Shown one piece after another: positions 1-64,000 of a stretch of 64,000 nucleotides of DNA (positions are counted from its first letter, which is position 1; each line of letters starts with the position of its first letter). Position numbers and translations under genes: made by a program. The stretch is from the NCBI RefSeq assembly GCF_001045555.1, contig NZ_LFBU01000002.1, forward strand, positions 930,001 to 994,000, read 5' to 3'. Under the pieces are notes generated by a model. That model did not search any database. It worked only from the letters and a program-made list of their open reading frames with translations, and was not told the origin of the DNA. The DNA is from Marinobacter subterrani. Lineage in GTDB: Bacteria; Pseudomonadota; Gammaproteobacteria; Pseudomonadales; Oleiphilaceae.

Positions 1-2
1 GG

Positions 3-1028
3 GATGAAGTGGTTCTCTATAAGTCCGGCCAGGGCCACGCCATTCAGGAGAGACGCGTCATCCCGGGGCTTGATAACCCGGAGCTGGAGCAGGCGATCGG
101 GGCTTATGCCGCTGACCTGCGCGATGAAATCGAACTGGTTAAAGGCGCATCCCATGAATTTGACCAAGAGGCTTTTCTGGCCGGCGAGTTGACGCCGGTG
201 TTCTTCGGTACGGCGTTGGGCAACTTTGGCGTCGATCATATGCTGGACGGTCTGGTGGACTGGGCGCCGCAGCCGCAACCCCGGGCAACGGACCAGAGGG
301 TGGTGCAGCCGGCGGAAGAGGGCTTCTCGGGCTTCGTTTTCAAGATCCAGGCGAACATGGATCCCCAGCACCGCGACCGTGTGGCGTTCCTGCGCATTGT
401 GTCCGGCCGGTACAGTCAGGGCATGAAGGCCCGCCATGTGCGCATAGGCAAAGAGGTGCGATTTTCCGACGCCCTGACGTTTATGGCAGGCGACCGGGAA
501 CATGCCGAAGAGGCCTTTGCCGGTGACATCATCGGGCTGCACAATCATGGCACCATCCAGTTGGGCGATACCTTCACCGCCGGCGACGACATGAAGTTTA
601 CCGGGATACCGAACTTCGCTCCGGAGCTGTTCCGCCGAATCCGTCTCAAGGATCCGCTCAAGGCCAAGCAGCTCCAGAAGGGGCTGATCCAGCTGTCCGA
701 AGAAGGGGCCGTGCAGGTATTCAGGCCCTTCCGCAACAACGATCTTATTGTTGGCGCCGTCGGCGTGCTGCAGTTCGACGTGGTGGTCAGTCGTCTCAAG
801 AGCGAGTACAAGGTGGAGGCGGTCTACGAGCCGATCAATGTTGCCACTGCCCGCTGGGTGACGTGCAGCGACGAGCGCAAGCTCGATGAGTTCCAGCGCA
901 AGAACAACGACAACCTCGCCCTGGACGGCAGCGACAGGCTGGCCTACATTGCACCGACCATGGTCAACCTGAATCTGACCCAGGAGCGCTATCCCGACAT
1001 CAAGTTCCACAAGACCCGGGAGCATTGA
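3..1028 (+). CDS. prfC: Peptide chain release factor 3 (RF3), 3' part
   Basis: RF3 is the GTPase that recycles RF1 and RF2 from the ribosome after termination. The gene is cut by the window edge: the reading frame is open from base 3, and the GTG at base 9 is internal, not a start. The 341 visible residues match the C-terminal two thirds of RF3, including the [23 protein letters not shown] region near residue 70, the [15 protein letters not shown] block of domain [19 protein letters not shown], and the terminal [15 protein letters not shown]. The G domain with its P-loop lies upstream, outside the window. The end is intact and a TatD-family gene follows after about 20 bases on the same strand. 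Confidence 0.96.
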
Positions 1029-1050
1029 CAGCGCCCGAGTGGAGGTGACC

Positions 1051-1836
1051 TTGCAACTGGTCGATGCCCATTGCCATTTTGACTTCCCGGAGTTTGACGG
1101 CCGTCGCGAGGCGGAGCTCGAACTGGCCCGCTCGCGCGGCGTCAGTCATCTGGTTATCCCCGGCGTGCGCCAGCCGGACTGGGGCAGGGTCCGGCAAACG
1201 GCACTGGCCCACGACGGCCTGTTTTACTGCCTGGGCGTACACCCGTGGTTTGTGGAGGAGCATTCCGAGGGGGACCTCGCGGAGCTTGAGCGCCTGTTGA
1301 GGAGTGAGCCGGAACGTTGTGTGGCTCTCGGGGAATGTGGGCTGGATCGGCTCAGGGGTCGTCTTGAGGCTCAATGGCCCTGGTTTGAGGCTCAGGTCGG
1401 ACTGGCGTCCGCAATGAACCTGCCCCTGGTCATTCACTCGGTGAAAACCCATGACGAGGTGCATGGCCTGCTCAGGCGCATGCAATGGACCGGCCGGGCC
1501 CTGGTTCACGGTTTCACAGGAAGTTTTCAGCAGGCTGAAAAACTGGTCGATCTCGGCTGTTTTATCGGTGTTGGCGGTGTGATCACCCACCCCCGGGCCC
1601 GCAAAACCCGGGAAGCCATCTCGAGGCTGCCCACGGAATCACTGGTGCTGGAGACAGACGCGCCGGATATGTCCCCTGAAGGCGTTCCGCCGGGGCGGAA
1701 CTCTCCGGCTTTCCTGCCGCAGATTCTGGACTCGCTCGCCCGGATTCGCGGGGTGGGGCAGGAGGCCCTGGCGCAGGCTCTGACGGATAATGTGTCGAGA
1801 TTATATGGCTGGCCACCAGACGGTATAGGGGAATAA
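1051..1836 (+). CDS. TatD family metal-dependent deoxyribonuclease
   Basis: A TIM-barrel hydrolase of the TatD family, whose members are 3'-5' exonucleases or DNases with a two-metal centre. Visible metal ligands are DAHCHFD at residues 5-11, the glutamate in GECGLD (the usual form is GEIGLD), the histidines in VIHSVK and LVHGFTG, and ETDAPD near residue 204. The length (261 aa) is normal for the family. I place the start at TTG 1051 because GGAGGTGA at 1041-1048 is a strong ribosome binding site with five bases between GGAGG and the codon; GTG 1039 would put that site inside the gene. It directly follows prfC and may be cotranscribed with it. Confidence 0.88.
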   Translation: MQLVDAHCHFDFPEFDGRREAELELARSRGVSHLVIPGVRQPDWGRVRQTALAHDGLFYCLGVHPWFVEEHSEGDLAELERLLRSEPERCVALGECGLDRLRGRLEAQWPWFEAQVGLASAMNLPLVIHSVKTHDEVHGLLRRMQWTGRALVHGFTGSFQQAEKLVDLGCFIGVGGVITHPRARKTREAISRLPTESLVLETDAPDMSPEGVPPGRNSPAFLPQILDSLARIRGVGQEALAQALTDNVSRLYGWPPDGIGE

Positions 1837-1856
1837 CGAAACAGCGAAACACATGG

Positions 1857-1885
1857 TTGGATTTCCAGGATGGTTCGAGTATACT
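1857..1885 (+). promoter_or_regulatory. Candidate sigma-70 promoter for rplM-rpsI
   Basis: TTGGAT at 1857-1862 and TATACT at 1880-1885 are separated by 17 bases. This predicts a start near 1892 and a leader of about 145 bases before rplM. In enterobacteria the rplM leader is the site of L13 autoregulation (family knowledge). Here the leader holds a short GCCA/TGGC pairing followed by a T-run at 1977-2003, which could be an attenuator, but the stem is weak. Confidence 0.5.
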
Positions 1886-2037
1886 TCGCGCCCTGGCTTT
1901 TCAAGGCGACGCCACTATCTCAGCCCCGAATAGTGTCGCTGCCGACCATTTAACAGGTAGAGAAACCCCTCCGGATGCCAAGCATTTACCGGTGGCGGTT
2001 TTTTAACGTTTCTTATATAGCGTTCAAGGCGGAATCA

Positions 2038-2466
2038 ATGAAGACTCTGAGTGCGAAACCAGAAACAGTAAAACGTGACTGGTACGTTGTAGACGCAGCC
2101 GGCAAGACGCTGGGTCGTCTGTCAACCGAAATCGCCCGTCGTCTGCGGGGCAAGCATAAGCCTGAGTATACCCCCCATGTAGACACCGGCGATTACATTG
2201 TTGTGATCAATGCGAGCCAGGTGCGGGTTACCGGCAACAAGGCATCTGACAAGATGTATTACAGTCATACCGGCTTTCCGGGTGGAATCAAATCCATCAA
2301 CTTCGAGAAGCTGGTCGACAAGGCGCCCGAGCAAGTTATCCAGAAGTCTGTCAAAGGCATGCTTCCCAAGGGTCCGCTCGGCCGCGCCATGTTCAAGAAG
2401 CTGAAAATCTATGCCGGCGCTGAGCATCCTCACGCAGCCCAGCAGCCCAAAGAACTCGACATTTAA
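2038..2466 (+). CDS. rplM: 50S ribosomal protein L13
   Basis: Encodes L13, an early-assembly protein of the large ribosomal subunit. The 142-residue product has the family length and the typical start ([20 protein letters not shown]), the [17 protein letters not shown] segment, [22 protein letters not shown], and the [16 protein letters not shown] motif. The start is ATG 2038; an upstream in-frame ATG at 1975 would add about 20 residues not found in L13 and lies in the leader. rpsI follows 12 bases downstream, the standard bacterial rplM-rpsI pair, so the two subunit proteins are made from one transcript. Confidence 0.98.
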
Positions 2467-2478
2467 CGGAAGGCGGAT

Positions 2479-2871
2479 ATGTCTGTAGCACAAAATTACG
2501 GTACTGGTCGCCGCAAGACATCCACGGCTCGAGTCTTTATCAAGCCGGGAAGCGGTAATATTTCCATCAACGGTCGCACTATCGAAGATTTCTTCGGTCG
2601 TGAGACTTTGCGCATGATCGTTCGTCAGCCGCTGGTAGTGGCTGAATCCACCGATCGTTTCGATATCAACATTACTGTCAAGGGTGGTGGTATCAGTGGC
2701 CAGGCCGGCGCTATTCGCCACGGTCTGACCCGCGCCCTGATGGATTACGATGAAACTCTGCGCCCGGCGCTGCGCAAAGCGGGTTACGTTACCCGTGATG
2801 CCCGTGAAGTTGAGCGTAAGAAAGTGGGTCTGCGCAAGGCGCGTAAGCGTCCTCAGTACTCCAAGCGTTAA
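2479..2871 (+). CDS. rpsI: 30S ribosomal protein S9
   Basis: Encodes S9, whose C-terminal tail reaches the P-site tRNA anticodon loop. The product is 130 residues, as usual. It has [14 protein letters not shown] at residues 7-20, the glycine-rich [16 protein letters not shown] segment, and the conserved basic end [12 protein letters not shown]. It is the second gene of the rplM-rpsI operon, with a ribosome binding site in GGAAGG at 2467-2472, and it ends before a clear intrinsic terminator. Confidence 0.98.
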
Positions 2872-2895
2872 TATCGCTGGAGCAGAGATCCCGGA

Positions 2896-2924
2896 AACCC
2901 GGCCTTTTTTGGTCGGGTTTTTTT
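2896..2924 (+). terminator. Intrinsic terminator after rpsI
   Basis: AACCCGGCC at 2896-2904 pairs with GGTCGGGTT at 2911-2919, with one G-T wobble, around a six-T loop, and is followed by a run of T to 2924. It closes the rplM-rpsI transcription unit. Confidence 0.85.
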
Positions 2925-3115
2925 ATGGCCGGACGATTTGCCAGCAAATTGATCTGGAGCAGGGATGAGGCGCCAGTGGCGGCTTTCCGACTTGTAAGGC
3001 CCTGGTAATTTCATTACCATTTGGGCGCTTACATTTTTGGGTTATGAAGTCCTTTTTGATGCACATTGCCGGCTGAATTGCAGGCTGTGACATCGCCTGA
3101 TGGGAGAAAACCATA

Positions 3116-3709
3116 ATGAGTAATGGCGACGTGAGCCAAGGCCGGCGCCGGTTTCTGATCGGTGCTACGTCTGTGGTGGGTGGAGTCGGCGTCGTCGGTG
3201 CGGCCGTTCCTTTCGTGGCATCCTGGAACCCCAGTGCCAAAGCGGAGGCAGCCGGTGCACCGGTAACCGTCAATATCAGCAAGATTGAGCCGGGTCAGCA
3301 GGTTACGGTGGAATGGCGGGGCAAGCCGGTCTGGCTCGTGCGCCGTACCGAGACCATGCTGGAGAACATCAAGAAGCTGAACGAGGAGGTAAAAGACCCT
3401 CAGTCGAAGGCGCCTCAGCAGCCGCCGTACATCGATGGTATCTACCGGGCCCTCAAGCCCGAGATCGCAGTGCTGGTCGGCATCTGTACCCATCTTGGAT
3501 GTGTTCCGTCCTATCGTCCTGAAGTATCCCCGGAAGATCTGGGCGAGGCCTGGCTCGGCGGTTTTTTCTGTCCGTGTCACGGTTCCAAGTACGATCTTGC
3601 CGGTCGGGTTTTTGAGGCGCAACCAGCTCCCCTCAACCTGGTAGTGCCGCCTTATCGTTACGACGATGACGTGACCCTGACGATTGGTCTTGACCCGGAG
3701 GCAGCGTAA
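3116..3709 (+). CDS. petA: Ubiquinol-cytochrome c reductase, Rieske iron-sulfur subunit
   Basis: The [2Fe-2S] subunit of respiratory complex III, which takes one electron from ubiquinol and passes it to cytochrome c1. The 197-residue product has a twin-arginine signal with RRRFL at residues 10-14 and a hydrophobic segment to about residue 35, which serves as an uncleaved membrane anchor in this family. The two cluster-binding motifs are CTHLGC at 124-129 and CPCHGS at 152-157; both Cys-His pairs and the disulfide cysteines are present. It is the first gene of a petABC operon and its stop overlaps the petB start in TAATG. Confidence 0.97.
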   Translation: MSNGDVSQGRRRFLIGATSVVGGVGVVGAAVPFVASWNPSAKAEAAGAPVTVNISKIEPGQQVTVEWRGKPVWLVRRTETMLENIKKLNEEVKDPQSKAPQQPPYIDGIYRALKPEIAVLVGICTHLGCVPSYRPEVSPEDLGEAWLGGFFCPCHGSKYDLAGRVFEAQPAPLNLVVPPYRYDDDVTLTIGLDPEAA

Positions 3710-4941
3710 TGCAGAAGCTCATTAACTGGGTAGACGAGCGTCTGCCGATTGTTGAAGCCTGGAACAAGCACCTGGCCAAGTATTACGCGCCGAAGAACTT
3801 CAACGTGTGGTACTTCTTTGGCTCCCTGGCCATGCTCGTGCTGGTGAACCAGTTGGTTACCGGTATCTGGCTGACCATGAGTTACAACCCCTCCGCGGAA
3901 AACGCCTTTGCTTCGGTTGAGTACATCATGCGTGATGTCGAATGGGGCTGGCTGCTCCGCTATCTTCACTCAACCGGTGCCTCCGCATTCTTCATTGTGG
4001 TTTATCTCCACATGTTCCGGGGGCTGATGTACGGCTCTTACCGGAAGCCCCGCGAGCTGATCTGGCTTTTCGGTATGCTGATTTACCTGGTGCTGATGGC
4101 TGAAGCGTTCATGGGCTATCTCCTTCCCTGGGGCCAGATGTCCTACTGGGGTGCCCAGGTTATCGTTAACCTGTTTGGTGCGATTCCCGTTATCGGCGAA
4201 GACCTGTCCCTGTGGATTCGCGGTGATTATCTGATTTCCGGTATTACCCTGAACCGTTTCTTCGCGCTGCACGTGGTTGCCTTGCCGATCGTACTGCTGG
4301 GCCTGGTTGTACTGCATATCCTCGCCCTGCATGAGGTGGGTTCGAATAACCCGGACGGTATCGAAATCAAGAAGAACAAGGATGAGAATGGCATTCCCAA
4401 AGACGGTATCCCGTTCCACCCTTACTACACCGTTCACGATCTGCTGGGCGTTGCGGTATTCTTTTTCATCTTCTTCGTTGTGGTGTTCTTCTTCCCGGAA
4501 ATGGGCGGTCTGTTCCTGGAGAAGCCGAACTTTGAGCCGGCCAACCCGCTGAAGACGCCAGCTCACATTGCACCGGTCTGGTACTTTACGCCCTTCTACG
4601 CCATGCTACGTGCGGTAACCATTGACCTGTTCGGTCTGCCCGCGAAGTTCTGGGGTGTGGTCGTCATGGGCGGTGCCATCGCCATTCTCTTCGTCCTTCC
4701 CTGGCTGGACAGAAGCCCGGTTCGCTCTATTCGCTACAAGGGCTGGCTGAGCAAGATCGCTCTCGCCGTTTTTGCGGTGAGCTTCGTGGTGCTTGGCTAC
4801 CTTGGCCTCGTGCCGGCGACAGCGGGGCGGACCACCGTGGCCCAGATACTGACGGCGGTCTACTTCCTCTACTTCATTCTGATGCCGTTCTACACGCGCA
4901 TGGAGAAAACCAAGCCAGTACCAGAGAGGGTGACAGGATAA
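3709..4941 (+). CDS. petB: Ubiquinol-cytochrome c reductase, cytochrome b subunit
   Basis: The membrane core of complex III, carrying hemes bL and bH and both quinone sites. The 410-residue product has many membrane segments and the four heme ligands: H87/H101 and H188/H203. The second pair is spaced H-x14-H, one residue longer than in mitochondrial cytochrome b. The Qo-site motif, usually PEWY, reads PVWY at residues 289-292, so the glutamate is replaced by valine. The gene overlaps petA and petC by one base each (TAATG), implying translational coupling. Identity as cytochrome b is secure. Confidence 0.97.
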   Translation: MQKLINWVDERLPIVEAWNKHLAKYYAPKNFNVWYFFGSLAMLVLVNQLVTGIWLTMSYNPSAENAFASVEYIMRDVEWGWLLRYLHSTGASAFFIVVYLHMFRGLMYGSYRKPRELIWLFGMLIYLVLMAEAFMGYLLPWGQMSYWGAQVIVNLFGAIPVIGEDLSLWIRGDYLISGITLNRFFALHVVALPIVLLGLVVLHILALHEVGSNNPDGIEIKKNKDENGIPKDGIPFHPYYTVHDLLGVAVFFFIFFVVVFFFPEMGGLFLEKPNFEPANPLKTPAHIAPVWYFTPFYAMLRAVTIDLFGLPAKFWGVVVMGGAIAILFVLPWLDRSPVRSIRYKGWLSKIALAVFAVSFVVLGYLGLVPATAGRTTVAQILTAVYFLYFILMPFYTRMEKTKPVPERVTG

Positions 4942-5696
4942 TGAGAAAGCTGATTTTTGGTCTTTTCATCGCAATCCTGCCGGCGCTCGGGCTGGCAGCT
5001 GGCGCAGAGATGCATCTGGATGAGTTTGAGCCGGATCACACTGACAAGGCATCCCTGCAGCGTGGTGTAACCACGTTCACCAACTACTGCATGGGGTGCC
5101 ACTCCATGGAATACGCCCGTTACAAGCGGGTTGCGGACGACCTGGGGATTCCTGTAGAGCTCTATGAGGAGAACCTGATCTTTACCGGTGCCAAGATTGG
5201 CGAGCTGATGAAGAACGCGATGAACAAGGATATGGCGGCCGACTGGTTCGGTGCGCCGCCGCCCGATCTGACCCTGGAAACACGCCTGCGTGGTGATGAT
5301 TGGGTATATTCCTATCTTCGTGGCTTCTACAAGGACGAGTCGCGCCCGCTTGGTGTTAACAACGTTGTGTTCCCGGCAGTAGGTATGCCGCACGTGTTGG
5401 TGGGGCTTCAGGGCCTCTGTGCCGTGAAGCCGCACATCGGTGTTGAGGCCAGCGTCGAGCCGCTCAGCGGCAACATCAATAACGCGAATACCTGCCCCGA
5501 GTTCGCGCTTGAAGGCAGCATGACCGGCGCCGAGTTTGACCAGGCTATGTATGATCTGACCAACTTCCTGACCTACATGGCTGACCCGGTCAAGCTGGAG
5601 CGGGAGCGTCTGGGGATTTTTGTCCTGATCTTTGTGGCCATCTTCTTTGTGTTCGCTTACCTGCTTAATCGTGAGTACTGGAAGGACGTACACTGA
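4941..5696 (+). CDS. petC: Ubiquinol-cytochrome c reductase, cytochrome c1 subunit
   Basis: The membrane-anchored c-type cytochrome of complex III. It has an N-terminal signal sequence (residues 1 to about 22), a single CMGCH heme-attachment motif at residues 50-54, and a C-terminal membrane helix (GIFVLIFVAIFFVFAYLL) that tethers the periplasmic domain. The length of 251 residues is typical of proteobacterial c1. Last gene of the petABC operon; an intrinsic terminator follows about 30 bases after its stop. The perfect TATAAT at 5706-5711 has no clear -35 and sits just before that terminator, so I do not call it a promoter. Confidence 0.97.
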   Translation: MRKLIFGLFIAILPALGLAAGAEMHLDEFEPDHTDKASLQRGVTTFTNYCMGCHSMEYARYKRVADDLGIPVELYEENLIFTGAKIGELMKNAMNKDMAADWFGAPPPDLTLETRLRGDDWVYSYLRGFYKDESRPLGVNNVVFPAVGMPHVLVGLQGLCAVKPHIGVEASVEPLSGNINNANTCPEFALEGSMTGAEFDQAMYDLTNFLTYMADPVKLERERLGIFVLIFVAIFFVFAYLLNREYWKDVH

Positions 5697-5725
5697 GAAA
5701 TAGGGTATAATCCCGTCCCCTGAGT

Positions 5726-5758
5726 TCCAGCGGGCACTAACCGGCCCGCTGGATTTTT
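5726..5758 (+). terminator. Intrinsic terminator after petABC
   Basis: TCCAGCGGGC at 5726-5735 pairs perfectly with GCCCGCTGGA at 5744-5753, and T-runs follow (5754-5758 and 5762-5767). It separates petABC from sspAB. Confidence 0.88.
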
Positions 5759-5805
5759 GCGTTTTTTCAGGATCATTTCGGTTTGTTTACTCGTGAGGTA
5801 GTTCT

Positions 5806-6435
5806 ATGGGCGTTGTGACCAAGCGGTCATCAATGACATTCTTCTCAGATCCGGCCAGCCACTACAGCCACCGGGTTCGTATCGTTCTTGCCGAGAAGGG
5901 TGTCACCGTTGATATCGTTGATGTGGATCCGGACAATCCTCCGGCCGAACTGGCCGACCTGAATCCGTACAACGCCCTGCCGACACTGGTGGATCGTGAT
6001 CTTGTGCTCTATGAGCCGAATATCATGATGGAGTATCTCGACGAGCGTTTCCCGCATCCGCCATTATTGCCCGTTTATCCGGTGGCTCGGGCCAATAGCC
6101 GGCTGATGATTCATCGGATCCAGAAAGACTGGTGTGGTCTGGTCGACCGGATTCTGGCCCAGCCGAATGCGAAAGCCTCCGAGGCGGCACGCAAGGAGCT
6201 GCGGGAAAGCCTGTTGGCAACTGCACCACTGTTCGGTGAAATGCCTTTCTTCCTGTCGGAAGAGTTCACGATTGTGGATTGCTGCATTGCACCGATTCTG
6301 TGGCGGCTCCCGGCGCTGGGTATTGACCTGAACGAAAAGCAGGCCAAACCGCTGCAGAAATATATGGACAGCATTTTCAGCCGGGAAGGCTTCAAGGCAA
6401 GCCTTTCTGACCGGGAAGAAGACATTCGCAGCTGA
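5806..6435 (+). CDS. sspA: Stringent starvation protein A, GST fold
   Basis: SspA is a glutathione S-transferase-fold protein that binds RNA polymerase and helps cells in starvation and acid stress; it is not an active transferase. The 209-residue product shows the thioredoxin-like N-terminal domain ([21 protein letters not shown], residues about 12-32), [37 protein letters not shown], and an all-helical C-terminal domain. ATG 5806 is preceded by GAGGTAG. It lies directly after the bc1 operon and before sspB, the gene order found across gammaproteobacteria. Confidence 0.95.
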
Positions 6436-6484
6436 TTTGGCGCTGATTTGGCAAAGTTCCGCTGGTCGGAGCAGGAGAGTGGCA

Positions 6485-6922
6485 GTGGCTGAGAGTAAAA
6501 ACACCATGACGTCCAGCCGTCCTTACCTGGTGCGTGCGTTCAATGAGTGGATTCTGGACAACGACTGCACGCCCTACATTGTGGTGGATGCCGGCGTTCA
6601 GGGTGTGCAGGTGCCCACCGAGCATGTGGCGAACGGGCAGATTGTTCTGAATATCAGCTCTGGTGCGGTCCGTGGCCTGGTTATTGGTAATGGTGCGCTC
6701 GAGTTCAGTGCCCGCTTCGGCGGTGTGCCCATGCAGGTGTTCATCCCTCTGCAGGCGGTGATGGCTATTTATGCCAAGGAAAACGGCGAGGGCATGGTCT
6801 TCGGGAGTGAGCCTGGCTCGCCGGACCCTGATGGCGCTGGTCGTGAGCGCGACGGAGGGCAGTCTGCCTCCGGACAGGAGGAGCGGCCGTCAGGAAGGCC
6901 GACGCTCAAAGTCGTCAAGTAA
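6485..6922 (+). CDS. sspB: ClpXP protease specificity-enhancing factor SspB
   Basis: SspB is the adaptor that delivers ssrA-tagged proteins from stalled ribosomes to ClpXP. The 145-residue product has the family core (SRPYLVRAFNEWILDNDCTP, GVQVP, GQIVLNISSGAVRGL, FSARFGGVPMQVFIPLQAVMAIYAKENGEG), then a Gly/Ser/Arg-rich flexible linker, and ends in GRPTLKVVK. This matches the C-terminal ClpX-binding peptide (consensus RPxLRVVK). I place the start at GTG 6485: AGGAGA at 6473-6478 gives six bases of spacing, while an in-frame TTG at 6437 has no such site. ATG 6506 is a second possibility. Confidence 0.93.
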   Translation: MAESKNTMTSSRPYLVRAFNEWILDNDCTPYIVVDAGVQGVQVPTEHVANGQIVLNISSGAVRGLVIGNGALEFSARFGGVPMQVFIPLQAVMAIYAKENGEGMVFGSEPGSPDPDGAGRERDGGQSASGQEERPSGRPTLKVVK

Positions 6923-6939
6923 TCGCCCGCCTTGCCTCG

Positions 6940-6966
6940 AATGCCAGCGTCCGCTGGCATTTTTTC
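6940..6966 (+). terminator. Intrinsic terminator after sspAB
   Basis: AATGCCAGC at 6940-6948 and GCTGGCATT at 6953-6961 form a perfect 9-bp stem with a GTCC loop, followed by T's to 6965. It also overlaps the end of the convergent diaA-like gene, but on that strand it has no T-run. Confidence 0.88.
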
Positions 6967-7555
6967 ATCCCCCGAAAAGCTTGCCATCAATCAGCCCGCA
7001 CAGGGCGTTAATAATAAGAAGTAACAGCGGGGTCGCCTCTGTAGGGCTCAGGTCATTGAGTGCGATCTCATGGTCTTCCGGATGCATGAGTGAGGTGATA
7101 TCCGATTTTTCCCTTGCGCTGAGCACCACAACACTCATCTCGCGGTCGTGAGCGGCCTGAATGGCCTGTATAAGGTTGGCTTTGTGCCCATCGTCAACGA
7201 TGACGAAAAGCAGGTCGCCGGGCTTGCCGATTGCCCGGACCTGGCGGGAGAAGGTGTCGTTGAACCGGTTGTCCCGGCAGATGGCGGAATACGTGGTGGC
7301 ATCCGCCCCGAGGTTGATGGCGGGCAGGGCGGGCCTGTCCTGCTCAAACCGGTTAAGCAGCGAAGTGCAGAAGTATTGGGCCAGAATGTTGGCGTTGCCA
7401 TTGGCGCAGGTGATGATTTTGCCGTCCCGAAGCAGGGTCGCCACGAATGCATCAGCCGCATCCTCTATGGCGGGGCCGGCGGTGCTTGCCGCCTGGGCTG
7501 TGTGCTCCATGTGGCTTGCGAACCACTGGTTGATCTGGTGTTCGGTGTCGGTCAT
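6965..7555 (-). CDS. diaA: Divergent DiaA-like SIS domain protein
   Basis: A SIS-fold protein in the DiaA/GmhA family. DiaA binds DnaA and promotes timely replication initiation. Family features that remain are NRFEQDRPALPAI, the IQAIQAAHDREMSVVVL strand-helix and the C-terminal LCGLIDGKLFGG. The loops that bind phosphosugar in GmhA-type isomerases are changed: GNGGSA reads GNANI and STSGNS reads VDDGHK. An isomerase function is therefore unlikely. The start is uncertain: ATG 7555 gives MTDTEHQINQWF; GTG 7567 would overlap the yraN stop in TAGTG; ATG 7597 would lie inside yraN. It is the last gene of lpoA-yraN-diaA. Confidence 0.8.
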   Translation of the reverse strand: MTDTEHQINQWFASHMEHTAQAASTAGPAIEDAADAFVATLLRDGKIITCANGNANILAQYFCTSLLNRFEQDRPALPAINLGADATTYSAICRDNRFNDTFSRQVRAIGKPGDLLFVIVDDGHKANLIQAIQAAHDREMSVVVLSAREKSDITSLMHPEDHEIALNDLSPTEATPLLLLIINALCGLIDGKLFGG

Positions 7556-7566
7556 CGTCGGTTTCA

Positions 7567-7932
7567 CTATCCTGCCAGAATTGCATTCCGGATCCATTGT
7601 ACCCGGTATTTTTTGACGGTACCCGGGCTGATGGCAACCACATCAATCCGTGAAACTGAGTTCCAGAGGCCATGCCGATGCAGATAAAACGAAACCGCTT
7701 TTATCAGTCGTTTCTGTTTCGGGTAATTGATGGAGCTTGCGGGATCAACCAGGCTGCCGGGACCCCGGTAACGGACTTCGAAGAACACCAGAGTCTCGCC
7801 CTCACGGCCAATGAGGTCGATCTCACCGCCGCGGTTGTAGACGTTGCGCTCAAGGATCTGCACGCCCTGGCTGGCAAGGTAGCGGGCAGCAACACCTTCG
7901 AAGTGATTTCCCAGGGTTTTCGTGCCATCCAT
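7567..7932 (-). CDS. yraN: YraN family protein (UPF0102), nuclease-like fold
   Basis: A small predicted endonuclease-fold protein of unknown role, commonly found beside lpoA, rsmI and diaA. The 121-residue product shows the PD-(D/E)xK-like core: G36-GEIDLIGREGETLVFFEVRYR, with the Asp in EID and the Glu in FEV as candidate metal ligands, and a preceding HFEGVAARYLASQGVQILERN segment. A basic stretch, YPKQKRLIKAVSFYLHRHG, follows. It is 17 bases downstream of lpoA on the same strand, and its stop touches the possible GTG start of diaA. Confidence 0.93.
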   Translation of the reverse strand: MDGTKTLGNHFEGVAARYLASQGVQILERNVYNRGGEIDLIGREGETLVFFEVRYRGPGSLVDPASSINYPKQKRLIKAVSFYLHRHGLWNSVSRIDVVAISPGTVKKYRVQWIRNAILAG

Positions 7933-7949
7933 GGCGAATGATCGTTCCC

Positions 7950-9824
7950 TTAATTCTGCCCGGTGACTGGCATAACCTCGCCCCGGGGGATGATGTTGGT
8001 CTCATCGGGTACCAGTTCCGGCAAGCGTTCCGGCGCTCCGTTCCGGAATTGGGCCCATAGCTGATCCCGGTGGATGGCGCCCTCGGGCGTCATGGTCAGG
8101 ACACCGGTCTGGCCGTTGATCGAGGCGCTGTTGACCTGGCGGAGCAATGGCAGGCGTTTGCTGAGCTGCCAGGCGTCGGCGCCCATGGCAAACAGTCGGC
8201 CGGCCTGGCCGCTGGTGCCGGGCATCAGCTTGGTGGCCTTGTTCCGAAGTTCGCTGCCGTCGCCGAGTACCCAGGGAATATCGGTGAAAATAACGCCGTT
8301 CAGGTCTCGGTCCCGGGAAGGCGACGGAGTGCCTTCGTAGATGATGGAGGGCGAATACACAGGCAGGTCGCCCCCGAAATAGAACGCAAACAGCGGATTG
8401 AACTGCCGGGCGATCGTGGGCTCGGCCACCATGACAATGGCATCCGCATCCTGCCGGCGGCGCGGTTCAAACTCAATATCCATACCAATAGTGCGTTCAA
8501 CCTGGATCGCGCGGTCACGGGAAACGGTAATGCCCAGCAGGTCGGCGGTCACGGCCCTGAGGTTGTCTTCCCGGAAGAAGCGCTCCACATCCAGGATAAC
8601 ACCGCCCGAGGCGGTCATCCGTTGCCGCAGAGCCTGTTCCACCCGGTCTCCCCACTCGCCCTGCGGAATGAGTACCAGGACCTGGCGCAATCCCTTGGCC
8701 AGAAGCCGGTCGGCGATCTGGCGAGCCTCATCTTCCGCTGACAGGCCAAACTGATAGAGGCCTTCCGGCGGCTGCGAGCCGGCGGGCAGATAATTCAGTC
8801 CCAGGGCGGGCACCGGAAGCGTGTTCATCGAGGCAAGTTCTGCCAGCGCATCCTTTTCCAGGGGGCCGACTACCAGATCAATATCCTGGGTCGAAAGTTC
8901 GCGATACAGTTCGATAAACGGTGTGCTGGAGGTATCGAAGATCCGGATATCGGTTTTACCGCGATTGGCGGCGTCATCCAGGTAGTAGGCGGCAAGAAAT
9001 CCGTCTCGAATCGCTTTGCCAGCGGTTGCGAGCGGGCCTTTCAGCGGAACTGCCAGGGCGATTTCCTCAGGCCGGCTTGCAGCCAGGTTTGCGATCAGCC
9101 GCAGTTCGGACGGCAGCACCTGGGCGGCGGGATGGCCGGGCCAGTTGTTCTGCCAATCGCGTATGATTCGCCCCTGTTCATCGATGTTGGTATCGGGCGC
9201 GCGGACAATCCGCGCCAGCTCCAGCCAGCCCTGGGCTTCATAACCGATGGCGTCCGCAGAGGCGGAATCCAGCTGGCTGTCAGGCACTCGCGCCAGAAGC
9301 GACCAGACCCGGTCATGAATTTTCTGGGGATCGGCGGTGCTATCGGTCTGGGCGAGCAAGATCAGGGTCATGGCGGCAGAGAGCGGGTCGTCCGCCAGTG
9401 CGAAGGTGTCTGCCTGAAGATAGGCGGCCCGCGCCATCAGGTTTGCCGGGTAGTCGATGAAATCTGAAGGCGACAGCTTGCCGGCCAGCTCTCTTGCCCA
9501 GGATTTATCGTCAAGTGCCGTTGCACTTGCCATCGACAACAGCCGCTTCTGGTTTTCGAGTGTCGGTGCCGGTTGCGCCAGCTGCTCGCTTTGCAGTAGC
9601 GTTCGGGCTGCCGCGTGGTCGCCCTGATCCTGGAATCGGCTGGCAATCCGGAGCAGGTAGGCCTGGGCCGTTTCGACATTGTCTTCCCTGCTGGCCATTT
9701 CAAGAGCCTGGTCTGCAGTTTGGGCAATGTGCGAATCAAGGTTGACGCTGGCACAACCGGCGGACAGTAGGGCGGCGGCAAGAACGCTGGCCAGGGCTCG
9801 TTTATGGATGCGGATCTTTATCAT
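7950..9824 (-). CDS. lpoA: Outer-membrane lipoprotein activator of PBP1a (LpoA/LppC family)
   Basis: LpoA is an outer-membrane lipoprotein that reaches through the periplasm to stimulate the peptidoglycan synthase PBP1a. The 624-residue product starts at ATG 9824 with a lipoprotein signal: basic residues, a hydrophobic stretch and the lipobox LSAGC with the lipidated Cys at position 24. The N-terminal half is helical, TPR-like (repeated alanine- and leucine-rich segments), and the C-terminal half resembles a periplasmic-binding fold (IALAVPLKGPLATAGKAIRDGFLAAYY). A longer reading frame to 10184 runs through the divergent rsmI gene and is not used. First gene of the minus-strand operon. Confidence 0.92.
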   Translation of the reverse strand: MIKIRIHKRALASVLAAALLSAGCASVNLDSHIAQTADQALEMASREDNVETAQAYLLRIASRFQDQGDHAAARTLLQSEQLAQPAPTLENQKRLLSMASATALDDKSWARELAGKLSPSDFIDYPANLMARAAYLQADTFALADDPLSAAMTLILLAQTDSTADPQKIHDRVWSLLARVPDSQLDSASADAIGYEAQGWLELARIVRAPDTNIDEQGRIIRDWQNNWPGHPAAQVLPSELRLIANLAASRPEEIALAVPLKGPLATAGKAIRDGFLAAYYLDDAANRGKTDIRIFDTSSTPFIELYRELSTQDIDLVVGPLEKDALAELASMNTLPVPALGLNYLPAGSQPPEGLYQFGLSAEDEARQIADRLLAKGLRQVLVLIPQGEWGDRVEQALRQRMTASGGVILDVERFFREDNLRAVTADLLGITVSRDRAIQVERTIGMDIEFEPRRRQDADAIVMVAEPTIARQFNPLFAFYFGGDLPVYSPSIIYEGTPSPSRDRDLNGVIFTDIPWVLGDGSELRNKATKLMPGTSGQAGRLFAMGADAWQLSKRLPLLRQVNSASINGQTGVLTMTPEGAIHRDQLWAQFRNGAPERLPELVPDETNIIPRGEVMPVTGQN

Positions 9825-9956
9825 GGCAAGCTCGATATACTCCGGATTATTGGGCTTGTGGCGCCAGACTAACGGTGGCAAGTTTAACAGCTCCGGTATT
9901 AATTCACATGACGTAACTGTCACGGTCCGTGCAGCAGCAATGAAGGGGCAACAAAT

Positions 9957-10853
9957 TTGAACAGCGAGAGCAGTGATTTCCCCGCTTCGGCGAACCGGAA
10001 GGACGTTGCGGGAGGAACCCTCTATATTGTCGCCACGCCCATCGGCAATCTCGATGACCTGTCTGCGCGGGCGACGAAGGTGCTGGCCGGTGTTGATGTG
10101 GTGGCTGCCGAGGACACCCGGCACAGTGGTCGGCTCCTGAGCCATCTGGGCCTTCAGAAACGATTGGTTGCGCTGCACGATCACAATGAAAAAGATCGTG
10201 CCGCCGGCTTGCTGGCGGAGCTTGCGGCGGGACGGGATGTCGCGCTGATCTCCGATGCCGGCACGCCGCTGATTTCCGATCCCGGCTATGTGCTGGTTCG
10301 GGAGGCCCGGGCCTCGGGTTTCTCGGTCAGTCCCATTCCCGGGGCTTGTGCGCTGGTGGCCGCGTTGAGTGCCGCCGGGTTGCCAACCGATCGGTTCCTG
10401 TTCGTGGGTTTTCTTCCCGCAAAACGCTCAGGTCGACGGTCAGGCCTTGAGTCGCTCGCCAGTGAGGTTGCAACCCTGGTGTTTTACGAATCACCCCACC
10501 GAATTCTCGAATCCTTGCGGGATATTGGCGAGGTTCTGGGAGCCGGGCGTGAGGTGGTGCTTGGCCGGGAAATCACCAAGACGTTCGAGACCTTCTACTC
10601 GGGCTCGGTGGGCGAGGTTCTGGCTGAGCTGGAGCAGGATGCCCACGGTACCCGTGGTGAGTTTGTCGTGATGGTCCGTGGTGCCGAGGCCCGTCCCGGC
10701 AATAGCGAGGCGACAACCATGGATGTTGACCGGGTACTGACGGTCCTGCTGGCGGAGCTGCCGGTAAAAAAGGTGGCAAAGATGGCCGCAGAATTGACGG
10801 GGCTGTCAAAGAACGAGCTTTATCAGCGGGCCCTGGCCCTGAAGGACGGTTGA
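9957..10853 (+). CDS. rsmI: 16S rRNA (cytidine1402-2'-O)-methyltransferase RsmI
   Basis: RsmI methylates the ribose 2'-OH of C1402 in 16S rRNA, tuning the ribosomal P site. The 298-residue product has the tetrapyrrole-methylase fold: LYIVATPIGNLDDLSARA near residue 22, EDTRHSGRLLSHLG, ALISDAGTPLISDPG, and the VFYESPHRILESL segment. The start is TTG 9957, with an AAGGGG site upstream; the ATG at 9941 opens only a six-codon frame. It is divergent from lpoA across a 132-base gap, and its end is followed at once by the rnpB promoter. Confidence 0.94.
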   Translation: MNSESSDFPASANRKDVAGGTLYIVATPIGNLDDLSARATKVLAGVDVVAAEDTRHSGRLLSHLGLQKRLVALHDHNEKDRAAGLLAELAAGRDVALISDAGTPLISDPGYVLVREARASGFSVSPIPGACALVAALSAAGLPTDRFLFVGFLPAKRSGRRSGLESLASEVATLVFYESPHRILESLRDIGEVLGAGREVVLGREITKTFETFYSGSVGEVLAELEQDAHGTRGEFVVMVRGAEARPGNSEATTMDVDRVLTVLLAELPVKKVAKMAAELTGLSKNELYQRALALKDG

Positions 10854-10872
10854 GCTCCCGAGGCGGTTTCCC

Positions 10873-10901
10873 TTGCAAGGCCGCAGGTGCAGGAGTATTG
10901 T
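10873..10901 (+). promoter_or_regulatory. Promoter of the RNase P RNA gene
   Basis: TTGCAA at 10873-10878 and TATTGT at 10896-10901 have a 17-base spacer. The expected start, 7-8 bases after the -10 box, coincides with the predicted 5' end of RNase P RNA at 10909. Confidence 0.75.
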
Positions 10902-10908
10902 CTCGCCC

Positions 10909-11256
<348 letters not shown>

Positions 11257-11466
11257 CTTTTATTCCCCTCATGTGAAGTCTGTCATTCTCAGCAGATGTC
11301 TTTTATAGCCAAAAAATCTTAAACCTCACTTGTCTTCTCCAGACTTTTCTGCAGGTATTTGATTTTGCTTCTTTTCTTTTTCGTAATCTCAGCGCTTCGT
11401 TGAATCCGCCCCCGTAACCTCTTGTCATAAAAGGAACTTTCCCGCGTGTGGCGCTGTTTGCGGCGC

Positions 11467-11495
11467 TTGCATTGTGTATTGCGTGTTTCTATAGT
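11467..11495 (+). promoter_or_regulatory. Promoter of the dcw cluster (Pmra)
   Basis: TTGCAT at 11467-11472 and TATAGT at 11490-11495, spacer 17 bases, predicted start near 11502. The rest of the 307-base gap between rnpB and mraZ (11257-11466) is AT-rich, with no gene visible. The MraZ boxes begin immediately after the predicted start. Confidence 0.7.
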
Positions 11496-11503
11496 GTGCG
11501 GAA

Positions 11504-11539
11504 GTGGGAAAAAGTGGTTTCTAGTGGTTTTTTGTGGTT
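11504..11539 (+). promoter_or_regulatory. MraZ operator: four 10-bp-phased GTGG repeats
   Basis: GTGGGA at 11504, then GTGGTT at 11514, 11524 and 11534, each exactly ten bases apart, giving TGGNN boxes with five-base spacers. In other bacteria MraZ binds TGGGN repeats of this layout upstream of its own gene and represses the dcw operon. The placement just downstream of the likely start site fits repression. Confidence 0.82.
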
Positions 11540-11563
11540 TCCAGGCACCCAGAGACAGTGTGA

Positions 11564-12016
11564 ATGAGTAATTTTCTCGGCAGTCATGCCATCAATATGG
11601 ATGCGAAGGGTCGCCTGGCGATCCCCGCCAAGGTGCGCGAGCAGCTCGCGCAGGCCTGTGGTGGGCGCATTGTATTGACGGCCAATGCCGACGAAGAACG
11701 TTGTCTGCTGGTGTATCCGGAGCCCGAATGGGAAGTTCTCAGGCCCAAGATTGAGGCTCTTCCCAATATGAACAAGGCGGCGCGTCGCCTGCAGCGTCTG
11801 ATTCTGGGTAATGCTGCCCCCATGGAGTTGGACTCAGCCGGGCGCATTCTGATTCCTCCAACGCTGAGAAGCTACGCCCATCTTGAGAAAAAGCTGATGT
11901 TGATCGGGCAGGGCAAGAAGTTTGAGCTCTGGAGTGAAGAGCGCTGGTTTGCCTGGCTGGATGAGTCTTCCGGAGACGATGAAATGCCGCCCGAGATGGA
12001 GGCATTGTCCCTATGA
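11564..12016 (+). CDS. mraZ: Transcriptional regulator MraZ
   Basis: MraZ is a ring-forming DNA-binding protein of the SpoVT-AbrB fold that represses the division and cell wall cluster. The 150-residue product carries two copies of the fold with their DxxxR signatures: [14 protein letters not shown] near residue 13 and [13 protein letters not shown] near residue 92. It begins [16 protein letters not shown], as in the family. It is the first gene of the dcw cluster, 25 bases after its presumed operator. Its stop overlaps the rsmH start in ATGA. Confidence 0.97.
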
Positions 12017-12996
12017 CCGCCGATCGCAGGCAGGAGCCCGGAGCGGCATACAAGCATCGCTCGGTGCTTCTGGATTCGGCAGTCGACTATCTGATTAATG
12101 ACCCTGACGGCTGCTACGTCGATGGCACCTTTGGCCGCGGTGGCCACAGTCGCCTGATTCTTGGGCATCTGGGTGAGGCGGGCCAGTTGCTGGGGATTGA
12201 CAAGGACCCCGAGGCAATCAGGGTGGCACGCGAACTGGAAACCCGGGATCACCGGTTCCACTGTTTTCATGGCTCTTTTGCCGAGCTGGACGCAGCCGTT
12301 ACTGGCCAGGGCTGGGAGTCAGTGAACGGTGTATTGCTGGACCTTGGCGTCTCGTCACCCCAGCTCGATGATGCGTCTCGTGGTTTCAGCTTTATGCGCG
12401 ATGGCCCACTGGACATGCGGATGAACACCGAGCAGGCGCCCAGTGCCGCGCAGTGGCTTGCAACGGCGGAAGAAACCGAGATAGCGGACGTAATTTTCCG
12501 CTATGGCGAAGAGCGTTTTTCCCGGCGTATTGCCCGGCTTCTGGTCGCGCGCCGGCAGGAAACGCCGATCGAGACGACCCGCCAGTTGGCGGAACTGGTC
12601 AGTGAAGCGGTACCCAAAAAAGAGAAGCACAAGCACCCGGCGACACGAACCTTCCAGGCGATCCGGATTTTTATCAACCGGGAACTGGAAGATCTTGAAG
12701 CGGGCCTCCGGGCGGCCGTCGATCGGCTGGCAACCGGTGGCCGGCTGGTGGTCATCAGCTTTCATTCGCTGGAAGACCGGCTGGTCAAGCGTTTTATGCG
12801 GGATCTGGCACGCGGGCCCCAAGTGCCCAAGGGTGTGCCGGTAACCGCGGAACACGAAGCCTCGGATTTCCGGCTTGTTGGCAAGGCCAGCAAGGCCGGT
12901 GCCGACGAAGTAAGTGACAACGTACGGGCCCGCAGCGCAGTCATGCGGGTTCTGGAACGCACTGATATCAGAAATAACTCGCAGGGGAGCGCGTAG
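12013..12996 (+). CDS. rsmH: 16S rRNA (cytosine1402-N4)-methyltransferase RsmH
   Basis: RsmH (MraW) methylates N4 of C1402 in 16S rRNA, the same nucleotide whose ribose is methylated by RsmI, encoded 2 kb upstream. The 327-residue product has [13 protein letters not shown], the SAM-binding [14 protein letters not shown] loop at about residues 36-49, [22 protein letters not shown], and [18 protein letters not shown]. It overlaps mraZ by four bases and is followed by ftsL after two bases. Confidence 0.96.
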
Positions 12997-12998
12997 TC

Positions 12999-13403
12999 AT
13001 GGGCGCGGTAGCCATTGAAGAGCCGGTTAAAACGGCAAAATTGAACAAGCAGAGAGTCCGGGACGGTGTGGTCACGGCCGTCCGGATTTCGCGGCAGGTT
13101 TTTGATGCCACAAAGCAGGGCAAGGTCCTGGTATCCCTCGGCCTTGTGGCGCTGCTGGTGGCGTCCTCCATCGGCGTTGTCGTGAGTGCCCATGAAAACC
13201 GGAAACTGTTCAACACCTTATCGCAGCTTCAGGCAGAACGGGACCGCTACCAGAGAGAGTGGAGTCAGCTGTTGCTTGAGGAGAGTGCGCTGGGAGCCTT
13301 CGGCCGGGTGGAGAATCTGGCAGCGGAGCGATTCAACATGGTGGTGCCGGAGCGTCAGGATGTTGTGCTGGTACCGCTGATGTCTGCGACTGACAGCCGA
13401 TAA
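12999..13403 (+). CDS. ftsL: Cell division protein FtsL
   Basis: FtsL is a bitopic inner-membrane protein that forms a complex with FtsQ and FtsB and activates FtsWI at the division site. The 134-residue product has a cytoplasmic N-terminus, one membrane helix (VLVSLGLVALLVASSIGVVVS, about residues 44-64), and a periplasmic leucine-zipper-like coil (ENRKLFNTLSQLQAERDRYQREWSQLLLEE). Sequence conservation is low in this family; identification relies on topology and on the position between rsmH and ftsI. The N-terminal extension of about 40 residues is longer than in E. coli. Confidence 0.9.
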   Translation: MGAVAIEEPVKTAKLNKQRVRDGVVTAVRISRQVFDATKQGKVLVSLGLVALLVASSIGVVVSAHENRKLFNTLSQLQAERDRYQREWSQLLLEESALGAFGRVENLAAERFNMVVPERQDVVLVPLMSATDSR

Positions 13404-13426
13404 CAACAATAGCAAAGGTGATCGAC

Positions 13427-15172
13427 GTGTCTGATCAGGGAAAGACGACAACATGGAGGCAGCGTTTGGCGGCCAGGCTAGAAGCCTGGCGCTTTGGCTC
13501 CGTGCTGGGCATCTTTCTCCTGATTGTCGGGGTGCTGGGGTGGCGCCTGGTTGATCTGCAGGTGATTGACAACGAATTCCTGCGCAGGCAGGGGGATGTG
13601 CGGACAATACGGGTTGAGACCATCGACGCCCACCGGGGTGTGATTACCGATCGATATGGTGAGCCACTGGCGGTCAGCACACCCGTGCAGACCATCTGGG
13701 CCAACCCCTCGGAGATGGACCCGGCTGAGCCGCGTCTGGCTAATCTTGCCCGGCTTCTGGATATCAGTGAGGCCTCCCTGCGTGAGCGCCTGAAGGAATA
13801 CTCGGGTCGTGAGTTCATTTTCCTGCGTCGCAAGGTTCAGCCTGAGCTCGCCAGGCAGGCGCTGGCTCTCGATATCGAGGGTGTCTATTCACGCCAGGAA
13901 TACCGCCGTTACTATCCCGCCGGCGAAGTGACGGCCCATGTTGTTGGCTTCACCAATATCGACGAGCGTGGCCAGGAAGGTATCGAGCTTGCCTACAACG
14001 AATGGTTGTCCGGTGAATCCGGCCTCAAGCGGGTACTCAAGGATAACCGGGGGCGGATCATCAAGGATCTGACCCTGATCAGGGATGCCAGCCCTGGCCG
14101 TGATCTTGCGCTCAGTATTGATCTGCGCCTTCAGTACCTGGCTTACCGCGAGCTCAAAGCCGTCGTCGCCGCCCATAACGCCCGTGGCGGAACGCTGGTG
14201 ATGCTTGATGTGGATACGGGTGAAGTTCTGGCGATGGTGAACCAGGGATCCTACAACCCCAATGATCGCAGCCAACTGGCTGCGGAAAACCTCAGAAACA
14301 AGGCGATCACCGACCTGTTTGAGCCCGGCTCAACCATGAAGCCTATAACCATGGCTGCGGCACTGGAATCCGGGCAGTATTCCGTCAACAGCACCATCGA
14401 CACCAATCCGGGTTACCGGAGTTTTGGCCGTTTCACCATTCGGGATCACCGGAACTATGGAGTGCTGGACGTAACGGACATCATTGTTAAATCCAGCAAC
14501 GTCGGAATCAGCAAGATTGCCACTGATCTTGGCGGTGATGTTATCCGTGACATGTACGACCGGCTGGGGATCGGCCAGCCAACCGGTATCGGGTTCCCGG
14601 GGGAGGCTGTCGGGGTGCTGCCGGCGCCACCGAAGTGGCGGCCGGTTGAAGAAGCGACCCTGGCCTATGGCTATGGCATGAGCGTGAACGCCCTGCAACT
14701 GGCCCAGGCCTATATGGTGATTGCCAATGGCGGTGTGCGCTATCCGCTCAGCCTGATGAAGCGGGAAGAGCAGCCACAAGGGCGCCGTGTCCTGTCAGAA
14801 CAGATTACCTACAAAATTCGCAACATGCTTCGGCAAGTGATTACCCGTGGTACAGGAACCCGCGCGCAGCCCGGGTTCTACTCTGCCGGAGGCAAGACCG
14901 GAACGGTTCACCTTGTGGGCGATCAGGGTTACGAAGACAGTCAGTACAAGGCCATTTTTGCCGGTATGGCACCGATTGATGATCCGCGACTGGTTACGGT
15001 TGTGGCCGTTGATGCGCCGCAGTCCGGTGAATATTACGGCGGGGAAGTCGCTGCGCCGGTGTTCGCCAGAGTGATGAGTGACGCACTTCGACTGCTGAAT
15101 GTGAAGCCTGAGCTGGAAGTGGGAGACGCAAAAGCAAAAGCGGCCTCGCCCACGACCGGGGCGCGAGGGTAA
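13427..15172 (+). CDS. ftsI: Peptidoglycan transpeptidase FtsI (PBP3)
   Basis: The septum-specific penicillin-binding protein that cross-links new wall during division. The 581-residue product has an N-terminal membrane helix (residues about 25-45), the non-catalytic pedestal domain (HRGVITDRYGEPLAVSTPV), and the transpeptidase with S302-T-M-K305, S356-S-N358 and K490-T-G492. GTG 13427 is preferred to GTG 13418 because AGGTG at 13416-13420 sits six bases before it; the earlier codon has no binding site. Fourth gene of the cluster, directly before murE. Confidence 0.96.
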   Translation: MSDQGKTTTWRQRLAARLEAWRFGSVLGIFLLIVGVLGWRLVDLQVIDNEFLRRQGDVRTIRVETIDAHRGVITDRYGEPLAVSTPVQTIWANPSEMDPAEPRLANLARLLDISEASLRERLKEYSGREFIFLRRKVQPELARQALALDIEGVYSRQEYRRYYPAGEVTAHVVGFTNIDERGQEGIELAYNEWLSGESGLKRVLKDNRGRIIKDLTLIRDASPGRDLALSIDLRLQYLAYRELKAVVAAHNARGGTLVMLDVDTGEVLAMVNQGSYNPNDRSQLAAENLRNKAITDLFEPGSTMKPITMAAALESGQYSVNSTIDTNPGYRSFGRFTIRDHRNYGVLDVTDIIVKSSNVGISKIATDLGGDVIRDMYDRLGIGQPTGIGFPGEAVGVLPAPPKWRPVEEATLAYGYGMSVNALQLAQAYMVIANGGVRYPLSLMKREEQPQGRRVLSEQITYKIRNMLRQVITRGTGTRAQPGFYSAGGKTGTVHLVGDQGYEDSQYKAIFAGMAPIDDPRLVTVVAVDAPQSGEYYGGEVAAPVFARVMSDALRLLNVKPELEVGDAKAKAASPTTGARG

Positions 15173-15176
15173 GGTT

Positions 15177-16661
15177 ATGTGCATCACATCTCTCAGCACT
15201 TTGTTGCAAGGAATTGTGGCGGTTCCGTCGGTGTTCGACGTGACCATACATGGTCTTAAGTCGGACAGTCGCGATGTGGTCTCCGGCGACGCCTTTATTG
15301 CTCTGGCGGGGGCCAGTTCGCCCGCTGACTTTTATGTGGATTCGGCGATCAGGGCCGGGGCTACGGTCATCCTCCTGGAGTCTGACATGCCCGTTGAATG
15401 TTCGGAGCGGCAAGGTGCCCTGGTGGTCCCGGTGGCCGGCCTTCGTGGCCTGGTCGGTTGCATTGCCGACCGGTTCTTCGAACATCCGTCGCAACGTCTG
15501 CGCCTGATTGGTGTTACCGGAACCAACGGCAAAACCTCGGTGTGCCAGTACGTAGCCCAGTTGCTCAAAGAGACCGGCACACCTTGTGGCGTTCTCGGGA
15601 CCCTCGGTTATGGCATGCCCGGTGCCTTGCATCCGGCGACCCACACCACGCCAGACGCCGTTCAGGTGAATCGGGTTCTGTCACGAGTTCTCAAGCAGGG
15701 CGGGCGCGCAGCCGTTATGGAGGTCTCCTCGCACGCGCTTGATCAGGGGCGTATCGATAACCTCACCATGACCGGTGCCGTGTTTACCAACCTGACCCGG
15801 GATCACCTGGACTATCACGGCTCCATGGAGGCCTACGGCGAGGCCAAGGCGCGCTTGTTCGAGCGTGAGGAACTGCACTTTGCCGTCATCAACTTCGACG
15901 ATCCTTTTGGCCGCCAGTTGCACGAACAACTGACCGGCAAATGTGATCGCGTCCGCTACAGTCTGCACGAATCCCAGACCGAACTCTGGTTGAGGGAATT
16001 CCGGCCGACGGATGAGGGCTTTGAGGCGGAGGTGGACGGTGAGTGGGGCCGGTTTGAGATTGCCGTCCCCCTCATGGGCAGCTTCAATGCCAGTAATGTG
16101 CTGGCGGCCATGGCCACGGTTCTGACCCTCGGGGTTCCGGTGGAGCGGGTGCAGCAGGCTGCCGCCCGCCTGACACCTCCACCGGGAAGACTTGAAAGGT
16201 TTGGCGGTGCCAGTGGTATCAGGGTGGTGGTCGATTACGCCCATACACCGGATGCCCTCACCAATGCCCTGGCGGCGCTGCGGCCCCATGTTGCCGGCGA
16301 CCTGGTTTGCGTCTTCGGCTGCGGCGGTGATCGCGATGCCGGCAAGCGCCCGGAGATGGCAGTGGAGTCCGAAAAGCTGGCGGACCGGGTTATCGTGACA
16401 GATGACAATCCACGCAGCGAAGACCCCGCCGCCATTGCCCGTGACATTATGGCCGGCTTTGCCGAACCCGAGAAAGTTGCCGTTATACATGACCGGGCAG
16501 AGGCAATCCGCACCGCAATTCGCAGTGCCACGCCGGACGACCTGGTCCTGATCGCCGGAAAAGGCCATGAGGCCTACCAGGAAATAGCCGGCCAGAAGTA
16601 CCCTTTCAGCGATGCCGAACACGTTCGCCACATCTTGAAACTCAATGGAGGTGTGGCATGA
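15177..16661 (+). CDS. murE: UDP-MurNAc-tripeptide synthetase (meso-diaminopimelate adding)
   Basis: MurE adds meso-diaminopimelate to UDP-MurNAc-L-Ala-D-Glu in the cytoplasm. The 494-residue product has the Mur ligase ATP loop GVTGTNGKTS near residue 113, the central-domain MEVSSHALDQGR, the C-terminal VVDYAHTPDAL, and DDNPRSEDP near residue 407. DNPR is the motif that selects diaminopimelate over lysine, as expected for a Gram-negative cell. It follows ftsI by four bases and overlaps murF by four. Confidence 0.97.
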   Translation: MCITSLSTLLQGIVAVPSVFDVTIHGLKSDSRDVVSGDAFIALAGASSPADFYVDSAIRAGATVILLESDMPVECSERQGALVVPVAGLRGLVGCIADRFFEHPSQRLRLIGVTGTNGKTSVCQYVAQLLKETGTPCGVLGTLGYGMPGALHPATHTTPDAVQVNRVLSRVLKQGGRAAVMEVSSHALDQGRIDNLTMTGAVFTNLTRDHLDYHGSMEAYGEAKARLFEREELHFAVINFDDPFGRQLHEQLTGKCDRVRYSLHESQTELWLREFRPTDEGFEAEVDGEWGRFEIAVPLMGSFNASNVLAAMATVLTLGVPVERVQQAAARLTPPPGRLERFGGASGIRVVVDYAHTPDALTNALAALRPHVAGDLVCVFGCGGDRDAGKRPEMAVESEKLADRVIVTDDNPRSEDPAAIARDIMAGFAEPEKVAVIHDRAEAIRTAIRSATPDDLVLIAGKGHEAYQEIAGQKYPFSDAEHVRHILKLNGGVA

Positions 16662-18031
16662 TGCGCGCCTTTTCGCTGGCCGAAGCGCAACGCTGGCTGG
16701 GTGCCGAGTGTGCGGCGGAAGATCTGGCGTCCGTGATGTTTACCGGAGTTTCAACCGACACCCGTACCCTTGAGCGGGGGCAGTTGTTCGTCGCCCTTCG
16801 GGGTGAGAACTTTGATGGTCACCGCTTTTTGCAGCAGGCCCGGGAGCATGGTGCCGCTGGCGTGGTTGTCGACGCGCCGGATAGCAGCGTGTCGTTACCG
16901 CAGCTGGTTGTGAGCGATACCCTCATGGCTCTGGCCCGGCTGGCATCGGTTAATCGCCGAGAGAGCACCGCCAGGGTTCTTGCCATTACCGGAAGCAGTG
17001 GCAAGACAACGGTCAAGGAGATGTGTGCGGCCATTCTTTCGCGGATGGGGCCGACACTCTCGACCCGGGGCAACCTGAACAACCACATTGGGGTGCCGCT
17101 TACGTTGTTTGGTTTCTCACCGGAGCACCAATACGGCGTGATTGAGCTCGGGGCCAGCGGGCTGGGTGAAATTGCCCATACGGTTGCGCTCGCGGAGCCC
17201 GAAGTAGCCATTCTGACCAACGCGGGCGAGGCCCATCTGGAGGGCTTTGGTAGCTATGAAAACATAGTCCTGGCCAAGGGCGAGATTATCGACGGCGTCG
17301 CAGCGGATGGTCTGGTGGTGCTGAACCGGGACGATCCGGCTTTTGGCCAGTGGCAGAAGCGTGCTGGTGAACGTCGGGTTGCCGCGGTCAGCCGGCTTGA
17401 TGCTGATGCAGATTATTACGCTGTGGTAGAAAGCCGTGACGCCGGTGCCCGGTCGATTCTGGTGCAGGGCCCGGACAACTGGAGTTGCCGCGTTGTGCTG
17501 GCGCTCGAGGGTGATCACAGCATCACCAACATGCTGCTGGCCATCGCAGCGACTCGCCAGTTGGGTGCCGATGACCAGGCCATTGTCGAGGGGCTGGGCA
17601 ACGTTGCCTCGGTCTCAGGGCGGCTCCAGGTGTTGAACCTGTCAGCAGGGCTAACGCTGATTGATGACAGCTACAACGCCAACCCCTCGTCGATAAAAGC
17701 CGCGCTGGGTGTCCTGGCGCAGCGTTCCGGCCAGAGGGTTGCAATATTGGGCGCAATGGCCGAACTCGGCCCTGAGGCCCGGGAACTGCACCGGGAAGTG
17801 GGCGAGTACGCCAGGGAGCAGGGAATCGAACGATTGATAACGGTCGGCCCCGGCTGTGAAGGCTATGCCGACGGCTATGGTGAACGCACGGAGCCCTGCC
17901 AGACCCACGAGCAGGCGGTCGATTCAGTTGTCAAAGCCAAAAACACTCCGTTGACAGTGCTGGTCAAGGGGTCTCGCAGTTCCGCCATGGATCGCGTGGT
18001 GGAGGGAATTAAAGAAAAGGTGAATAGCTGA
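16658..18031 (+). CDS. murF: UDP-MurNAc-tripeptide:D-Ala-D-Ala ligase
   Basis: MurF adds the D-Ala-D-Ala dipeptide to complete the UDP-MurNAc-pentapeptide. The 457-residue product has [25 protein letters not shown] in the uridine-binding domain, the ATP loop [13 protein letters not shown] near residue 110, [13 protein letters not shown], the [14 protein letters not shown] motif, and [15 protein letters not shown] in the C-terminal domain. It overlaps murE and mraY, so the precursor ligases are translationally linked. Confidence 0.97.
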
Positions 18032-19116
18032 TGCTGCTCTGGCTGACAGAGATTCTGTCACAATATTTTTCGGCACTGACGGTGTTTCAGTACCTGACGC
18101 TGCGCGGAATTCTGGGAACCCTCACTGCGCTGCTGATTTCCCTGATCATCGGCCCGGTGATGATCCGCAAACTGAGCCAGTACCAGATCGGTCAGGCGGT
18201 GCGGGACGACGGCCCGCAGACCCATCTCAGCAAGGCGGGAACCCCCACCATGGGGGGGGCACTGATTCTGGTGGCAATCGGGGTCAGCACGCTGCTTTGG
18301 GCAGATCTCGGAAACCGTTATGTCTGGGTCACCATTCTTGTCACGCTACTGTTTGGTGCCATTGGCTGGGTCGACGACTATCGCAAAGTGGTTGAGCGCA
18401 ATCCGCGCGGTTTGCCGGCCCGCTGGAAGTATTTCTGGCAGTCGGTGATCGGCGCCTCGGCGGCGATCGCGCTTTACTACAGTTCTGCCTTGCCGCAGGA
18501 GACATCGCTCTATGTGCCTTTCGTCAAGCAGGTATCCCTGACTCTGGGCCCGGTGTTCTTCATCCTGCTTAGCTACTTCGTGATTGTCGGCAGCAGTAAC
18601 GCTGTCAATCTCACCGACGGGCTGGATGGCCTGGCCATTATGCCTACCGTTATGGTGGCTGGCGCCCTCGGGATTTTTGCCTACCTGTCCGGGCATGCCC
18701 AGTTTGCCAATTACCTGTTGATTCCCCACCTGCCCGGCACCGGCGAGCTCATTGTGTTCTGTGGCTCCCTGGTGGGTGCAGGGCTGGGATTCCTGTGGTT
18801 CAACACCTACCCGGCGCAGGTTTTCATGGGGGATGTCGGTGCCCTCGCCCTGGGTGCGGCACTCGGGGTAGTTGCGGTAATTGTCCGGCAGGAAATCGTG
18901 CTCTTCATTATGGGGGGTGTGTTTGTGATGGAGACGATCTCGGTGATCCTGCAGGTCGCATCGTTCCGTTTGACCGGGCGCAGAATTTTCCGCATGGCGC
19001 CCCTGCATCATCATTTTGAATTGAAAGGCTGGCCGGAGCCCCGGGTCATTGTCCGGTTCTGGGTCATTACCGTGGTTCTGGTCCTGATTGGCATAGCCAG
19101 TCTGAAACTGAGATAG
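18031..19116 (+). CDS. mraY: Phospho-MurNAc-pentapeptide transferase
   Basis: MraY moves phospho-MurNAc-pentapeptide from UDP onto undecaprenyl phosphate, making lipid I at the inner membrane. The 361-residue product has about ten membrane segments and the family motifs [18 protein letters not shown] near residue 60, GWVDDYRKV near residue 113, [13 protein letters not shown] near residue 190, [13 protein letters not shown], and the [10 protein letters not shown] histidine motif near residue 323. The start shares one base with the murF stop. Confidence 0.97.
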
Positions 19117-19131
19117 GAAAACGCAGCCGCT

Positions 19132-20472
19132 ATGAGTGTCATTGCTTCGGATCGTCGCACACTGGTCGTAGGGCTCGGTAAAACCGGGCTTTCCTGCGTG
19201 CGCTACCTGTCCGGGCAAGGTCGGGATATCGCTGTTGCGGATAGCCGCAGTGCACCGCCTGGGCTGGATGAACTCAAGGCCGGCTGGCCGGAAGTTCCGC
19301 TTTACCTGGGAGATTTCGATGCTGGGCTGTTCGCCGGCTTCAACGAACTGGTGGTAAGCCCGGGTGTGGGCATCGCGCACCCGGCCATTGCCGGGGCGGC
19401 AAACCAGGGTGCGCAGATTCGCGGTGATATCGACCTGTTCGCCGAGGCCGCCGACGCGCCGATCATCGCGATCACCGGTTCCAACGGCAAAACCACCGTG
19501 ACCACCCTGGTGGGCGAGATGGCCAAAGCCGCCGGGCGTAAGGTGGCCGTTGGAGGCAATATCGGAACACCGGCCCTGGATCTGCTGGACCAGGGTGCCG
19601 ATCTTTATGTGCTCGAGCTGTCGAGCTTCCAACTGGAAACCACGGCAGAGCTTAATGCGCTGGCCGCGACGGTGCTGAACGTCAGCGACGACCACATGGA
19701 TCGTTACCCGAGCAAGATGGCCTATTTCCAGGCAAAGCAGAGGATCTATCGGGGCTGCCGGAATGCCGTCGTTAATCTGGATGATGCCCTCAGTACACCC
19801 ATGGCGCGGGACACCCTGCGGTTTCTCTGTTTCGGTTTCCACAGGGTGAACCCGGACACCTTCAGTACCCGCGATGACGATGAGGGCACCTGGATCACAT
19901 TCGGTTTCGAGAATCTGTTGCTGGCCAGTGAGCTGAAGCTCATGGGCCGCCACAACATCAGCAATGTCATGGCCGCGCTGGCCCTCGGCCATGCGGCGGG
20001 GTTGCCGATGGACCCCATGCTGAACGTGGCCCGGGAGTTTCCGGGGCTGCCGCACCGGTGTGAATTTGTGCGCCGGTTTGACGAGGTGGATTTCATCAAC
20101 GATTCCAAAGGCACCAATGTTGGTGCAACGGTGGCGGCCATCGAGAGCCTGGCCCCGGAAAATGGCAAGGTTGTGCTGATTGCCGGCGGTGACGGCAAGG
20201 GCGCGGACTTTACCGCACTGGAGGCGCCAGTCGCGCTGCACTGCCGGGCAGTGGTGCTCATTGGTCGCGATGCCCCGGCCATTGCCGATGTGCTTGGCAG
20301 CGGGATTCCTGTTTACCGGTCAGACAGCCTGGCTGAAGCGGTCGCCAGCTCAGCCGCCCTGGCCCGCGCGGGGGATCGAGTGCTGCTGTCACCGGCCTGT
20401 GCCAGCTTTGATATGTTCCGCGACTATCAGGATCGTGGCGACCAGTTCCGTTCCCTGGTGGAGGGCCTGTGA
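19132..20472 (+). CDS. murD: UDP-MurNAc-L-alanine:D-glutamate ligase
   Basis: MurD adds D-glutamate to UDP-MurNAc-L-Ala. The 446-residue product has an N-terminal VVGLGKTGLSCVRYL dinucleotide-like fold, the ATP loop ITGSNGKTTVTTLVGEM near residue 120, ELSSFQLETT, LNVSDDHMDRY, HRCEFVRRFDEVDFINDSKGTNVGATVAA, and LLSPACASFDMFRDYQDRGDQF near the end. It lies 15 bases after mraY and its stop overlaps the ftsW start (TGATG). Confidence 0.97.
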   Translation: MSVIASDRRTLVVGLGKTGLSCVRYLSGQGRDIAVADSRSAPPGLDELKAGWPEVPLYLGDFDAGLFAGFNELVVSPGVGIAHPAIAGAANQGAQIRGDIDLFAEAADAPIIAITGSNGKTTVTTLVGEMAKAAGRKVAVGGNIGTPALDLLDQGADLYVLELSSFQLETTAELNALAATVLNVSDDHMDRYPSKMAYFQAKQRIYRGCRNAVVNLDDALSTPMARDTLRFLCFGFHRVNPDTFSTRDDDEGTWITFGFENLLLASELKLMGRHNISNVMAALALGHAAGLPMDPMLNVAREFPGLPHRCEFVRRFDEVDFINDSKGTNVGATVAAIESLAPENGKVVLIAGGDGKGADFTALEAPVALHCRAVVLIGRDAPAIADVLGSGIPVYRSDSLAEAVASSAALARAGDRVLLSPACASFDMFRDYQDRGDQFRSLVEGL

Positions 20473-21671
20473 TGTACGCAGATCTTTCATTACCGGGAAG
20501 GACACGGTGGCTGGGGGACATCCAGCCCCTGGCGTTGCTGGTTATCAGTTCCGTGGCGCTGATGGTTGTCGGAATAGTCATGATTTCGTCGGCCTCGATG
20601 GATATGGCCGCGGAAACCATGGGTAACAGCTATCACTACGTGATTCGTCAGTTGTTATTTGCCGGCCTTGGCAGCTTTGCGGCCCTGGTGGCTGTTAATG
20701 TGCCTGTGGCCTGGTGGGAGCGCAGTGGCTGGCTGTTGCTTGGGGTCGGTCTGCTGGTGCTGGTGCTGGTGCTAACGCCACTCGGGCGCACGGTGAATGG
20801 TTCCACCCGGTGGATTCCGTTCGGCCTGTTTAACGTTCAGGTATCGGAAGTGGCCAAGCTTTGCCTGATCGCCTATCTGGCCGGCTACGTGGTTCGGCGC
20901 CGGCAGGAACTGCTCAACACCTGGGCGGGTTTCCTGAAACCCTTGGTGGTTCTGGGGGTTGCGTCGGTATTGCTGGTTATTCAGCCAGACTTTGGTGCCA
21001 CGGTTGTGTTGGTCACGGCTGCGGCGGGGATGATCTTCCTGAGCGGCGTGCGCCTGAGCCGGTTCGTGCCGTTGATTGGCACGCTGGTGGTGTTGGGGGC
21101 AATCCTTATCGTCACCCAGCCGTACCGCCTCAAGAGGGTTGTCAGCTATCTCGACCCCTGGAAAGACCAGTTCGACAGCGGGTACCAACTGACCCAGTCG
21201 CTGATTGCCTTTGGTCGCGGAGACTGGGGCGGTGTCGGTCTGGGTAACTCCATCCAGAAGCTGTTCTTTCTGCCAGAGGCCCATACCGATTTTATCTTCG
21301 CGATTATTGCCGAGGAGTTCGGCCTTATGGGGTCGCTGCTGGTACTCGGTCTGTTCACCGTGCTCGTGGTTACCAGCTTTGTTATTGCCCGCCGGGCGGA
21401 AATTGCGGGTATGCCTTTTGCCGCCTGTTTTGCCTACGGCCTGGCATTGCTCATTGGCCTGCAGGCCGGCATCAACATGGCGGTCAGTACCGGGCTGCTG
21501 CCCACTAAGGGACTGACGCTTCCGCTGGTCAGCTATGGCGGCTCCAGCCTGATGATCACCTGCGTCAGTATCGGCATTATGGCCCGGGTTGAAATGGAAC
21601 GCCTCGATAAGGAAAGGCTGGCCAGCGAAAAGGCCGGCACCGGGAAGCGCGGAGGTGCCGCCTATGAGTGA
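20472..21671 (+). CDS. ftsW: Septal peptidoglycan polymerase FtsW (SEDS family)
   Basis: FtsW polymerises lipid II into glycan strands at the septum together with FtsI. The 399-residue product has ten or so membrane segments and SEDS signatures: TRWIPFGLFNVQVSEVAKL, LLVIQPDFGATVVL, the GNSIQKLFFLPEAHTDFIFAIIAEEFG block, and GLTLPLVSYGGSSLM near the end. The start is ATG 20472, overlapping the murD stop; GTG 20469, one codon earlier, is an alternative. A second SEDS gene, rodA, lies at the end of the window. Confidence 0.96.
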   Translation: MYADLSLPGRTRWLGDIQPLALLVISSVALMVVGIVMISSASMDMAAETMGNSYHYVIRQLLFAGLGSFAALVAVNVPVAWWERSGWLLLGVGLLVLVLVLTPLGRTVNGSTRWIPFGLFNVQVSEVAKLCLIAYLAGYVVRRRQELLNTWAGFLKPLVVLGVASVLLVIQPDFGATVVLVTAAAGMIFLSGVRLSRFVPLIGTLVVLGAILIVTQPYRLKRVVSYLDPWKDQFDSGYQLTQSLIAFGRGDWGGVGLGNSIQKLFFLPEAHTDFIFAIIAEEFGLMGSLLVLGLFTVLVVTSFVIARRAEIAGMPFAACFAYGLALLIGLQAGINMAVSTGLLPTKGLTLPLVSYGGSSLMITCVSIGIMARVEMERLDKERLASEKAGTGKRGGAAYE

Positions 21672-22749
21672 CCAGCGCCGCTTCCTGATGATGGCGGGTG
21701 GTACCGGTGGGCACGTTTTCCCCGCTCTGGCCACCGCGCGGGCGCTTGAAGCCCGTGGTCACCAGGTCTACTGGCTGGGCGCCACTGGCGGAATGGAACA
21801 GAGGCTGATCGGTGACACCGACATTCCGCTGTCGCTAATTCATATTTCCGGCCTGCGAGGCAAAGGCAAGCTGGCACTGGCCCTTGCGCCTTTCCGGTTG
21901 ATGCGGGCCCTCGGTGAGGCGTTCACAATTCTGCGCCGGATTCGACCGGATTGTGTGGTTGGTATGGGAGGCTTCGTCACCGGTCCTGGTGGTGTGGCCG
22001 CCTGGCTGACCAGAACGCCGCTGGTCATCCATGAACAGAACGCTATCGCCGGAATGACCAACCGCCTTCTGGTGCGGTTCGCGGCAACGGTTCTGGAGGC
22101 TTTTCCCGGCAGCTTCGGGCCGAAAGTGGTCACCCGGTGCACCGGTAACCCGGTGCGGGAGGACCTGGCGGCATTGGCGCCGCCGGAACAGCGTCTGGCC
22201 GGCCGGGAAGGTCCTCTGCGGTTGCTGGTAGTGGGTGGCAGTCTTGGCGCCCAGGTGTTCAACGAGCAACTGCCGGAGGCGCTGGCCTTGCTGGCAGAGG
22301 CAGAGCGTCCGGTGGTTCGTCACCAGTGTGGTGAGCGTCATGCCGAGGCAGCCCGCGAGGCTTATGAAAAACACGGGGTGGAGGCGACCGTCGAACCGTT
22401 CATCAAGGACATGGCAGGCGCCTACCAATGGGCTGATCTGGTGCTCTGCCGCTCCGGCGCATTGACCGTCTCCGAACTCTGTGCGGCGGGCATTGGCGCT
22501 GTGCTGGTGCCGTTTCCCCATGCGGTGGATGATCACCAGACCAAAAACGGGGAGCAAATGGTGGCGGCAAAGGCGGCCATCCTGATCCCACAACCCAAGA
22601 TGACCCCGGCCGTGCTGGCGGAAACTCTCGGCGATTTGTCCCGGGATCGCAGCCGGGTAACCGATATGGCGAAGGCCGCCCGAACGCTGGCCCGCGCCGA
22701 TGCAACGGAGAGAGTCGTGAATTACTGTCTGGAGGCCGCTAATGGCTGA
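21664..22749 (+). CDS. murG: Undecaprenyl-PP-MurNAc-pentapeptide GlcNAc transferase
   Basis: MurG adds GlcNAc to lipid I to make lipid II on the inner face of the membrane. The 361-residue product has [20 protein letters not shown] near residue 8, [46 protein letters not shown], and the UDP-sugar-binding [36 protein letters not shown] segment. ATG 21664 is fixed by GGAGGTG at 21651-21657; a longer frame from 21589 would run inside ftsW. It overlaps ftsW by eight bases and murC by eight. Confidence 0.97.
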
Positions 22750-24187
22750 CGCAACCAACCCGCCCCTGGTCTATCAGGTGCCCGAAATGCGCCGCATCCG
22801 TCACATCCATTTCGTCGGGATTGGCGGAGCCGGTATGAGTGGCATTGCCGAGGTGCTTAAAAACCAGGGGTACGATGTTTCCGGCTCGGATCTGAGGGAA
22901 GGCCCGGTTACCGATCGCCTGAAAGCCATGGGTGTCGAGGTTCAGATTGGTCATCGTGAGCACAACAGTGCCAGCGCAGATGTGGTGGTGGTTTCGTCCG
23001 CGGTGGCGTCGGACAACCCGGAAGTCACTGCTGCCCGTGACCGGCGCGTTCCCATTGTGCCCAGGGCAGAGATGCTGGCCGAGATCATGCGTTACCGTCA
23101 CGGGATCGCCGTCGCTGGCACCCACGGCAAAACCACCACCACCAGCCTGATCGCGTCCATTCTGGGCGAAGCCGGCCTGGATCCGACCTTTGTGATTGGT
23201 GGCAAGCTGAACAGTGCCGGCACCAATGCCCAGTTGGGCGGATCGCGCTATCTGGTGGCTGAGGCTGACGAAAGTGATGCGTCCTTCCTGCACCTGACGC
23301 CGGTTATCTCGGTGGTGACCAACATCGAAGCCGACCACATGGATACCTATGGTGGCGATGTTGAAAAACTGAAGCAGACGTTTGTCGATTTCCTTCACAA
23401 CCTGCCGTTTTATGGCGTCGCGGTGATGTGTGTTGACGACGGTTATGTCCAGGAAATCATTCCCCGGATATCAAGAACCATCATTACCTACGGCATCGAC
23501 AATCCGCAGGCGGATTACCGGGCTGAGAACATCACGTCGGATGGCTTGCGCACCCACTTCCTGGTCAAGCGCCCGGGCGGGCGGAGCGACCTGCCGGTGG
23601 AGCTGAAAATGCCCGGCCGCCATAACGTGGCGAACGCGCTCGCAGCCATTGCCGTGGCGACCGATGAAGGTGTGGCGGATGAGGCGATTTGCCGGGGGCT
23701 GGCAGGGTTCGCCGGTGTCGGCCGGCGGTTCCAGGTTTACGGTGACTACCAGACACCAAATGGCACGATCACCCTAGTGGATGATTATGGCCACCACCCC
23801 ACCGAAGTGGAGGCGGTTATTCGTGCCGCCCACGATGCCTGGCCGGATCGCCGCCTGGTGATGCTGTATCAGCCGCACCGGTTCAGCCGGACCCGCGATC
23901 TCTACGAAGACTTCGTTCGCGTGTTGTCTGAAGTGGACGCTTTGCTGCTGATGGATGTCTATTCCGCGGGCGAGCCTGCGATCCCGGGTGCCGATGGTCG
24001 CGCCCTGTGCCGCAGTATTCGCCAGAGGGGCCAGGTGGAGCCGGTGTTTGTTGAGGATAACCGGGAGATTGAGACCCTGCTGGCCAATGTGCTGCAGGAT
24101 GGTGACCTGCTGATAACCCAGGGCGCCGGTGATATTGGTGGAGTGGCTGCACGATTGGCGGCAGCAGGAGTAATCGCAGGTGAGTGA
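22742..24187 (+). CDS. murC: UDP-N-acetylmuramate:L-alanine ligase
   Basis: MurC adds the first amino acid, L-alanine, to UDP-MurNAc. The 481-residue product has [22 protein letters not shown] near residue 18, [13 protein letters not shown], the ATP loop [13 protein letters not shown] near residue 120, [24 protein letters not shown], and [17 protein letters not shown]. It overlaps murG at the start and ddl at the end, in the classic murG-murC-ddl-ftsQ order. Confidence 0.97.
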
Positions 24188-25160
24188 GATGCATCATTCC
24201 GAACCCCAGGCCTACCAGGCAGCTCCGGAGCTCGCGCGCGCTCTCGGGCGGGTGGCGGTCTTCATGGGCGGTGACTCCGCGGAGCGTGAAGTGTCCCTGA
24301 AAAGTGGCAAGGCGGTTCTGGCGGCACTGGTTTCGGCGGGCGTTGATGCCTACGCCGTCGATGTCCGCGGCTGCCTGTTGAGAACCGTGGATAACCCGGG
24401 GTTTGACCGGGTGTTCATTGCCCTGCATGGCCGTGGTGGCGAGGACGGCACGCTTCAGGCCATCCTGTCGCAGGCGGGGATTGCCTATACCGGTAGCGAA
24501 ATGCTGGCCTCGGCACTGGCCATGGACAAGCTGAGAACCAAGTACGTGTTTGAAGGCTGCGGCCTGCCAACGCCGAAATTCCGGACCATGTCTGATGTCG
24601 ACCAGGCCGAACAGATCCTTGGCGAGTTGCGCGCGCCCTTGAGTGTGAAGCCGTCACGGGAAGGTTCCAGTATCGGCATCCGCAAGGTCCACACGGCGGA
24701 AGAACTGGCGGAAGCCTTTGCTGCGGCGGCGGCCCTGGACGACCTGGTGCTGGTGGAAGAATGGATCGAAGGGCCGGAGTTTACCGTCAGTCTGTTGCAG
24801 GATCGGGCCCTTCCGGCCATTGGTCTGAGCGCCAGCACCGAGCACGTTTTTTACGATTACGAAGCCAAGTACCTGGCGGACGATACCCGCTACCGCATTC
24901 CATGTGGCCTGGCGCCTGAGGACGAAGTTCGCCTTCAGAAACTGGCCCTGGATGCCTTCCGGGTTGTGGGCTGCCGGACCTGGGGCCGGGTTGACATCAT
25001 GCAGGACCGGGATGGCCAGTTCTGGCTGCTGGAGGTCAACACGGTGCCCGGCATGACCGATCACAGTCTCGTTCCGATGGCTGCGAAGGCTGCGGGCATC
25101 AGCTTTGAAGAACTGGTGGTCAGGATTCTGCAGGACACCCTGGAGGACGCCGATGCTTGA
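24180..25160 (+). CDS. ddl: D-alanine:D-alanine ligase
   Basis: Makes the D-Ala-D-Ala dipeptide used by MurF. ATP-grasp fold: [20 protein letters not shown] near residue 24, [55 protein letters not shown], and the metal- and ATP-binding [23 protein letters not shown] near the end. Within the dcw cluster this corresponds to the DdlB type. GTG 24180 (AGGAG nine bases upstream) and ATG 24189 are both plausible starts; the N-terminal 15 residues are not conserved either way. Confidence 0.95.
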
Positions 25161-25992
25161 GACACTGCTGATCCGGAGCCGGGCGACACCATCCGAGCCC
25201 CCGCGCCGCCGGGGAGCAACCTCCCTCGGGCCGGAGCGGGACCGGTTTGGCGTGTTGAAGGGCGTTCTGGCAGCGGTGCCCTGGCTTCAGGTGGGCCTGG
25301 GCGCGGTGATTGTGCTGCTGGCGGCTCTGGTTCCCTGGGGCACCGGCAAGGTATTGAGCGCCATGGATCAGCAGATTCTGGCGGTGGATGTGAAGGGCGA
25401 ATTTATCGGCGACAGCCGGGTGGCAATTGCCCGTGCGGCGGGCAACTGGATCGGCAAGAGCTATTTCGCCACGGACCTGTCAGACATCAAAGCCAGCCTT
25501 GAGCGCCGGCCCTGGGTGGAGTCCGCGGCTGTGCAACGGGTCTGGCCCGACCGCCTGGTCATAGATATCCGCGAGAAAAAGCCGTTGGCCTACTGGACCG
25601 ACGGGCGCCTGGTAAGCCGGACCGGCGAATTGTTTGCGCCACCCAACCCGGAAGTGGCGGGCAAGTTGCCTCGGCTGGCCGGGCCGGACGGGCGGGTACG
25701 CGATGTGATCGAGATGGCGCAGACCATGAGTGAAAAGCTGGTTGCCCGCGGGCTGGGCTTTGCGGGCCTGTCCCTGGAACACCGGGGTGCCTGGACGCTG
25801 CAACTGGCCAACGGCATCGAAGTGGTGTTGGGCCGGGACCAGGTTGAAGAACGCTTTGAACGATTTATCACAGTTTATGAAAACCGGCTGGCGGCACGGT
25901 CGGACGAAGTCAGTCGGGTGGATGCCCGCTACACCAATGGTGTCGCGGTCAAATGGAAGGCCGCTGAGGCGGCTGCCGGCCCGAAATCATAG
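25153..25992 (+). CDS. ftsQ: Cell division protein FtsQ
   Basis: FtsQ is a bitopic membrane protein that joins FtsB and FtsL and links early and late division proteins. The 279-residue product has a cytoplasmic N-terminus, one membrane helix (VGLGAVIVLLAALVPWG, about residues 48-64), the POTRA domain (ILAVDVKGEFIGDSRVAI through WVESAAVQRVWPDRLVIDIREKKPLAYW), and the FtsQ beta domain. ATG 25153 has GGAGG upstream and overlaps the ddl stop; a frame extending to 25105 is inside ddl. Confidence 0.94.
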   Translation: MLETLLIRSRATPSEPPRRRGATSLGPERDRFGVLKGVLAAVPWLQVGLGAVIVLLAALVPWGTGKVLSAMDQQILAVDVKGEFIGDSRVAIARAAGNWIGKSYFATDLSDIKASLERRPWVESAAVQRVWPDRLVIDIREKKPLAYWTDGRLVSRTGELFAPPNPEVAGKLPRLAGPDGRVRDVIEMAQTMSEKLVARGLGFAGLSLEHRGAWTLQLANGIEVVLGRDQVEERFERFITVYENRLAARSDEVSRVDARYTNGVAVKWKAAEAAAGPKS

Positions 25993-26028
25993 CAACGGTT
26001 AATTCAGACCTACGGTTTGGTGAAACAC

Positions 26029-27264
26029 ATGTCATCGGTTGATACGGAAAACATGATTGTCGGTCTCGATATCGGTACCTCGAAAGTGGTGGCGATTGTC
26101 GGCAAGCGCAAGATGGACGGCACGATCGAAGTGGTGGGTATTGGTTCCCACCCTTCCCGGGGCCTGAAGCGTGGGGTGGTGGTCAATATTGAAACCACCG
26201 TCCAGGCAATTCAGCGCGCAGTGGAAGAGGCCGAGCTGATGGCGGGTTGCCGGATCCATTCGGTTTACGCCGGGATAGCCGGAAGCCACATAAAGAGTCT
26301 CAACTCGCACGGCATCGTGGCCATTCGTGACCGGGAAGTGACCCAGGCGGATATCGACCGCGTGATTGATGCGGCCCAGGCTGTCGCAATCCCGGCCGAT
26401 CAGAAGATCCTGCATATCCTGCCCCAGGAGTTCGTGATTGACAGCCAGGAAGGCATCAAGGAGCCCATGGGCATGTCCGGTGTGCGTCTGGAGGCCAAGG
26501 TGCATCTGGTCACCTGTGCGGTGAATGCGGCCCAGAACATCGAGAAGTGCGTCAGGCGCTGCGGCCTGGAAGTGGATGACATCATTCTGGAGCAACTGGC
26601 GTCGAGCCACGCCATTCTCACCGAAGACGAGAAGGAACTCGGCGTCTGCGTCGTGGACATCGGCGGTGGTACCACCGATATAGCCGTGTTCACCGGTGGC
26701 GCGATTCGCCACACCGCGGTCATTCCCATCGCCGGCGATCAGGTCACCAACGACATCGCCATGGCGCTCCGGACGCCAACCCAGAACGCTGAAGAAATCA
26801 AGATCAAGTATGCCTGCGCGCTGACCCAGTTGGCGGGTGCCGATGAAACCATCAAGGTGCCCAGTGTCGGCGATCGCGCGCCCCGGGATCTCTCCCGGCA
26901 GGCCCTGGCCGAGGTGGTGGAGCCTCGCTACGAGGAGCTGTTTACCCTGGTGCAGTCCGAATTACGCCGGTCCGGGTTCGAGGATCTCATCCCGGCCGGC
27001 ATCGTGATTACCGGTGGCTCCTCCACCATGGAAGGTGTGGTGGAGCTGGCCGAGGAAATCTTCCACATGCCGGTCAGGCTGGCCTGTCCGCAGGCGGTCG
27101 CCGGTATGACAGAGGTGGTCAACAACCCCATCTACGCCACTGGCGTCGGGTTGTTGATTCATGGTTTCCGCCAGATGGATCTGGGGCGGACGCCTGTGCT
27201 CAAGGGTGAAGATGCACCCTCGCTGTTTGAGCGCATGAAAGCCTGGTTTACCGGTCATTTCTGA
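26029..27264 (+). CDS. ftsA: Cell division protein FtsA
   Basis: FtsA is the actin-like ATPase that tethers FtsZ filaments to the membrane. The 411-residue product has the phosphate-1 loop VGLDIGTSKVVAIVGK near residue 10, the 1C domain, VVDIGGGTTDIAVFTGG near residue 207, the GIVITGGSSTMEGVVELAEEIF adenosine motif, and the C-terminal amphipathic membrane-targeting helix SLFERMKAWFTGHF. No strong ribosome binding site marks the start: ATG 26029, GTG 26020 and TTG 26017 are all in frame, and I chose the ATG. Confidence 0.95.
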   Translation: MSSVDTENMIVGLDIGTSKVVAIVGKRKMDGTIEVVGIGSHPSRGLKRGVVVNIETTVQAIQRAVEEAELMAGCRIHSVYAGIAGSHIKSLNSHGIVAIRDREVTQADIDRVIDAAQAVAIPADQKILHILPQEFVIDSQEGIKEPMGMSGVRLEAKVHLVTCAVNAAQNIEKCVRRCGLEVDDIILEQLASSHAILTEDEKELGVCVVDIGGGTTDIAVFTGGAIRHTAVIPIAGDQVTNDIAMALRTPTQNAEEIKIKYACALTQLAGADETIKVPSVGDRAPRDLSRQALAEVVEPRYEELFTLVQSELRRSGFEDLIPAGIVITGGSSTMEGVVELAEEIFHMPVRLACPQAVAGMTEVVNNPIYATGVGLLIHGFRQMDLGRTPVLKGEDAPSLFERMKAWFTGHF

Positions 27265-27363
27265 CGGTGCCCGGGCGTGCAGTAAACGAAGGTATCTCGA
27301 AAACACAATCTCGAACAAGCAGCCTGCCAAAAGGCTGCAAAACAGCACGAAGGAGTAGGGGAA

Positions 27364-28521
27364 ATGTTTGAACTCGTCGATAATGTCCAGCAAAACGCTG
27401 TCATTAAAGTCGTCGGTGTTGGTGGTGGTGGCGGCAACGCCGTGCGCCATATGCTCAACAGCGACATCGAAGGTGTGGAATTCATCTGCGCCAACACGGA
27501 TGCCCAGGCGCTGACCGATATGGACGCGCGCCAGATCATCCAGCTCGGTGGCAACATCACCAAGGGCCTGGGTGCCGGCGCCAATCCGGAAGTCGGTCGG
27601 CAGTCCGCCCTGGAAGACCGGGACCGTATTGCCGAAGCGATTAAAGGCGCTGATATGGTCTTCATCACCGCCGGCATGGGCGGTGGCACGGGTACCGGGG
27701 CTGCGCCCGTAGTGGCCGAGGTGGCGCGGGAACTTGGCATTCTGACAGTTGCCGTGGTTACAAAGCCCTTCATGTTTGAGGGTGGCAAGCGTATGAGCGT
27801 TGCTGAATCCGGCCTCAAGGAGCTGGAAGAGAGCGTTGACTCCCTGATCACCATCCCGAACGAAAAGCTGCTCGCAGTCATGGGCAAGAAGACCAGCCTG
27901 CTGGACGCGTTTGCCGCCGCCAACGACGTGCTGCTGGGTGCGGTTCAGGGCATTGCCGATCTGATCACCCGTAACGGGATGATCAACGTCGACTTCGCCG
28001 ATGTGAAAACAGTGATGTCCGAGATGGGCATGGCGATGATGGGTACCGCACGTGCCACCGGCGAAAACCGGGCACGGGAAGCCGCCGAAGCCGCCATTCG
28101 CAGCCCGCTGCTGGAAGACATCAACCTGCAGGGCGCCAAGGGTATCCTGGTCAACATTACCGCGGGTATGGATCTGAACCTGGGCGAATTCTCCGAGGTT
28201 GGCGACATTGTGCGTGAGTTTGCGTCTGACTCCGCTACCGTTGTTGTCGGTACCGTTATTGATCCGGAAATGACCGACGAACTGAAGGTCACGGTGGTTG
28301 CGACAGGCCTGGGTGGCGACCGGGAGAAGCCAACCAAGGTTGTGGACAATACCCGTTCCCTGGATGGCAAGACCGATTACAACCAGTTGGATCGCCCGGC
28401 CGTGCTGCGGCGTCGTGCCGTTGCCCGTGGCAATGTGGCAATCGACCAGAGCAAGGAGAATGAGGAGCAGGGAGTCGACTATCTCGATATTCCCGCATTC
28501 CTTCGCCGGCAGGCTGACTGA
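27364..28521 (+). CDS. ftsZ: Cell division protein FtsZ
   Basis: FtsZ is the tubulin-like GTPase that forms the division ring. The 385-residue product has [16 protein letters not shown] near residue 14, the tubulin signature [20 protein letters not shown] near residue 105, the [11 protein letters not shown] synergy-loop region near residue 207, a short variable linker, and the C-terminal peptide [14 protein letters not shown] that binds FtsA and ZipA. AAGGAG at 27349-27354 provides a good binding site. It is the last fts gene of the cluster. Confidence 0.98.
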
Positions 28522-28670
28522 TAATCTGTTGCAATTGTGATCCGGTTCCGGTCTGTGTTCGAAAAACGGAACCACGAAGCCGGTAAATACGTGCGCTGAT
28601 TGCCTGCAGCCAGTGCCAGATGAAGGTTTGGCCAAGGCTGGCTGGTTAAATGGTATTCAGCCTTGTTTTC

Positions 28671-28679
28671 TGGTATTCT
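28671..28679 (+). promoter_or_regulatory. Candidate extended -10 promoter for lpxC
   Basis: TGGTATTCT (TG-N-TATTCT) lies 54 bases before the lpxC start in the 211-base gap after ftsZ. No convincing -35 is seen. The rest of that gap holds no gene and no clear terminator, so lpxC may also be read from the dcw cluster. Confidence 0.35.
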
Positions 28680-28732
28680 CCGGGCAGATTTTTGCCCAGA
28701 ATATCGCCATTTTGTGACGGAATTATGTACCG

Positions 28733-29650
28733 ATGATCAAACAACGGACACTCAAAAACACCATCCGTGCCACTGGTGTGGGATTGCACTCAGGTGAGAA
28801 GGTTTACCTGACACTCAAACCTGCGCCGGTGGACTCTGGTATCATCTTCCGCCGAACCGATCTGGACCCGATGGTCGAGATCCGGGCCTGCGCGGAAAAT
28901 GTGGGTGAGACCATGCTGTCCACGACGCTGGTAAAAAACGGTGTCCGTGTGGCGACTGTAGAGCATCTGCTCTCCGCCATGGCTGGTCTCGGTATCGATA
29001 ACTGCTTTGTAGAGCTCAGTGCTGCAGAAGTGCCGATCATGGACGGCTCCGCCGGTCCCTTTGTATTTCTGCTGCAATCTGCCGGTATTGCCGAGCAGGA
29101 GGCTGCCAAGCGCTTTATCCGCATCAAGCGTGAAGTGACCATTGAAGAGGGCGACAAGAAGGCAACCTTCCTGCCGTTCGAAGGCTTCAAGGTCAGCTTC
29201 GGCATTGACTTTGATCACCCGGTCTTCAAGGGCCGCGCACAGACGGCCACCGTCGACTTTTCCAGCACCTCCTTCGTGAAGGAAGTGAGCCGCGCCCGGA
29301 CCTTCGGTTTCATGCGCGACATCGAAAAGCTGCGCGCCATGAATCTGGCCCTCGGTGGCAGTGTGGATAACGCGATCGTGGTTGACGACTACAAGATTCT
29401 TAACGAAGACGGTCTTCGTTATGAAGATGAGTTCGTCAAGCACAAGGTGCTGGACGCCATTGGCGATCTGTATCTTCTGGGCAACAGCCTGATTGGTGAA
29501 TTCCGTGGCATAAAATCCGGTCACGATCTGAACAACAAGCTGCTGCGTAAGCTACGGGCTGAGGAAGATGCGTGGGAAGTGGTTACGTTTGACGACGAAG
29601 CGACTGCGCCGATTTCCTATATGAAGCCCGCGCTGGCGGCCCAGGCTTAA
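28733..29650 (+). CDS. lpxC: UDP-3-O-acyl-N-acetylglucosamine deacetylase
   Basis: LpxC is the zinc hydrolase that catalyses the committed step of lipid A synthesis. The 305-residue product begins [24 protein letters not shown] and carries [16 protein letters not shown] (zinc ligand His near residue 79), the [12 protein letters not shown] segment, and [15 protein letters not shown] with the second zinc His and Asp near residues 237-241. It sits after ftsZ as in E. coli and Pseudomonas and is convergent with dciA, with 11 bases between stops. Confidence 0.97.
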
Positions 29651-29661
29651 AGCAGGACGCT

Positions 29662-30108
29662 TTAATTCCGGACGTGGCTTGCGAGTTTTTCGAGAACCTC
29701 GCGTAGTGCTTTATCCTTCGTGTGCCCGGCTTCCTCTTTGAGGAGTCGGGCATTTTCCTTACTTAAGGGCGCTTTTTTGAACGTGGGCCCGTGAGTAAAT
29801 CTGGGCGGCGCGACTTTAACCTTCAACTTCCAGACAAACCGGAACAGCTCGTTTTCCCTGAGTTTTTCCATGATTTCGTGCTGGCGGAAGCGAATCTGGC
29901 TGGCTCTGCCGGCGGTCTCGGCAGTAAGAACCAGTTCACCTTCCTTGCAACTTACAAAGCGTGTTCCCCCGGCCAGCCCGTCCGGCAGTGATGCCAGAAC
30001 CTGCTCTTCCGCCTGGCGGTGAAGCTCGGCCCGGGCAACCAGATCCCTGAGCACGGGTGTCCTGCCGAGCGTATCCAGGGTCATTTTTTGCTCGCTTTTC
30101 CGTTTCAT
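29662..30108 (-). CDS. dciA: DciA-type helicase operator protein (DUF721)
   Basis: DciA proteins (DUF721) load or operate the replicative helicase DnaB in bacteria lacking DnaC. The 148-residue product has the domain in its first 95 residues: VLRDLVARAELHRQAEEQVLASLP, then EGELVLTAETAGRASQIRFRQHEIMEKLREN, followed by the WKLKVKVAPP strand and a basic, lysine-rich C-terminal tail. The position between lpxC and secA on the opposite strand matches pseudomonads. Assignment rests on the domain pattern and the neighbourhood. Confidence 0.85.
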   Translation of the reverse strand: MKRKSEQKMTLDTLGRTPVLRDLVARAELHRQAEEQVLASLPDGLAGGTRFVSCKEGELVLTAETAGRASQIRFRQHEIMEKLRENELFRFVWKLKVKVAPPRFTHGPTFKKAPLSKENARLLKEEAGHTKDKALREVLEKLASHVRN

Positions 30109-30338
30109 GGGCGCGTTTTTGCTCGACGGTTCTGATTACGATTGGTTACACTTCGGCACGGTTTATGCGTAGTGCCTGTCTCACACTCGTTTTACATTGT
30201 TGGAAACGAGTATGTCTACCGGGTGCTGCAATTTTCTCAATTATGTAGCTGTTGCCAAAGGATGGCAGACCCACTCGGAATTTCTCCGGGCGCAACGCTA
30301 CAGGATGTGGTTGCGGCTCAATAATGAAACCAGAAGAC

Positions 30339-31277
30339 AATATGAACATTATCCTTGTTGGCAAGCACCACGGAAAATCACGGGTTCTGCCGATTAACGC
30401 AACCCTTGCCGCCGCGCTTGTCTTTTTCGTGCTTTTAATGCTGGCAGCCGCCGGTTGGGCTGGCTATCAGGTGGCTGTGGAGCGTGCCGAAGCCCGCGAG
30501 CCAACCAACGCGGAGATGGTTGCCGAATGGCAGGGAATGCTTGCAAGGCAGAAGAACCAGCTTGCCGGCATTGAGGAAAATGTCCAGCAACAAGTGGACG
30601 CACTGACCCTGCGTCTCGGTGAGATTCAGGGGCGACTGTTAAGGCTGGACGCGCTGGGCCAGCGCTTTGTCGAGTCTGGGTTCGTGCCGAGTGATGAGTT
30701 CGATTTTACCCAACCCGCTGCGGTTGGTGGGCCGGAAGATGCCCTGGCGGCAGACTCGTATTCCGCTCCGCAACTCACTCGCATGATTGAGGAGATGGAG
30801 CGCAGGATTGACAACCGCGAGCAGCAGCTTCGGTTGCTGGATCAACTGGTTTCAAGCCAGAGGCTTGAAGATGAGCTTTACCTTGAAGGCCGTCCCATTA
30901 CCTGGGGCTGGTTGTCGTCACACTATGGCTACCGTTCCGACCCCTTCACCGGCAAGCGGACCTGGCACGACGGCGTAGATCTTGCTGGCAAGGACGGTAG
31001 CGACATTATTGCGGTGGCCGGCGGCGTGGTTACCTACGCGGGCGACAGGTATGGTTACGGAAATCTGGTGGAGATTGATCATGGTGATGGTCTGGTGTCC
31101 CGCTATGGTCACTGCAAAAAGGTGAAGGTAAAGGTCGGAGATGTGGTCCAGAAAGGGCAGGTAGTGGCCCTGATGGGTAGCACGGGGCGTTCCACGGGCC
31201 CGCACGTGCACTTTGAAGTCATCCAGAATGGCAAGTCCCAGAATCCGGAAAAGTACATCAAGCGCGCGAGCCGCTGA
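30339..31277 (+). CDS. M23 family murein endopeptidase, membrane-anchored
   Basis: A LytM-domain peptidase that likely cuts peptidoglycan cross-bridges in the periplasm. The 312-residue product has a membrane anchor (LAAALVFFVLLMLAAAGWAGY, about residues 23-43), a coiled coil (about 65-180), and a C-terminal M23 domain with all zinc ligands: WHDGVDLAG (H and D) and GPHVHFEV (HxH), preceded by SSHYGYRSDPFTGKRTWH. The catalytic set is complete, unlike EnvC/NlpD-type activators. ATG 30339 (MNIILVGKHHGK) is favoured; ATG 30324 is possible. The 230 bases before it, back to dciA, hold no other gene. Confidence 0.88.
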   Translation, partial: NMNIILVGKHHGKSRVLPINATLAAALVFFVLLMLAAAGWAGYQVAVERAEAREPTNAEMVAEWQGMLARQKNQLAGIEENVQQQVDALTLRLGEIQGRLLRLDALGQRFVESGFVPSDEFDFTQPAAVGGPEDALAADSYSAPQLTRMIEEMERRIDNREQQLRLLDQLVSSQRLEDELYLEGRPITWGWLSSHYGYRSDPFTGKRTWHDGVDLAGKDGSDIIAVAGGVVTYAGDRYGYGNLVEIDHGDGLVSRYGHCKKVKVKVGDVVQKGQVVALMGSTGRSTGPHVHFEVIQNGKSQNPEKYIKRASR

Positions 31278-31396
31278 TCCTGTCCCGACTCGCCTGTTGT
31301 TTCGAATTTCTTAAGCCCGCCGGCGTCACGTCAGGCTTTTATTCCGGAATCCGGCGTCTCGACGCAGCCTTATAGCGCCTGTGTGAGGCGTGCCTT

Positions 31397-31424
31397 TTGT
31401 CCTGTCACAAAATAAGGTTAGAAT
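31397..31424 (+). promoter_or_regulatory. Candidate promoter for secA
   Basis: TTGTCC at 31397-31402 and TAGAAT at 31419-31424 with a 16-base spacer, ending 37 bases before the secA start. No secM-like arrest gene is seen upstream of secA. Confidence 0.45.
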
Positions 31425-31461
31425 GCCGGCTTCCTCCGTTTAATCAAAGAAGCAGTGGTCT

Positions 31462-34200
31462 ATGTTCACAAAGCTTGCAACCAAGATGTTCGGCAGTAAA
31501 AATGCCAGAGAAATCAAGAGAATGCGCAAGTCGGTCTCGCGCATCAATGAGCTTGAAGAGCAGTATGGCAACCTTTCCGACTCCGAGTTGCAAGGCAAGA
31601 CCGCCGAATTCCGCCGCCGGCTCGATGAGGGTGAATCGCTGGATGCGCTTCTTCCGGAAGCCTTTGCGACGGCCCGTGAAGCCGGGCGCCGGGTCATGGG
31701 CATGCGTCACTACGATGTTCAGCTGATCGGCGCAATCACGTTGCACGAGGGCCGGATTGCGGAAATGAAGACTGGCGAAGGCAAGACCCTAGTGGCCACT
31801 GCTTCGGTCTACCTTAATGCGCTCTCTGGTAAGGGCGTGCATGTTGTTACGGTGAACGATTACCTGGCCCGTCGTGATGCCGACTGGATGGGCAAGCTCT
31901 ATCGCTTCCTTGGTATGCAGGTTGGGGTGGTTGCTTCCGGGCAGCCGCCGGAAGAAAAGCGGGCGGCCTACCAGGCCGATATCACCTACGGCACCAATAA
32001 CGAATTCGGCTTTGACTACCTGCGCGACAACATGGCCTTCAGCACCGAGGACAAGGTGCAGCGGGGGCTCAATTACGCCATCGTGGACGAAGTGGACTCG
32101 ATCCTTATCGATGAGGCACGCACACCACTGATCATTTCCGGTGCGGCCGAGGACAGCTCGAAGCTTTACCTGGCCATCAATGAGCTGACTCCAAGCCTGG
32201 AAAAGGGCGAAGCGCCTGAGGAGGGAGAACCCACAGGCGACTTCACCATCGACGAGAAGTCCCGTCAGGTTGAGCTTACTGAATCCGGTCACGAAAAGGT
32301 CGAGGAGCTGCTGCTCGGCCGGGGGTTGCTGAAGGAGGGCGAGAGCCTGTATTCGGCGGCCAACCTCAGCCTGCTGCATCATGTGCACTCGGCTCTGCGT
32401 GCCCACCACCTGTTTCAGAAAGACGTCGATTATATCGTCCAGGGTGACCAGGTTGTTATCGTGGACGAGCATACCGGCCGCACCATGCCGGGTCGCCGCT
32501 GGAGCGAAGGTCTGCATCAGGCGGTCGAGGCAAAAGAGGGAGTCAGGATCCAGGCCGAGAGCCAGACGCTCGCCTCTACCACCTTCCAGAACTATTTCCG
32601 GCTGTACGACAAGCTGGCCGGTATGACCGGGACCGCCGATACTGAGGCGTTTGAGTTTCGTCAGATTTATGGTCTGGATGTGGTGGTCATTCCGCCTAAC
32701 AAGCCGATCCAGCGGATTGATTACAATGACCTTGTCTATCTGACTCAGGAAGAGAAGTTCCACGCGATTATCGACGAGATCAAGGATGTCACTGCCGAGG
32801 GACGTCCTATCCTCGTGGGTACGGCATCGATCGAAGCGTCTGAACTGCTTTCCATGATGCTGAAAAAGGCGCGGATCGAACACAAGATACTGAACGCCAA
32901 GCAGCATGAATCCGAGGCCCACATCATCGCCCAGGCAGGTCGGCCGGGGGCTGTTACTATCGCTACCAACATGGCTGGCCGGGGTACTGACATTGTTCTT
33001 GGCGGTAACTGGGAGCACGAAGTTGCCGGCATGGACAAGCCTTCGGAAGAAGAGGTTGCCCGGGTCAAGGCGGAATGGACGGAGCGTCATAACCAGGTGC
33101 TTGAAGCCGGCGGCCTGCACATTGTCGGCACCGAGCGTCACGAGTCCCGCCGGATTGATAACCAGTTGCGGGGCCGTGCCGGCCGTCAGGGCGACCCCGG
33201 CTCATCCCGTTTCTTCCTGTCGCTGGAAGACAACCTCATGCGGATCTTCGCGCCGGACCGGGTCAAGAGCCTGATGCAGGCAATGGGCATGAAGAAGGGC
33301 GAGGCGATTGAGCACCGGATGGTCACCAACGCCATTGAGAAGTCCCAGCGCAAGGTGGAAGGTCGCAACTTCGACATGCGCAAAACGCTGCTGGAATACG
33401 ACGATGTCGCAAACGACCAGCGTACCGTTATCTACGAGCAGCGTAACGAAGTCATGTCCTCCGATGACATCTCCGACATGGTCAAGACCATCCGTGAAGA
33501 TGTTGTGGACTCCCTGATCAGTGAGTACATCCCGCCCCAGAGCATGCCGGAACAATGGGATGTGGCCGGGCTGGAATCCCAGCTTCAGTCCGAGATGGCG
33601 ATCGATCTGCCGATTCAGAAGTGGCTGGAGGAAGACAGCAAGCTTTACGAAGATAACCTGCGCCAGAAGATTCTCGACGAAATCGTGGCGGCCTATGAAG
33701 CCAAAGAGCAGATTGCCGGCTCCGAGGCCATGCGCAAGTTCGAAAAGCAGGTCTTCCTGCAGGTGCTCGATACGCTGTGGAAAGAGCATCTGTCCAATAT
33801 GGATCACTTGCGCCGCGGCATCCACCTGCGCGGCTATGCCCAGAAGAACCCTAAGCAGGAGTACAAGCGCGAGGCTTTTAACCTGTTTGAATCGATGCTT
33901 GATACCATGAAGCGCGATGTTACCCGGGTACTTTGCCACGTGCGTGTCCAGAGCCAGGAAGAGATGGAAGAGGTAGAGCGCCGTCGCAAGCAGGAACTTG
34001 AGGAAGAACTCGCCCGCGCCCGTCTGCGTCACGATGAGACCAGTGCCACGGCCCAGAGCCGGGGCGAGGGTGATGAGGACGGTGCCCGCCAGTCGACGCC
34101 CGATACCTTTGTGCGGCAGGAGCGCAAGGTGGGCCGGAATGAGCCCTGTCCCTGCGGGTCCGGCAAGAAGTACAAGCAGTGTCATGGCAAGGTCAGCTGA
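31462..34200 (+). CDS. secA: Preprotein translocase ATPase SecA
   Basis: SecA drives secretory proteins through SecYEG. The 912-residue product has the DEAD-motor Walker A MKTGEGKT at 102-109, [12 protein letters not shown] (Walker B), the preprotein-binding region, the second motor domain with [18 protein letters not shown] and [17 protein letters not shown], and the C-terminal zinc site [17 protein letters not shown] that contacts SecB. Full family length. Preceded by its own promoter and followed by a terminator, so apparently monocistronic. Confidence 0.98.
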
Positions 34201-34225
34201 TTCCGCGAGCTGACCGGAAATCCGG

Positions 34226-34269
34226 AACCCGCAATCGGCCAGTAAACGCTGGCGGACTGCGGGTTTTTT
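34226..34269 (+). terminator. Intrinsic terminator after secA
   Basis: AACCCGCA at 34226-34233 pairs with TGCGGGTT at 34258-34265, with an inner GCCAG/CTGGC pairing, and six T's follow. Confidence 0.85.
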
Positions 34270-34326
34270 CGTTTTGAGCTGGCCCTATGGTCGCTCGTGT
34301 AGGCATAGAGACAAAGGAGACACAGA

Positions 34327-35544
34327 ATGGCGGTAGGTCCGGGAACCTTACCTGAACTTTATCCGGTGGCCGGCGTCCGGCTCGGGATTGCCAGTGCCGG
34401 TATCAAGAAGCCGGGTCGCAAGGACGTGGTCGTGTTTGAGCTGGCCCCGGAAAGCCGGGTTGCCGGTATCTTCACCAAAAACCAGTTCTGTGCCGCGCCG
34501 GTCACGCTGAGCCGTCGTCATCTGGCCGAGACAGCGCCCCGGTATCTGTTGATCAATACCGGCAACGCCAATGCCGGCACCGGTTCACGGGGTATGCAGG
34601 ATGCCATTGCCTGTTGCCAGGCCCTGGCCGCTCAGGCCGGCGTCGCTGAATCCGAGATTCTGCCGTTCTCGACCGGCGTCATCGGCGAGCCGCTGCCGGT
34701 CCAGAAGATTGTAGGTGCGCTACCCGAGGCCCTGGGGAATACCGCCGAAGACCGCTGGGAGGAAGCCGCCCGGGGCATCATGACAACCGATACTCGCCCC
34801 AAGGGCGCCTCCTGCAAGGTGGATCTGGATGGCCACACCGTGACGATTTCCGGAATCAGCAAGGGCGCGGGCATGATCCGGCCGAATATGGCGACCATGC
34901 TCGGTTTTATTGCCACCGATGCCCGGATAGCGCCCGGCCTTCTGCAGACTCTCGCCTCCGAACTGGGAGAAAAGTCCTTCAATCGCATCACCATTGATGG
35001 TGATACCTCCACCAACGACGCCTGCATGCTGATCGCCAGCGGTCAGTACGGTGGGCCGGAAATCAACGCCTCCAGCCCATCGTTGGCGAAGCTCCGGGAG
35101 GCCCTTCAGAAGGTGTATATGGAGCTGGCTCATGCCATTGTCCGTGACGGCGAGGGTGCCACCAAGTTCGTTACCATTGAAGTCCGCGGTGCTGCCAGTC
35201 AGCAGGAGGCACTGGATGTGGCCTACACGGTTGCCCATTCGCCGCTGGTGAAAACCGCCCTGTTCGCTTCAGACCCGAACTGGGGCCGGATTCTGGCGGC
35301 CGTAGGGCGCGCTGGCGTTGACGGGCTGGACCTCAATGCCCTGGAGATCTACCTGGGGGATGTCTGCCTGGTGCGCAATGGTGGTCGGGCCGAGGATTAT
35401 TCGGAAGCCCGGGGCCAGGCCGTGATGGACCGGGAAGAGATCACCATCGCCATTGATCTCAAGCGAGGTGACGTGCGGGAAACCGTCTGGACCTGCGATT
35501 TCTCCCACGATTACGTCACCATCAACGCGGAGTACCGCACCTGA
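34327..35544 (+). CDS. argJ: Bifunctional glutamate N-acetyltransferase / ornithine acetyltransferase
   Basis: ArgJ recycles the acetyl group between acetylornithine and glutamate in arginine synthesis. The 405-residue product has LLINTGNANAGTG near residue 75, FSTGVIGEPLP, TTDTRPKG, and the self-cleavage site in KGAGMIRPNMATMLGFIATDA (the Thr after Ala is the nucleophile, near residue 191). The C-terminal part has DPNWGRILAAVGRAG and ends HDYVTINAEYRT. AAGGAGACACAG precedes ATG 34327. It stands between secA and the Nudix-ThiE gene, as in other gammaproteobacteria. Confidence 0.96.
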   Translation: MAVGPGTLPELYPVAGVRLGIASAGIKKPGRKDVVVFELAPESRVAGIFTKNQFCAAPVTLSRRHLAETAPRYLLINTGNANAGTGSRGMQDAIACCQALAAQAGVAESEILPFSTGVIGEPLPVQKIVGALPEALGNTAEDRWEEAARGIMTTDTRPKGASCKVDLDGHTVTISGISKGAGMIRPNMATMLGFIATDARIAPGLLQTLASELGEKSFNRITIDGDTSTNDACMLIASGQYGGPEINASSPSLAKLREALQKVYMELAHAIVRDGEGATKFVTIEVRGAASQQEALDVAYTVAHSPLVKTALFASDPNWGRILAAVGRAGVDGLDLNALEIYLGDVCLVRNGGRAEDYSEARGQAVMDREEITIAIDLKRGDVRETVWTCDFSHDYVTINAEYRT

Positions 35545-35545
35545 C

Positions 35546-36517
35546 ATGGCGGCAGCGGAAACCTCGGTGAGAGAAATTCATGTGGCCGTGGCGGTGATTA
35601 TCCGCGACGGCCGGGTGCTGATTGCCCGGCGGCCGGACCATGTGCACCAGGGCGGCCTGCTGGAATTCCCCGGGGGCAAGGTGGAACCGGGTGAGACAGT
35701 TCAGGCGGCCCTGGTGCGGGAGATTGCCGAGGAAACCGGCCTGAGTGTGCCTGAGGCCTCGCTGGAGCCGGTTATCGGCATCCGGCATGATTACGGTGAC
35801 AAGCGGGTTTTCCTCGACGTATGGGAAACCAGGGCCGCCACCGGTGAGCCTGAAGGTCTTGAGGGCCAGCCCGTCGAATGGCTCAGCGCGGATCATCTCC
35901 GGGATGAGGAGTTTCCCGCGGCCAATCGGCCAATCATCCGGGCACTCCGGTTGCCGGGCCAGCTTGCGATCACCGGGGCGGCAACCAATGTAGACGAGGC
36001 AATCACCCGTCTTCAGGCCGGGTTGCAAACCGCCCGGCCACCTTTGGTTGTGCTCCGTGCAACGGAGCTGAGCGGGCCGGCGTATCTGGCGCTTGCCGCG
36101 AGGGCCATGCCGGTGTGTGACTCGGCCGGAACGGCCCTGCTCGTGCATGGCGGGACGGACGTGTTTAACGGCACCCCCGGCGCCCGTGGCCTGCACCTGC
36201 CCTGGCGTGAGGCGGCCAGGCTGTCCGGGCGGCCTGTTCCGGCCGATGCCTGGCTGGGGGTCTCCTGCCATGATGCGGAGGAACTGCGCCACGCCGCTGC
36301 CATTGGCGCGGACTACGCCACCCTCGGGCCTGTCCTGCCGACGGCCAGCCACCCGGGAGCACCGGCCCTCGGCTGGCACGCTTTCGCCCGTCTGGTGGCA
36401 GGAGCCACGCTGCCGGTGTTCGCCCTGGGCGGACTCTCGCGAGAGGATCTTGTTGAGGCCCGCTTGCAAGGGGCGCAGGGTATCGCCGGAATAAGTTTCT
36501 GGTGGCCCCGAGGCTGA
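35546..36517 (+). CDS. Nudix hydrolase (MutT-like) fused to a ThiE-like domain
   Basis: A two-domain protein of 323 residues. Residues 1 to about 135 are a MutT-type Nudix domain with the box GGKVEPGETVQAALVREIAEETG (positions about 40-62; REIAEE present), a family that removes oxidised nucleotides such as 8-oxo-dGTP. Residues about 145-323 resemble thiamine phosphate synthase (PAYLALAARAMPVCDSAGTALLVHGG, LGVSCHDAEEL, GADYATLGPVLPTASHPG, VFALGGLSREDL). The role of the ThiE part in this known fusion is unclear. ATG 35546 lies one base after the argJ stop, so the two are probably coupled. No TPP riboswitch is seen. Confidence 0.9.
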   Translation: MAAAETSVREIHVAVAVIIRDGRVLIARRPDHVHQGGLLEFPGGKVEPGETVQAALVREIAEETGLSVPEASLEPVIGIRHDYGDKRVFLDVWETRAATGEPEGLEGQPVEWLSADHLRDEEFPAANRPIIRALRLPGQLAITGAATNVDEAITRLQAGLQTARPPLVVLRATELSGPAYLALAARAMPVCDSAGTALLVHGGTDVFNGTPGARGLHLPWREAARLSGRPVPADAWLGVSCHDAEELRHAAAIGADYATLGPVLPTASHPGAPALGWHAFARLVAGATLPVFALGGLSREDLVEARLQGAQGIAGISFWWPRG

Positions 36518-36612
36518 TACTTGTCGGCGGCTGGGTGCCCGTGAGCCCATCTCTGTTAAGCTGGTAACCCTGCATCTTTCACCCTGTTAGATAACCGATT
36601 CCGGGAGATTCC

Positions 36613-37095
36613 GTGACTAGACTGACCCATCTTGATGACAAGGGCGAGGCCCGAATGGTGGATGTGACCGACAAGGCTGCCACCGAACGGGAGGCTCGTG
36701 CGGAAGCAACCATCCGCATGGCGCCGGAAACGCTCAACATGATTGTAGAAGGCGAGCACCCCAAGGGCGATGTGCTGGCCGTGGCCCGCATTGCCGGAAT
36801 CATGGCGGCGAAAAAAACCCACGACCTGATTCCGTTGTGCCACTCCCTCAATCTTACCTCTGTCAAAGTAGAGCTGGCCCCCGGTGAAGACGGTGCGTCG
36901 GTGCACATTGTCACCCGCTGCAAGCTGTCCGGCCAGACCGGTGTCGAGATGGAGGCGCTGACCGCCGCTAGCGTGGCAGCACTGACCCTGTATGACATGT
37001 GTAAGGCGGTCGACCGGGGTATGGAAATCGGCTCTGTCCGCTTGCTGGAGAAAAAAGGCGGTCGCAGTGGCCATTGGGTAGCTGACAAGCCCTGA
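36613..37095 (+). CDS. moaC: Cyclic pyranopterin monophosphate synthase
   Basis: MoaC completes the first step of molybdenum cofactor synthesis, turning 3',8-cyclo-GTP into cyclic pyranopterin phosphate. The 160-residue product has [57 protein letters not shown] (active-site residues near 55-80), and [28 protein letters not shown]. Start GTG 36613 has GGGAG upstream. No other moa gene is in the window, so moaC is detached from the rest of its pathway here. Confidence 0.95.
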
Positions 37096-37185
37096 TCTGG
37101 TCGGACCTCGGGCTCGTAATTCTCCCGTACTGAGCACGCACCGGAGGAGCTACAGTGTCGAGACTACGCCAAGCAGGCGGGCCCG

Positions 37186-37194
37186 TGATAGAAT
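37186..37194 (+). promoter_or_regulatory. Candidate extended -10 promoter for ribA
   Basis: TGATAGAAT (TG-N-TAGAAT) predicts a start near 37201 and a leader of about 30 bases to the GTG at 37230. There is no clear -35, and there is no room for an FMN riboswitch. Confidence 0.38.
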
Positions 37195-37229
37195 GCGCGC
37201 CCCCAATGAGTGAACCACGAGGAAGCACT

Positions 37230-37844
37230 GTGGCTGTTCGTTACATCCAGACCTGCCGGTTGCCGACCCCGTTCGGGGTGTTCAATATGCACGGCTTTGA
37301 AGAACCGGATACCGGAAAGGAACACGTTGCCCTGACCCTGGGCGATCTGGACAGTGACGAACCCATGCTGGCCCGCACACACTCCGAGTGCCTGACCGGC
37401 GACGCTCTCTACAGTATGCGTTGCGACTGCGGCTATCAGCTTGAAGAGGCCCTGCGCAGTATCGCCCGTGAGGGGCGCGGCATATTGATGTATTTGCGCC
37501 AGGAGGGCCGCGGGATTGGTCTGTTGAACAAGATCCGCGCCTATCATCTGCAGGATCAGGGCGCGGACACGGTTGAAGCCAATGAGCGCCTGGGCTTTGC
37601 CGCCGATCTGCGCGACTACAGTATGTGCAAGGATATGCTGGAGCACCTTGGTATCTCGAGCCTGCGCCTGATGACCAACAACCCGCGCAAGGTCAAGGCA
37701 CTGTCGTCCTACGGCATCGAGATAGTTGAGCGGGTGCCACTGCACGTTGGCCGTAATCCGCACAACGAGCATTACCTGAATACCAAGCAGAGCAAACTCG
37801 GTCACTGGTTTGAGACCCATCAGGACGACGATCCGGAGGTTTGA
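37230..37844 (+). CDS. ribA: GTP cyclohydrolase II
   Basis: RibA opens GTP in the first step of riboflavin synthesis. The 204-residue product has [43 protein letters not shown] with the zinc cysteines, [31 protein letters not shown], and [25 protein letters not shown]. It is the single-domain form, without RibB. Start: GTG 37230 has GAGGAAG upstream and gives the E. coli length; an in-frame ATG at 37206 and GTG at 37155 have no such site. Confidence 0.94.
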
Positions 37845-37865
37845 GCGGGTGCTTGTCCAGATACG

Positions 37866-37895
37866 AAAAAGCCCGCGGCTGTCGCGGGCTTTTTT
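37866..37895 (+). terminator. Bidirectional terminator between ribA and dxs
   Basis: AAAAAGCCCGCG at 37866-37877 and CGCGGGCTTTTT at 37883-37894 form a perfect 12-bp stem with a five-base loop. A-run on one side and T-run on the other make it work on both strands, ending ribA (plus) and dxs (minus). Confidence 0.92.
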
Positions 37896-37918
37896 GCTTT
37901 CCAGGGCTCGCCTTCTGC

Positions 37919-39850
37919 TTATTTGACGACTTTCAGATTCTGATGGCGAAGGGTTTCCATCCGTGTGCGGATAGCGGATTCAATACCAGCGGCGTCCAGG
38001 CCACATTCGGCCAGCAGTTCCCCATGTTTTCCGTGATCCATGAAGGTATCCGGCAAGCCCAGTTGAAGGACGGGCATGGAAACCAGGCGGCTATTCAGGA
38101 ATTCGGTTACAGCGCTGCCGGCACCGCCGGCAATGGCGTTCTCTTCCAGGGTCACCAGCAGCTCATGCTGCTCGGCCAGTTCCAGCACCAGTTCCTCATC
38201 CAGGGGCTTGACGAAGCGCATGTCGGCGACCGTCGCGCCAATGGCTTCTGCTGCCTCCAGAGCAGGTACCAACAGGGTGCCAAAGTTGAGGATGGCAACT
38301 CCATTGCCACTGCGCATTCTGCGGCCTTTGCCAATCTCAAGCGGCGTAAGTTGTTGCTGTATCTCGGCGCCGGGCCCGGTGCCGCGCGGATAACGCACCG
38401 AGGCCGGCCCTTCATACAGCATGCCGGTCTGAAGCATCTGGCGGGTTTCGTTTTCGTCCGACGGAGTCATTACCACCATGTTTGGCACGCAGCGCAGGTA
38501 GCTGATGTCGAAAGCGCCAGCGTGGGTCGGGCCGTCTTCACCCACCAGGCCCGCGCGATCAATGGCGAACAGCACATCCAGGTTCTGGATGGCGACATCG
38601 TGGATCAGTTGATCGTAGGCCCGCTGCAGGAACGTCGAGTAGATAGCGACGACCGGCTTGGCCCCGTCACAGGCAAGACCCGCGGCCAGGGTGACCGCAT
38701 GCTGTTCGGCGATAGCGACATCGAAATAGCGCTCCGGAAAACGCTGTGAGAATGCCAGAAGATCCGAGCCTTCACACATGGCGGGTGTGATGCCCACCAC
38801 GCGCTCATCCTGTTCGGCCGAATCACAGAGCCATTGACCAAAAACGTTGGCGTATTTGGGTTTCGCAGGTTTCGGTTTGACCGGCTCGGGTTTGCTGGCT
38901 GGAACCGGTTCGATCTTGTTGATGGCGTGATACCCAATCGGATCCGCCTCCGCCGGCGCAAAACCTTTTCCCTTGGTGGTCACCACATGCAGAAACTGCG
39001 GGCCTTCAAGCTCGCGGATGTTCTCCAGGGTCTCAACCAGCAGGGGCAGGTCATGGCCGTCGATGGGACCGATGTAATTGAAGCCCAGCTCTTCAAACAG
39101 GGTTCCGGGGGCAATCATGCCCTTGAAGTGCTCTTCGGTCTTTTTCGCCAGCGCCATCAAGTGAGGTGCGCCCTGAAGGACTTTCTTGCTGCTGTCGCGA
39201 ACCTGGTTGTAGGTGCGGCTGGACAACAGCTTGGCAAAATAGTTAGACAACCCACCGACATTGCGGGAGATGGACATGTCATTGTCGTTCAGGATCACCA
39301 GCATGTCGGCGTGCAGGTGGCCGGCATGGTTCAGGGCCTCGAATGCCATGCCTGCAGTCATGGCCCCGTCACCGATCACGGCAATGCTTTTACGGCCGGT
39401 ACCCTGCAGGCGGGCCGCCACAGCCATCCCCAGAGCCGCACTGATAGACGTGCTGGAGTGGCCCACGCCGAAGGTGTCATAGTCGCTTTCGGCGCGTTTG
39501 GGGAAGCCTGCGAGGCCGCCCTTGCGCCGGATGCTGCCCATGGCCTCCCGCCGGCCGGTCAGGATTTTGTGGGGGTAGGCCTGGTGGCCGACATCCCAGA
39601 CCAGGCGGTCGGTCGGCGTATTGAACACATAATGAAGGGCGATGGTCAGCTCGAGCACGCCGAGCCCGGCCCCGAAGTGGCCGCCGGTCTGGCCCACTGA
39701 CCACAACAGGAAGGCTCTGAGCTCCCTTGCCAGTTGGGTGAGCTGTTCCGGCGCCAGCTCACGCAACCGGGCCGGTACATCCACCCGGTCCAGCAACGGA
39801 GTATTGGGCCGCTGTGACGGGATTTCCTTGAATATATAAGTGTCCTGCAT
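37919..39850 (-). CDS. dxs: 1-deoxy-D-xylulose-5-phosphate synthase
   Basis: Dxs condenses pyruvate and glyceraldehyde 3-phosphate, the entry step of the MEP isoprenoid pathway, using thiamine diphosphate. The 643-residue product has [21 protein letters not shown], the [12 protein letters not shown] histidine, the cofactor-binding [18 protein letters not shown] near residue 158, [15 protein letters not shown], the transketolase-like [15 protein letters not shown] near residue 379, and [16 protein letters not shown] proline/lysine-rich linker (about residues 315-330) separates the domains. It is downstream of ispA on the same strand after 133 bases. Confidence 0.97.
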
Positions 39851-39890
39851 CTGCTCGGGTCTTTTCCGGTTTGTTCGGTAACTGACTGGT

Positions 39891-39896
39891 ATTATA
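39891..39896 (-). promoter_or_regulatory. Candidate -10 box for dxs
   Basis: A perfect TATAAT on the minus strand, 41 bases before the dxs start, in the ispA-dxs gap. The hexamer 17 bases upstream (TGAATC) is a poor -35, so this is tentative. Confidence 0.35.
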
Positions 39897-39983
39897 AGGG
39901 AACAGGGGCGCCTGATTCACACAACCCCGGCCAGTTGTTACGAAAGTGTTTGCGGTCAGTGTGCGCCTTCCGGGCGCCGTGGT

Positions 39984-40880
39984 TCAATGGGTTCTTGCCA
40001 CCACGTAATCGGCCATCGCCCGCAACGGGTCGGCTTCGGGGCCAAACTCCCTGAGACTTTGCTGCGCGCTGGCAAGCAGGGCATCCAGATGCTTCCGGGC
40101 GCCGGCCACGCCAAGCAAGGCAGGGTAGGTGGGCTTGGATCGTGCGGCATCCGACCCCCTGGGCTTGCCGATCACTTCGGTGTCTCCTTCGATGTCCAGC
40201 AGGTCATCCTGCACCTGAAAGGCCAGGCCGAGGGCTTTGGCATAGCCGGCCAGGGCAGCCAGTGCCTGCTCCCCGACCGAAGGCGCGGTCATGGCTCCCA
40301 TGCGGACGCTTGCTTCAATCAGGGCACCGGTTTTGTGCCGGTGCATGGTTTCCAGCTGGCTAAGGGCCAGGGATTTGCCAACGGATTCAAGATCGATCGC
40401 CTGGCCACCGACCATGCCCCGGTGGCCGCTGGCACCTGCCAGTTCCCGTACCATGGCCAGGCGCACGGATTCGGATAACCCGGGGGCCTCTGCAATCCAG
40501 CCAAACGCCAGCGCCTGCAGCGCGTCTCCGGCCAGAATGGCAGTGGCTTCATCATAGGCGATATGGGTAGTGGGACGTCCCCGGCGTAAATCATCATCAT
40601 CCATGGCGGGGAGGTCGTCATGGATCAGTGAATAAGCGTGGATCAGCTCCACGGCACAGGCGGGAACCAGCGCCTGGTCATCGGACTGACCCAACGCCCG
40701 GGCCGTAGCCAGGCACAACGCGGGACGAATGCGTTTGCCACCGCCCAGTACGCTGTAGCGCATGGCCTCCTGCAGGCGCCCGGATGCCGACTCCTGTTCA
40801 ATGCGCTGGTCCAGCTCCGCGTCCACGCGGGCCCGGCAGGTTTCCAGAAAATCCGCTGCGAGTTGATGTAATCCGGACAT
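39984..40880 (-). CDS. ispA: (2E,6E)-farnesyl diphosphate synthase
   Basis: Builds geranyl and farnesyl diphosphate for quinone side chains and undecaprenyl carriers. The 298-residue product has YSVLGGGKRIRPALCLATARAL near residue 44, the first aspartate-rich motif DDLPAMDDDDLRRGRPTTH near residue 92, FQVQDDLLDIEGDTEVIGKPRGSDAARSKPTYPALLG with the second (DDLLD, near 229). Its start touches the stop of xseB. The xseB-ispA-dxs order on one strand is the usual gammaproteobacterial arrangement. Confidence 0.96.
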   Translation of the reverse strand: MSGLHQLAADFLETCRARVDAELDQRIEQESASGRLQEAMRYSVLGGGKRIRPALCLATARALGQSDDQALVPACAVELIHAYSLIHDDLPAMDDDDLRRGRPTTHIAYDEATAILAGDALQALAFGWIAEAPGLSESVRLAMVRELAGASGHRGMVGGQAIDLESVGKSLALSQLETMHRHKTGALIEASVRMGAMTAPSVGEQALAALAGYAKALGLAFQVQDDLLDIEGDTEVIGKPRGSDAARSKPTYPALLGVAGARKHLDALLASAQQSLREFGPEADPLRAMADYVVARTH

Positions 40881-41134
40881 CAGCCAGCATCGTCCGCAGA
40901 GAAAGGGCGGGCTTCCAGGGTGCCGTCACTGTTCTGTACCAGTTGTTCCACGCGCTGCTCGGCGCTTTTCAGCGCCTGCTGGCATTCACGGGTCAGTTTG
41001 ACGCCGCGTTCAAAGGCGGTGAGAGATTGCTCGAGTGACAGCTCCCCCTGCTCCAGATCGCGAACCAGCTTTTCCAGTTCATCGAGGGATTTCTCAAAAT
41101 CGGCCATGGATGTGGCGCCTTGTTCACCGGCCAT
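40880..41134 (-). CDS. xseB: Exodeoxyribonuclease VII small subunit
   Basis: XseB is the small helical subunit of the single-strand-specific exonuclease VII; several copies bind each XseA. The 84-residue product has the characteristic coiled pair [54 protein letters not shown] at about residues 13-66. The short [13 protein letters not shown] start could also begin at the second Met. First gene of xseB-ispA-dxs; xseA is not in the window. Confidence 0.95.
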
Positions 41135-41169
41135 CAGGGGCCCTCCGGTCAGGTGGCGAAATTTGCCGG

Positions 41170-41178
41170 ATTATACCA
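41170..41178 (-). promoter_or_regulatory. Candidate extended -10 promoter for xseB-ispA
   Basis: TGGTATAAT on the minus strand (TG-N plus a perfect -10), 36-44 bases before the xseB start. No good -35, as is common for extended -10 promoters. Confidence 0.45.
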
Positions 41179-41189
41179 GAGCCTGAACG

Positions 41190-41963
41190 CTACCGCTGCC
41201 AGTGGAACTGACGGCGTTCACTGGCCTGGGCTTCCGGCCCCCAGCTCTGTTCGGTAACGTGAATGTCTCCGCTGCCCGAAACGCTGACCACGGTCGTGGC
41301 ACGCGTGCCGTACTCCGAGTCGACGATGAATGGCGACGACAGGAAGCGTTCAGTCTCGATCCCTACGCCTGTGTCCGGTAATAGCCGGTCCGGGGCGGGC
41401 GTCGTGTCCTGGAGCAGGGCAATCAATTCATCGTGCAGTGCGCCTGTATGGGGGGTGGCTGCGACAATGACCTCTCCGGCGGCCTGCCGTAGCCGAACCA
41501 GTTTCGGCCAGGGCGTTTGCAAAAGGTGATTGCTCAGGCCGTAGGCGCCCCGGTGAACATGCCGGCCTGGCTGGGCATCCCGGTTACTGAAATACCACCC
41601 GTCCCGGGTGGTCAGGTGCACCAGGTTAAAGCCGGAGTAATGGTCGGCATTGCCGTGCAGATAGCCTTCCAGTTGCCGCCGTGGCTCTCGGAGTGCCCGA
41701 AGCGGAAGCTCACCCCGGCTGATCTGGCCGGCCTCCGGCGTGCCTTCCCGAACGTTGGTCACTGCACTGACCTCACCCTTGGCGGAAACCGCCAGCCAGG
41801 TTCCACCAGATTGAAGGTCCCGGCCTGCCAGCACCCGGTTACCCGTATCGGTGGTCCACCAGTCCATGGCGGCGGTGGGGCGACGGAAAAATTCATCCCG
41901 ATTTGCGGCGACGACCAGTGGAAAGTGCGGGTTCTGGCCAATGCTAAAGGCGATAAGGCACAT
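41190..41963 (-). CDS. NRDE family protein (TANGO2-like)
   Basis: A member of the NRDE/TANGO2 family, linked in eukaryotes to Golgi organisation and heme handling; the bacterial role is not settled. The 257-residue product starts MCLIAF with Cys2, the conserved N-terminal cysteine of this Ntn-hydrolase-like family, then VVAANRDEFFRRPTAAMDWW with the NRDE motif at about residues 20-23, GRDLQSGGTWLAVSAKGEVSAVTNVRE, and GYLHGNADHYSGFNLV. ATG 41963 is chosen because Cys2 must follow the initiator; a longer frame to 42002 would bury it. Divergent from the TauE/SafE gene. Confidence 0.88.
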   Translation of the reverse strand: MCLIAFSIGQNPHFPLVVAANRDEFFRRPTAAMDWWTTDTGNRVLAGRDLQSGGTWLAVSAKGEVSAVTNVREGTPEAGQISRGELPLRALREPRRQLEGYLHGNADHYSGFNLVHLTTRDGWYFSNRDAQPGRHVHRGAYGLSNHLLQTPWPKLVRLRQAAGEVIVAATPHTGALHDELIALLQDTTPAPDRLLPDTGVGIETERFLSSPFIVDSEYGTRATTVVSVSGSGDIHVTEQSWGPEAQASERRQFHWQR

Positions 41964-42013
41964 GATTTTGGGCGGCACTCCCTGAGTTAATGAAGTTGAC
42001 ACTTGCGCTGTGT

Positions 42014-42022
42014 ATCATACCA
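42014..42022 (-). promoter_or_regulatory. Candidate extended -10 promoter for the NRDE gene
   Basis: TGGTATGAT on the minus strand, about 50 bases before the NRDE start. On the plus strand a perfect TTGACA at 41996-42001 points toward the permease gene, but no -10 lies at proper spacing from it. Confidence 0.35.
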
Positions 42023-42052
42023 GCCTTGGATTTTGCGGGTGCGTGACAAAGT

Positions 42053-42850
42053 ATGACCCAGATATACGTGTTTGCTGCCTGTCTGGCCCTTGGAGCTGTG
42101 GCCGGCACCGTGGCGGGCCTGTTCGGGATCGGCGGTGGGCTGATCATCGTTCCGGTGCTGATGTTCGGTTTCGGCCTGCAGGGAGTCAATCCGGAGATCA
42201 TTCCCCATCTTGCGGTGGGCACGTCACTTGCGACGATTGTGTTCACGTCGCTCAGTTCCATTCGCGCGCACCACAGGCATAATTCCGTGCGCTGGGATCT
42301 TTTCAGGCCGATGACCGTGGGCATTGTTGGTGGAGCACTGGTCGGTGCCTGGACCGCGTCACTGATGAGCGGGCGCTCCCTTGAACTGGCGATTGGCATA
42401 TTTGTCATACTCGTCGCCGTCAAAATGCTGCTCGACGCAAACCCGAAACCCGGCCGGAAAGTGCCGGATGCCGCCGGGCTGGGTATCGCCGGCGGCGGCA
42501 TCGGGTGGGCCTCGGCCATTTTCGGAATCGGCGGCGGCACCCTGACGGTGCCTTACCTGAGCTGGTGTAATGTGCGCATGCAGCAGGCTGTGGGAACCTC
42601 AGCCGCCTGTGGCCTGCCTATTGCGGTTGCCGGTGCGCTGGGCAATATCTGGACCGGTTGGCAGAATCCAGCCTTGCCGGCACTGAGTTTTGGTTTCATT
42701 TACCTGCCTGCGCTGGCCGGTGTCATTCTTACCAGTGTGGTTTTTGCCCGGGTCGGGGCCAATCTGGCTCATCGACTCAATGCCCGGGTTCTCAAGCGAA
42801 TTTTTTCCATCATGCTCCTTCTGGTGGGGCTCCGTTTTCTTCTGAGTTGA
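42053..42850 (+). CDS. TauE/SafE family membrane permease
   Basis: A predicted inner-membrane transporter of the TauE/SafE (DUF81) family, whose characterised members export sulfite, sulfonates or related organic anions. The 265-residue product has about eight membrane segments and the internal duplication typical of the family: [22 protein letters not shown] near residue 22 and [18 protein letters not shown] near residue 153. No sulfur-metabolism genes are nearby, so the substrate cannot be inferred. lgt begins ten bases after its stop. Confidence 0.92.
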
Positions 42851-42860
42851 GAGGTTATCG

Positions 42861-43649
42861 ATGTTGCAACACCCCCAGATTGATCCGGTGGCCATTGCTA
42901 TTGGCCCCCTCAAGATCCACTGGTACGGCCTGACCTATCTGGTGGGGTTCCTCGCAGGCTGGTGGCTTGGCCGGATCCGCACACGCAAGCCATGGTCTCC
43001 CATCAATGAAGAGCAGATGGGGGATCTGCTGTTCTACCTGGCGCTGGGTGTCATTCTTGGTGGCCGCATGGGCTATGTGTTGTTCTACAATTTTGATAAT
43101 TTTCTGGCAGACCCACTTTGGCTTTTCAGAGTTTGGGAAGGCGGAATGTCCTTTCATGGTGGACTTCTGGGTGTGATGTTCGCCATGTGGTGGTACGGGC
43201 GTAAAGTGGACTGTGGTTTCTGGCGCCTGGCCGATTTCGTTGCACCACTGGTGCCGATAGGGCTCGGTGCCGGCCGGATTGGTAACTTTATCAATGGAGA
43301 ACTGTGGGGCAAGCCGACCGACGTAGCCTGGGGTATGGTTTTCCGCACCGCGCCGGATTCGCTGCCCCGACACCCGTCGCAGCTTTACCAGTTTGCCCTT
43401 GAAGGCGTTGCCCTGTTTGTCATCCTGTGGTGGTTCTCATCACGGGAACGGCCGAGAATGGCGGTGTCTGGCCTGTTTCTGATCTGCTACGGCGTCTTCC
43501 GCTTCCTGGTGGAATTTGTCCGTCAGCCGGATGCACAACTGGGTTATCTGGCCTTTGGCTGGCTGACCATGGGACAGGTACTCTCCTTCCCGATGATTGT
43601 TGCGGGCGCGGCCTTGATGTTTATTGCCTATCGGAGAAAAGCCGAATGA
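42861..43649 (+). CDS. lgt: Prolipoprotein diacylglyceryl transferase
   Basis: Lgt attaches diacylglycerol from phosphatidylglycerol to the lipobox cysteine of prelipoproteins, for example the LpoA homologue in this window. The 262-residue product has seven membrane segments, [19 protein letters not shown] near the start, [11 protein letters not shown] near residue 71, [12 protein letters not shown] with the key His, and the Lgt signature [19 protein letters not shown] near residue 137. It overlaps thyA by four bases; lgt-thyA is a common gammaproteobacterial pair. Confidence 0.97.
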
Positions 43650-44485
43650 AAGCCTACCTCGACCTGATGCAGGACGTTGTCGATAACGGATTCAACAAAG
43701 GTGACCGCACCGGCGTAGGCACCCGTTCGGTCTTCGGTCGCCAGCTCCGGTTCAATCTGCAGGACGGTTTCCCCCTGGTAACCACCAAGAAAGTCCACCT
43801 GCGCAGCATTATCTATGAACTGCTCTGGTTCCTCCGGGGCTCCACCGACAACACCTGGTTGCAGGAGCGCAAGGTCTCCATCTGGAACGAGTGGGCCCTG
43901 GAAAACGGCGACCTTGGCCCTATCTACGGCAAACAGTGGCGCAGTTGGCAGTGCCCGAATGGCGAGGTGGTCGACCAGATCAGCGAGGTCATCGAACAGA
44001 TTCGCGCCAAACCCAATTCCCGCCGCCTGATCGTCTCGGCCTGGAATCCGGCGGAGCTTCCGGACGAATCCATCGGGCCCCAGGACAACGTCCGGCAAGG
44101 GCGTATGGCGTTGGCGCCCTGTCACTGTCTGTTCCAGTTCTACGTAGCTGACGGCAAACTCTCGTGCCAGCTATACCAGCGCAGCGCGGATCTGTTTTTG
44201 GGCGTGCCCTTCAATATTGCGTCCTATGCGTTGCTGACCCACATGATCGCCCAGCAGTGTGATCTGGATGTGGGTGAGTTTGTCCACACATTCGGCGACT
44301 GCCACCTGTATCAGAATCACCTGACCGACGACATTGTCTTCGAGCAACTGAAGCGGGAGCCGAAGGCATTGCCGAATCTGGTCATCAAGCGCAAGCCGGC
44401 GAGTATCTTCGAGTACGAGCTGGAGGACTTCGAGTTTGAGGGTTATGACCCTTATCCAGGTATTAAGGCGCCTATTGCCATTTGA
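43646..44485 (+). CDS. thyA: Thymidylate synthase
   Basis: ThyA converts dUMP to dTMP using methylene-tetrahydrofolate, yielding dihydrofolate that FolA (next gene) reduces. The 279-residue product has [49 protein letters not shown], the active-site Cys159 in [31 protein letters not shown], and [13 protein letters not shown]. The start ATG 43646 overlaps the lgt stop. The 445 bases to folA contain two cruciform-type repeats. Confidence 0.97.
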
Positions 44486-44523
44486 GTTGCTATCGATAGC
44501 CAGTCCTCTTGGCTTGGTGGCGT

Positions 44524-44634
44524 CGGTGGAGCAGGCTGGGGCTTTCCGAAAAACGCTGTGAATACGTCCGTGTACGCTTGGCTCCGCCATCCATGGCTCC
44601 GCACATTTTCGGAAAGCCCCAGCCTGCTCCACCG
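44524..44634 (-). repeat. Cruciform-type repeat element, copy A
   Basis: A 111-bp element with perfect 29-bp inverted arms (44524-44552 and 44606-44634) and a 53-base core. The 26 core bases at 44580-44605 are the exact reverse complement of 44787-44812 in copy B, so I assign it to the minus strand relative to B. The core holds GCCAT-CC-ATGGC and a second small pairing, ATACG-TC-CGTGT. There is no T-run after the right arm, so it is not an intrinsic terminator. No reading frame in it looks real. The arms share almost nothing with those of copy B apart from the last eight bases beside the core. Confidence 0.92.
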
Positions 44635-44757
44635 CGTCCGGACTGACGGAGATGGAATTTCCCGAATTCTTGAATGGGTGGCCATTTCGTTTCTCATCAA
44701 AACCTACTCAATGCTGGCAAAAGTGGGTTTCAGGTAAGCTGACTCCACGATTGAATC

Positions 44758-44869
44758 GCATCAGGGCGGGTAGGTTCCTCCAAAAATGTGCGGAGCCATG
44801 GATGGCGGAGCCCAAGCCGCGCATGGATGCCTTGAGGCGTTTTTTGGAGGAACCTACCCGCCCTGATGC
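44758..44869 (+). repeat. Cruciform-type repeat element, copy B
   Basis: A 112-bp element with perfect 29-bp arms (44758-44786 and 44841-44869) and a 54-base core. The core starts with the 26 bases shared with copy A in reverse (44787-44812, containing GCCATGGATGGCGGAGCC) and continues with a small GCAT-GG-ATGC hairpin. Each arm ends beside the core in TCCNAAAA, as in copy A; the rest of the arm is unrelated. The 123 bases between the two elements (44635-44757) show no feature. Confidence 0.92.
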
Positions 44870-44930
44870 AGCCCCCGAGTCATGAGCTTCAGAAGTGGGA
44901 TTCAGAGTTTTACATTAAAGGGAGAGAAAG

Positions 44931-45446
44931 GTGAGAAAAGCCCTGATAGTAGCCATGTCCCGAAACCGGGTCATTGGCCGGAACAACAACCTGCCGTGGT
45001 ACCTGCCGGGCGATCTCCGTTACTTCAAGCAGGCCACCATGGGCAAGCCCATTATCATGGGACGGAAAACCTGGGACTCCATTGGTCGACCCTTGCCTGG
45101 GCGGATGAACGTGGTGATTTCCCGGAATGAAACCTGGGAAGCGCCGACCGGAACCGTGGCCGCAAAGTCACTGCAAGAGGCGTTGGTGAAAGCCGAAGCC
45201 CAGGCTGAACTGGAAGGTGGTGACGAAGTGATGATAATCGGTGGTGGCCAGATCTATGCGGAGGCACTGCCGATGGTCGACCGGATGTACGTCACCCTGG
45301 TGCACGCTGAGGTGGAGGGCGATGCCTTCTTTCCGGAAGTGAACTGGGAGGAGTGGGAAGAAATCGGACGGGAGGATTTCTCCGCGTCCGATAACAACCC
45401 TTACGACTACAGCTTCGTCGTCTATCAGCGCTTGCCTTCGCCCTGA
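44931..45446 (+). CDS. folA: Dihydrofolate reductase
   Basis: FolA regenerates tetrahydrofolate with NADPH, closing the cycle with ThyA. The 171-residue product has ALIVAMSRNRVIGRNNNLPWYLPGDLRYFKQATMGKPIIMGRKTWDSIG with the LPW substrate loop and the catalytic acid in PGDL, the PGRMNVVISRN strand, EVMIIGGGQIYAEALPMVDRMYVTLV, and a C-terminal YDYSFVVYQR. Start GTG 44931, with GGAGA upstream. Its last 22 bases overlap the 3' end of the convergent helicase gene. Confidence 0.96.
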   Translation: MRKALIVAMSRNRVIGRNNNLPWYLPGDLRYFKQATMGKPIIMGRKTWDSIGRPLPGRMNVVISRNETWEAPTGTVAAKSLQEALVKAEAQAELEGGDEVMIIGGGQIYAEALPMVDRMYVTLVHAEVEGDAFFPEVNWEEWEEIGREDFSASDNNPYDYSFVVYQRLPSP

Positions 45447-46936
45447 CGGGGCGGGCGCTTGCCGGCGGGTTTACCACCCTTGCCGGGAGGCTTGCCTTTC
45501 GGGCCCGGGCCGCCGCGGCCCTTGGGGCCTTTCTTGAAGCCCGGCTTGTACCCGGGCTTGCCACCCGGGCGATCACGGCGCGGGGGCGCGGTTGCGGAAA
45601 TCTCCGGCAAGGCCTCCGGCTGCTCCAGCGGGAGCGAGCCCGGCTGGGACGCTTCCAGCCAGCAGGCCAGGGCGCCGGCAACCATCGCCGTATCCATGTC
45701 GTTGCGCTCGGCGATCTCGTCCAGCAGCGCCATGGCTTTGGCCAGCTTGCCATCCTCGGCAAAGCCCAGCAGCTGCGTTTCGAACTGCTGCTCGCGCATC
45801 TTTTTCAGCTCTACCGGCGAAGGCAGTTGATAGGCTTGCATGGGTGAGTTGGTTGCACGTTCCAGGGTGCGCAGCCAACTGCGTTCCCGGGGTGTGACCA
45901 GCAGGATTGCCTTGCCTTCACGTCCGGCGCGACCGGTACGGCCGGTGCGGTGGATGTAGGCTTCGGTATCGTAGGGCACGTCGTAGTTGATCACGTGGGT
46001 GATCCTGGGTACATCCAGACCACGAGCGGCCACGTCGGTGGCAACGATGATGTCTTTTTTGCCGCGCTTGAGGTCTTCAACCGTCTGCTCTCGCTGACGC
46101 TGATTGAGATCGCCATTCAGCGGGGCAACCGCATGTCCGCGGGCAGAGAGTTTTTCGGCCAGCAGGGTGGTTTCTGCCTTGGTGCGCACGAAAATAATGG
46201 CGGCGTCGAACGGCTCCACTTCCAGGATCCGGGTCAGCGCATCCAGCTTGCGCTCGGCGTAGACCGGCAGAACAAACTGGGAAATACGCTCAACCGTGCG
46301 GGTTTCGCTCTCGATCCGGACCTCGACGGCGTTGCGCAGGTATGTCTGGGCGACTTTCTTGATCTGCGGCGGCATGGTGGCCGAGAACAGAGCGCGCTGA
46401 CAGTTCTCCGGTGTTTTTGCCAGAATCGCTTCTACGTCATCAATAAAGCCCATGCGCAGCATTTCGTCGGCTTCATCCAGAACCAGCGCCTTCAGGCTAT
46501 CCAGTTTTAGGGTGCCTTTACGCAGATGATCGAGCATACGGCCCGGCGTGCCCACGATCACCTGGGCGCCACGGCGCAGGCCCTTGATCTGCGGATAGAA
46601 ATCCTGACCGCCATAGATTGGCAGGACATGGAAGTTGCGGAACTTGCTGGCGTAGGTGGTAAACGCTTCGGCCACCTGGATGGCCAGTTCGCGCGTTGGC
46701 GCCAGAACCAGAATCTGGGGGTCGGTTACAGTGGCGTCAATCCGGCTCAACAGAGGCAGTGCAAAGGCCGCGGTTTTACCGGTACCTGTCTGGGCAACAC
46801 CCAGCAGATGATTGCCGGCAAGCAGCGCAGGAATGGCCTGAGCCTGGATCGGTGACGGGGTTTCGTAGCCAACGGCGGAGACAGCTTCAAGTACGGCTGG
46901 ATCCAGCCCCAGTTCGGCAAATGACAATTCGGACAT
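45425..46936 (-). CDS. DEAD-box ATP-dependent RNA helicase
   Basis: An RNA helicase with all core motifs: the Q motif FAELGLDPAVLEAVSAVGYETPSPIQAQAIP, Walker A AQTGTGKTAAF near residue 49, PTRELAIQ, DEAD in VLDEADEMLRMGF near residue 155, SAT, and HRTGRTGRAGREG near residue 330. After the helicase core comes a helical segment (about 365-430) and a low-complexity tail rich in Gly, Pro, Lys and Arg (last 70 residues), likely for RNA binding. It is closest to the CsdA/DeaD type but, at 503 residues, shorter than E. coli DeaD, so I give no symbol. Confidence 0.94.
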   Translation of the reverse strand: MSELSFAELGLDPAVLEAVSAVGYETPSPIQAQAIPALLAGNHLLGVAQTGTGKTAAFALPLLSRIDATVTDPQILVLAPTRELAIQVAEAFTTYASKFRNFHVLPIYGGQDFYPQIKGLRRGAQVIVGTPGRMLDHLRKGTLKLDSLKALVLDEADEMLRMGFIDDVEAILAKTPENCQRALFSATMPPQIKKVAQTYLRNAVEVRIESETRTVERISQFVLPVYAERKLDALTRILEVEPFDAAIIFVRTKAETTLLAEKLSARGHAVAPLNGDLNQRQREQTVEDLKRGKKDIIVATDVAARGLDVPRITHVINYDVPYDTEAYIHRTGRTGRAGREGKAILLVTPRERSWLRTLERATNSPMQAYQLPSPVELKKMREQQFETQLLGFAEDGKLAKAMALLDEIAERNDMDTAMVAGALACWLEASQPGSLPLEQPEALPEISATAPPRRDRPGGKPGYKPGFKKGPKGRGGPGPKGKPPGKGGKPAGKRPPRQGEGKR

Positions 46937-46989
46937 TGATTCACTCGGAATTCGGGAGGTAGAGCATTGACGGGCAATGCATGATGTGC

Positions 46990-47025
46990 ACGTATTATAG
47001 CGGTTTTCCTGCGGTTTTAATACGT
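46990..47025 (-). promoter_or_regulatory. Promoter of the DEAD-box helicase gene with symmetric repeats
   Basis: A perfect TATAAT on the minus strand (46994-46999) lies about 57 bases before the helicase start. It is embedded in an 8-bp inverted repeat, ACGTATTA at 46990-46997 and TAATACGT at 47018-47025. Between the arms is a direct repeat GCGGTTTT at 47000-47007 and 47011-47018. The -35 is weak. Confidence 0.45.
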
Positions 47026-47074
47026 AAAACCTTGGCGGGGTTGTAGGTAGTTGCCGGTGAGGTTTTATGGCGGC

Positions 47075-47974
47075 TCAGGCCGCCATTTCGGACCTCAGTG
47101 CATCGATTATGATGCGCGCGAAATCTTCCGGCGAGTCTTCCTGAAGGAAGTGTCCGCCGCGCAGGGTGATGTGCGGCTGGCCGTGGGCCCCGGGAATCCG
47201 GCGCTGCATGTACCGATCGCCGCCACGGGTGATCGGGTCACCGCTGCTGAAGCATGTGATGAAGGGTTTTTTCCATTTCTCCAGAACCTGCCAGGCGGCC
47301 CGGTTGGCCAGGCTGTCCGGCGTCCCCGGCTCGATTGGCACGAGCTTTGGGAAAGCCCTGGCTCCGGCCTTGAAGTCGGCGGCGGGGAATGGCGCCTCAT
47401 AGGCGGTAAGTTCGGCCTTGCTCAGGGTGCGCTCAGTGCCGAGCTGGACAATCCGCCCGACCGGGAACCAGGGGCTGTGGGTCGCAAACGCCTTCCAGAT
47501 CGAGAACACCGCGGGCACCCGGGTGTCGCCGGTCGGCAACATGCCATTACCGACAATGATGCGGGCGAACCGCTGCGGGTGCTCGGCGGCCAGTCGCAGG
47601 CCCAGCAGCGAACCCCAGTTCTGGCATACCAGAGTGATGTTCGTAAGGTTCAGACCTTCCAGCCAGTTGGCCAGCCAGGCCAGGTGCCGGCCATAGCTGT
47701 AATCCTCGACCGAGGCCGGCTTGTCTGACTTGCCGAAGCCGATTAGATCCGGCGCCAGTACCCGGTGGCCGGCGTCTGCCACCAGGGGAATCATGTGCCG
47801 GTACAGGTAGGACCAGGATGGCTCGCCATGCAGCATGAGCACCGGGGAGGCATGGCGAGGGCCCTCGTCAACATAATGCATTCGAAGACCGGGCTCGGCG
47901 TCCAGAAAATGTGGAGCAAAAGGGTAATCCGGAAGACCAGCGAAGCGGGCTTCATCGGTTCTCAGAATACGCAT
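47075..47974 (-). CDS. Haloalkane dehalogenase homologue with Asn at the nucleophile position
   Basis: An alpha/beta-hydrolase that aligns with the DhlA-type (HLD-I) haloalkane dehalogenases, which cleave carbon-halogen bonds. In the 299-residue product the oxyanion/halide element HGEPSWSYLYRHMIPL, the APDLIGFGKSDKP segment, the Trp next to the nucleophile, the catalytic acid D246 (SSGDPIT) and His275 (GGHFLQED) are present. The nucleophile motif, normally VQDWG, reads CQNWG: codon AAC, Asn119. This should block the Asp ester mechanism unless the Asn is deamidated. A different activity or a decayed gene are alternatives. Family membership is secure; dehalogenase activity is not. Confidence 0.85.
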   Translation of the reverse strand: MRILRTDEARFAGLPDYPFAPHFLDAEPGLRMHYVDEGPRHASPVLMLHGEPSWSYLYRHMIPLVADAGHRVLAPDLIGFGKSDKPASVEDYSYGRHLAWLANWLEGLNLTNITLVCQNWGSLLGLRLAAEHPQRFARIIVGNGMLPTGDTRVPAVFSIWKAFATHSPWFPVGRIVQLGTERTLSKAELTAYEAPFPAADFKAGARAFPKLVPIEPGTPDSLANRAAWQVLEKWKKPFITCFSSGDPITRGGDRYMQRRIPGAHGQPHITLRGGHFLQEDSPEDFARIIIDALRSEMAA

Positions 47975-48121
47975 GCCATCGACTGTCCTGACTGATTGGT
48001 TGCGTGATTGCCGGGAACGACCTGGTGCTCAGATTTCCCTAATACAATCGTCGAACGTCAGGATAAATCAGATGGAAATTTTGTGTGTTTGAGTTGCGTA
48101 ACAGAGCGTTGCCGGTTTGAA

Positions 48122-48370
48122 TCAGGAGGCGATCGAGAACAGGCGTTCGGAGTTGTCAACGCCCGCCAGGGCCTCATCACAGCAGTTGACCGCACCGCAA
48201 TCATCGGCGGAGCACAGGCCGATAGTCTTGCATTCCATGTCCTGATGCTGGTTCCCCTTGTTCCGGAAAATCCGGCTGCGGGAAAGAATGGACCGGCAGT
48301 GGCCACAGAGCAGGGTAGGTACCGCGCTGCCCTTGGCCAGGATGGCGGTAAAATGGTGTTGTTCAGTCAT
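48122..48370 (-). CDS. Small cysteine-rich protein, unknown function
   Basis: I do not recognise the family. The 82-residue product has seven cysteines: C22-G-H-C25, then C47, C53, C58, C63 and C64 (MEC, GLC, DDC, NCC). This spacing suggests one or two metal sites, probably zinc, though redox use cannot be excluded. It is acidic at the C-terminus and has no signal peptide. ATG 48370 is preceded by AGGAGG with five to six bases of spacing, among the best ribosome binding sites in the window, which strongly supports a real gene. A longer frame to 48664 runs antisense-like through the next gene and is not used. Confidence 0.7.
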   Translation of the reverse strand: MTEQHHFTAILAKGSAVPTLLCGHCRSILSRSRIFRNKGNQHQDMECKTIGLCSADDCGAVNCCDEALAGVDNSERLFSIAS

Positions 48371-48443
48371 AAATATCCTCCTGATACTGCCCAACATAGG
48401 GGCCGAGTATGACAGTTCAAAGTCCGGGGCCGGATTGTGCGGC

Positions 48444-48794
48444 TTATTTGTCCGGATCGACCCTTGGTTTACGGTTGGAACGCTTGTCCTCCCAGTCAAG
48501 CGCCTTGGGATCATACCAGCCGATGGCATTGAGAACCCTGTCCCGGGTTTGCGGAGACAGGGTTGGCCAGAGTTCCTGAAAGTCTTCCAGCCCCAGTTCG
48601 CGCTGCCTGAGCTGCTTGCTCTGCAGCCGGTTGATAATTCGCGGCAGTTGCAGGGCATCGCCAAGTTGGCCGGGCACCAGCACCTCCTGGCCCATCACCT
48701 TGCGCCGGTGAGTTCGCGCAGCCAGTACCTTCCGCAACTGCGTGGCAGCTTCCAGAGCGGTTTCCGTGGTGAAGGTTTCCAGTTCCAACAACAT
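48444..48794 (-). CDS. Hypothetical protein, 116 residues
   Basis: Not recognised. The product begins MLLELETFTTETALEAATQLRKVLAARTHRRKVMGQEVLVPGQ, is predicted mostly helical and charged, and ends RSNRKPRVDPDK; the ELWPTLSPQTRDRVLNAIGWYDPKALDWED segment looks like a compact C-terminal domain. It has no signal or membrane segment. The ribosome binding site is weak (AGG two bases before ATG; the TTG one codon later is better spaced). Codon use and third-position GC look like those of the neighbours. It is divergent from perM and may share a transcript with the cysteine-rich gene downstream. Confidence 0.65.
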   Translation of the reverse strand: MLLELETFTTETALEAATQLRKVLAARTHRRKVMGQEVLVPGQLGDALQLPRIINRLQSKQLRQRELGLEDFQELWPTLSPQTRDRVLNAIGWYDPKALDWEDKRSNRKPRVDPDK

Positions 48795-48914
48795 GACCTG
48801 TTAAGTGGTTGATCAATAACCGTCCACTATAACCTGAAGATGGCTACAGTGGCCACGCCAGCGTGTTAGGCTAGATTACTCAGATCGAACTCTTTCCGGG
48901 GAACCGCGAGAACT

Positions 48915-49979
48915 ATGTACGCAAAACTTGAGACACGGACCTTTCTTGCCTTGCTGGTGGGGGTCTCCCTGGCTTTTGTATTTCTGATGAAGCCGTTCTT
49001 CGGGCCCATCTTCTGGGCCGTTGCCATTGCCCTGATTTTCCATCCGGTGCAGCAGTTCCTGGTCCGGAAACTGGGCGAGCGGCCTAACCTGAATGCGCTG
49101 ATTACGCTTTTTTTCTGCATGATTATTGTGGTGATCCCGGTGCTCGTTCTCGTTACGTCGCTGATCGCCGAGGGCGTTGCCCTGTTCCAGCAGATCCAGA
49201 GTGGTGACCTGAAGCCGGGCGAGTACATTGACCGCGTTTACCAGTCGTTCCCGGCTATCCAGACGTTCCTCTCCCAGTTTGATATCAGCTTTGCCGAGTT
49301 ACGGGATCGGGCTGTCAATATCTTTGTCGGCGGCAGCCAGTTCCTGGCCAAGCAGGCCCTGGGCTTTGGCCAGAATACCTTTCAGTTTTTCCTGGGGTTG
49401 GCCCTGATGGTTTACCTGGCTTTTTTCCTGCTGCGGGACGGCAGTTCGCTGGTGGAGTTGATGATCCGGGCGCTGCCGCTGGGCGATGAACGGGAGCGAC
49501 TGCTGTTTGCAAAGTTCGCTGAAGTGACCCGCGCCACAGTCAAGGGCAATTTGTTGATTGCCCTGATCCAGGGGGCGCTTGGCGGGCTGATATTCTGGAT
49601 TCTGGGGATCACCGGCGCCCTGCTTTGGGGAGTGGTGATGGCGATTGTTTCCCTGATTCCCGCGGTCGGGGCTGCGCTGGTCTGGGTGCCTGCAGCCATT
49701 TATCTGGCGGCGGTTGGTGATCTGGTTGAAGCGACGGTTCTGACCCTGTTCGGCGTGCTGGTGATTGGTCTGGCAGATAACGTGCTTCGCCCCATCCTCG
49801 TGGGGCGAGACACCAAGCTGCCCGACTACATAGTGTTGCTGTCGACCCTGGGGGGGATTGTCATGTTCGGCGTTAACGGCTTCGTAATGGGCCCTCTGGT
49901 TGCGGCCTTGTTCATGGCTTTCTGGGGTATCTTCATCCGTGAATTCGGTCATGAGGCCCATCGCGACCGAGGCGCTTGA
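48915..49979 (+). CDS. AI-2E family (PerM/YhhT-like) transporter
   Basis: An inner-membrane protein of the AI-2 exporter family. Members have been linked to autoinducer-2 export, ion antiport or unknown substrates, so the substrate is open. The 354-residue product has about seven or eight membrane segments, with a pair at the start (FLALLVGVSLAFVFLMKPFFGPIFWAVAIALIF), a soluble insertion (about residues 85-150), and the conserved ALIQGALGGLIFWILGITGALLWGVVMAIVSLIPAVGAALVW and ADNVLRPILVGRDTKLPDYIVLLSTLGGI blocks. Its stop is separate from the secreted protein gene that follows. Confidence 0.9.
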   Translation: MYAKLETRTFLALLVGVSLAFVFLMKPFFGPIFWAVAIALIFHPVQQFLVRKLGERPNLNALITLFFCMIIVVIPVLVLVTSLIAEGVALFQQIQSGDLKPGEYIDRVYQSFPAIQTFLSQFDISFAELRDRAVNIFVGGSQFLAKQALGFGQNTFQFFLGLALMVYLAFFLLRDGSSLVELMIRALPLGDERERLLFAKFAEVTRATVKGNLLIALIQGALGGLIFWILGITGALLWGVVMAIVSLIPAVGAALVWVPAAIYLAAVGDLVEATVLTLFGVLVIGLADNVLRPILVGRDTKLPDYIVLLSTLGGIVMFGVNGFVMGPLVAALFMAFWGIFIREFGHEAHRDRGA

Positions 49980-50110
49980 TGTCGGGCAAGGCGATATGCG
50001 ACAAAAGTATGGTAGTCTTTCACACGATTGCCCAAGCCTGTGGAGATAGGCACCACATAACAAAAAAGACAGGGTATCCACAGATGCCCGGAGTTAAGCA
50101 GGTGAGCACC

Positions 50111-50527
50111 ATGAGAAACGCGACAACCCGACTGGGACGCCTGGCCGCTGCGGCCGGCATGGCGGTTTCGCTGGGCATTGCTGCCCCCGCAGCCTTTGCG
50201 GACGAGACCGTTGCACTCAAGAACGCCCTGTACGGCGCAGGGTATGAAATCACCAATGTCAGCCCGAAAATGGACGACACAACCCGAGCCGCACTGACCA
50301 AATTCCAGAAAGACAACGGGCTGCAGGCCACCGGCGCGCTGAACGAGCCAACGAAAAAAGCCCTGGGAATGGTGTCAATGCAGGTTGCGGCAGCTCCCGC
50401 GCAATCGGCCAGCAGTTCCGGTGCTGCCGCGGCAGTTTCTTCCGGTTCGACACAGGAACAGGAGCCGAAGCAGGACAAGGATGAAGTGATTGAAGAAGAG
50501 GACGATGGCGGCTGGTCCCTCTGGTAA
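50111..50527 (+). CDS. Secreted protein with a peptidoglycan-binding-like domain
   Basis: A 138-residue exported protein. It has a signal peptide (RNATTRLGRLAAAAGMAVSLGIAAPAAFA, cleavage probably after AFA near residue 30), then one PG_binding_1-type domain (VALKNALYGAGYEI... RAALTKFQKDNGLQATGALNEPTKKALGM, about residues 33-86), an Ala/Ser-rich linker, and an acidic tail ending DDGGWSLW. Domains of this type often anchor proteins to the cell wall, but no catalytic domain is attached here. ATG 50111 has AGGTGA at 50100-50105; a frame from 49976 would hide the signal peptide. Confidence 0.8.
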   Translation: MRNATTRLGRLAAAAGMAVSLGIAAPAAFADETVALKNALYGAGYEITNVSPKMDDTTRAALTKFQKDNGLQATGALNEPTKKALGMVSMQVAAAPAQSASSSGAAAAVSSGSTQEQEPKQDKDEVIEEEDDGGWSLW

Positions 50528-50543
50528 ATCCGGTTCCGGTCAC

Positions 50544-50582
50544 AAAAAAGCCCGCCAGAGACTATCCGGCGGGCTTTTTTTT
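50544..50582 (+). terminator. Bidirectional terminator before ilvD end
   Basis: AAAAAAGCCCGCC at 50544-50556 pairs perfectly with GGCGGGCTTTTTT at 50568-50580 around an 11-base loop. A- and T-runs on the two sides serve both the secreted-protein gene (plus) and ilvD (minus). Confidence 0.92.
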
Positions 50583-50611
50583 GGCTGTCCAGTTACCGTT
50601 TTTCAGGGCTC

Positions 50612-52447
50612 TCAATCGAGCTTGCTGAGGTCCCGGACGGCGCCCTTGTCGGCACTTGTTGCCAGCAGTGCGTAGGCCTTGAGGGCCGCTGACACTTTCC
50701 GGTCCCGGGGCAGGTCTGGCTTCCACCCTTTTGCATCCCGGGCTTCCCGGCGGCGGTCAAGTGCGTGCTGGTCGAGCTCGACATTGATGGTCCGGTTCGG
50801 AATGTCGATGCGGATGATGTCGCCATCCTCAATCAGCCCGATCGCACCACCGGCGGCGGCCTCAGGCGAGGCGTGGCCAATGGACAGGCCGGAGGTTCCG
50901 CCGGAGAAACGCCCGTCAGTCAGCAGCGCGCATTCCTTGCCCAGCCCCTTGGATTTCAGATAACTGGTCGGGTAGAGCATTTCCTGCATACCGGGACCAC
51001 CGCGGGGACCCTCGTAGCGGATAATGACCACCTCGCCGGGTTTGACCTCGTCCGCCAGGATGCCGGCTACCGCAGAATCCTGGCTTTCGAACACCTTGGC
51101 CTTGCCTTCGAAAACATAGATGCTTTCGTCCACGCCCGCGGTTTTCACCACGCAGCCGTCCAGAGCGATATTGCCAAAGAGCACGGCGAGCCCGCCCTCT
51201 GAGCTGTAGGCGTTCTCAACCGAACGGATGCAACCGGATTCCCGGTCGCCGTCCAGGCTTGGCCAGCGGGTGTTCTGGGAGAAAGCGGTCTGGGTCGGGA
51301 TGCCGGCCGGGCCTGCCTTGTAGAATTCCACCACCTCCGGGGTCGGAGAGCGCATGATGTCCCAGGTCTGGAGGGCTTCTCTCATGGTTTTGCTGTGCAC
51401 CGTGGGCAGATCGGTGTTGATCAGCCCGCCCCGCTCCAGCTCGCCCAGAATACCCATGATGCCGCCGGCGCGGTGCACATCTTCCATGTGGTACTTGGGG
51501 GAGTTCGGCGCCACCTTGCACAATTGCGGAACCCGGCGCGAAAGCTGGTCGATTTCGTTCAGGGTGAAGGGCACACCGCCTTCCTGAGCCGCCGCCAACA
51601 AGTGCAGGATGGTGTTGGTGGAACCACCCATGGCGATGTCCATGACCATGGCATTTTCGAAGGCGGCCATCGAGGCGATGCTCAGTGGCAGAACGCTGGC
51701 GTCATCTTCCTCGTAATAGCGGCGGGCATTCTCCACAATCTGTCGGCCGGCTTTCAGGAACAGTTGCTCCCGGTCGGCGTGGGTGGCCAGCAGTGAACCA
51801 TTGCCCGGCAGCGCCAGGCCAATGGCCTCGGTCAGGCAGTTCATCGAGTTGGCAGTGAACATGCCGGAGCAGGAACCACAGGTCGGACAGGCGCTGCGTT
51901 CGTACTCTTCCACCTGTTCGTCAGAGGCGTTGGGGTCTGCAGCAATGACCATGGCATCCACCAGGTCCAGCTTGTGTTCGGACAGCTTCGTTTTGCCCGC
52001 TTCCATGGGCCCGCCCGAGACGAAAATCGTGGGGATGTTCAGGCGCATGGCCGCCATCAGCATGCCCGGGGTAATCTTGTCGCAGTTGGAAATGCACACA
52101 AGCGCGTCGGCACAGTGGGCGTTCACCATGTACTCCACGGAGTCGGCGATGATCTCCCTTGAGGGCAGGGAGTAGAGCATGCCGTCGTGGCCCATGGCGA
52201 TGCCGTCGTCCACGGCGATGGTGTTGAATTCCTTGGCCACACCATCGGCGGCTTCGATCTCACGGCACACCAGTTGTCCCAGATCCTTCAGGTGCACGTG
52301 GCCCGGAACAAACTGGGTAAAGGAGTTGGCAACGGCGATGATGGGTTTGCCGAAATCCCCGTCTTTCATACCGGTGGCGCGCCAGAGGGCGCGGGCGCCG
52401 GCCATGTTTCGGCCTGCGGTGGATGTCCGCGAACGATACTGTGGCAT
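50612..52447 (-). CDS. ilvD: Dihydroxy-acid dehydratase
   Basis: IlvD dehydrates dihydroxy acids in valine, leucine and isoleucine synthesis using an Fe-S cluster. The 611-residue product has [46 protein letters not shown] (cluster Cys), [31 protein letters not shown] (cluster Cys), [15 protein letters not shown], and [21 protein letters not shown] near residue 518. ATG 52447 gives the E. coli-type length; the frame extending to 52525 is not conserved. Divergent from the HDOD gene. Confidence 0.97.
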
Positions 52448-52605
52448 GGTGTGCTGTTCTCTCTGTTGTTTTCTGATGGCAGTGTGCAAAAAAACAGAGG
52501 ATACCAGATTAGACTCCAGGCGCATGGTTGTTTTCAGAGGCGCTGCTTACAATAGGTAACACAGTTGCCAAATTTTCCCGGTTTCAACCGGCAAGGAGTA
52601 TGCCT

Positions 52606-53862
52606 ATGGCTGGCCAGGAAAGCCTGCCGCTACGTCGCCTCAGAGAGTTTCAGCCACTTAACCGGCTGACTGATGATCAACTGGTGCTGCTTGCCAGCCG
52701 TGCCGAAAGAAGAACCCACGGTCCCGGGCAGCGGGTTATTGAGCGCGGTGTGCGGGACGGTCTCGATTTTTTTCTGGTCGCGGGCAAGGTCGAGCTTGAG
52801 TCTCTTGATGGCCGGAAAACGCTGGTGGAAGCCGGGACTGAGAAGGCCAACACCCCCATCGCGCGGTTGCAGCCCCGAATGTACGATGTTATTGCGGTCA
52901 AGCCCTGCGAATTCCTGGTCGTCGAACAGGAAATTCTCAACCAGCTCTTGCGGGCGGCCCCCGTTGCGCAGGTGGAAATGGGCTCCGGGGAGGGTAGCGG
53001 CGGTATCGAGAGCGAGGAGCACCACCTCCTGATGGAGTTCTACTCGGAACTGCGATCGAACCAGATCAAGCTGCCCAGTGTTCCCGATGTGGCCTGGAAG
53101 GTTCGGCGGGCCGTCGACCGCGAGGAGTCTACGGCTGAGCAGGTGGCGCAGGCGGTGTCTGCCGATCCTGCCATGGCTGCCAAGCTGGTCCGGGCCTGTA
53201 ACAGCCCGCTATATCGCGGCTTCAGCGACGTCCGTAATGTTCGCGAGGCGGTCGTCCGGTTGGGTATGCGCACCACGCGGCAACTGGTAACGGTGTTCTC
53301 CATGCGGGAGGTGTTCAAGACCCGCCAGGCGTCCTTACAGAAGGAAATGGAGAAGCTGTGGCGCCATTCCAGGGAAGTTGCTGCCTTGTGCTGGGTGCTG
53401 GCCGACCATGCCACTGGGCTCAACCCCGAGGAGGCGCTGCTGGCTGGCCTGCTTCATGACATCGGAGTGGTGCCGATCCTGGTGCAGGCGGAGCACCACG
53501 TGAATCTCTTTGCCAATGAGGCCAACCTGAACCATGCTATCGAAGAGCTGAGGTCGGACGTCGGCACCGCCGTGCTGGAGAACTGGTCCTTCCCGCCGAC
53601 GTTCATTGAAGCGGTTCGGCATGCTGCAGACTGGGGCTACGAATGCCGTGAAGCAGCGCCGCAGCTGGTGGACGTGGTCATTGTTGCCCGCTTGCACTCG
53701 TTGATCGGGTCCAGCCAGAATGCCGAGCTGCCTCCGTTCGACCAGGTGCCGGCGTACCGCCGTCTGGGGGAGCTGGAACTCAATGCCTCCCGCAGCCTGC
53801 AGTTGCTGACCGAGGCCAGGGCCCGGGTGGACGAAGTCCAGCAACTGCTGTCTATCCGGTGA
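52606..53862 (+). CDS. HDOD domain protein with an N-terminal cNMP-binding-like domain
   Basis: A signalling protein of 418 residues. Residues about 10-130 resemble a cyclic-nucleotide-binding barrel (LNRLTDDQLVLLASRAERRTHGPGQRVIERGVRDGLDFFLVAGKVELE), but a clear phosphate-binding cassette is missing. Residues about 165-365 form an HDOD domain (LPSVPDVAWKVRRAVDREESTAEQVAQAVSADPAMAAKLVRACNSPLY, RLGMRTTRQLVTVFSM, LLAGLLHDIGVVPIL). HDOD domains lack phosphodiesterase activity and appear in bacterial signalling. Start: AGGAG at 52594-52598 is seven bases before ATG 52606; the ATG at 52600 is too close to it. Confidence 0.87.
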   Translation: MAGQESLPLRRLREFQPLNRLTDDQLVLLASRAERRTHGPGQRVIERGVRDGLDFFLVAGKVELESLDGRKTLVEAGTEKANTPIARLQPRMYDVIAVKPCEFLVVEQEILNQLLRAAPVAQVEMGSGEGSGGIESEEHHLLMEFYSELRSNQIKLPSVPDVAWKVRRAVDREESTAEQVAQAVSADPAMAAKLVRACNSPLYRGFSDVRNVREAVVRLGMRTTRQLVTVFSMREVFKTRQASLQKEMEKLWRHSREVAALCWVLADHATGLNPEEALLAGLLHDIGVVPILVQAEHHVNLFANEANLNHAIEELRSDVGTAVLENWSFPPTFIEAVRHAADWGYECREAAPQLVDVVIVARLHSLIGSSQNAELPPFDQVPAYRRLGELELNASRSLQLLTEARARVDEVQQLLSIR

Positions 53863-53914
53863 GTGTCCGGGCTGTGTACACTGTAGGGCCTGATTACCGG
53901 TAACTGTTGCACTT

Positions 53915-54493
53915 ATGAATGTACCTTTGTTCCCCCTGAACTCCATCGTCCTGCCCAGGGGCAGGATTCCCCTGCAGCTGTTTGAGCCACGTTACATCGA
54001 TATGCTCACCCGCTGCCTGAAGGAAGACCGCGGCTTTGTGGTGGTTCTTCTGCGGGAAGGCGGTGAAGCGGGGCCCACCGCGACTTTCTACGATATTGGC
54101 ACGTATGTCCGGATCATCGACTTCCAGCAGCTCGAAAACGGGCTTCTGGGAATTACGGTGGAAGGGGCATCGAAGGTGTCGGTGGTTCGTAGCTGGCAGC
54201 AGGACGATGGGCTCAATGTCGGCGATGTGGAGTGCCTTGTTGAGGAGGTGGAAAGCGAGGTGCCCCAGCATTTCAGCGAGCTGCCCTCGGTGCTTCGGGC
54301 CTTGTTCCGGCACCCGGTGATCCGGGATCTGAATATGGACATTGACTACGGCGACGCCCGGGATGTTGGCTGGCGCCTCACGGAACTGCTGCCCCTGGAC
54401 AAGCAGGAAAAGCAGAAGCTCGTGGAGTTGCAGGATCCACTGGAGAGGCTCAGCCGCCTCCAGTGGTTGCTGGAAGCCCTGGAGGAGGGCTGA
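53915..54493 (+). CDS. Lon N-terminal (substrate-binding) domain protein
   Basis: A stand-alone LON substrate-binding domain of 192 residues without the AAA+ or protease parts of Lon. It begins VPLFPLNSIVLPRGRIPLQLFEPRYIDMLTRCLKEDRGFVVVLL, the typical start of this domain, followed by GTYVRIIDFQQLENGLLGITVEGASKVSV and a helical C-terminal half. Function of stand-alone bacterial copies is unknown; it may bind client proteins. It follows the HDOD gene by about 50 bases. Its last 44 bases overlap the 3' end of the convergent DedA-PAP2 gene. Confidence 0.9.
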   Translation: MNVPLFPLNSIVLPRGRIPLQLFEPRYIDMLTRCLKEDRGFVVVLLREGGEAGPTATFYDIGTYVRIIDFQQLENGLLGITVEGASKVSVVRSWQQDDGLNVGDVECLVEEVESEVPQHFSELPSVLRALFRHPVIRDLNMDIDYGDARDVGWRLTELLPLDKQEKQKLVELQDPLERLSRLQWLLEALEEG

Positions 54494-55949
54494 CAACCTC
54501 GCTCGTCGGTCGCAGATCCATGACAGCGTCCTCCCAGGACAAAGTAATGTATGAACCTGCGAAAGCCAGCCACAGGACCGCCGCAACGGCGAAAGTCACA
54601 TCCGGTGCCAGTGGCACCCGGTCGTAACGGCTGTAGCTGGCCCTTGTGGCGCCGGTGATCGCCAGGCCAAGCAGAAGCCCGCCGACCACATCGGTGAACC
54701 AGTGAACGCCCAGGTAAAGGCGACTCACTGCCACAGGAACCAGGGGTAGTGACAACAGGATGTAGGACTGCCACCGTTCCCGGTTCTGTGTCTCACCGGC
54801 GATAAAGCTGGCCAGCAGGGTAACCGTCAAGGTAATGCCTGTTGCATGCCCGCTGGGGAAGGCGCCGGAACCCGGTGGGCTCAGAACTTCGTCCGGCCGT
54901 GGAATGCCGAACGCCCATTTCAGGCCCCAGACCAGGACGATGGTTGCCAGAGCAGCAACCACAATGTGCGCAGCGGCGGCATAGTAACCCCGGAACAGAA
55001 ACGCCAGGCACGCCAGGATACCGGCGGCGACAAGAACAGGCGGATCGCCCAGAAGCGTGAAGACAATAAATGGGCCGTCCAGCAGCGGTTGGCGGAGCTG
55101 CTCGAACCAGTGCAGGGTCGCCTGATTAAAGCCCTCCAGCAGGTGAGTGGCCGTGGCCAGTTGTCCCCAGATTACAAACAGGGCGGCGGCGCCGATGGCA
55201 AGCATGAAGGAGGCGAGCGGGAATTCGCCCTCCCTGGCAGGCCTCTGATTGGTGTAAAGGCGCCAGAAGCGGTGGGTGGCTTCGTATCCGGCCATTCGCT
55301 GCTCCAGCCACCGGTAGCTGCGGCTGCCTTCCCCGAGCCCCAGCTGAAACCGCACCAGGACGAAATAGACGGCAAGCAGCACCGCCAGGCTGGTGCCGGT
55401 AACGGCATAGACGTGGGCCGGCGCCCGGATGTTACTCGCCAGGGCGCTGCCTACCAGAAACCCCGGGAAAATGTACACCGGCGCCCAGGCAACCGCAGAG
55501 CCGATGTTAAACGCCAGAAAGCGACGCCATGGCATCATCAGGGCCCCGGCAACCAGTGGGATGACCGGCCGTATCGGCCCTAGAAACCGACCGAATATGA
55601 CACTCTTGCCACCGTGGCGCCGGAAAAAGTGCTCGCCCTTGCCGATAATTTTGGGGTAGCGACTTAGCGGCCAGATCTCGGTCAGCCGGCCCTGCATAAG
55701 CCGCCCGAGACCAAAACTGGTGGTGTCGCCCAAAATGGCGCCAAGGCCGGCCCAGAGCAGCGCATCGGGCAAGGGCATTCCGGTCTTGCCCGCCAGCACC
55801 GCGACCGCAAACAGGATGGCGACGCCGGGAACAACGATGCCGGCAAGGGCAAGGGACTCCGTGAATGCGGCGGTAAACAGGGCCAGTGCCAGCCAGCCTG
55901 GATGCGTGCTGAGCCAGGCAGACAAGTCGTTCAGCCAGGTATAGCTCAT
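54450..55949 (-). CDS. DedA-PAP2 fusion membrane protein
   Basis: A 499-residue inner-membrane fusion. Residues 1 to about 210 are a DedA domain (LALAGIVVPGVAILFAVAVLAG, GDTTSFGLGRLMQGRL, HFFRRHGGKSVIFGRFLGPIRPVIPLVAGALMM), a family tied to lipid carrier recycling and membrane homeostasis. Residues about 290-450 are a PAP2 phosphatase with all three motifs: KWAFGIPRP, PSGHATG and SRLYLGVHWFTDV. The likely substrates are lipid pyrophosphates such as undecaprenyl-PP, by inference from the two families. ATG 55949 overlaps the stop of the upstream GGDEF-like gene in ATGA, so the two are translationally coupled. Confidence 0.9.
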   Translation of the reverse strand: MSYTWLNDLSAWLSTHPGWLALALFTAAFTESLALAGIVVPGVAILFAVAVLAGKTGMPLPDALLWAGLGAILGDTTSFGLGRLMQGRLTEIWPLSRYPKIIGKGEHFFRRHGGKSVIFGRFLGPIRPVIPLVAGALMMPWRRFLAFNIGSAVAWAPVYIFPGFLVGSALASNIRAPAHVYAVTGTSLAVLLAVYFVLVRFQLGLGEGSRSYRWLEQRMAGYEATHRFWRLYTNQRPAREGEFPLASFMLAIGAAALFVIWGQLATATHLLEGFNQATLHWFEQLRQPLLDGPFIVFTLLGDPPVLVAAGILACLAFLFRGYYAAAAHIVVAALATIVLVWGLKWAFGIPRPDEVLSPPGSGAFPSGHATGITLTVTLLASFIAGETQNRERWQSYILLSLPLVPVAVSRLYLGVHWFTDVVGGLLLGLAITGATRASYSRYDRVPLAPDVTFAVAAVLWLAFAGSYITLSWEDAVMDLRPTSEVVSPPPGLPATTGGG

Positions 55950-56944
55950 GTTTCTATGGCTTCTCCGGCACTGAACCAGACTGAGTCTGGCCCCCGCCTG
56001 TGTGCCTCTGCCATCGCCTCTTGTGCCCGCTTGCGGAGCGTATCGGTACGGGTGTCGCCGCTGCCACGGGTGGTGCAGCCCAGGCTGACAGTTGCCTTGC
56101 CAACGACCGGCCACGTCTGTTCGGCAATGGTTCGGCGGATGCGTTCGGCGATCACTCTCACGCCCTCTTCTGGTGTGAATGGCAGTATCAGGAAGAACTG
56201 TGTGTCCTTCAGGGTGTACAGGGTGTCGCCCGCGCGAATAACCCCGAACAGGTGTTCGGTCATGTGCCGGAAAAGGCCCTGAACCTGGGCTTTGCCGTGC
56301 AGGTCGGCAATTTCGTCTGCGTAATCAATGCTCAGGTCAATCACCGACAGGGGATGCCCGGTGGCGATTGCCCGGCTGATCTCCTTTTGCAGGGTTTCGT
56401 CCAGAAAACGGGCATTGTGAGCGCCGGTAAGGGGGTCGGTTATGGCAAGGTCTTCCGCAGACTGTGCCATGTGATCGTAATGCCAGATGTACAGTGCGGC
56501 GGCCGAAAGCAGAATGAAGAGCCCGCCGATGATGGTGACCGCATCAGCCGGGGCCTGCCGCAGGAACAGGATGACCGACATGGGAATCAGCAGCAGAAGC
56601 GACAGCGCCACCCCCTGGCGTAATGGCAGAATCAGCAGGTTCAGGACAACAAGCGGCATGGCCCAGTGGCTGATGCCGGGCGCCTCCATGGTCAGCAGGG
56701 CCGCCAGTATGCCGCTGTTCAGGCCGGAAAGAATAATCAGATGGCCCGGAGCCGAAAGCTGGTGCCGGCGGTAGATAACCGTGTAAATGACGCCGGCCAG
56801 CGTCAGCAGCGCCATGCCTGTTGCCAGATAAAACAGCTCGTAAAAGCCGTAACGCAGGTTCTGCATGGCCAGTGTGAAAATAAACAGGCAGGCGATGCCG
56901 TAACCGAAGGCGTGGGTCCAGGTCCTGAGCCGGGTTTCTGTCAT
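55946..56944 (-). CDS. Membrane protein with degenerate GGDEF domain, first-type
   Basis: A 332-residue protein with about six membrane segments (residues about 10-160) and a C-terminal GGDEF-fold domain (ITDPLTGAHNARFLDETL near residue 170). Where diguanylate cyclases have GGDEF, this has KDTQF (residues 246-250), so synthesis of c-di-GMP is not expected. The inhibitory-site motif RxxD is kept as R237-A-G-D240, exactly five residues before the altered motif. It could therefore bind c-di-GMP as a receptor. It overlaps the next gene by four bases and the preceding paralogue by one. Confidence 0.85.
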   Translation of the reverse strand: MTETRLRTWTHAFGYGIACLFIFTLAMQNLRYGFYELFYLATGMALLTLAGVIYTVIYRRHQLSAPGHLIILSGLNSGILAALLTMEAPGISHWAMPLVVLNLLILPLRQGVALSLLLLIPMSVILFLRQAPADAVTIIGGLFILLSAAALYIWHYDHMAQSAEDLAITDPLTGAHNARFLDETLQKEISRAIATGHPLSVIDLSIDYADEIADLHGKAQVQGLFRHMTEHLFGVIRAGDTLYTLKDTQFFLILPFTPEEGVRVIAERIRRTIAEQTWPVVGKATVSLGCTTRGSGDTRTDTLRKRAQEAMAEAHRRGPDSVWFSAGEAIET

Positions 56945-57957
56945 TAAACTGGCCCCTGTGTCTGCGGCTGGCCGGGTTGTGCCGGCTGTGACCAGGCGCT
57001 GTAGGCCTGGCTACGGTTGCCTCCCTGTTGCTGGGCCCGGCGCAGGGCGTTGGCGGCACTTTGCTGAAGCGTGTTGGCGTCGTCTCCTATGTTGAGCCCG
57101 GCAATGCCGGTACTGACAGTGAGATTCATGCCGTGACTTTCGAGCAGTGTGGCCAGTCCGCGGCGGATGGTTTCACCGCGGGCGATGGCATCACTGGTGG
57201 AGATGCCCGGGAGGATCACCAGGAACTGAAGGTCTGCCACCCGGTAGTAGGTATCAAAATCCCGTATCTGGGAGTGCAGGTAGCGGCCGATACGCGGCAG
57301 GATCGAGCGGATATCCTCGTCCGGATCATGGTCGCTCAGATGGGTGTCCAGGCCGATCATGATAATGGACATATCCGTGCCTTCCCGCTCGCTGCGCTGG
57401 ATTTCCTTGTGCAGATCGGCAGACAGGTATTCCCGGCTGGCGGCCTGGGTCAGTTCATCGGTCCGGCGCAGGGGCGCCAGTTGTCGGGTTTTGTACTCTC
57501 GCAGGAAGACCAGCAGGGCCGATAACAGCATGGTGAGAAGAAAGGCGCTGATCATCTGGTGGCGATCGGCCAGCCCCACCGCCCACTGTGTTGCTACCAT
57601 GGCCAGCACTACGATGACCAGAGTGATTGCGCCTGCGAATGCCAGGGGAACAAGGGCAAACGCGACAAGAGGAAGCGCGTAGAGCCAGTGGCTCAGCACC
57701 CAGGGCCCGATCCAGAAACTGGTTAGCAGGATCAGCACAAGAGCCAGAAAAAACGCCTGCTGAACCTTCGGCCAAGGCCGGTTTACCCGGCTGGGGTGAA
57801 ATGTTCTGCCTGAGATCACAATGCCCGCGGCTGCGCCCGCTGCCGCCGCTACCATTGGCTCGCCCAGCATGGCGCACAGAACGGCAATGGCGATCAGAGC
57901 CACCAGGCCTGCCCGTGACAACTTGCTTAACAGGAATTTTTCGGCCAATTGGGCCAT
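56944..57957 (-). CDS. Membrane protein with degenerate GGDEF domain, second paralogue
   Basis: A 337-residue protein with about six membrane segments in residues 15-150, then a GGDEF-fold domain with a worn DxLT region (RTDELTQAASREYLSADLHKEI). The catalytic motif reads ADLQF (residues 241-245) in place of GGDEF, and RxxD is kept as R232-D-F-D235 with five residues between. The C-terminus is Gln/Pro-rich. It resembles the downstream gene in layout and in the shared D-x-Q-F replacement. First gene of a three-gene minus-strand operon; AGGACGG precedes ATG 57957. The divergent proA promoter is about 70 bases away. Confidence 0.85.
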   Translation of the reverse strand: MAQLAEKFLLSKLSRAGLVALIAIAVLCAMLGEPMVAAAAGAAAGIVISGRTFHPSRVNRPWPKVQQAFFLALVLILLTSFWIGPWVLSHWLYALPLVAFALVPLAFAGAITLVIVVLAMVATQWAVGLADRHQMISAFLLTMLLSALLVFLREYKTRQLAPLRRTDELTQAASREYLSADLHKEIQRSEREGTDMSIIMIGLDTHLSDHDPDEDIRSILPRIGRYLHSQIRDFDTYYRVADLQFLVILPGISTSDAIARGETIRRGLATLLESHGMNLTVSTGIAGLNIGDDANTLQQSAANALRRAQQQGGNRSQAYSAWSQPAQPGQPQTQGPV

Positions 57958-58010
57958 GATATCCGTCCTTTTCTCAACTCCCTGAAAAAAATCCTTCCCG
58001 AAGTTTCCGA

Positions 58011-58035
58011 GTATGGCATACCGCAGCGGTATAAT
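58011..58035 (+). promoter_or_regulatory. Candidate proA promoter with overlapping palindromes
   Basis: A perfect TATAAT at 58030-58035 overlaps the 15-bp palindrome ATACCGC-A-GCGGTAT (58018-58032). That in turn overlaps GTATG-G-CATAC (58011-58021). The symmetry suggests an operator; no good -35 is seen. The gap also serves the divergent GGDEF-like operon. Confidence 0.45.
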
Positions 58036-58134
58036 ATCTGTTTGGGATGCGTACTTGAAACGGGAAAGGTAAAGTTAGGCACTAATTCCCGATTTCCGCT
58101 TTGAAACAGCGCTTTGAAAACGAAAGGTAACGTA

Positions 58135-59391
58135 ATGGACATTGCAGCTTATATGGCTGAGGTGGGCCAGCAGGCCCGTGCAGCAGTGACCGGAGTGGCG
58201 CGCTCGACCACCGCCGTTCGCAATCAGGCACTGCTTGCGACGGCAGAGGCTCTTGATGCCGCGCGGCACGAACTGGCTGTGGCCAACAGCAAGGATCTGG
58301 ACCGGGGCCGGGAAAATGGCCTTGATGCGGCCATGCTGGACCGCCTTGAGCTGACGCCCCAACGGATCGACGCCATGATTGAAGGGCTGAAGCAGGTGGC
58401 CTCGTTGCCGGATCCCATTGGCGCCATCACTGACATGGCGTTCCGCCCCTCGGGGATTCAGGTTGGCAAGATGCGGGTTCCCCTGGGTGTGGTCGGGATA
58501 ATCTACGAGTCCCGGCCGAATGTGACCGTTGAGGCGGCCAGCCTGTGCCTGAAATCCGGCAACGCCACGATTCTCCGGGGTGGTTCCGAAGCAATCCACT
58601 CCAATCAGGCCATCGCCCGCTGTCTCTCCGAAGGCCTGGCCAGTGCCGGGTTGCCCGAGGCCGCCGTGCAGGTCATCAAGACCACGGACCGGGCCGCCGT
58701 GGGTGAGCTGATCACCATGCCGGCCTATGTGGATGTAATTGTGCCCCGGGGGGGTAAGGGCCTGATCGAGCGCATCAGCCGCGATGCCCGGGTGCCGGTG
58801 ATCAAGCATCTCGACGGCGTATGCCACGTCTACATTGACAGTCACGCCGATCCGGAAAAGGCGCTCAAGGTCGCGGTCAATGCCAAGACCCAGCGTTATG
58901 GCACCTGCAACACCATGGAAACGTTGCTGGTGGATCGCGAGATTGCCGAGGATATTCTGCCGCTGCTCGCACCGGCATTTGTCGAGAAAGGCGTCGAGCT
59001 CCGCGGCTGCGAAGAGACCCGCGCCATTGTTGACGGTGTCGCCGAGGCGACCGAGGCCGACTGGGAAGCCGAGTATCTGGCCCCGGTTCTGGCGGTGCGG
59101 GTGGTGGGCGGGCTGGACGGCGCCATTGAACACATCAACCGCTACAGCTCGCAGCACACCGACAGCATCGTGACCGAGAATTATACCCGGGCGCGCCGGT
59201 TCATTACCGAGGTGGATTCCAGTTCCGTGATGGTCAACGCTTCCACTCGCTTCGCGGATGGATTCGAGTATGGCCTGGGCGCAGAGATCGGGATCTCGAC
59301 TGACAAGATCCATGCCCGCGGTCCGGTGGGGCTTGAGGGGCTCACCTCCCAGAAATATGTGGTGTTCGGCGACGGGCATATCCGGACCTGA
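58135..59391 (+). CDS. proA: Gamma-glutamyl phosphate reductase
   Basis: ProA reduces glutamyl phosphate to glutamate semialdehyde with NADPH in proline synthesis. The 418-residue product is an aldehyde-dehydrogenase-fold enzyme with [67 protein letters not shown], the catalytic Cys in [17 protein letters not shown] near residue 259, and [44 protein letters not shown] 58135 has AAAGG upstream. No proB is adjacent. nadD starts inside the proA stop (TGATG). Confidence 0.97.
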
Positions 59392-60047
59392 TGCCCATGC
59401 ATGTGATTTATGGCGGAACCTTTGATCCGGTGCACCATGGCCATCTTCGGCTGGCGCTTGAAGTCAGTGACCGGCTTGGTGTCGGATCCGTCAGCCTGGT
59501 GCCCTGTCATATTCCGCCGCACCGTGGCCAGACCGGCGCATCGTCAGACCAGCGCCTGGCCATGCTCCGGCTGGCGATTGCCGGCGAGCCCCAGTTGCGA
59601 ATTGATAACCGGGAGCTGGCAAGAGAGGGCGCCTCCTACACGGCGGATACACTTCGCCAGCTCAGGGCAGAGCTCGGCCCGGACGAGCCGCTGGCAATGG
59701 TCGTTGGAACCGACGCCTTTGCCAGCTTTGACCGCTGGCGGGAATGGCAGCAAATTCCGGAGCTTGCCCATGTGATTGTGGTTCGCCGGCCGGGCCCGGC
59801 ACTGGATCCGGCCGGCAAGCCGGCCAGGCTGTTGGCGGAGCGCCTGGTGTCGGGCCCCGAGGCGCTGCATCACAGCCCTTGTGGCGGATTTCTTCAGATG
59901 GATCCGCCGCTGCTGGATATCTCGGCCACGGGTATCCGGGAGTGCATTGGCGATGGCCGGTCCCCGCGATATCTGGTGCCTGACCAGGTCTGGCAGGAAA
60001 TTCGCCGCCAGGCACTCTATGGTGCGTGCCCCGACGGGAACTTTTAG
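59391..60047 (+). CDS. nadD: Nicotinate-nucleotide adenylyltransferase
   Basis: NadD makes nicotinate adenine dinucleotide in NAD synthesis. The 218-residue product has the nucleotidyltransferase motif [18 protein letters not shown] (HxGH), [34 protein letters not shown], and the ISATGIRE motif (family consensus ISSTxIR) near residue 180. ATG 59391 overlaps the proA stop; ATG 59397 two codons later is equally possible. proA-nadD-rsfS is a frequent gammaproteobacterial order. Confidence 0.95.
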
Positions 60048-60117
60048 TGCTACAATCGCGTCTGAATACGATATTTCGGGCGGCCATTCCGGCAAACGCC
60101 CGTCCGACAGGGTGATT

Positions 60118-60468
60118 ATGCAGGCAGAGCAACTGAAAGACCTGGTAGTAAATGCGCTTGAAGATGTGAAAGCACAGGACATCAGCGTCATTGATGTCCG
60201 TGACCGAACCAGTATCACCGACTTCATGGTTCTGGCATCCGGAACCTCCAACCGACATGTGAAATCCCTTGCCGATTCCGTGGTTGTTGAAGCCAAAGAG
60301 CAGGGTGTTCGCGCCAGTAATGTCGAGGGCGCGGGAGTCAGTGACTGGATTCTGGTGGACCTGGGCGATGTGGTCGTCCACGTCATGATGCCTGCCACGC
60401 GGGAATTCTATGATCTGGAGCGTTTCTGGCGCGACGCCCCGGATCTTGGTGTTGCAGGCAGCGAATAA
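60118..60468 (+). CDS. rsfS: Ribosome silencing factor RsfS
   Basis: RsfS binds ribosomal protein L14 and blocks subunit joining when nutrients are scarce. The 116-residue product has [46 protein letters not shown], the [29 protein letters not shown] signature, and the usual length. ATG 60118 has AGGGT upstream; a longer in-frame extension to 59776 lies within nadD. It is two bases before rlmH. Confidence 0.96.
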
Positions 60469-60470
60469 TC

Positions 60471-60941
60471 ATGCGGTTGCGCCTGATCTGTGTGGGGCAG
60501 AAAATGCCCGACTGGGTCATTACCGGATTCGGAGATTACGCCCGCCGCATGCCGCCGGAGTTGCCCCTGGAGCTGGTGGAGATTGCCATGGCTCACCGGG
60601 GCAAAAATCCCGATATTTCCAGACTGATGCAGCGCGAATGTGACGCGATTCTCTCCGCGACGGGCCCGAAAGACCGGGTGATTGCGCTTGAGGTTGGTGG
60701 TCGTCCCTGGTCGACCGAGAAGCTGGCAGGCCAGCTTGAGACCTGGCAACAGGATGGTCGGGATGTGAGTTTCCTGGTGGGTGGCCCGGATGGCCTGGCG
60801 GAAGACTGCCGGAAGCGGGCAGACCAGCAGTGGTCTCTCTCGCCGCTTACCTTACCTCACCCCCTGGTGCGTATCGTTCTCGCGGAACAGCTCTACCGAG
60901 CCTGGTCGATCACCCGCAATCACCCATACCATCGGGCTTAG
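60471..60941 (+). CDS. rlmH: 23S rRNA (pseudouridine1915-N3)-methyltransferase RlmH
   Basis: RlmH methylates pseudouridine 1915 in helix 69 of assembled 70S ribosomes. The 156-residue product is a SPOUT methylase: [64 protein letters not shown] (the SAM knot), and [29 protein letters not shown] at the end. It sits between rsfS and mrdA, the standard order. Confidence 0.97.
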
Positions 60942-60950
60942 GGAGCTTCT

Positions 60951-62846
60951 ATGCCGTGGGGCGAGTTCAAGGATACGGCGGCAGAACGCCGACTTTTCCA
61001 GCGCCGGACCGTGGTCATGCTGTTATTTGTCATGGTGGCCATTGGCGGGCTGATTGCGCGCATGTACCAGCTTCAGATTGTCGAGCACGAGGTTTATACC
61101 ACCCTGTCGGACAAGAACCGTGTGCAGGTTCAGTCAGTTCCCCCGCCCCGGGGCCTTATCTACGACCGTAACAATACCCTGCTGGCTGAAAATCGCCCGG
61201 TGTTCAGCGTAAAGCTGGTGCCGGAGCGTGTTGATGGCATGGATGAAACGCTGGAGAAACTCGGTTCCATTCTGGAGATTTCCGAGGAAGATCTTGAGCG
61301 CTTCCGGCGCCGGCTCGAGGAGCCCCGGCGGCCTTTCCAGGAGATTCCGCTCCGTTATGATCTCACCCCGGAGGAGATTGCCCGGCTCGCGGTGGAGCGA
61401 CACGAACTTCCCGGCGTCGAGGTGAAAGCGGAGCTGGTGCGCTATTACCCTCATGGTGAACTCACGGCTCATGCCCTGGGGTATGTCGGCCGTATCAACC
61501 GGAATGAGCTGCAGAATATCGACCCGGTGAACTATGCGGGCACCAACTACATCGGAAAATCCGGCATTGAGCGGTTTTACGAGGAGATCCTCCACGGCAA
61601 GGTGGGTTATCAACATGTTGAGACCAACGCCCGTGGCCGGATCATGAGGGTTCTGGAGCGCGAGAACCCGGTGCCCGGTGAAGACCTCCAGCTCCATCTG
61701 GATCTCAGGCTGCAGCAGCGCGCCCATGAGCTACTCGACGGGCGGCGCGGCGCCATTGTTGCGATTGAGCCGGACACCGGAGGCATTCTGGCGCTGGCCA
61801 GTGTGCCCGGGTTCGACGCCAACAAGTTTGTTACCGGAATCAGTGTCAATGATTACCGGGAGCTCCGCGAGAGCAAGGACAAGCCGCTCTTCAACCGTGC
61901 ACTGCGCGGGCAATACCCGCCGGGCTCGACAATCAAGCCCATGCTGGCTGTGGCCGGGCTCGACAGCAATGCCGTCACAAGGGATCACACCATTTGGGAC
62001 CCTGGATACTATCGCCTGACGGAAGGCGGCCGGCTCTGGCGTGACTGGAAACAATGGGGCCATGGCTGGGTCGACCTGAAAGACGCCGTGGCGGAATCCT
62101 GCGACGTCTATTTTTATGAAATGGCCGTGGAAATGGGCGTGGACACTATGTACAGCTACCTCTCCCGGTTCGGCTTCGGGGAGGATGCCACCCTGGATGT
62201 GGCCGGCGCACTGAATGGCCTGCTGCCATCGCCGGAATGGAAACGTGCGGTCAGGAACCGGCCCTGGTACCCCGGGGATACGGTCAACATGGGTATTGGC
62301 CAGGGCTTCATGCTCGCCACACCACTGCAGCTGGCCACGGCCACGGCCCTGATCGCCAATCGGGGCAAGTGGGTGGAGCCGAGGTTGCTGAAAGATATAA
62401 AAGGCGATCATCCGACCGACCAGTTTCTGCCTGATGAAACCCACGAGCCGCTCAAGCTGAAAAATCCCCAGGATTGGGAGTACGTTGTGGACGCGATGGC
62501 CGAGGTGATGCACGGCGCCCATGGTACAGCCCGGCGAGCCGGTAGTGACGCTCCCTACCGGATGGCCGGCAAGACCGGCACGGCTCAGGTGTTCAGCCTG
62601 GATGAGGATGAGGAGTACGATGCGGAAGAGCTCCGGGAGCGTCTGCGGGATCACGCGCTCTTTGTCGGCTTCGCCCCGGTGGATAACCCGAAGATTGCGG
62701 TGGCGGTGATCGTTGAGAACGGTGGCAGCGGCAGTGGCACAGCGGCACCGGTTGCCCGGGCCATGTTCGATGCCTGGCTGCTGGACTATTCCAAGCCGTC
62801 CGGTGACAAGCTGGTCAGCAATGCAGCAGGGCAGGTGTCGAACTGA
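60951..62846 (+). CDS. mrdA: Peptidoglycan transpeptidase PBP2 (elongation)
   Basis: PBP2 cross-links peptidoglycan of the side wall and partners with RodA. The 631-residue product has one N-terminal membrane helix (VVMLLFVMVAIGGLIARMYQ, about residues 22-41), the pedestal domain (PPPRGLIYDRNNTLLAENRPVFSVKLVPE), and the transpeptidase with S326-T-I-K329, the SCD motif in AVAESCDVYFYEMA and KTGTAQVF near residue 541. The loop NYAGTNYIGKSGIERFYEEILHG is typical of this class. It overlaps rodA by one base. Confidence 0.97.
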   Translation: MPWGEFKDTAAERRLFQRRTVVMLLFVMVAIGGLIARMYQLQIVEHEVYTTLSDKNRVQVQSVPPPRGLIYDRNNTLLAENRPVFSVKLVPERVDGMDETLEKLGSILEISEEDLERFRRRLEEPRRPFQEIPLRYDLTPEEIARLAVERHELPGVEVKAELVRYYPHGELTAHALGYVGRINRNELQNIDPVNYAGTNYIGKSGIERFYEEILHGKVGYQHVETNARGRIMRVLERENPVPGEDLQLHLDLRLQQRAHELLDGRRGAIVAIEPDTGGILALASVPGFDANKFVTGISVNDYRELRESKDKPLFNRALRGQYPPGSTIKPMLAVAGLDSNAVTRDHTIWDPGYYRLTEGGRLWRDWKQWGHGWVDLKDAVAESCDVYFYEMAVEMGVDTMYSYLSRFGFGEDATLDVAGALNGLLPSPEWKRAVRNRPWYPGDTVNMGIGQGFMLATPLQLATATALIANRGKWVEPRLLKDIKGDHPTDQFLPDETHEPLKLKNPQDWEYVVDAMAEVMHGAHGTARRAGSDAPYRMAGKTGTAQVFSLDEDEEYDAEELRERLRDHALFVGFAPVDNPKIAVAVIVENGGSGSGTAAPVARAMFDAWLLDYSKPSGDKLVSNAAGQVSN

Positions 62847-63991
62847 TGGCCTTCAAGACATTACTTGATCCAACCGCAAGCAATCCCCTCGGCCGGCAGC
62901 GGACCATCTGGATGACGCTGCACCTGGATCCGATCCTGCTGGCGCTGTTGCTTGTGCTGGTTTCCTGCGGCCTGTTCGTGCTTTACAGCGGGGCGGACCG
63001 GAACCTGGAAGTGGTCAAGGCCCAGGGCATCCGGCTGGCTATCGCCTTTGTCGTTATGTTTGTGTTCGCGCAACTGGATCCTTCGGTGTATCGACGGTGG
63101 GCGCCCTGGCTCTATGTGGCCGGAGTCCTGTCGCTGGTTGCGGTTCTGGTGGCTGGTGTCGGGGCCAAGGGCGCGCAGCGCTGGCTGGATTTGCCGGGGG
63201 GGTTGCCGCGCTTTCAGCCCTCCGAGCTGATGAAGCTCGTGGTGCCCATGACGACAGCCTGGTACCTCTCCAGGCATTTTCTGCCTCCGAGGTTCCGGCA
63301 TGTGGCAGTCGGGCTTGCGATCGTGCTGCTGCCGATGGGGCTGATCATTGATCAGCCGGATCTGGGGACCTCGCTGCTGGTTGGGCTGGCGGGAATTTTT
63401 GTGGTGTTTTTTGCCGGTATCAGCTGGAAACTGATCGCGGCGTTTGTTGCCATGGTGTCGGTGTCTGCGCCACTGATGTGGTTTTTTGTCATGCGGGACT
63501 ACCAGAAGCAGCGGGTTCTGACGCTGCTGAACCCGCAAAGTGATCCGCTTGGCGCCGGCTGGAATATCATCCAGTCGAAAACCGCCATTGGCTCCGGAGG
63601 CATTGAAGGCAAGGGTTGGTTGCAGGGTACCCAGTCCCACCTGGAGTTCCTGCCGGAGAGCCACACCGACTTTATCGTTGCCGTGCTGGCGGAGGAATTT
63701 GGCTTCATCGGGATGCTCGCGCTCCTGACCGTATATTTCCTGATCATACTCAGGTGCCTGTATATCGCCGCCACCGCTCAGGATTCCTTCAGTCGCCTTG
63801 TGGCCGGCGCCCTGGCGATGACTTTCTTCATCTATGTCTTCGTGAATATCGGTATGGTAAGCGGAATTTTACCGGTGGTGGGTGTGCCTTTACCGCTTGT
63901 CAGCTATGGTGGAACCTCCAGTGTCACCCTGATGGCGGCATTCGGGGTCTTGATGTCAGTACATACACACCGGAGAATGATTGGTGCCTGA
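62846..63991 (+). CDS. rodA: Rod-shape peptidoglycan polymerase RodA (SEDS family)
   Basis: RodA polymerises glycan strands for side-wall growth with PBP2. The 381-residue product has about ten membrane segments and SEDS motifs: GAKGAQRWLDLPGGLPRFQPSELMKLVVPM, LIIDQPDLGTSLLVGLAGIF, the GIEGKGWLQGTQSHLEFLPESHTDFIVAVLAEEFGF block, and GVPLPLVSYGGTSSVTLMAAFG at the end. The gene is complete, with its stop nine bases before the window edge. The mrdA-rodA pair implies a rod-shaped cell. Confidence 0.97.
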   Translation: MAFKTLLDPTASNPLGRQRTIWMTLHLDPILLALLLVLVSCGLFVLYSGADRNLEVVKAQGIRLAIAFVVMFVFAQLDPSVYRRWAPWLYVAGVLSLVAVLVAGVGAKGAQRWLDLPGGLPRFQPSELMKLVVPMTTAWYLSRHFLPPRFRHVAVGLAIVLLPMGLIIDQPDLGTSLLVGLAGIFVVFFAGISWKLIAAFVAMVSVSAPLMWFFVMRDYQKQRVLTLLNPQSDPLGAGWNIIQSKTAIGSGGIEGKGWLQGTQSHLEFLPESHTDFIVAVLAEEFGFIGMLALLTVYFLIILRCLYIAATAQDSFSRLVAGALAMTFFIYVFVNIGMVSGILPVVGVPLPLVSYGGTSSVTLMAAFGVLMSVHTHRRMIGA

Positions 63992-64000
63992 CCGGAACCC

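Follow-up and report, generated by a model that had tools for sequence, protein, structure and literature searches.

REP/BIME and REPIN repeats are intergenic palindromes with inverted neighbours, in which the sequence of the palindrome is conserved. Compensatory change is the usual proof of a selected RNA structure. A known counterpart of the elements described here is the TwoAYGGAY RNA (RF01731; PMC2864571) which, in the part of that source used here, has a long external stem and two hairpins with (A)NGGAY loops. A part of PMC4333381 describes this external stem as poorly conserved and proposes binding by CsrA. RF01731 and CsrB of E. coli belong to the same Rfam clan (CL00106). Copying from arm to arm is known in the laboratory from quasipalindrome correction in E. 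coli (PMC7202029, in the portion drawn on). Furthermore, template-switch copying has been inferred for RNA hairpins by Monttinen and Loytynoja (2022, PMC8794818), the portion used here calling the evidence for the maintenance of short stems circumstantial.

The window, i.e. the whole 64-kb stretch of DNA analysed, contains two elements (copies A and B) in the gap between the end of thyA (44485) and the start of folA (44931). Copy A (44524..44634, 111 bp) has its GGA motifs on the minus strand, and all of its parts are read on that strand: a 5' arm of 29 nt (44606..44634), a core of 53 nt (44553..44605) with hairpin 1 (GCC-AUGGAU-GGC, 44586..44597) and hairpin 2 (UAC-ACGGAC-GUA, 44563..44574), and a 3' arm of 29 nt (44524..44552). 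A spacer of 123 bp without assigned strand (44635..44757) separates it from copy B (44758..44869, 112 bp), for which the GGA strand is the plus strand, so that the two GGA strands diverge. Copy B consists of a 5' arm of 29 nt (44758..44786), a core of 54 nt (44787..44840) with hairpin 1 (GCC-AUGGAU-GGC, 44795..44806) and hairpin 2 (GC-AUGGAU-GC, 44821..44830), and a 3' arm of 29 nt (44841..44869), and is followed on the same strand by a downstream flank with a motif of the type agCnCCnAAg (44870..44881). In both copies each arm is 100% complementary to its partner. Coordinates and pairing thus agree with the initial annotation of this DNA, which had described two copies of 111 and 112 bp with mismatch-free 29-bp arms, 123 bp apart and facing in opposite directions. 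The 26 core bases TGTGCGGAGCCATGGATGGCGGAGCC, adjoining the 5' arm of the GGA strand, are identical in A and B, and the common part of the arms is TCCNAAAA next to the core and nothing else, also as annotated.

The folding energies of A and B are 10 to 12 standard deviations lower than those of dinucleotide shuffles on both strands. A covariance model of the family (R1), based on 55 copies of this genome with A and B among them, scores the GGA strand at 111.1 bits (A) and 104.2 bits (B) versus 45.6 and 46.3 bits for the opposite strand, although the arms are equally perfect on both. A and B are the only matches of this model inside the window. Two open frames, 44171-44632 (-) and 44652-44885 (+), cross the elements with the reading CAEPWMAEP, and may be annotated as spurious hypothetical proteins.

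A pattern search of the genome resulted in 27 exact matches plus further near ones, and at least 110 distinct copies were found with R1 scores of 67.8 to 114.9 bits. This number is a lower bound, since 150 of 1740 candidates were scored. A search with the core followed by a comparison of arms between loci had been suggested in the annotation, and paired but differing arms proved to be a genome-wide trait: the core is found at 110 places rather than only here, and the arms are near-perfectly paired and all different. When perfect hairpins are read in antisense, R1 gives no more than 49.6 bits, therefore the core is needed for the score. Several of the early counts (arm conservation, arrangements, covarying pairs, flank motif and upstream promoter scan) refer to 55 of the later 110 copies.

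The core is 52-58 nt long across the 110 copies, with one exception of 43 nt, and two NNGGAY loops are present in 105 of the 110 cores. The first base is an A in 214 of the 215 NNGGAY loops, while the second is variable; only 127 of 215 loops are strictly AYGGAY, and loops are often AGGGAY or AAGGAY. In some loci a structured insert of approximately 70 to 100 nt splits the ANGGAY loop of hairpin 1 or 2 after ATGG, while the arms of the element remain largely paired, as judged by eye. This was seen in L136 (near 1505), L138 (reverse strand), L056, L086, L089, L090 (thyA-folA gap) and L233, and by eye the insert in L056, L086, L089 and L090 contains an extra NNGGA hairpin. For the loop inserts, a scan of five loci against Rfam gave nothing at E <= 0.01.

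The stem is uniform in length, covering about 28 bp in each copy. For the inner 26 pairs of the 110 copies, 2753 of 2860 are Watson-Crick pairs, 62 are G.U, 6 are A.C and 39 are other combinations. The pairing frequency is 0.94 at pair 26, 0.67 at pair 28 and 0.47 at pair 29, and from pair 30 to pair 36 it lies at 0.21 to 0.29, which is about chance, except for 0.42 at pair 35. All 110 arms are distinct. One identical 58-nt core is found in five copies with five different arms, and the maximal arm identity between loci (0.81) is not above that of column-shuffled arms (mean maximum 0.83). In the set of 55 copies, residual conservation of the arms is found beside the core (CTTTCC, AAAA), together with a GG further out, and 28 of the 33 modelled pairs keep their pairing with both sides changed. 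The same set has a flank motif adjoining the arms, CtccaanGTtng upstream and agCnCCnAAgnn downstream, which is clear of shuffles. The motif is near-palindromic, and therefore we do not call it a direct repeat.

The 62 G.U against 6 A.C pairs imply that pairing is selected on one strand, and this supports selection on structure, one of the two causes put forward in the annotation. Among the first 55 copies the excess was found in each of the four gene arrangements (G.U:A.C of 7:0, 6:0, 7:1 and 4:0). It is weaker elsewhere, being 13:8 in 29 copies from other genera and 135:42 when all elements at five loci are taken together (rho 42:18, purK 16:8), the latter elements not being independent.

Like TwoAYGGAY RNA, the elements have two NGGAY-loop hairpins within a long external stem (NNGGAY pairs in 105 of 110 cores), with AAG separating the hairpins and GCGU following the second, and resemble it on the GGA strand alone. 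A scan of the genome with RF01731 resulted in 48 matches, none of which reached the cut-off of 43 (best 42.6 bits; copy B 39.2 bits), and in 20 loci of other genomes the cut-off was likewise never reached. Copy B is matched by RF01731 at E <= 0.01 on the GGA strand only, though the arms are equal on both. Matches to microRNA families in Rfam were rejected; most of them were found on both strands, from the long stem alone, and strand specificity therefore matters. Unlike TwoAYGGAY RNA, the elements remain below the cut-off, are found in more than 100 copies per genome, have a uniform stem of about 28 bp and often carry AGGGAY or AAGGAY loops. As the external stem of TwoAYGGAY RNA is described as poorly conserved in the part of PMC4333381 used here, variable arms are a known trait. 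New here are the copy number, the uniform stem length and the manner in which the arms change.

The ANGGAY loops of the element match the known hairpin form of CsrA sites, and paired ANGGA hairpin loops, as in CsrA-binding RNAs, are the rule in the family (A first in 214 of 215 loops, two loops in 105 of 110 cores). CsrB/RsmX-type CsrA-binding small RNAs likewise have paired GGA hairpin loops, and the clan of CsrB is that of RF01731; in contrast to that type, we find many dispersed copies with two loops instead of one long RNA with multiple loops, and no promoter was recognised. This genome has two PF02599 (CsrA) matches. In the class, CsrA was found in 67 of 72 element-bearing genomes versus 245 of 297 others (p 0.03, listings compared by eye). 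The corresponding numbers are 54 of 59 genomes with strong element matches versus 258 of 310 (p 0.12), and 48 of 49 versus 231 of 265 (p 0.025) for genomes at least 90% complete; one element-bearing genome, 98% complete, is without a CsrA match. Kinship confounds this co-occurrence, and we therefore count it as weak support for a link to CsrA. Strand asymmetry, together with the presence of two ANGGAY loops, speaks for RNA rather than a DNA cruciform as the working form. In the titles and abstract beginnings of the papers listed on CsrA and intergenic repeats, on Marinobacter and repeats and on variable arms there was no mention of the family, and nothing on it was found in those of the matches listed for papers containing the core substring.

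None of the 110 copies overlaps a called gene, genes having been called with a home-made caller based on codon usage. Orientation relative to the flanking genes is even, with 31, 31, 25 and 23 of the 110 copies in the four arrangements. Of the 87 copies that have a gene end next to them on one or both sides, 60 are no more than 60 nt away from that end (median 43). Neighbours less than 400 bp apart are divergent (-,+) in 17 of 17 pairs, one of which includes an insert-bearing copy outside the 110; the chance of this under random orientation is (1/4)^17. All four arrangements are present among neighbours 400 to 1500 bp apart. Since close pairs always diverge, an RNA running across the gap from either strand would carry an antisense copy first and a GGA copy after it. 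No excess of sigma-70-like signals, the promoter type covered by the scan, was found upstream of 55 copies, nor in the 24 A-B spacers of the thyA-folA locus, this genome's included. The 40 nt downstream of the 110 copies are poor in T (1356 A and 703 T of 4400 bases), and an intrinsic terminator was rejected, as there is no T run directly after the stem. A Y1 transposase gene (PF01797, presumably RAYT-like; L253 1360-1929, near 1273116 of contig C1) lies at a distance of 1.2 kb from one of the copies, and a second Y1 transposase gene of this genome is located at C1 1297810.

Within the genus, R1 matches at E <= 0.01 were found in 60 of the 61 genomes sampled, this one included. The number per genome is zero in one and otherwise ranges from 3 to at least 63, and may include antisense readings. 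In the class, 72 of 369 genomes match at E <= 1e-3, at most 10 matches per genome being scored. Of these, 59 are strong (best E < 1e-8), this genome included, while the best E of the other 13 lies between 2.9e-8 and 8e-5; these may be stem-only, because R1 can assign an E near 1e-6 to a perfect stem that lacks the core. In 29 loci from 29 other genomes the arms are near-perfect and differ in sequence (751 of 783 pairs Watson-Crick, 13 G.U, 8 A.C), with two or three NNGGAY in 26 loci and one in three.

The history of the locus was followed in 80 orthologous thyA-folA loci, 79 of them titled Marinobacter and one Halomonas (L093), and the gap is readable in 76 of the 80 plus the window. On a midpoint-rooted tree, the basal lineages have a gap of 12 to 59 bp and no elements. 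In the crown, 24 taxa including this one have A and B arranged in identical order and orientation, and repeated losses are found. Some losses resemble, by eye, deletions between short repeats (L072 versus L073, L060 versus L057). In the comparison of empty sites that the annotation had proposed, the scars legible by eye are those of deletions, and no clean insertion was seen. In the thyA-folA gap of L053, A and B are apparently joined into one at hairpin 1, the spacer missing and the outer arms mismatched (by eye).

At a site upstream of eno (L222-L251) the orientation of the core varies by species, with different arms, nine of each orientation being seen by eye among 30 loci; L224, L227 and L230 carry arm remnants without the core, also by eye. 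The switch may be an inversion, a replacement or an exchange between species, which are indistinguishable here. The eno arms are identical in five diverged genomes, and as both orientations are present at the same site, exchange between species is likely. Furthermore, L061 and L067 are close in thyA-folA, yet 13 of 24 pairs of copy B differ. Such exchange may inflate two-sided counts based on trees, i.e. counts of changes affecting both bases of a pair.

The arms of 25 A and 39 B elements of the thyA-folA locus vary between species, and pairing holds. Using parsimony on a tree of thyA and folA, we counted 43 two-sided transitions, 44 two-sided transversions, 8 G.U, 2 A.C and 8 other changes for A, and 66, 75, 25, 3 and 20, respectively, for B (38 taxa). 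Three coding sequences (L041, L045 and L057) were dropped from the tree count owing to apparent internal stops. The counts also leave out elements that escaped the finder, with altered, missing or interrupted loops (L053, L056, L086, L089, L090, L097, L111, a remnant in L049, and copy A in both L057 and L100). Counts between orthologues, such as that for L061 and L067, are not independent. Pair changes per position amount to 4.0 (A) and 7.3 (B), versus 6.8 and 10.0 per four-fold site. The ratio of transitions to transversions among compensated changes versus four-fold sites does not separate the models alone, whereas model comparison does. At pairs 6-25, 41 (A) and 71 (B) two-sided transversions were counted. 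A 16-state model with selection only gives 1 to 4 (A) and 2 to 6 (B) per 20 pairs at a near-observed mismatch level, and comes into range once copying is added at a rate 20 to 50 times that of mutation. In these pair models, mutation is taken to be rare and species are taken not to exchange DNA.

Two-sided changes are isolated and do not occur in blocks, with 16 adjacent changes versus 12.4 expected (A) and 26 versus 23.5 (B). Branches bearing two-sided changes have a single one in 17 of 35 cases (A) and 17 of 50 cases (B). Wholesale replacement of arms was rejected as the main source of two-sided change, the changes being unclustered; single cases of replacement or exchange exist (L061/L067, eno).

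Trees can mislead when DNA is exchanged between species, and the count was therefore repeated without a tree. The set comprises five loci with 35 disjoint element pairs, chosen by the fewest changed stem pairs and differing at one to three of 24 pairs (an earlier version used 18 pairs from four sets). The 66 changed pairs are divided into 22 two-sided transitions, 16 two-sided transversions (24%), 20 G.U, 2 A.C and 6 others, which means that both sides have changed in 38 of 66 changed pairs between near-identical orthologues. At matched divergence, six settings with selection only lead to an expectation of 1.0-5.1% two-sided transversions (best lnL -109.7), five settings combining copying with mild selection to 12.5-32% (best lnL -93.3), and one setting of copying without selection to 5.3% (lnL -149.9). 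The clearest case is metK, where L197 and L198 differ by one C.G to A.U replacement with the other counted pairs of 24 unchanged. Element pairs one change apart are one-sided in 9 of 15 cases, as is expected early on. The two-sided excess between near-identical orthologues, transversions included, supports the other cause named in the annotation, a renewal of one arm from the other.

On balance we favour an explanation in which the elements are dispersed CsrA-type RNA hairpins, whose stems would be kept perfect jointly by selection and template-switch copying. The transcribed GGA strand would fold into a stem of about 28 bp that displays two small ANGGAY-loop hairpins, which is the form that CsrA/RsmA binds, and the element would most likely serve as a binding or decoy site for this protein. 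The stem would require pairing and little particular sequence, and the letters would therefore drift. In the DNA, a mutation of one arm would often be transferred to its partner, most probably through a template switch of the polymerase on meeting the palindrome, as the pattern of change suggests. Selection for pairing of the GGA strand would then remove most of the remaining mismatches, in line with the predominance of G.U over A.C. Selection alone, under which each copy requires its RNA stem, mismatches are eliminated and compensating mutations arrive singly, like those of ordinary structured RNAs, agrees with the G.U to A.C ratio of 62:6 on the GGA strand, the sharp stem length and the conserved loops; it is nevertheless unlikely, predicting 1 to 4 (A) and 2 to 6 (B) two-sided transversions where 41 and 71 were counted, and 1-5% in six settings where 16 of 66 were found without a tree. 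Strong selection on each stem would also be hard to believe at more than 100 copies per genome. The selection-only models presuppose that mutation is rare, and the route through transient mismatches in very large populations was judged only by hand. That copying acts alone, the stems being mutational products of template switching, the RNA functionless and the covariation a DNA artefact, is very unlikely. It would make two-sided changes common, with transversions about as frequent as transitions as in the tree counts, but predicts equal numbers of G.U and A.C against the observed 62:6, leaves the invariant GGA loops and the common stem length unexplained, and fits the tree-free counts poorly (lnL -149.9 in the one setting tried without selection). 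Selection fails on the transversions and copying on the G.U/A.C asymmetry when taken alone, and together they fit.

A mobile DNA element (MITE, REP or single-strand type), folding as one strand with the loops as enzyme sites and free in orientation, is quite improbable. The even orientation and intergenic sites agree with it, as do match numbers of 0 to at least 63 among the genus genomes, the inversion of 17 of 17 close pairs as in BIMEs, and two Y1 transposase genes, one 1.2 kb from a copy. However, the arms are not common to the copies (0.81 versus a shuffled mean maximum of 0.83), the thyA-folA pair is in place through much of the genus crown, no insertion with target duplication was seen, and the loops have the form of CsrA sites. 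An ordinary MITE was rejected, the 110 distinct arms leaving no terminal inverted repeats conserved between copies. As in REP/BIME and REPIN repeats, the palindromes are intergenic and neighbouring units inverted (17 of 17 pairs below 400 bp, -,+); unlike in those repeats, whose palindrome is conserved, the arms differ between loci and mainly the loop region is conserved. Against the favoured RNA reading we count the lack of an RF01731 match at the cut-off, the even orientation and the lack of a sigma-70-like signal. The weaker G.U excess elsewhere, the mostly one-sided pairs one change apart, the signs of exchange between species and the weak link to CsrA also count against the favoured explanation.

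In the parts of PMC8794818 and PMC7202029 considered, template-switch hairpins and E. coli quasipalindromes resemble the favoured reading of the present family in that copying perfects inverted repeats and can give two-sided changes; unlike in those systems, isolated two-sided changes were here counted at five loci of one dispersed family. We give about an even chance to the broader statement that DNA-level arm copying, and not selection only, has maintained perfect stems in a natural bacterial RNA family for as long as the genus has existed, much of the covariation being mutational, with more than 100 replicates in this genome alone and partly in strictly divergent pairs. If template switching makes much of the compensatory change in long stems, proof of selection needs a mutational null model, and a family with more than 100 loci in one genome and present in many Marinobacter species may be used for measuring the copying rate. 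A further suggestion is that the global regulator CsrA may encounter a large dispersed reservoir of binding sites, the number of which varies widely between species of the genus. Apart from the elements, the window contains an RNase P RNA at 10908-11258 (+), which is its sole Rfam match above cut-off.
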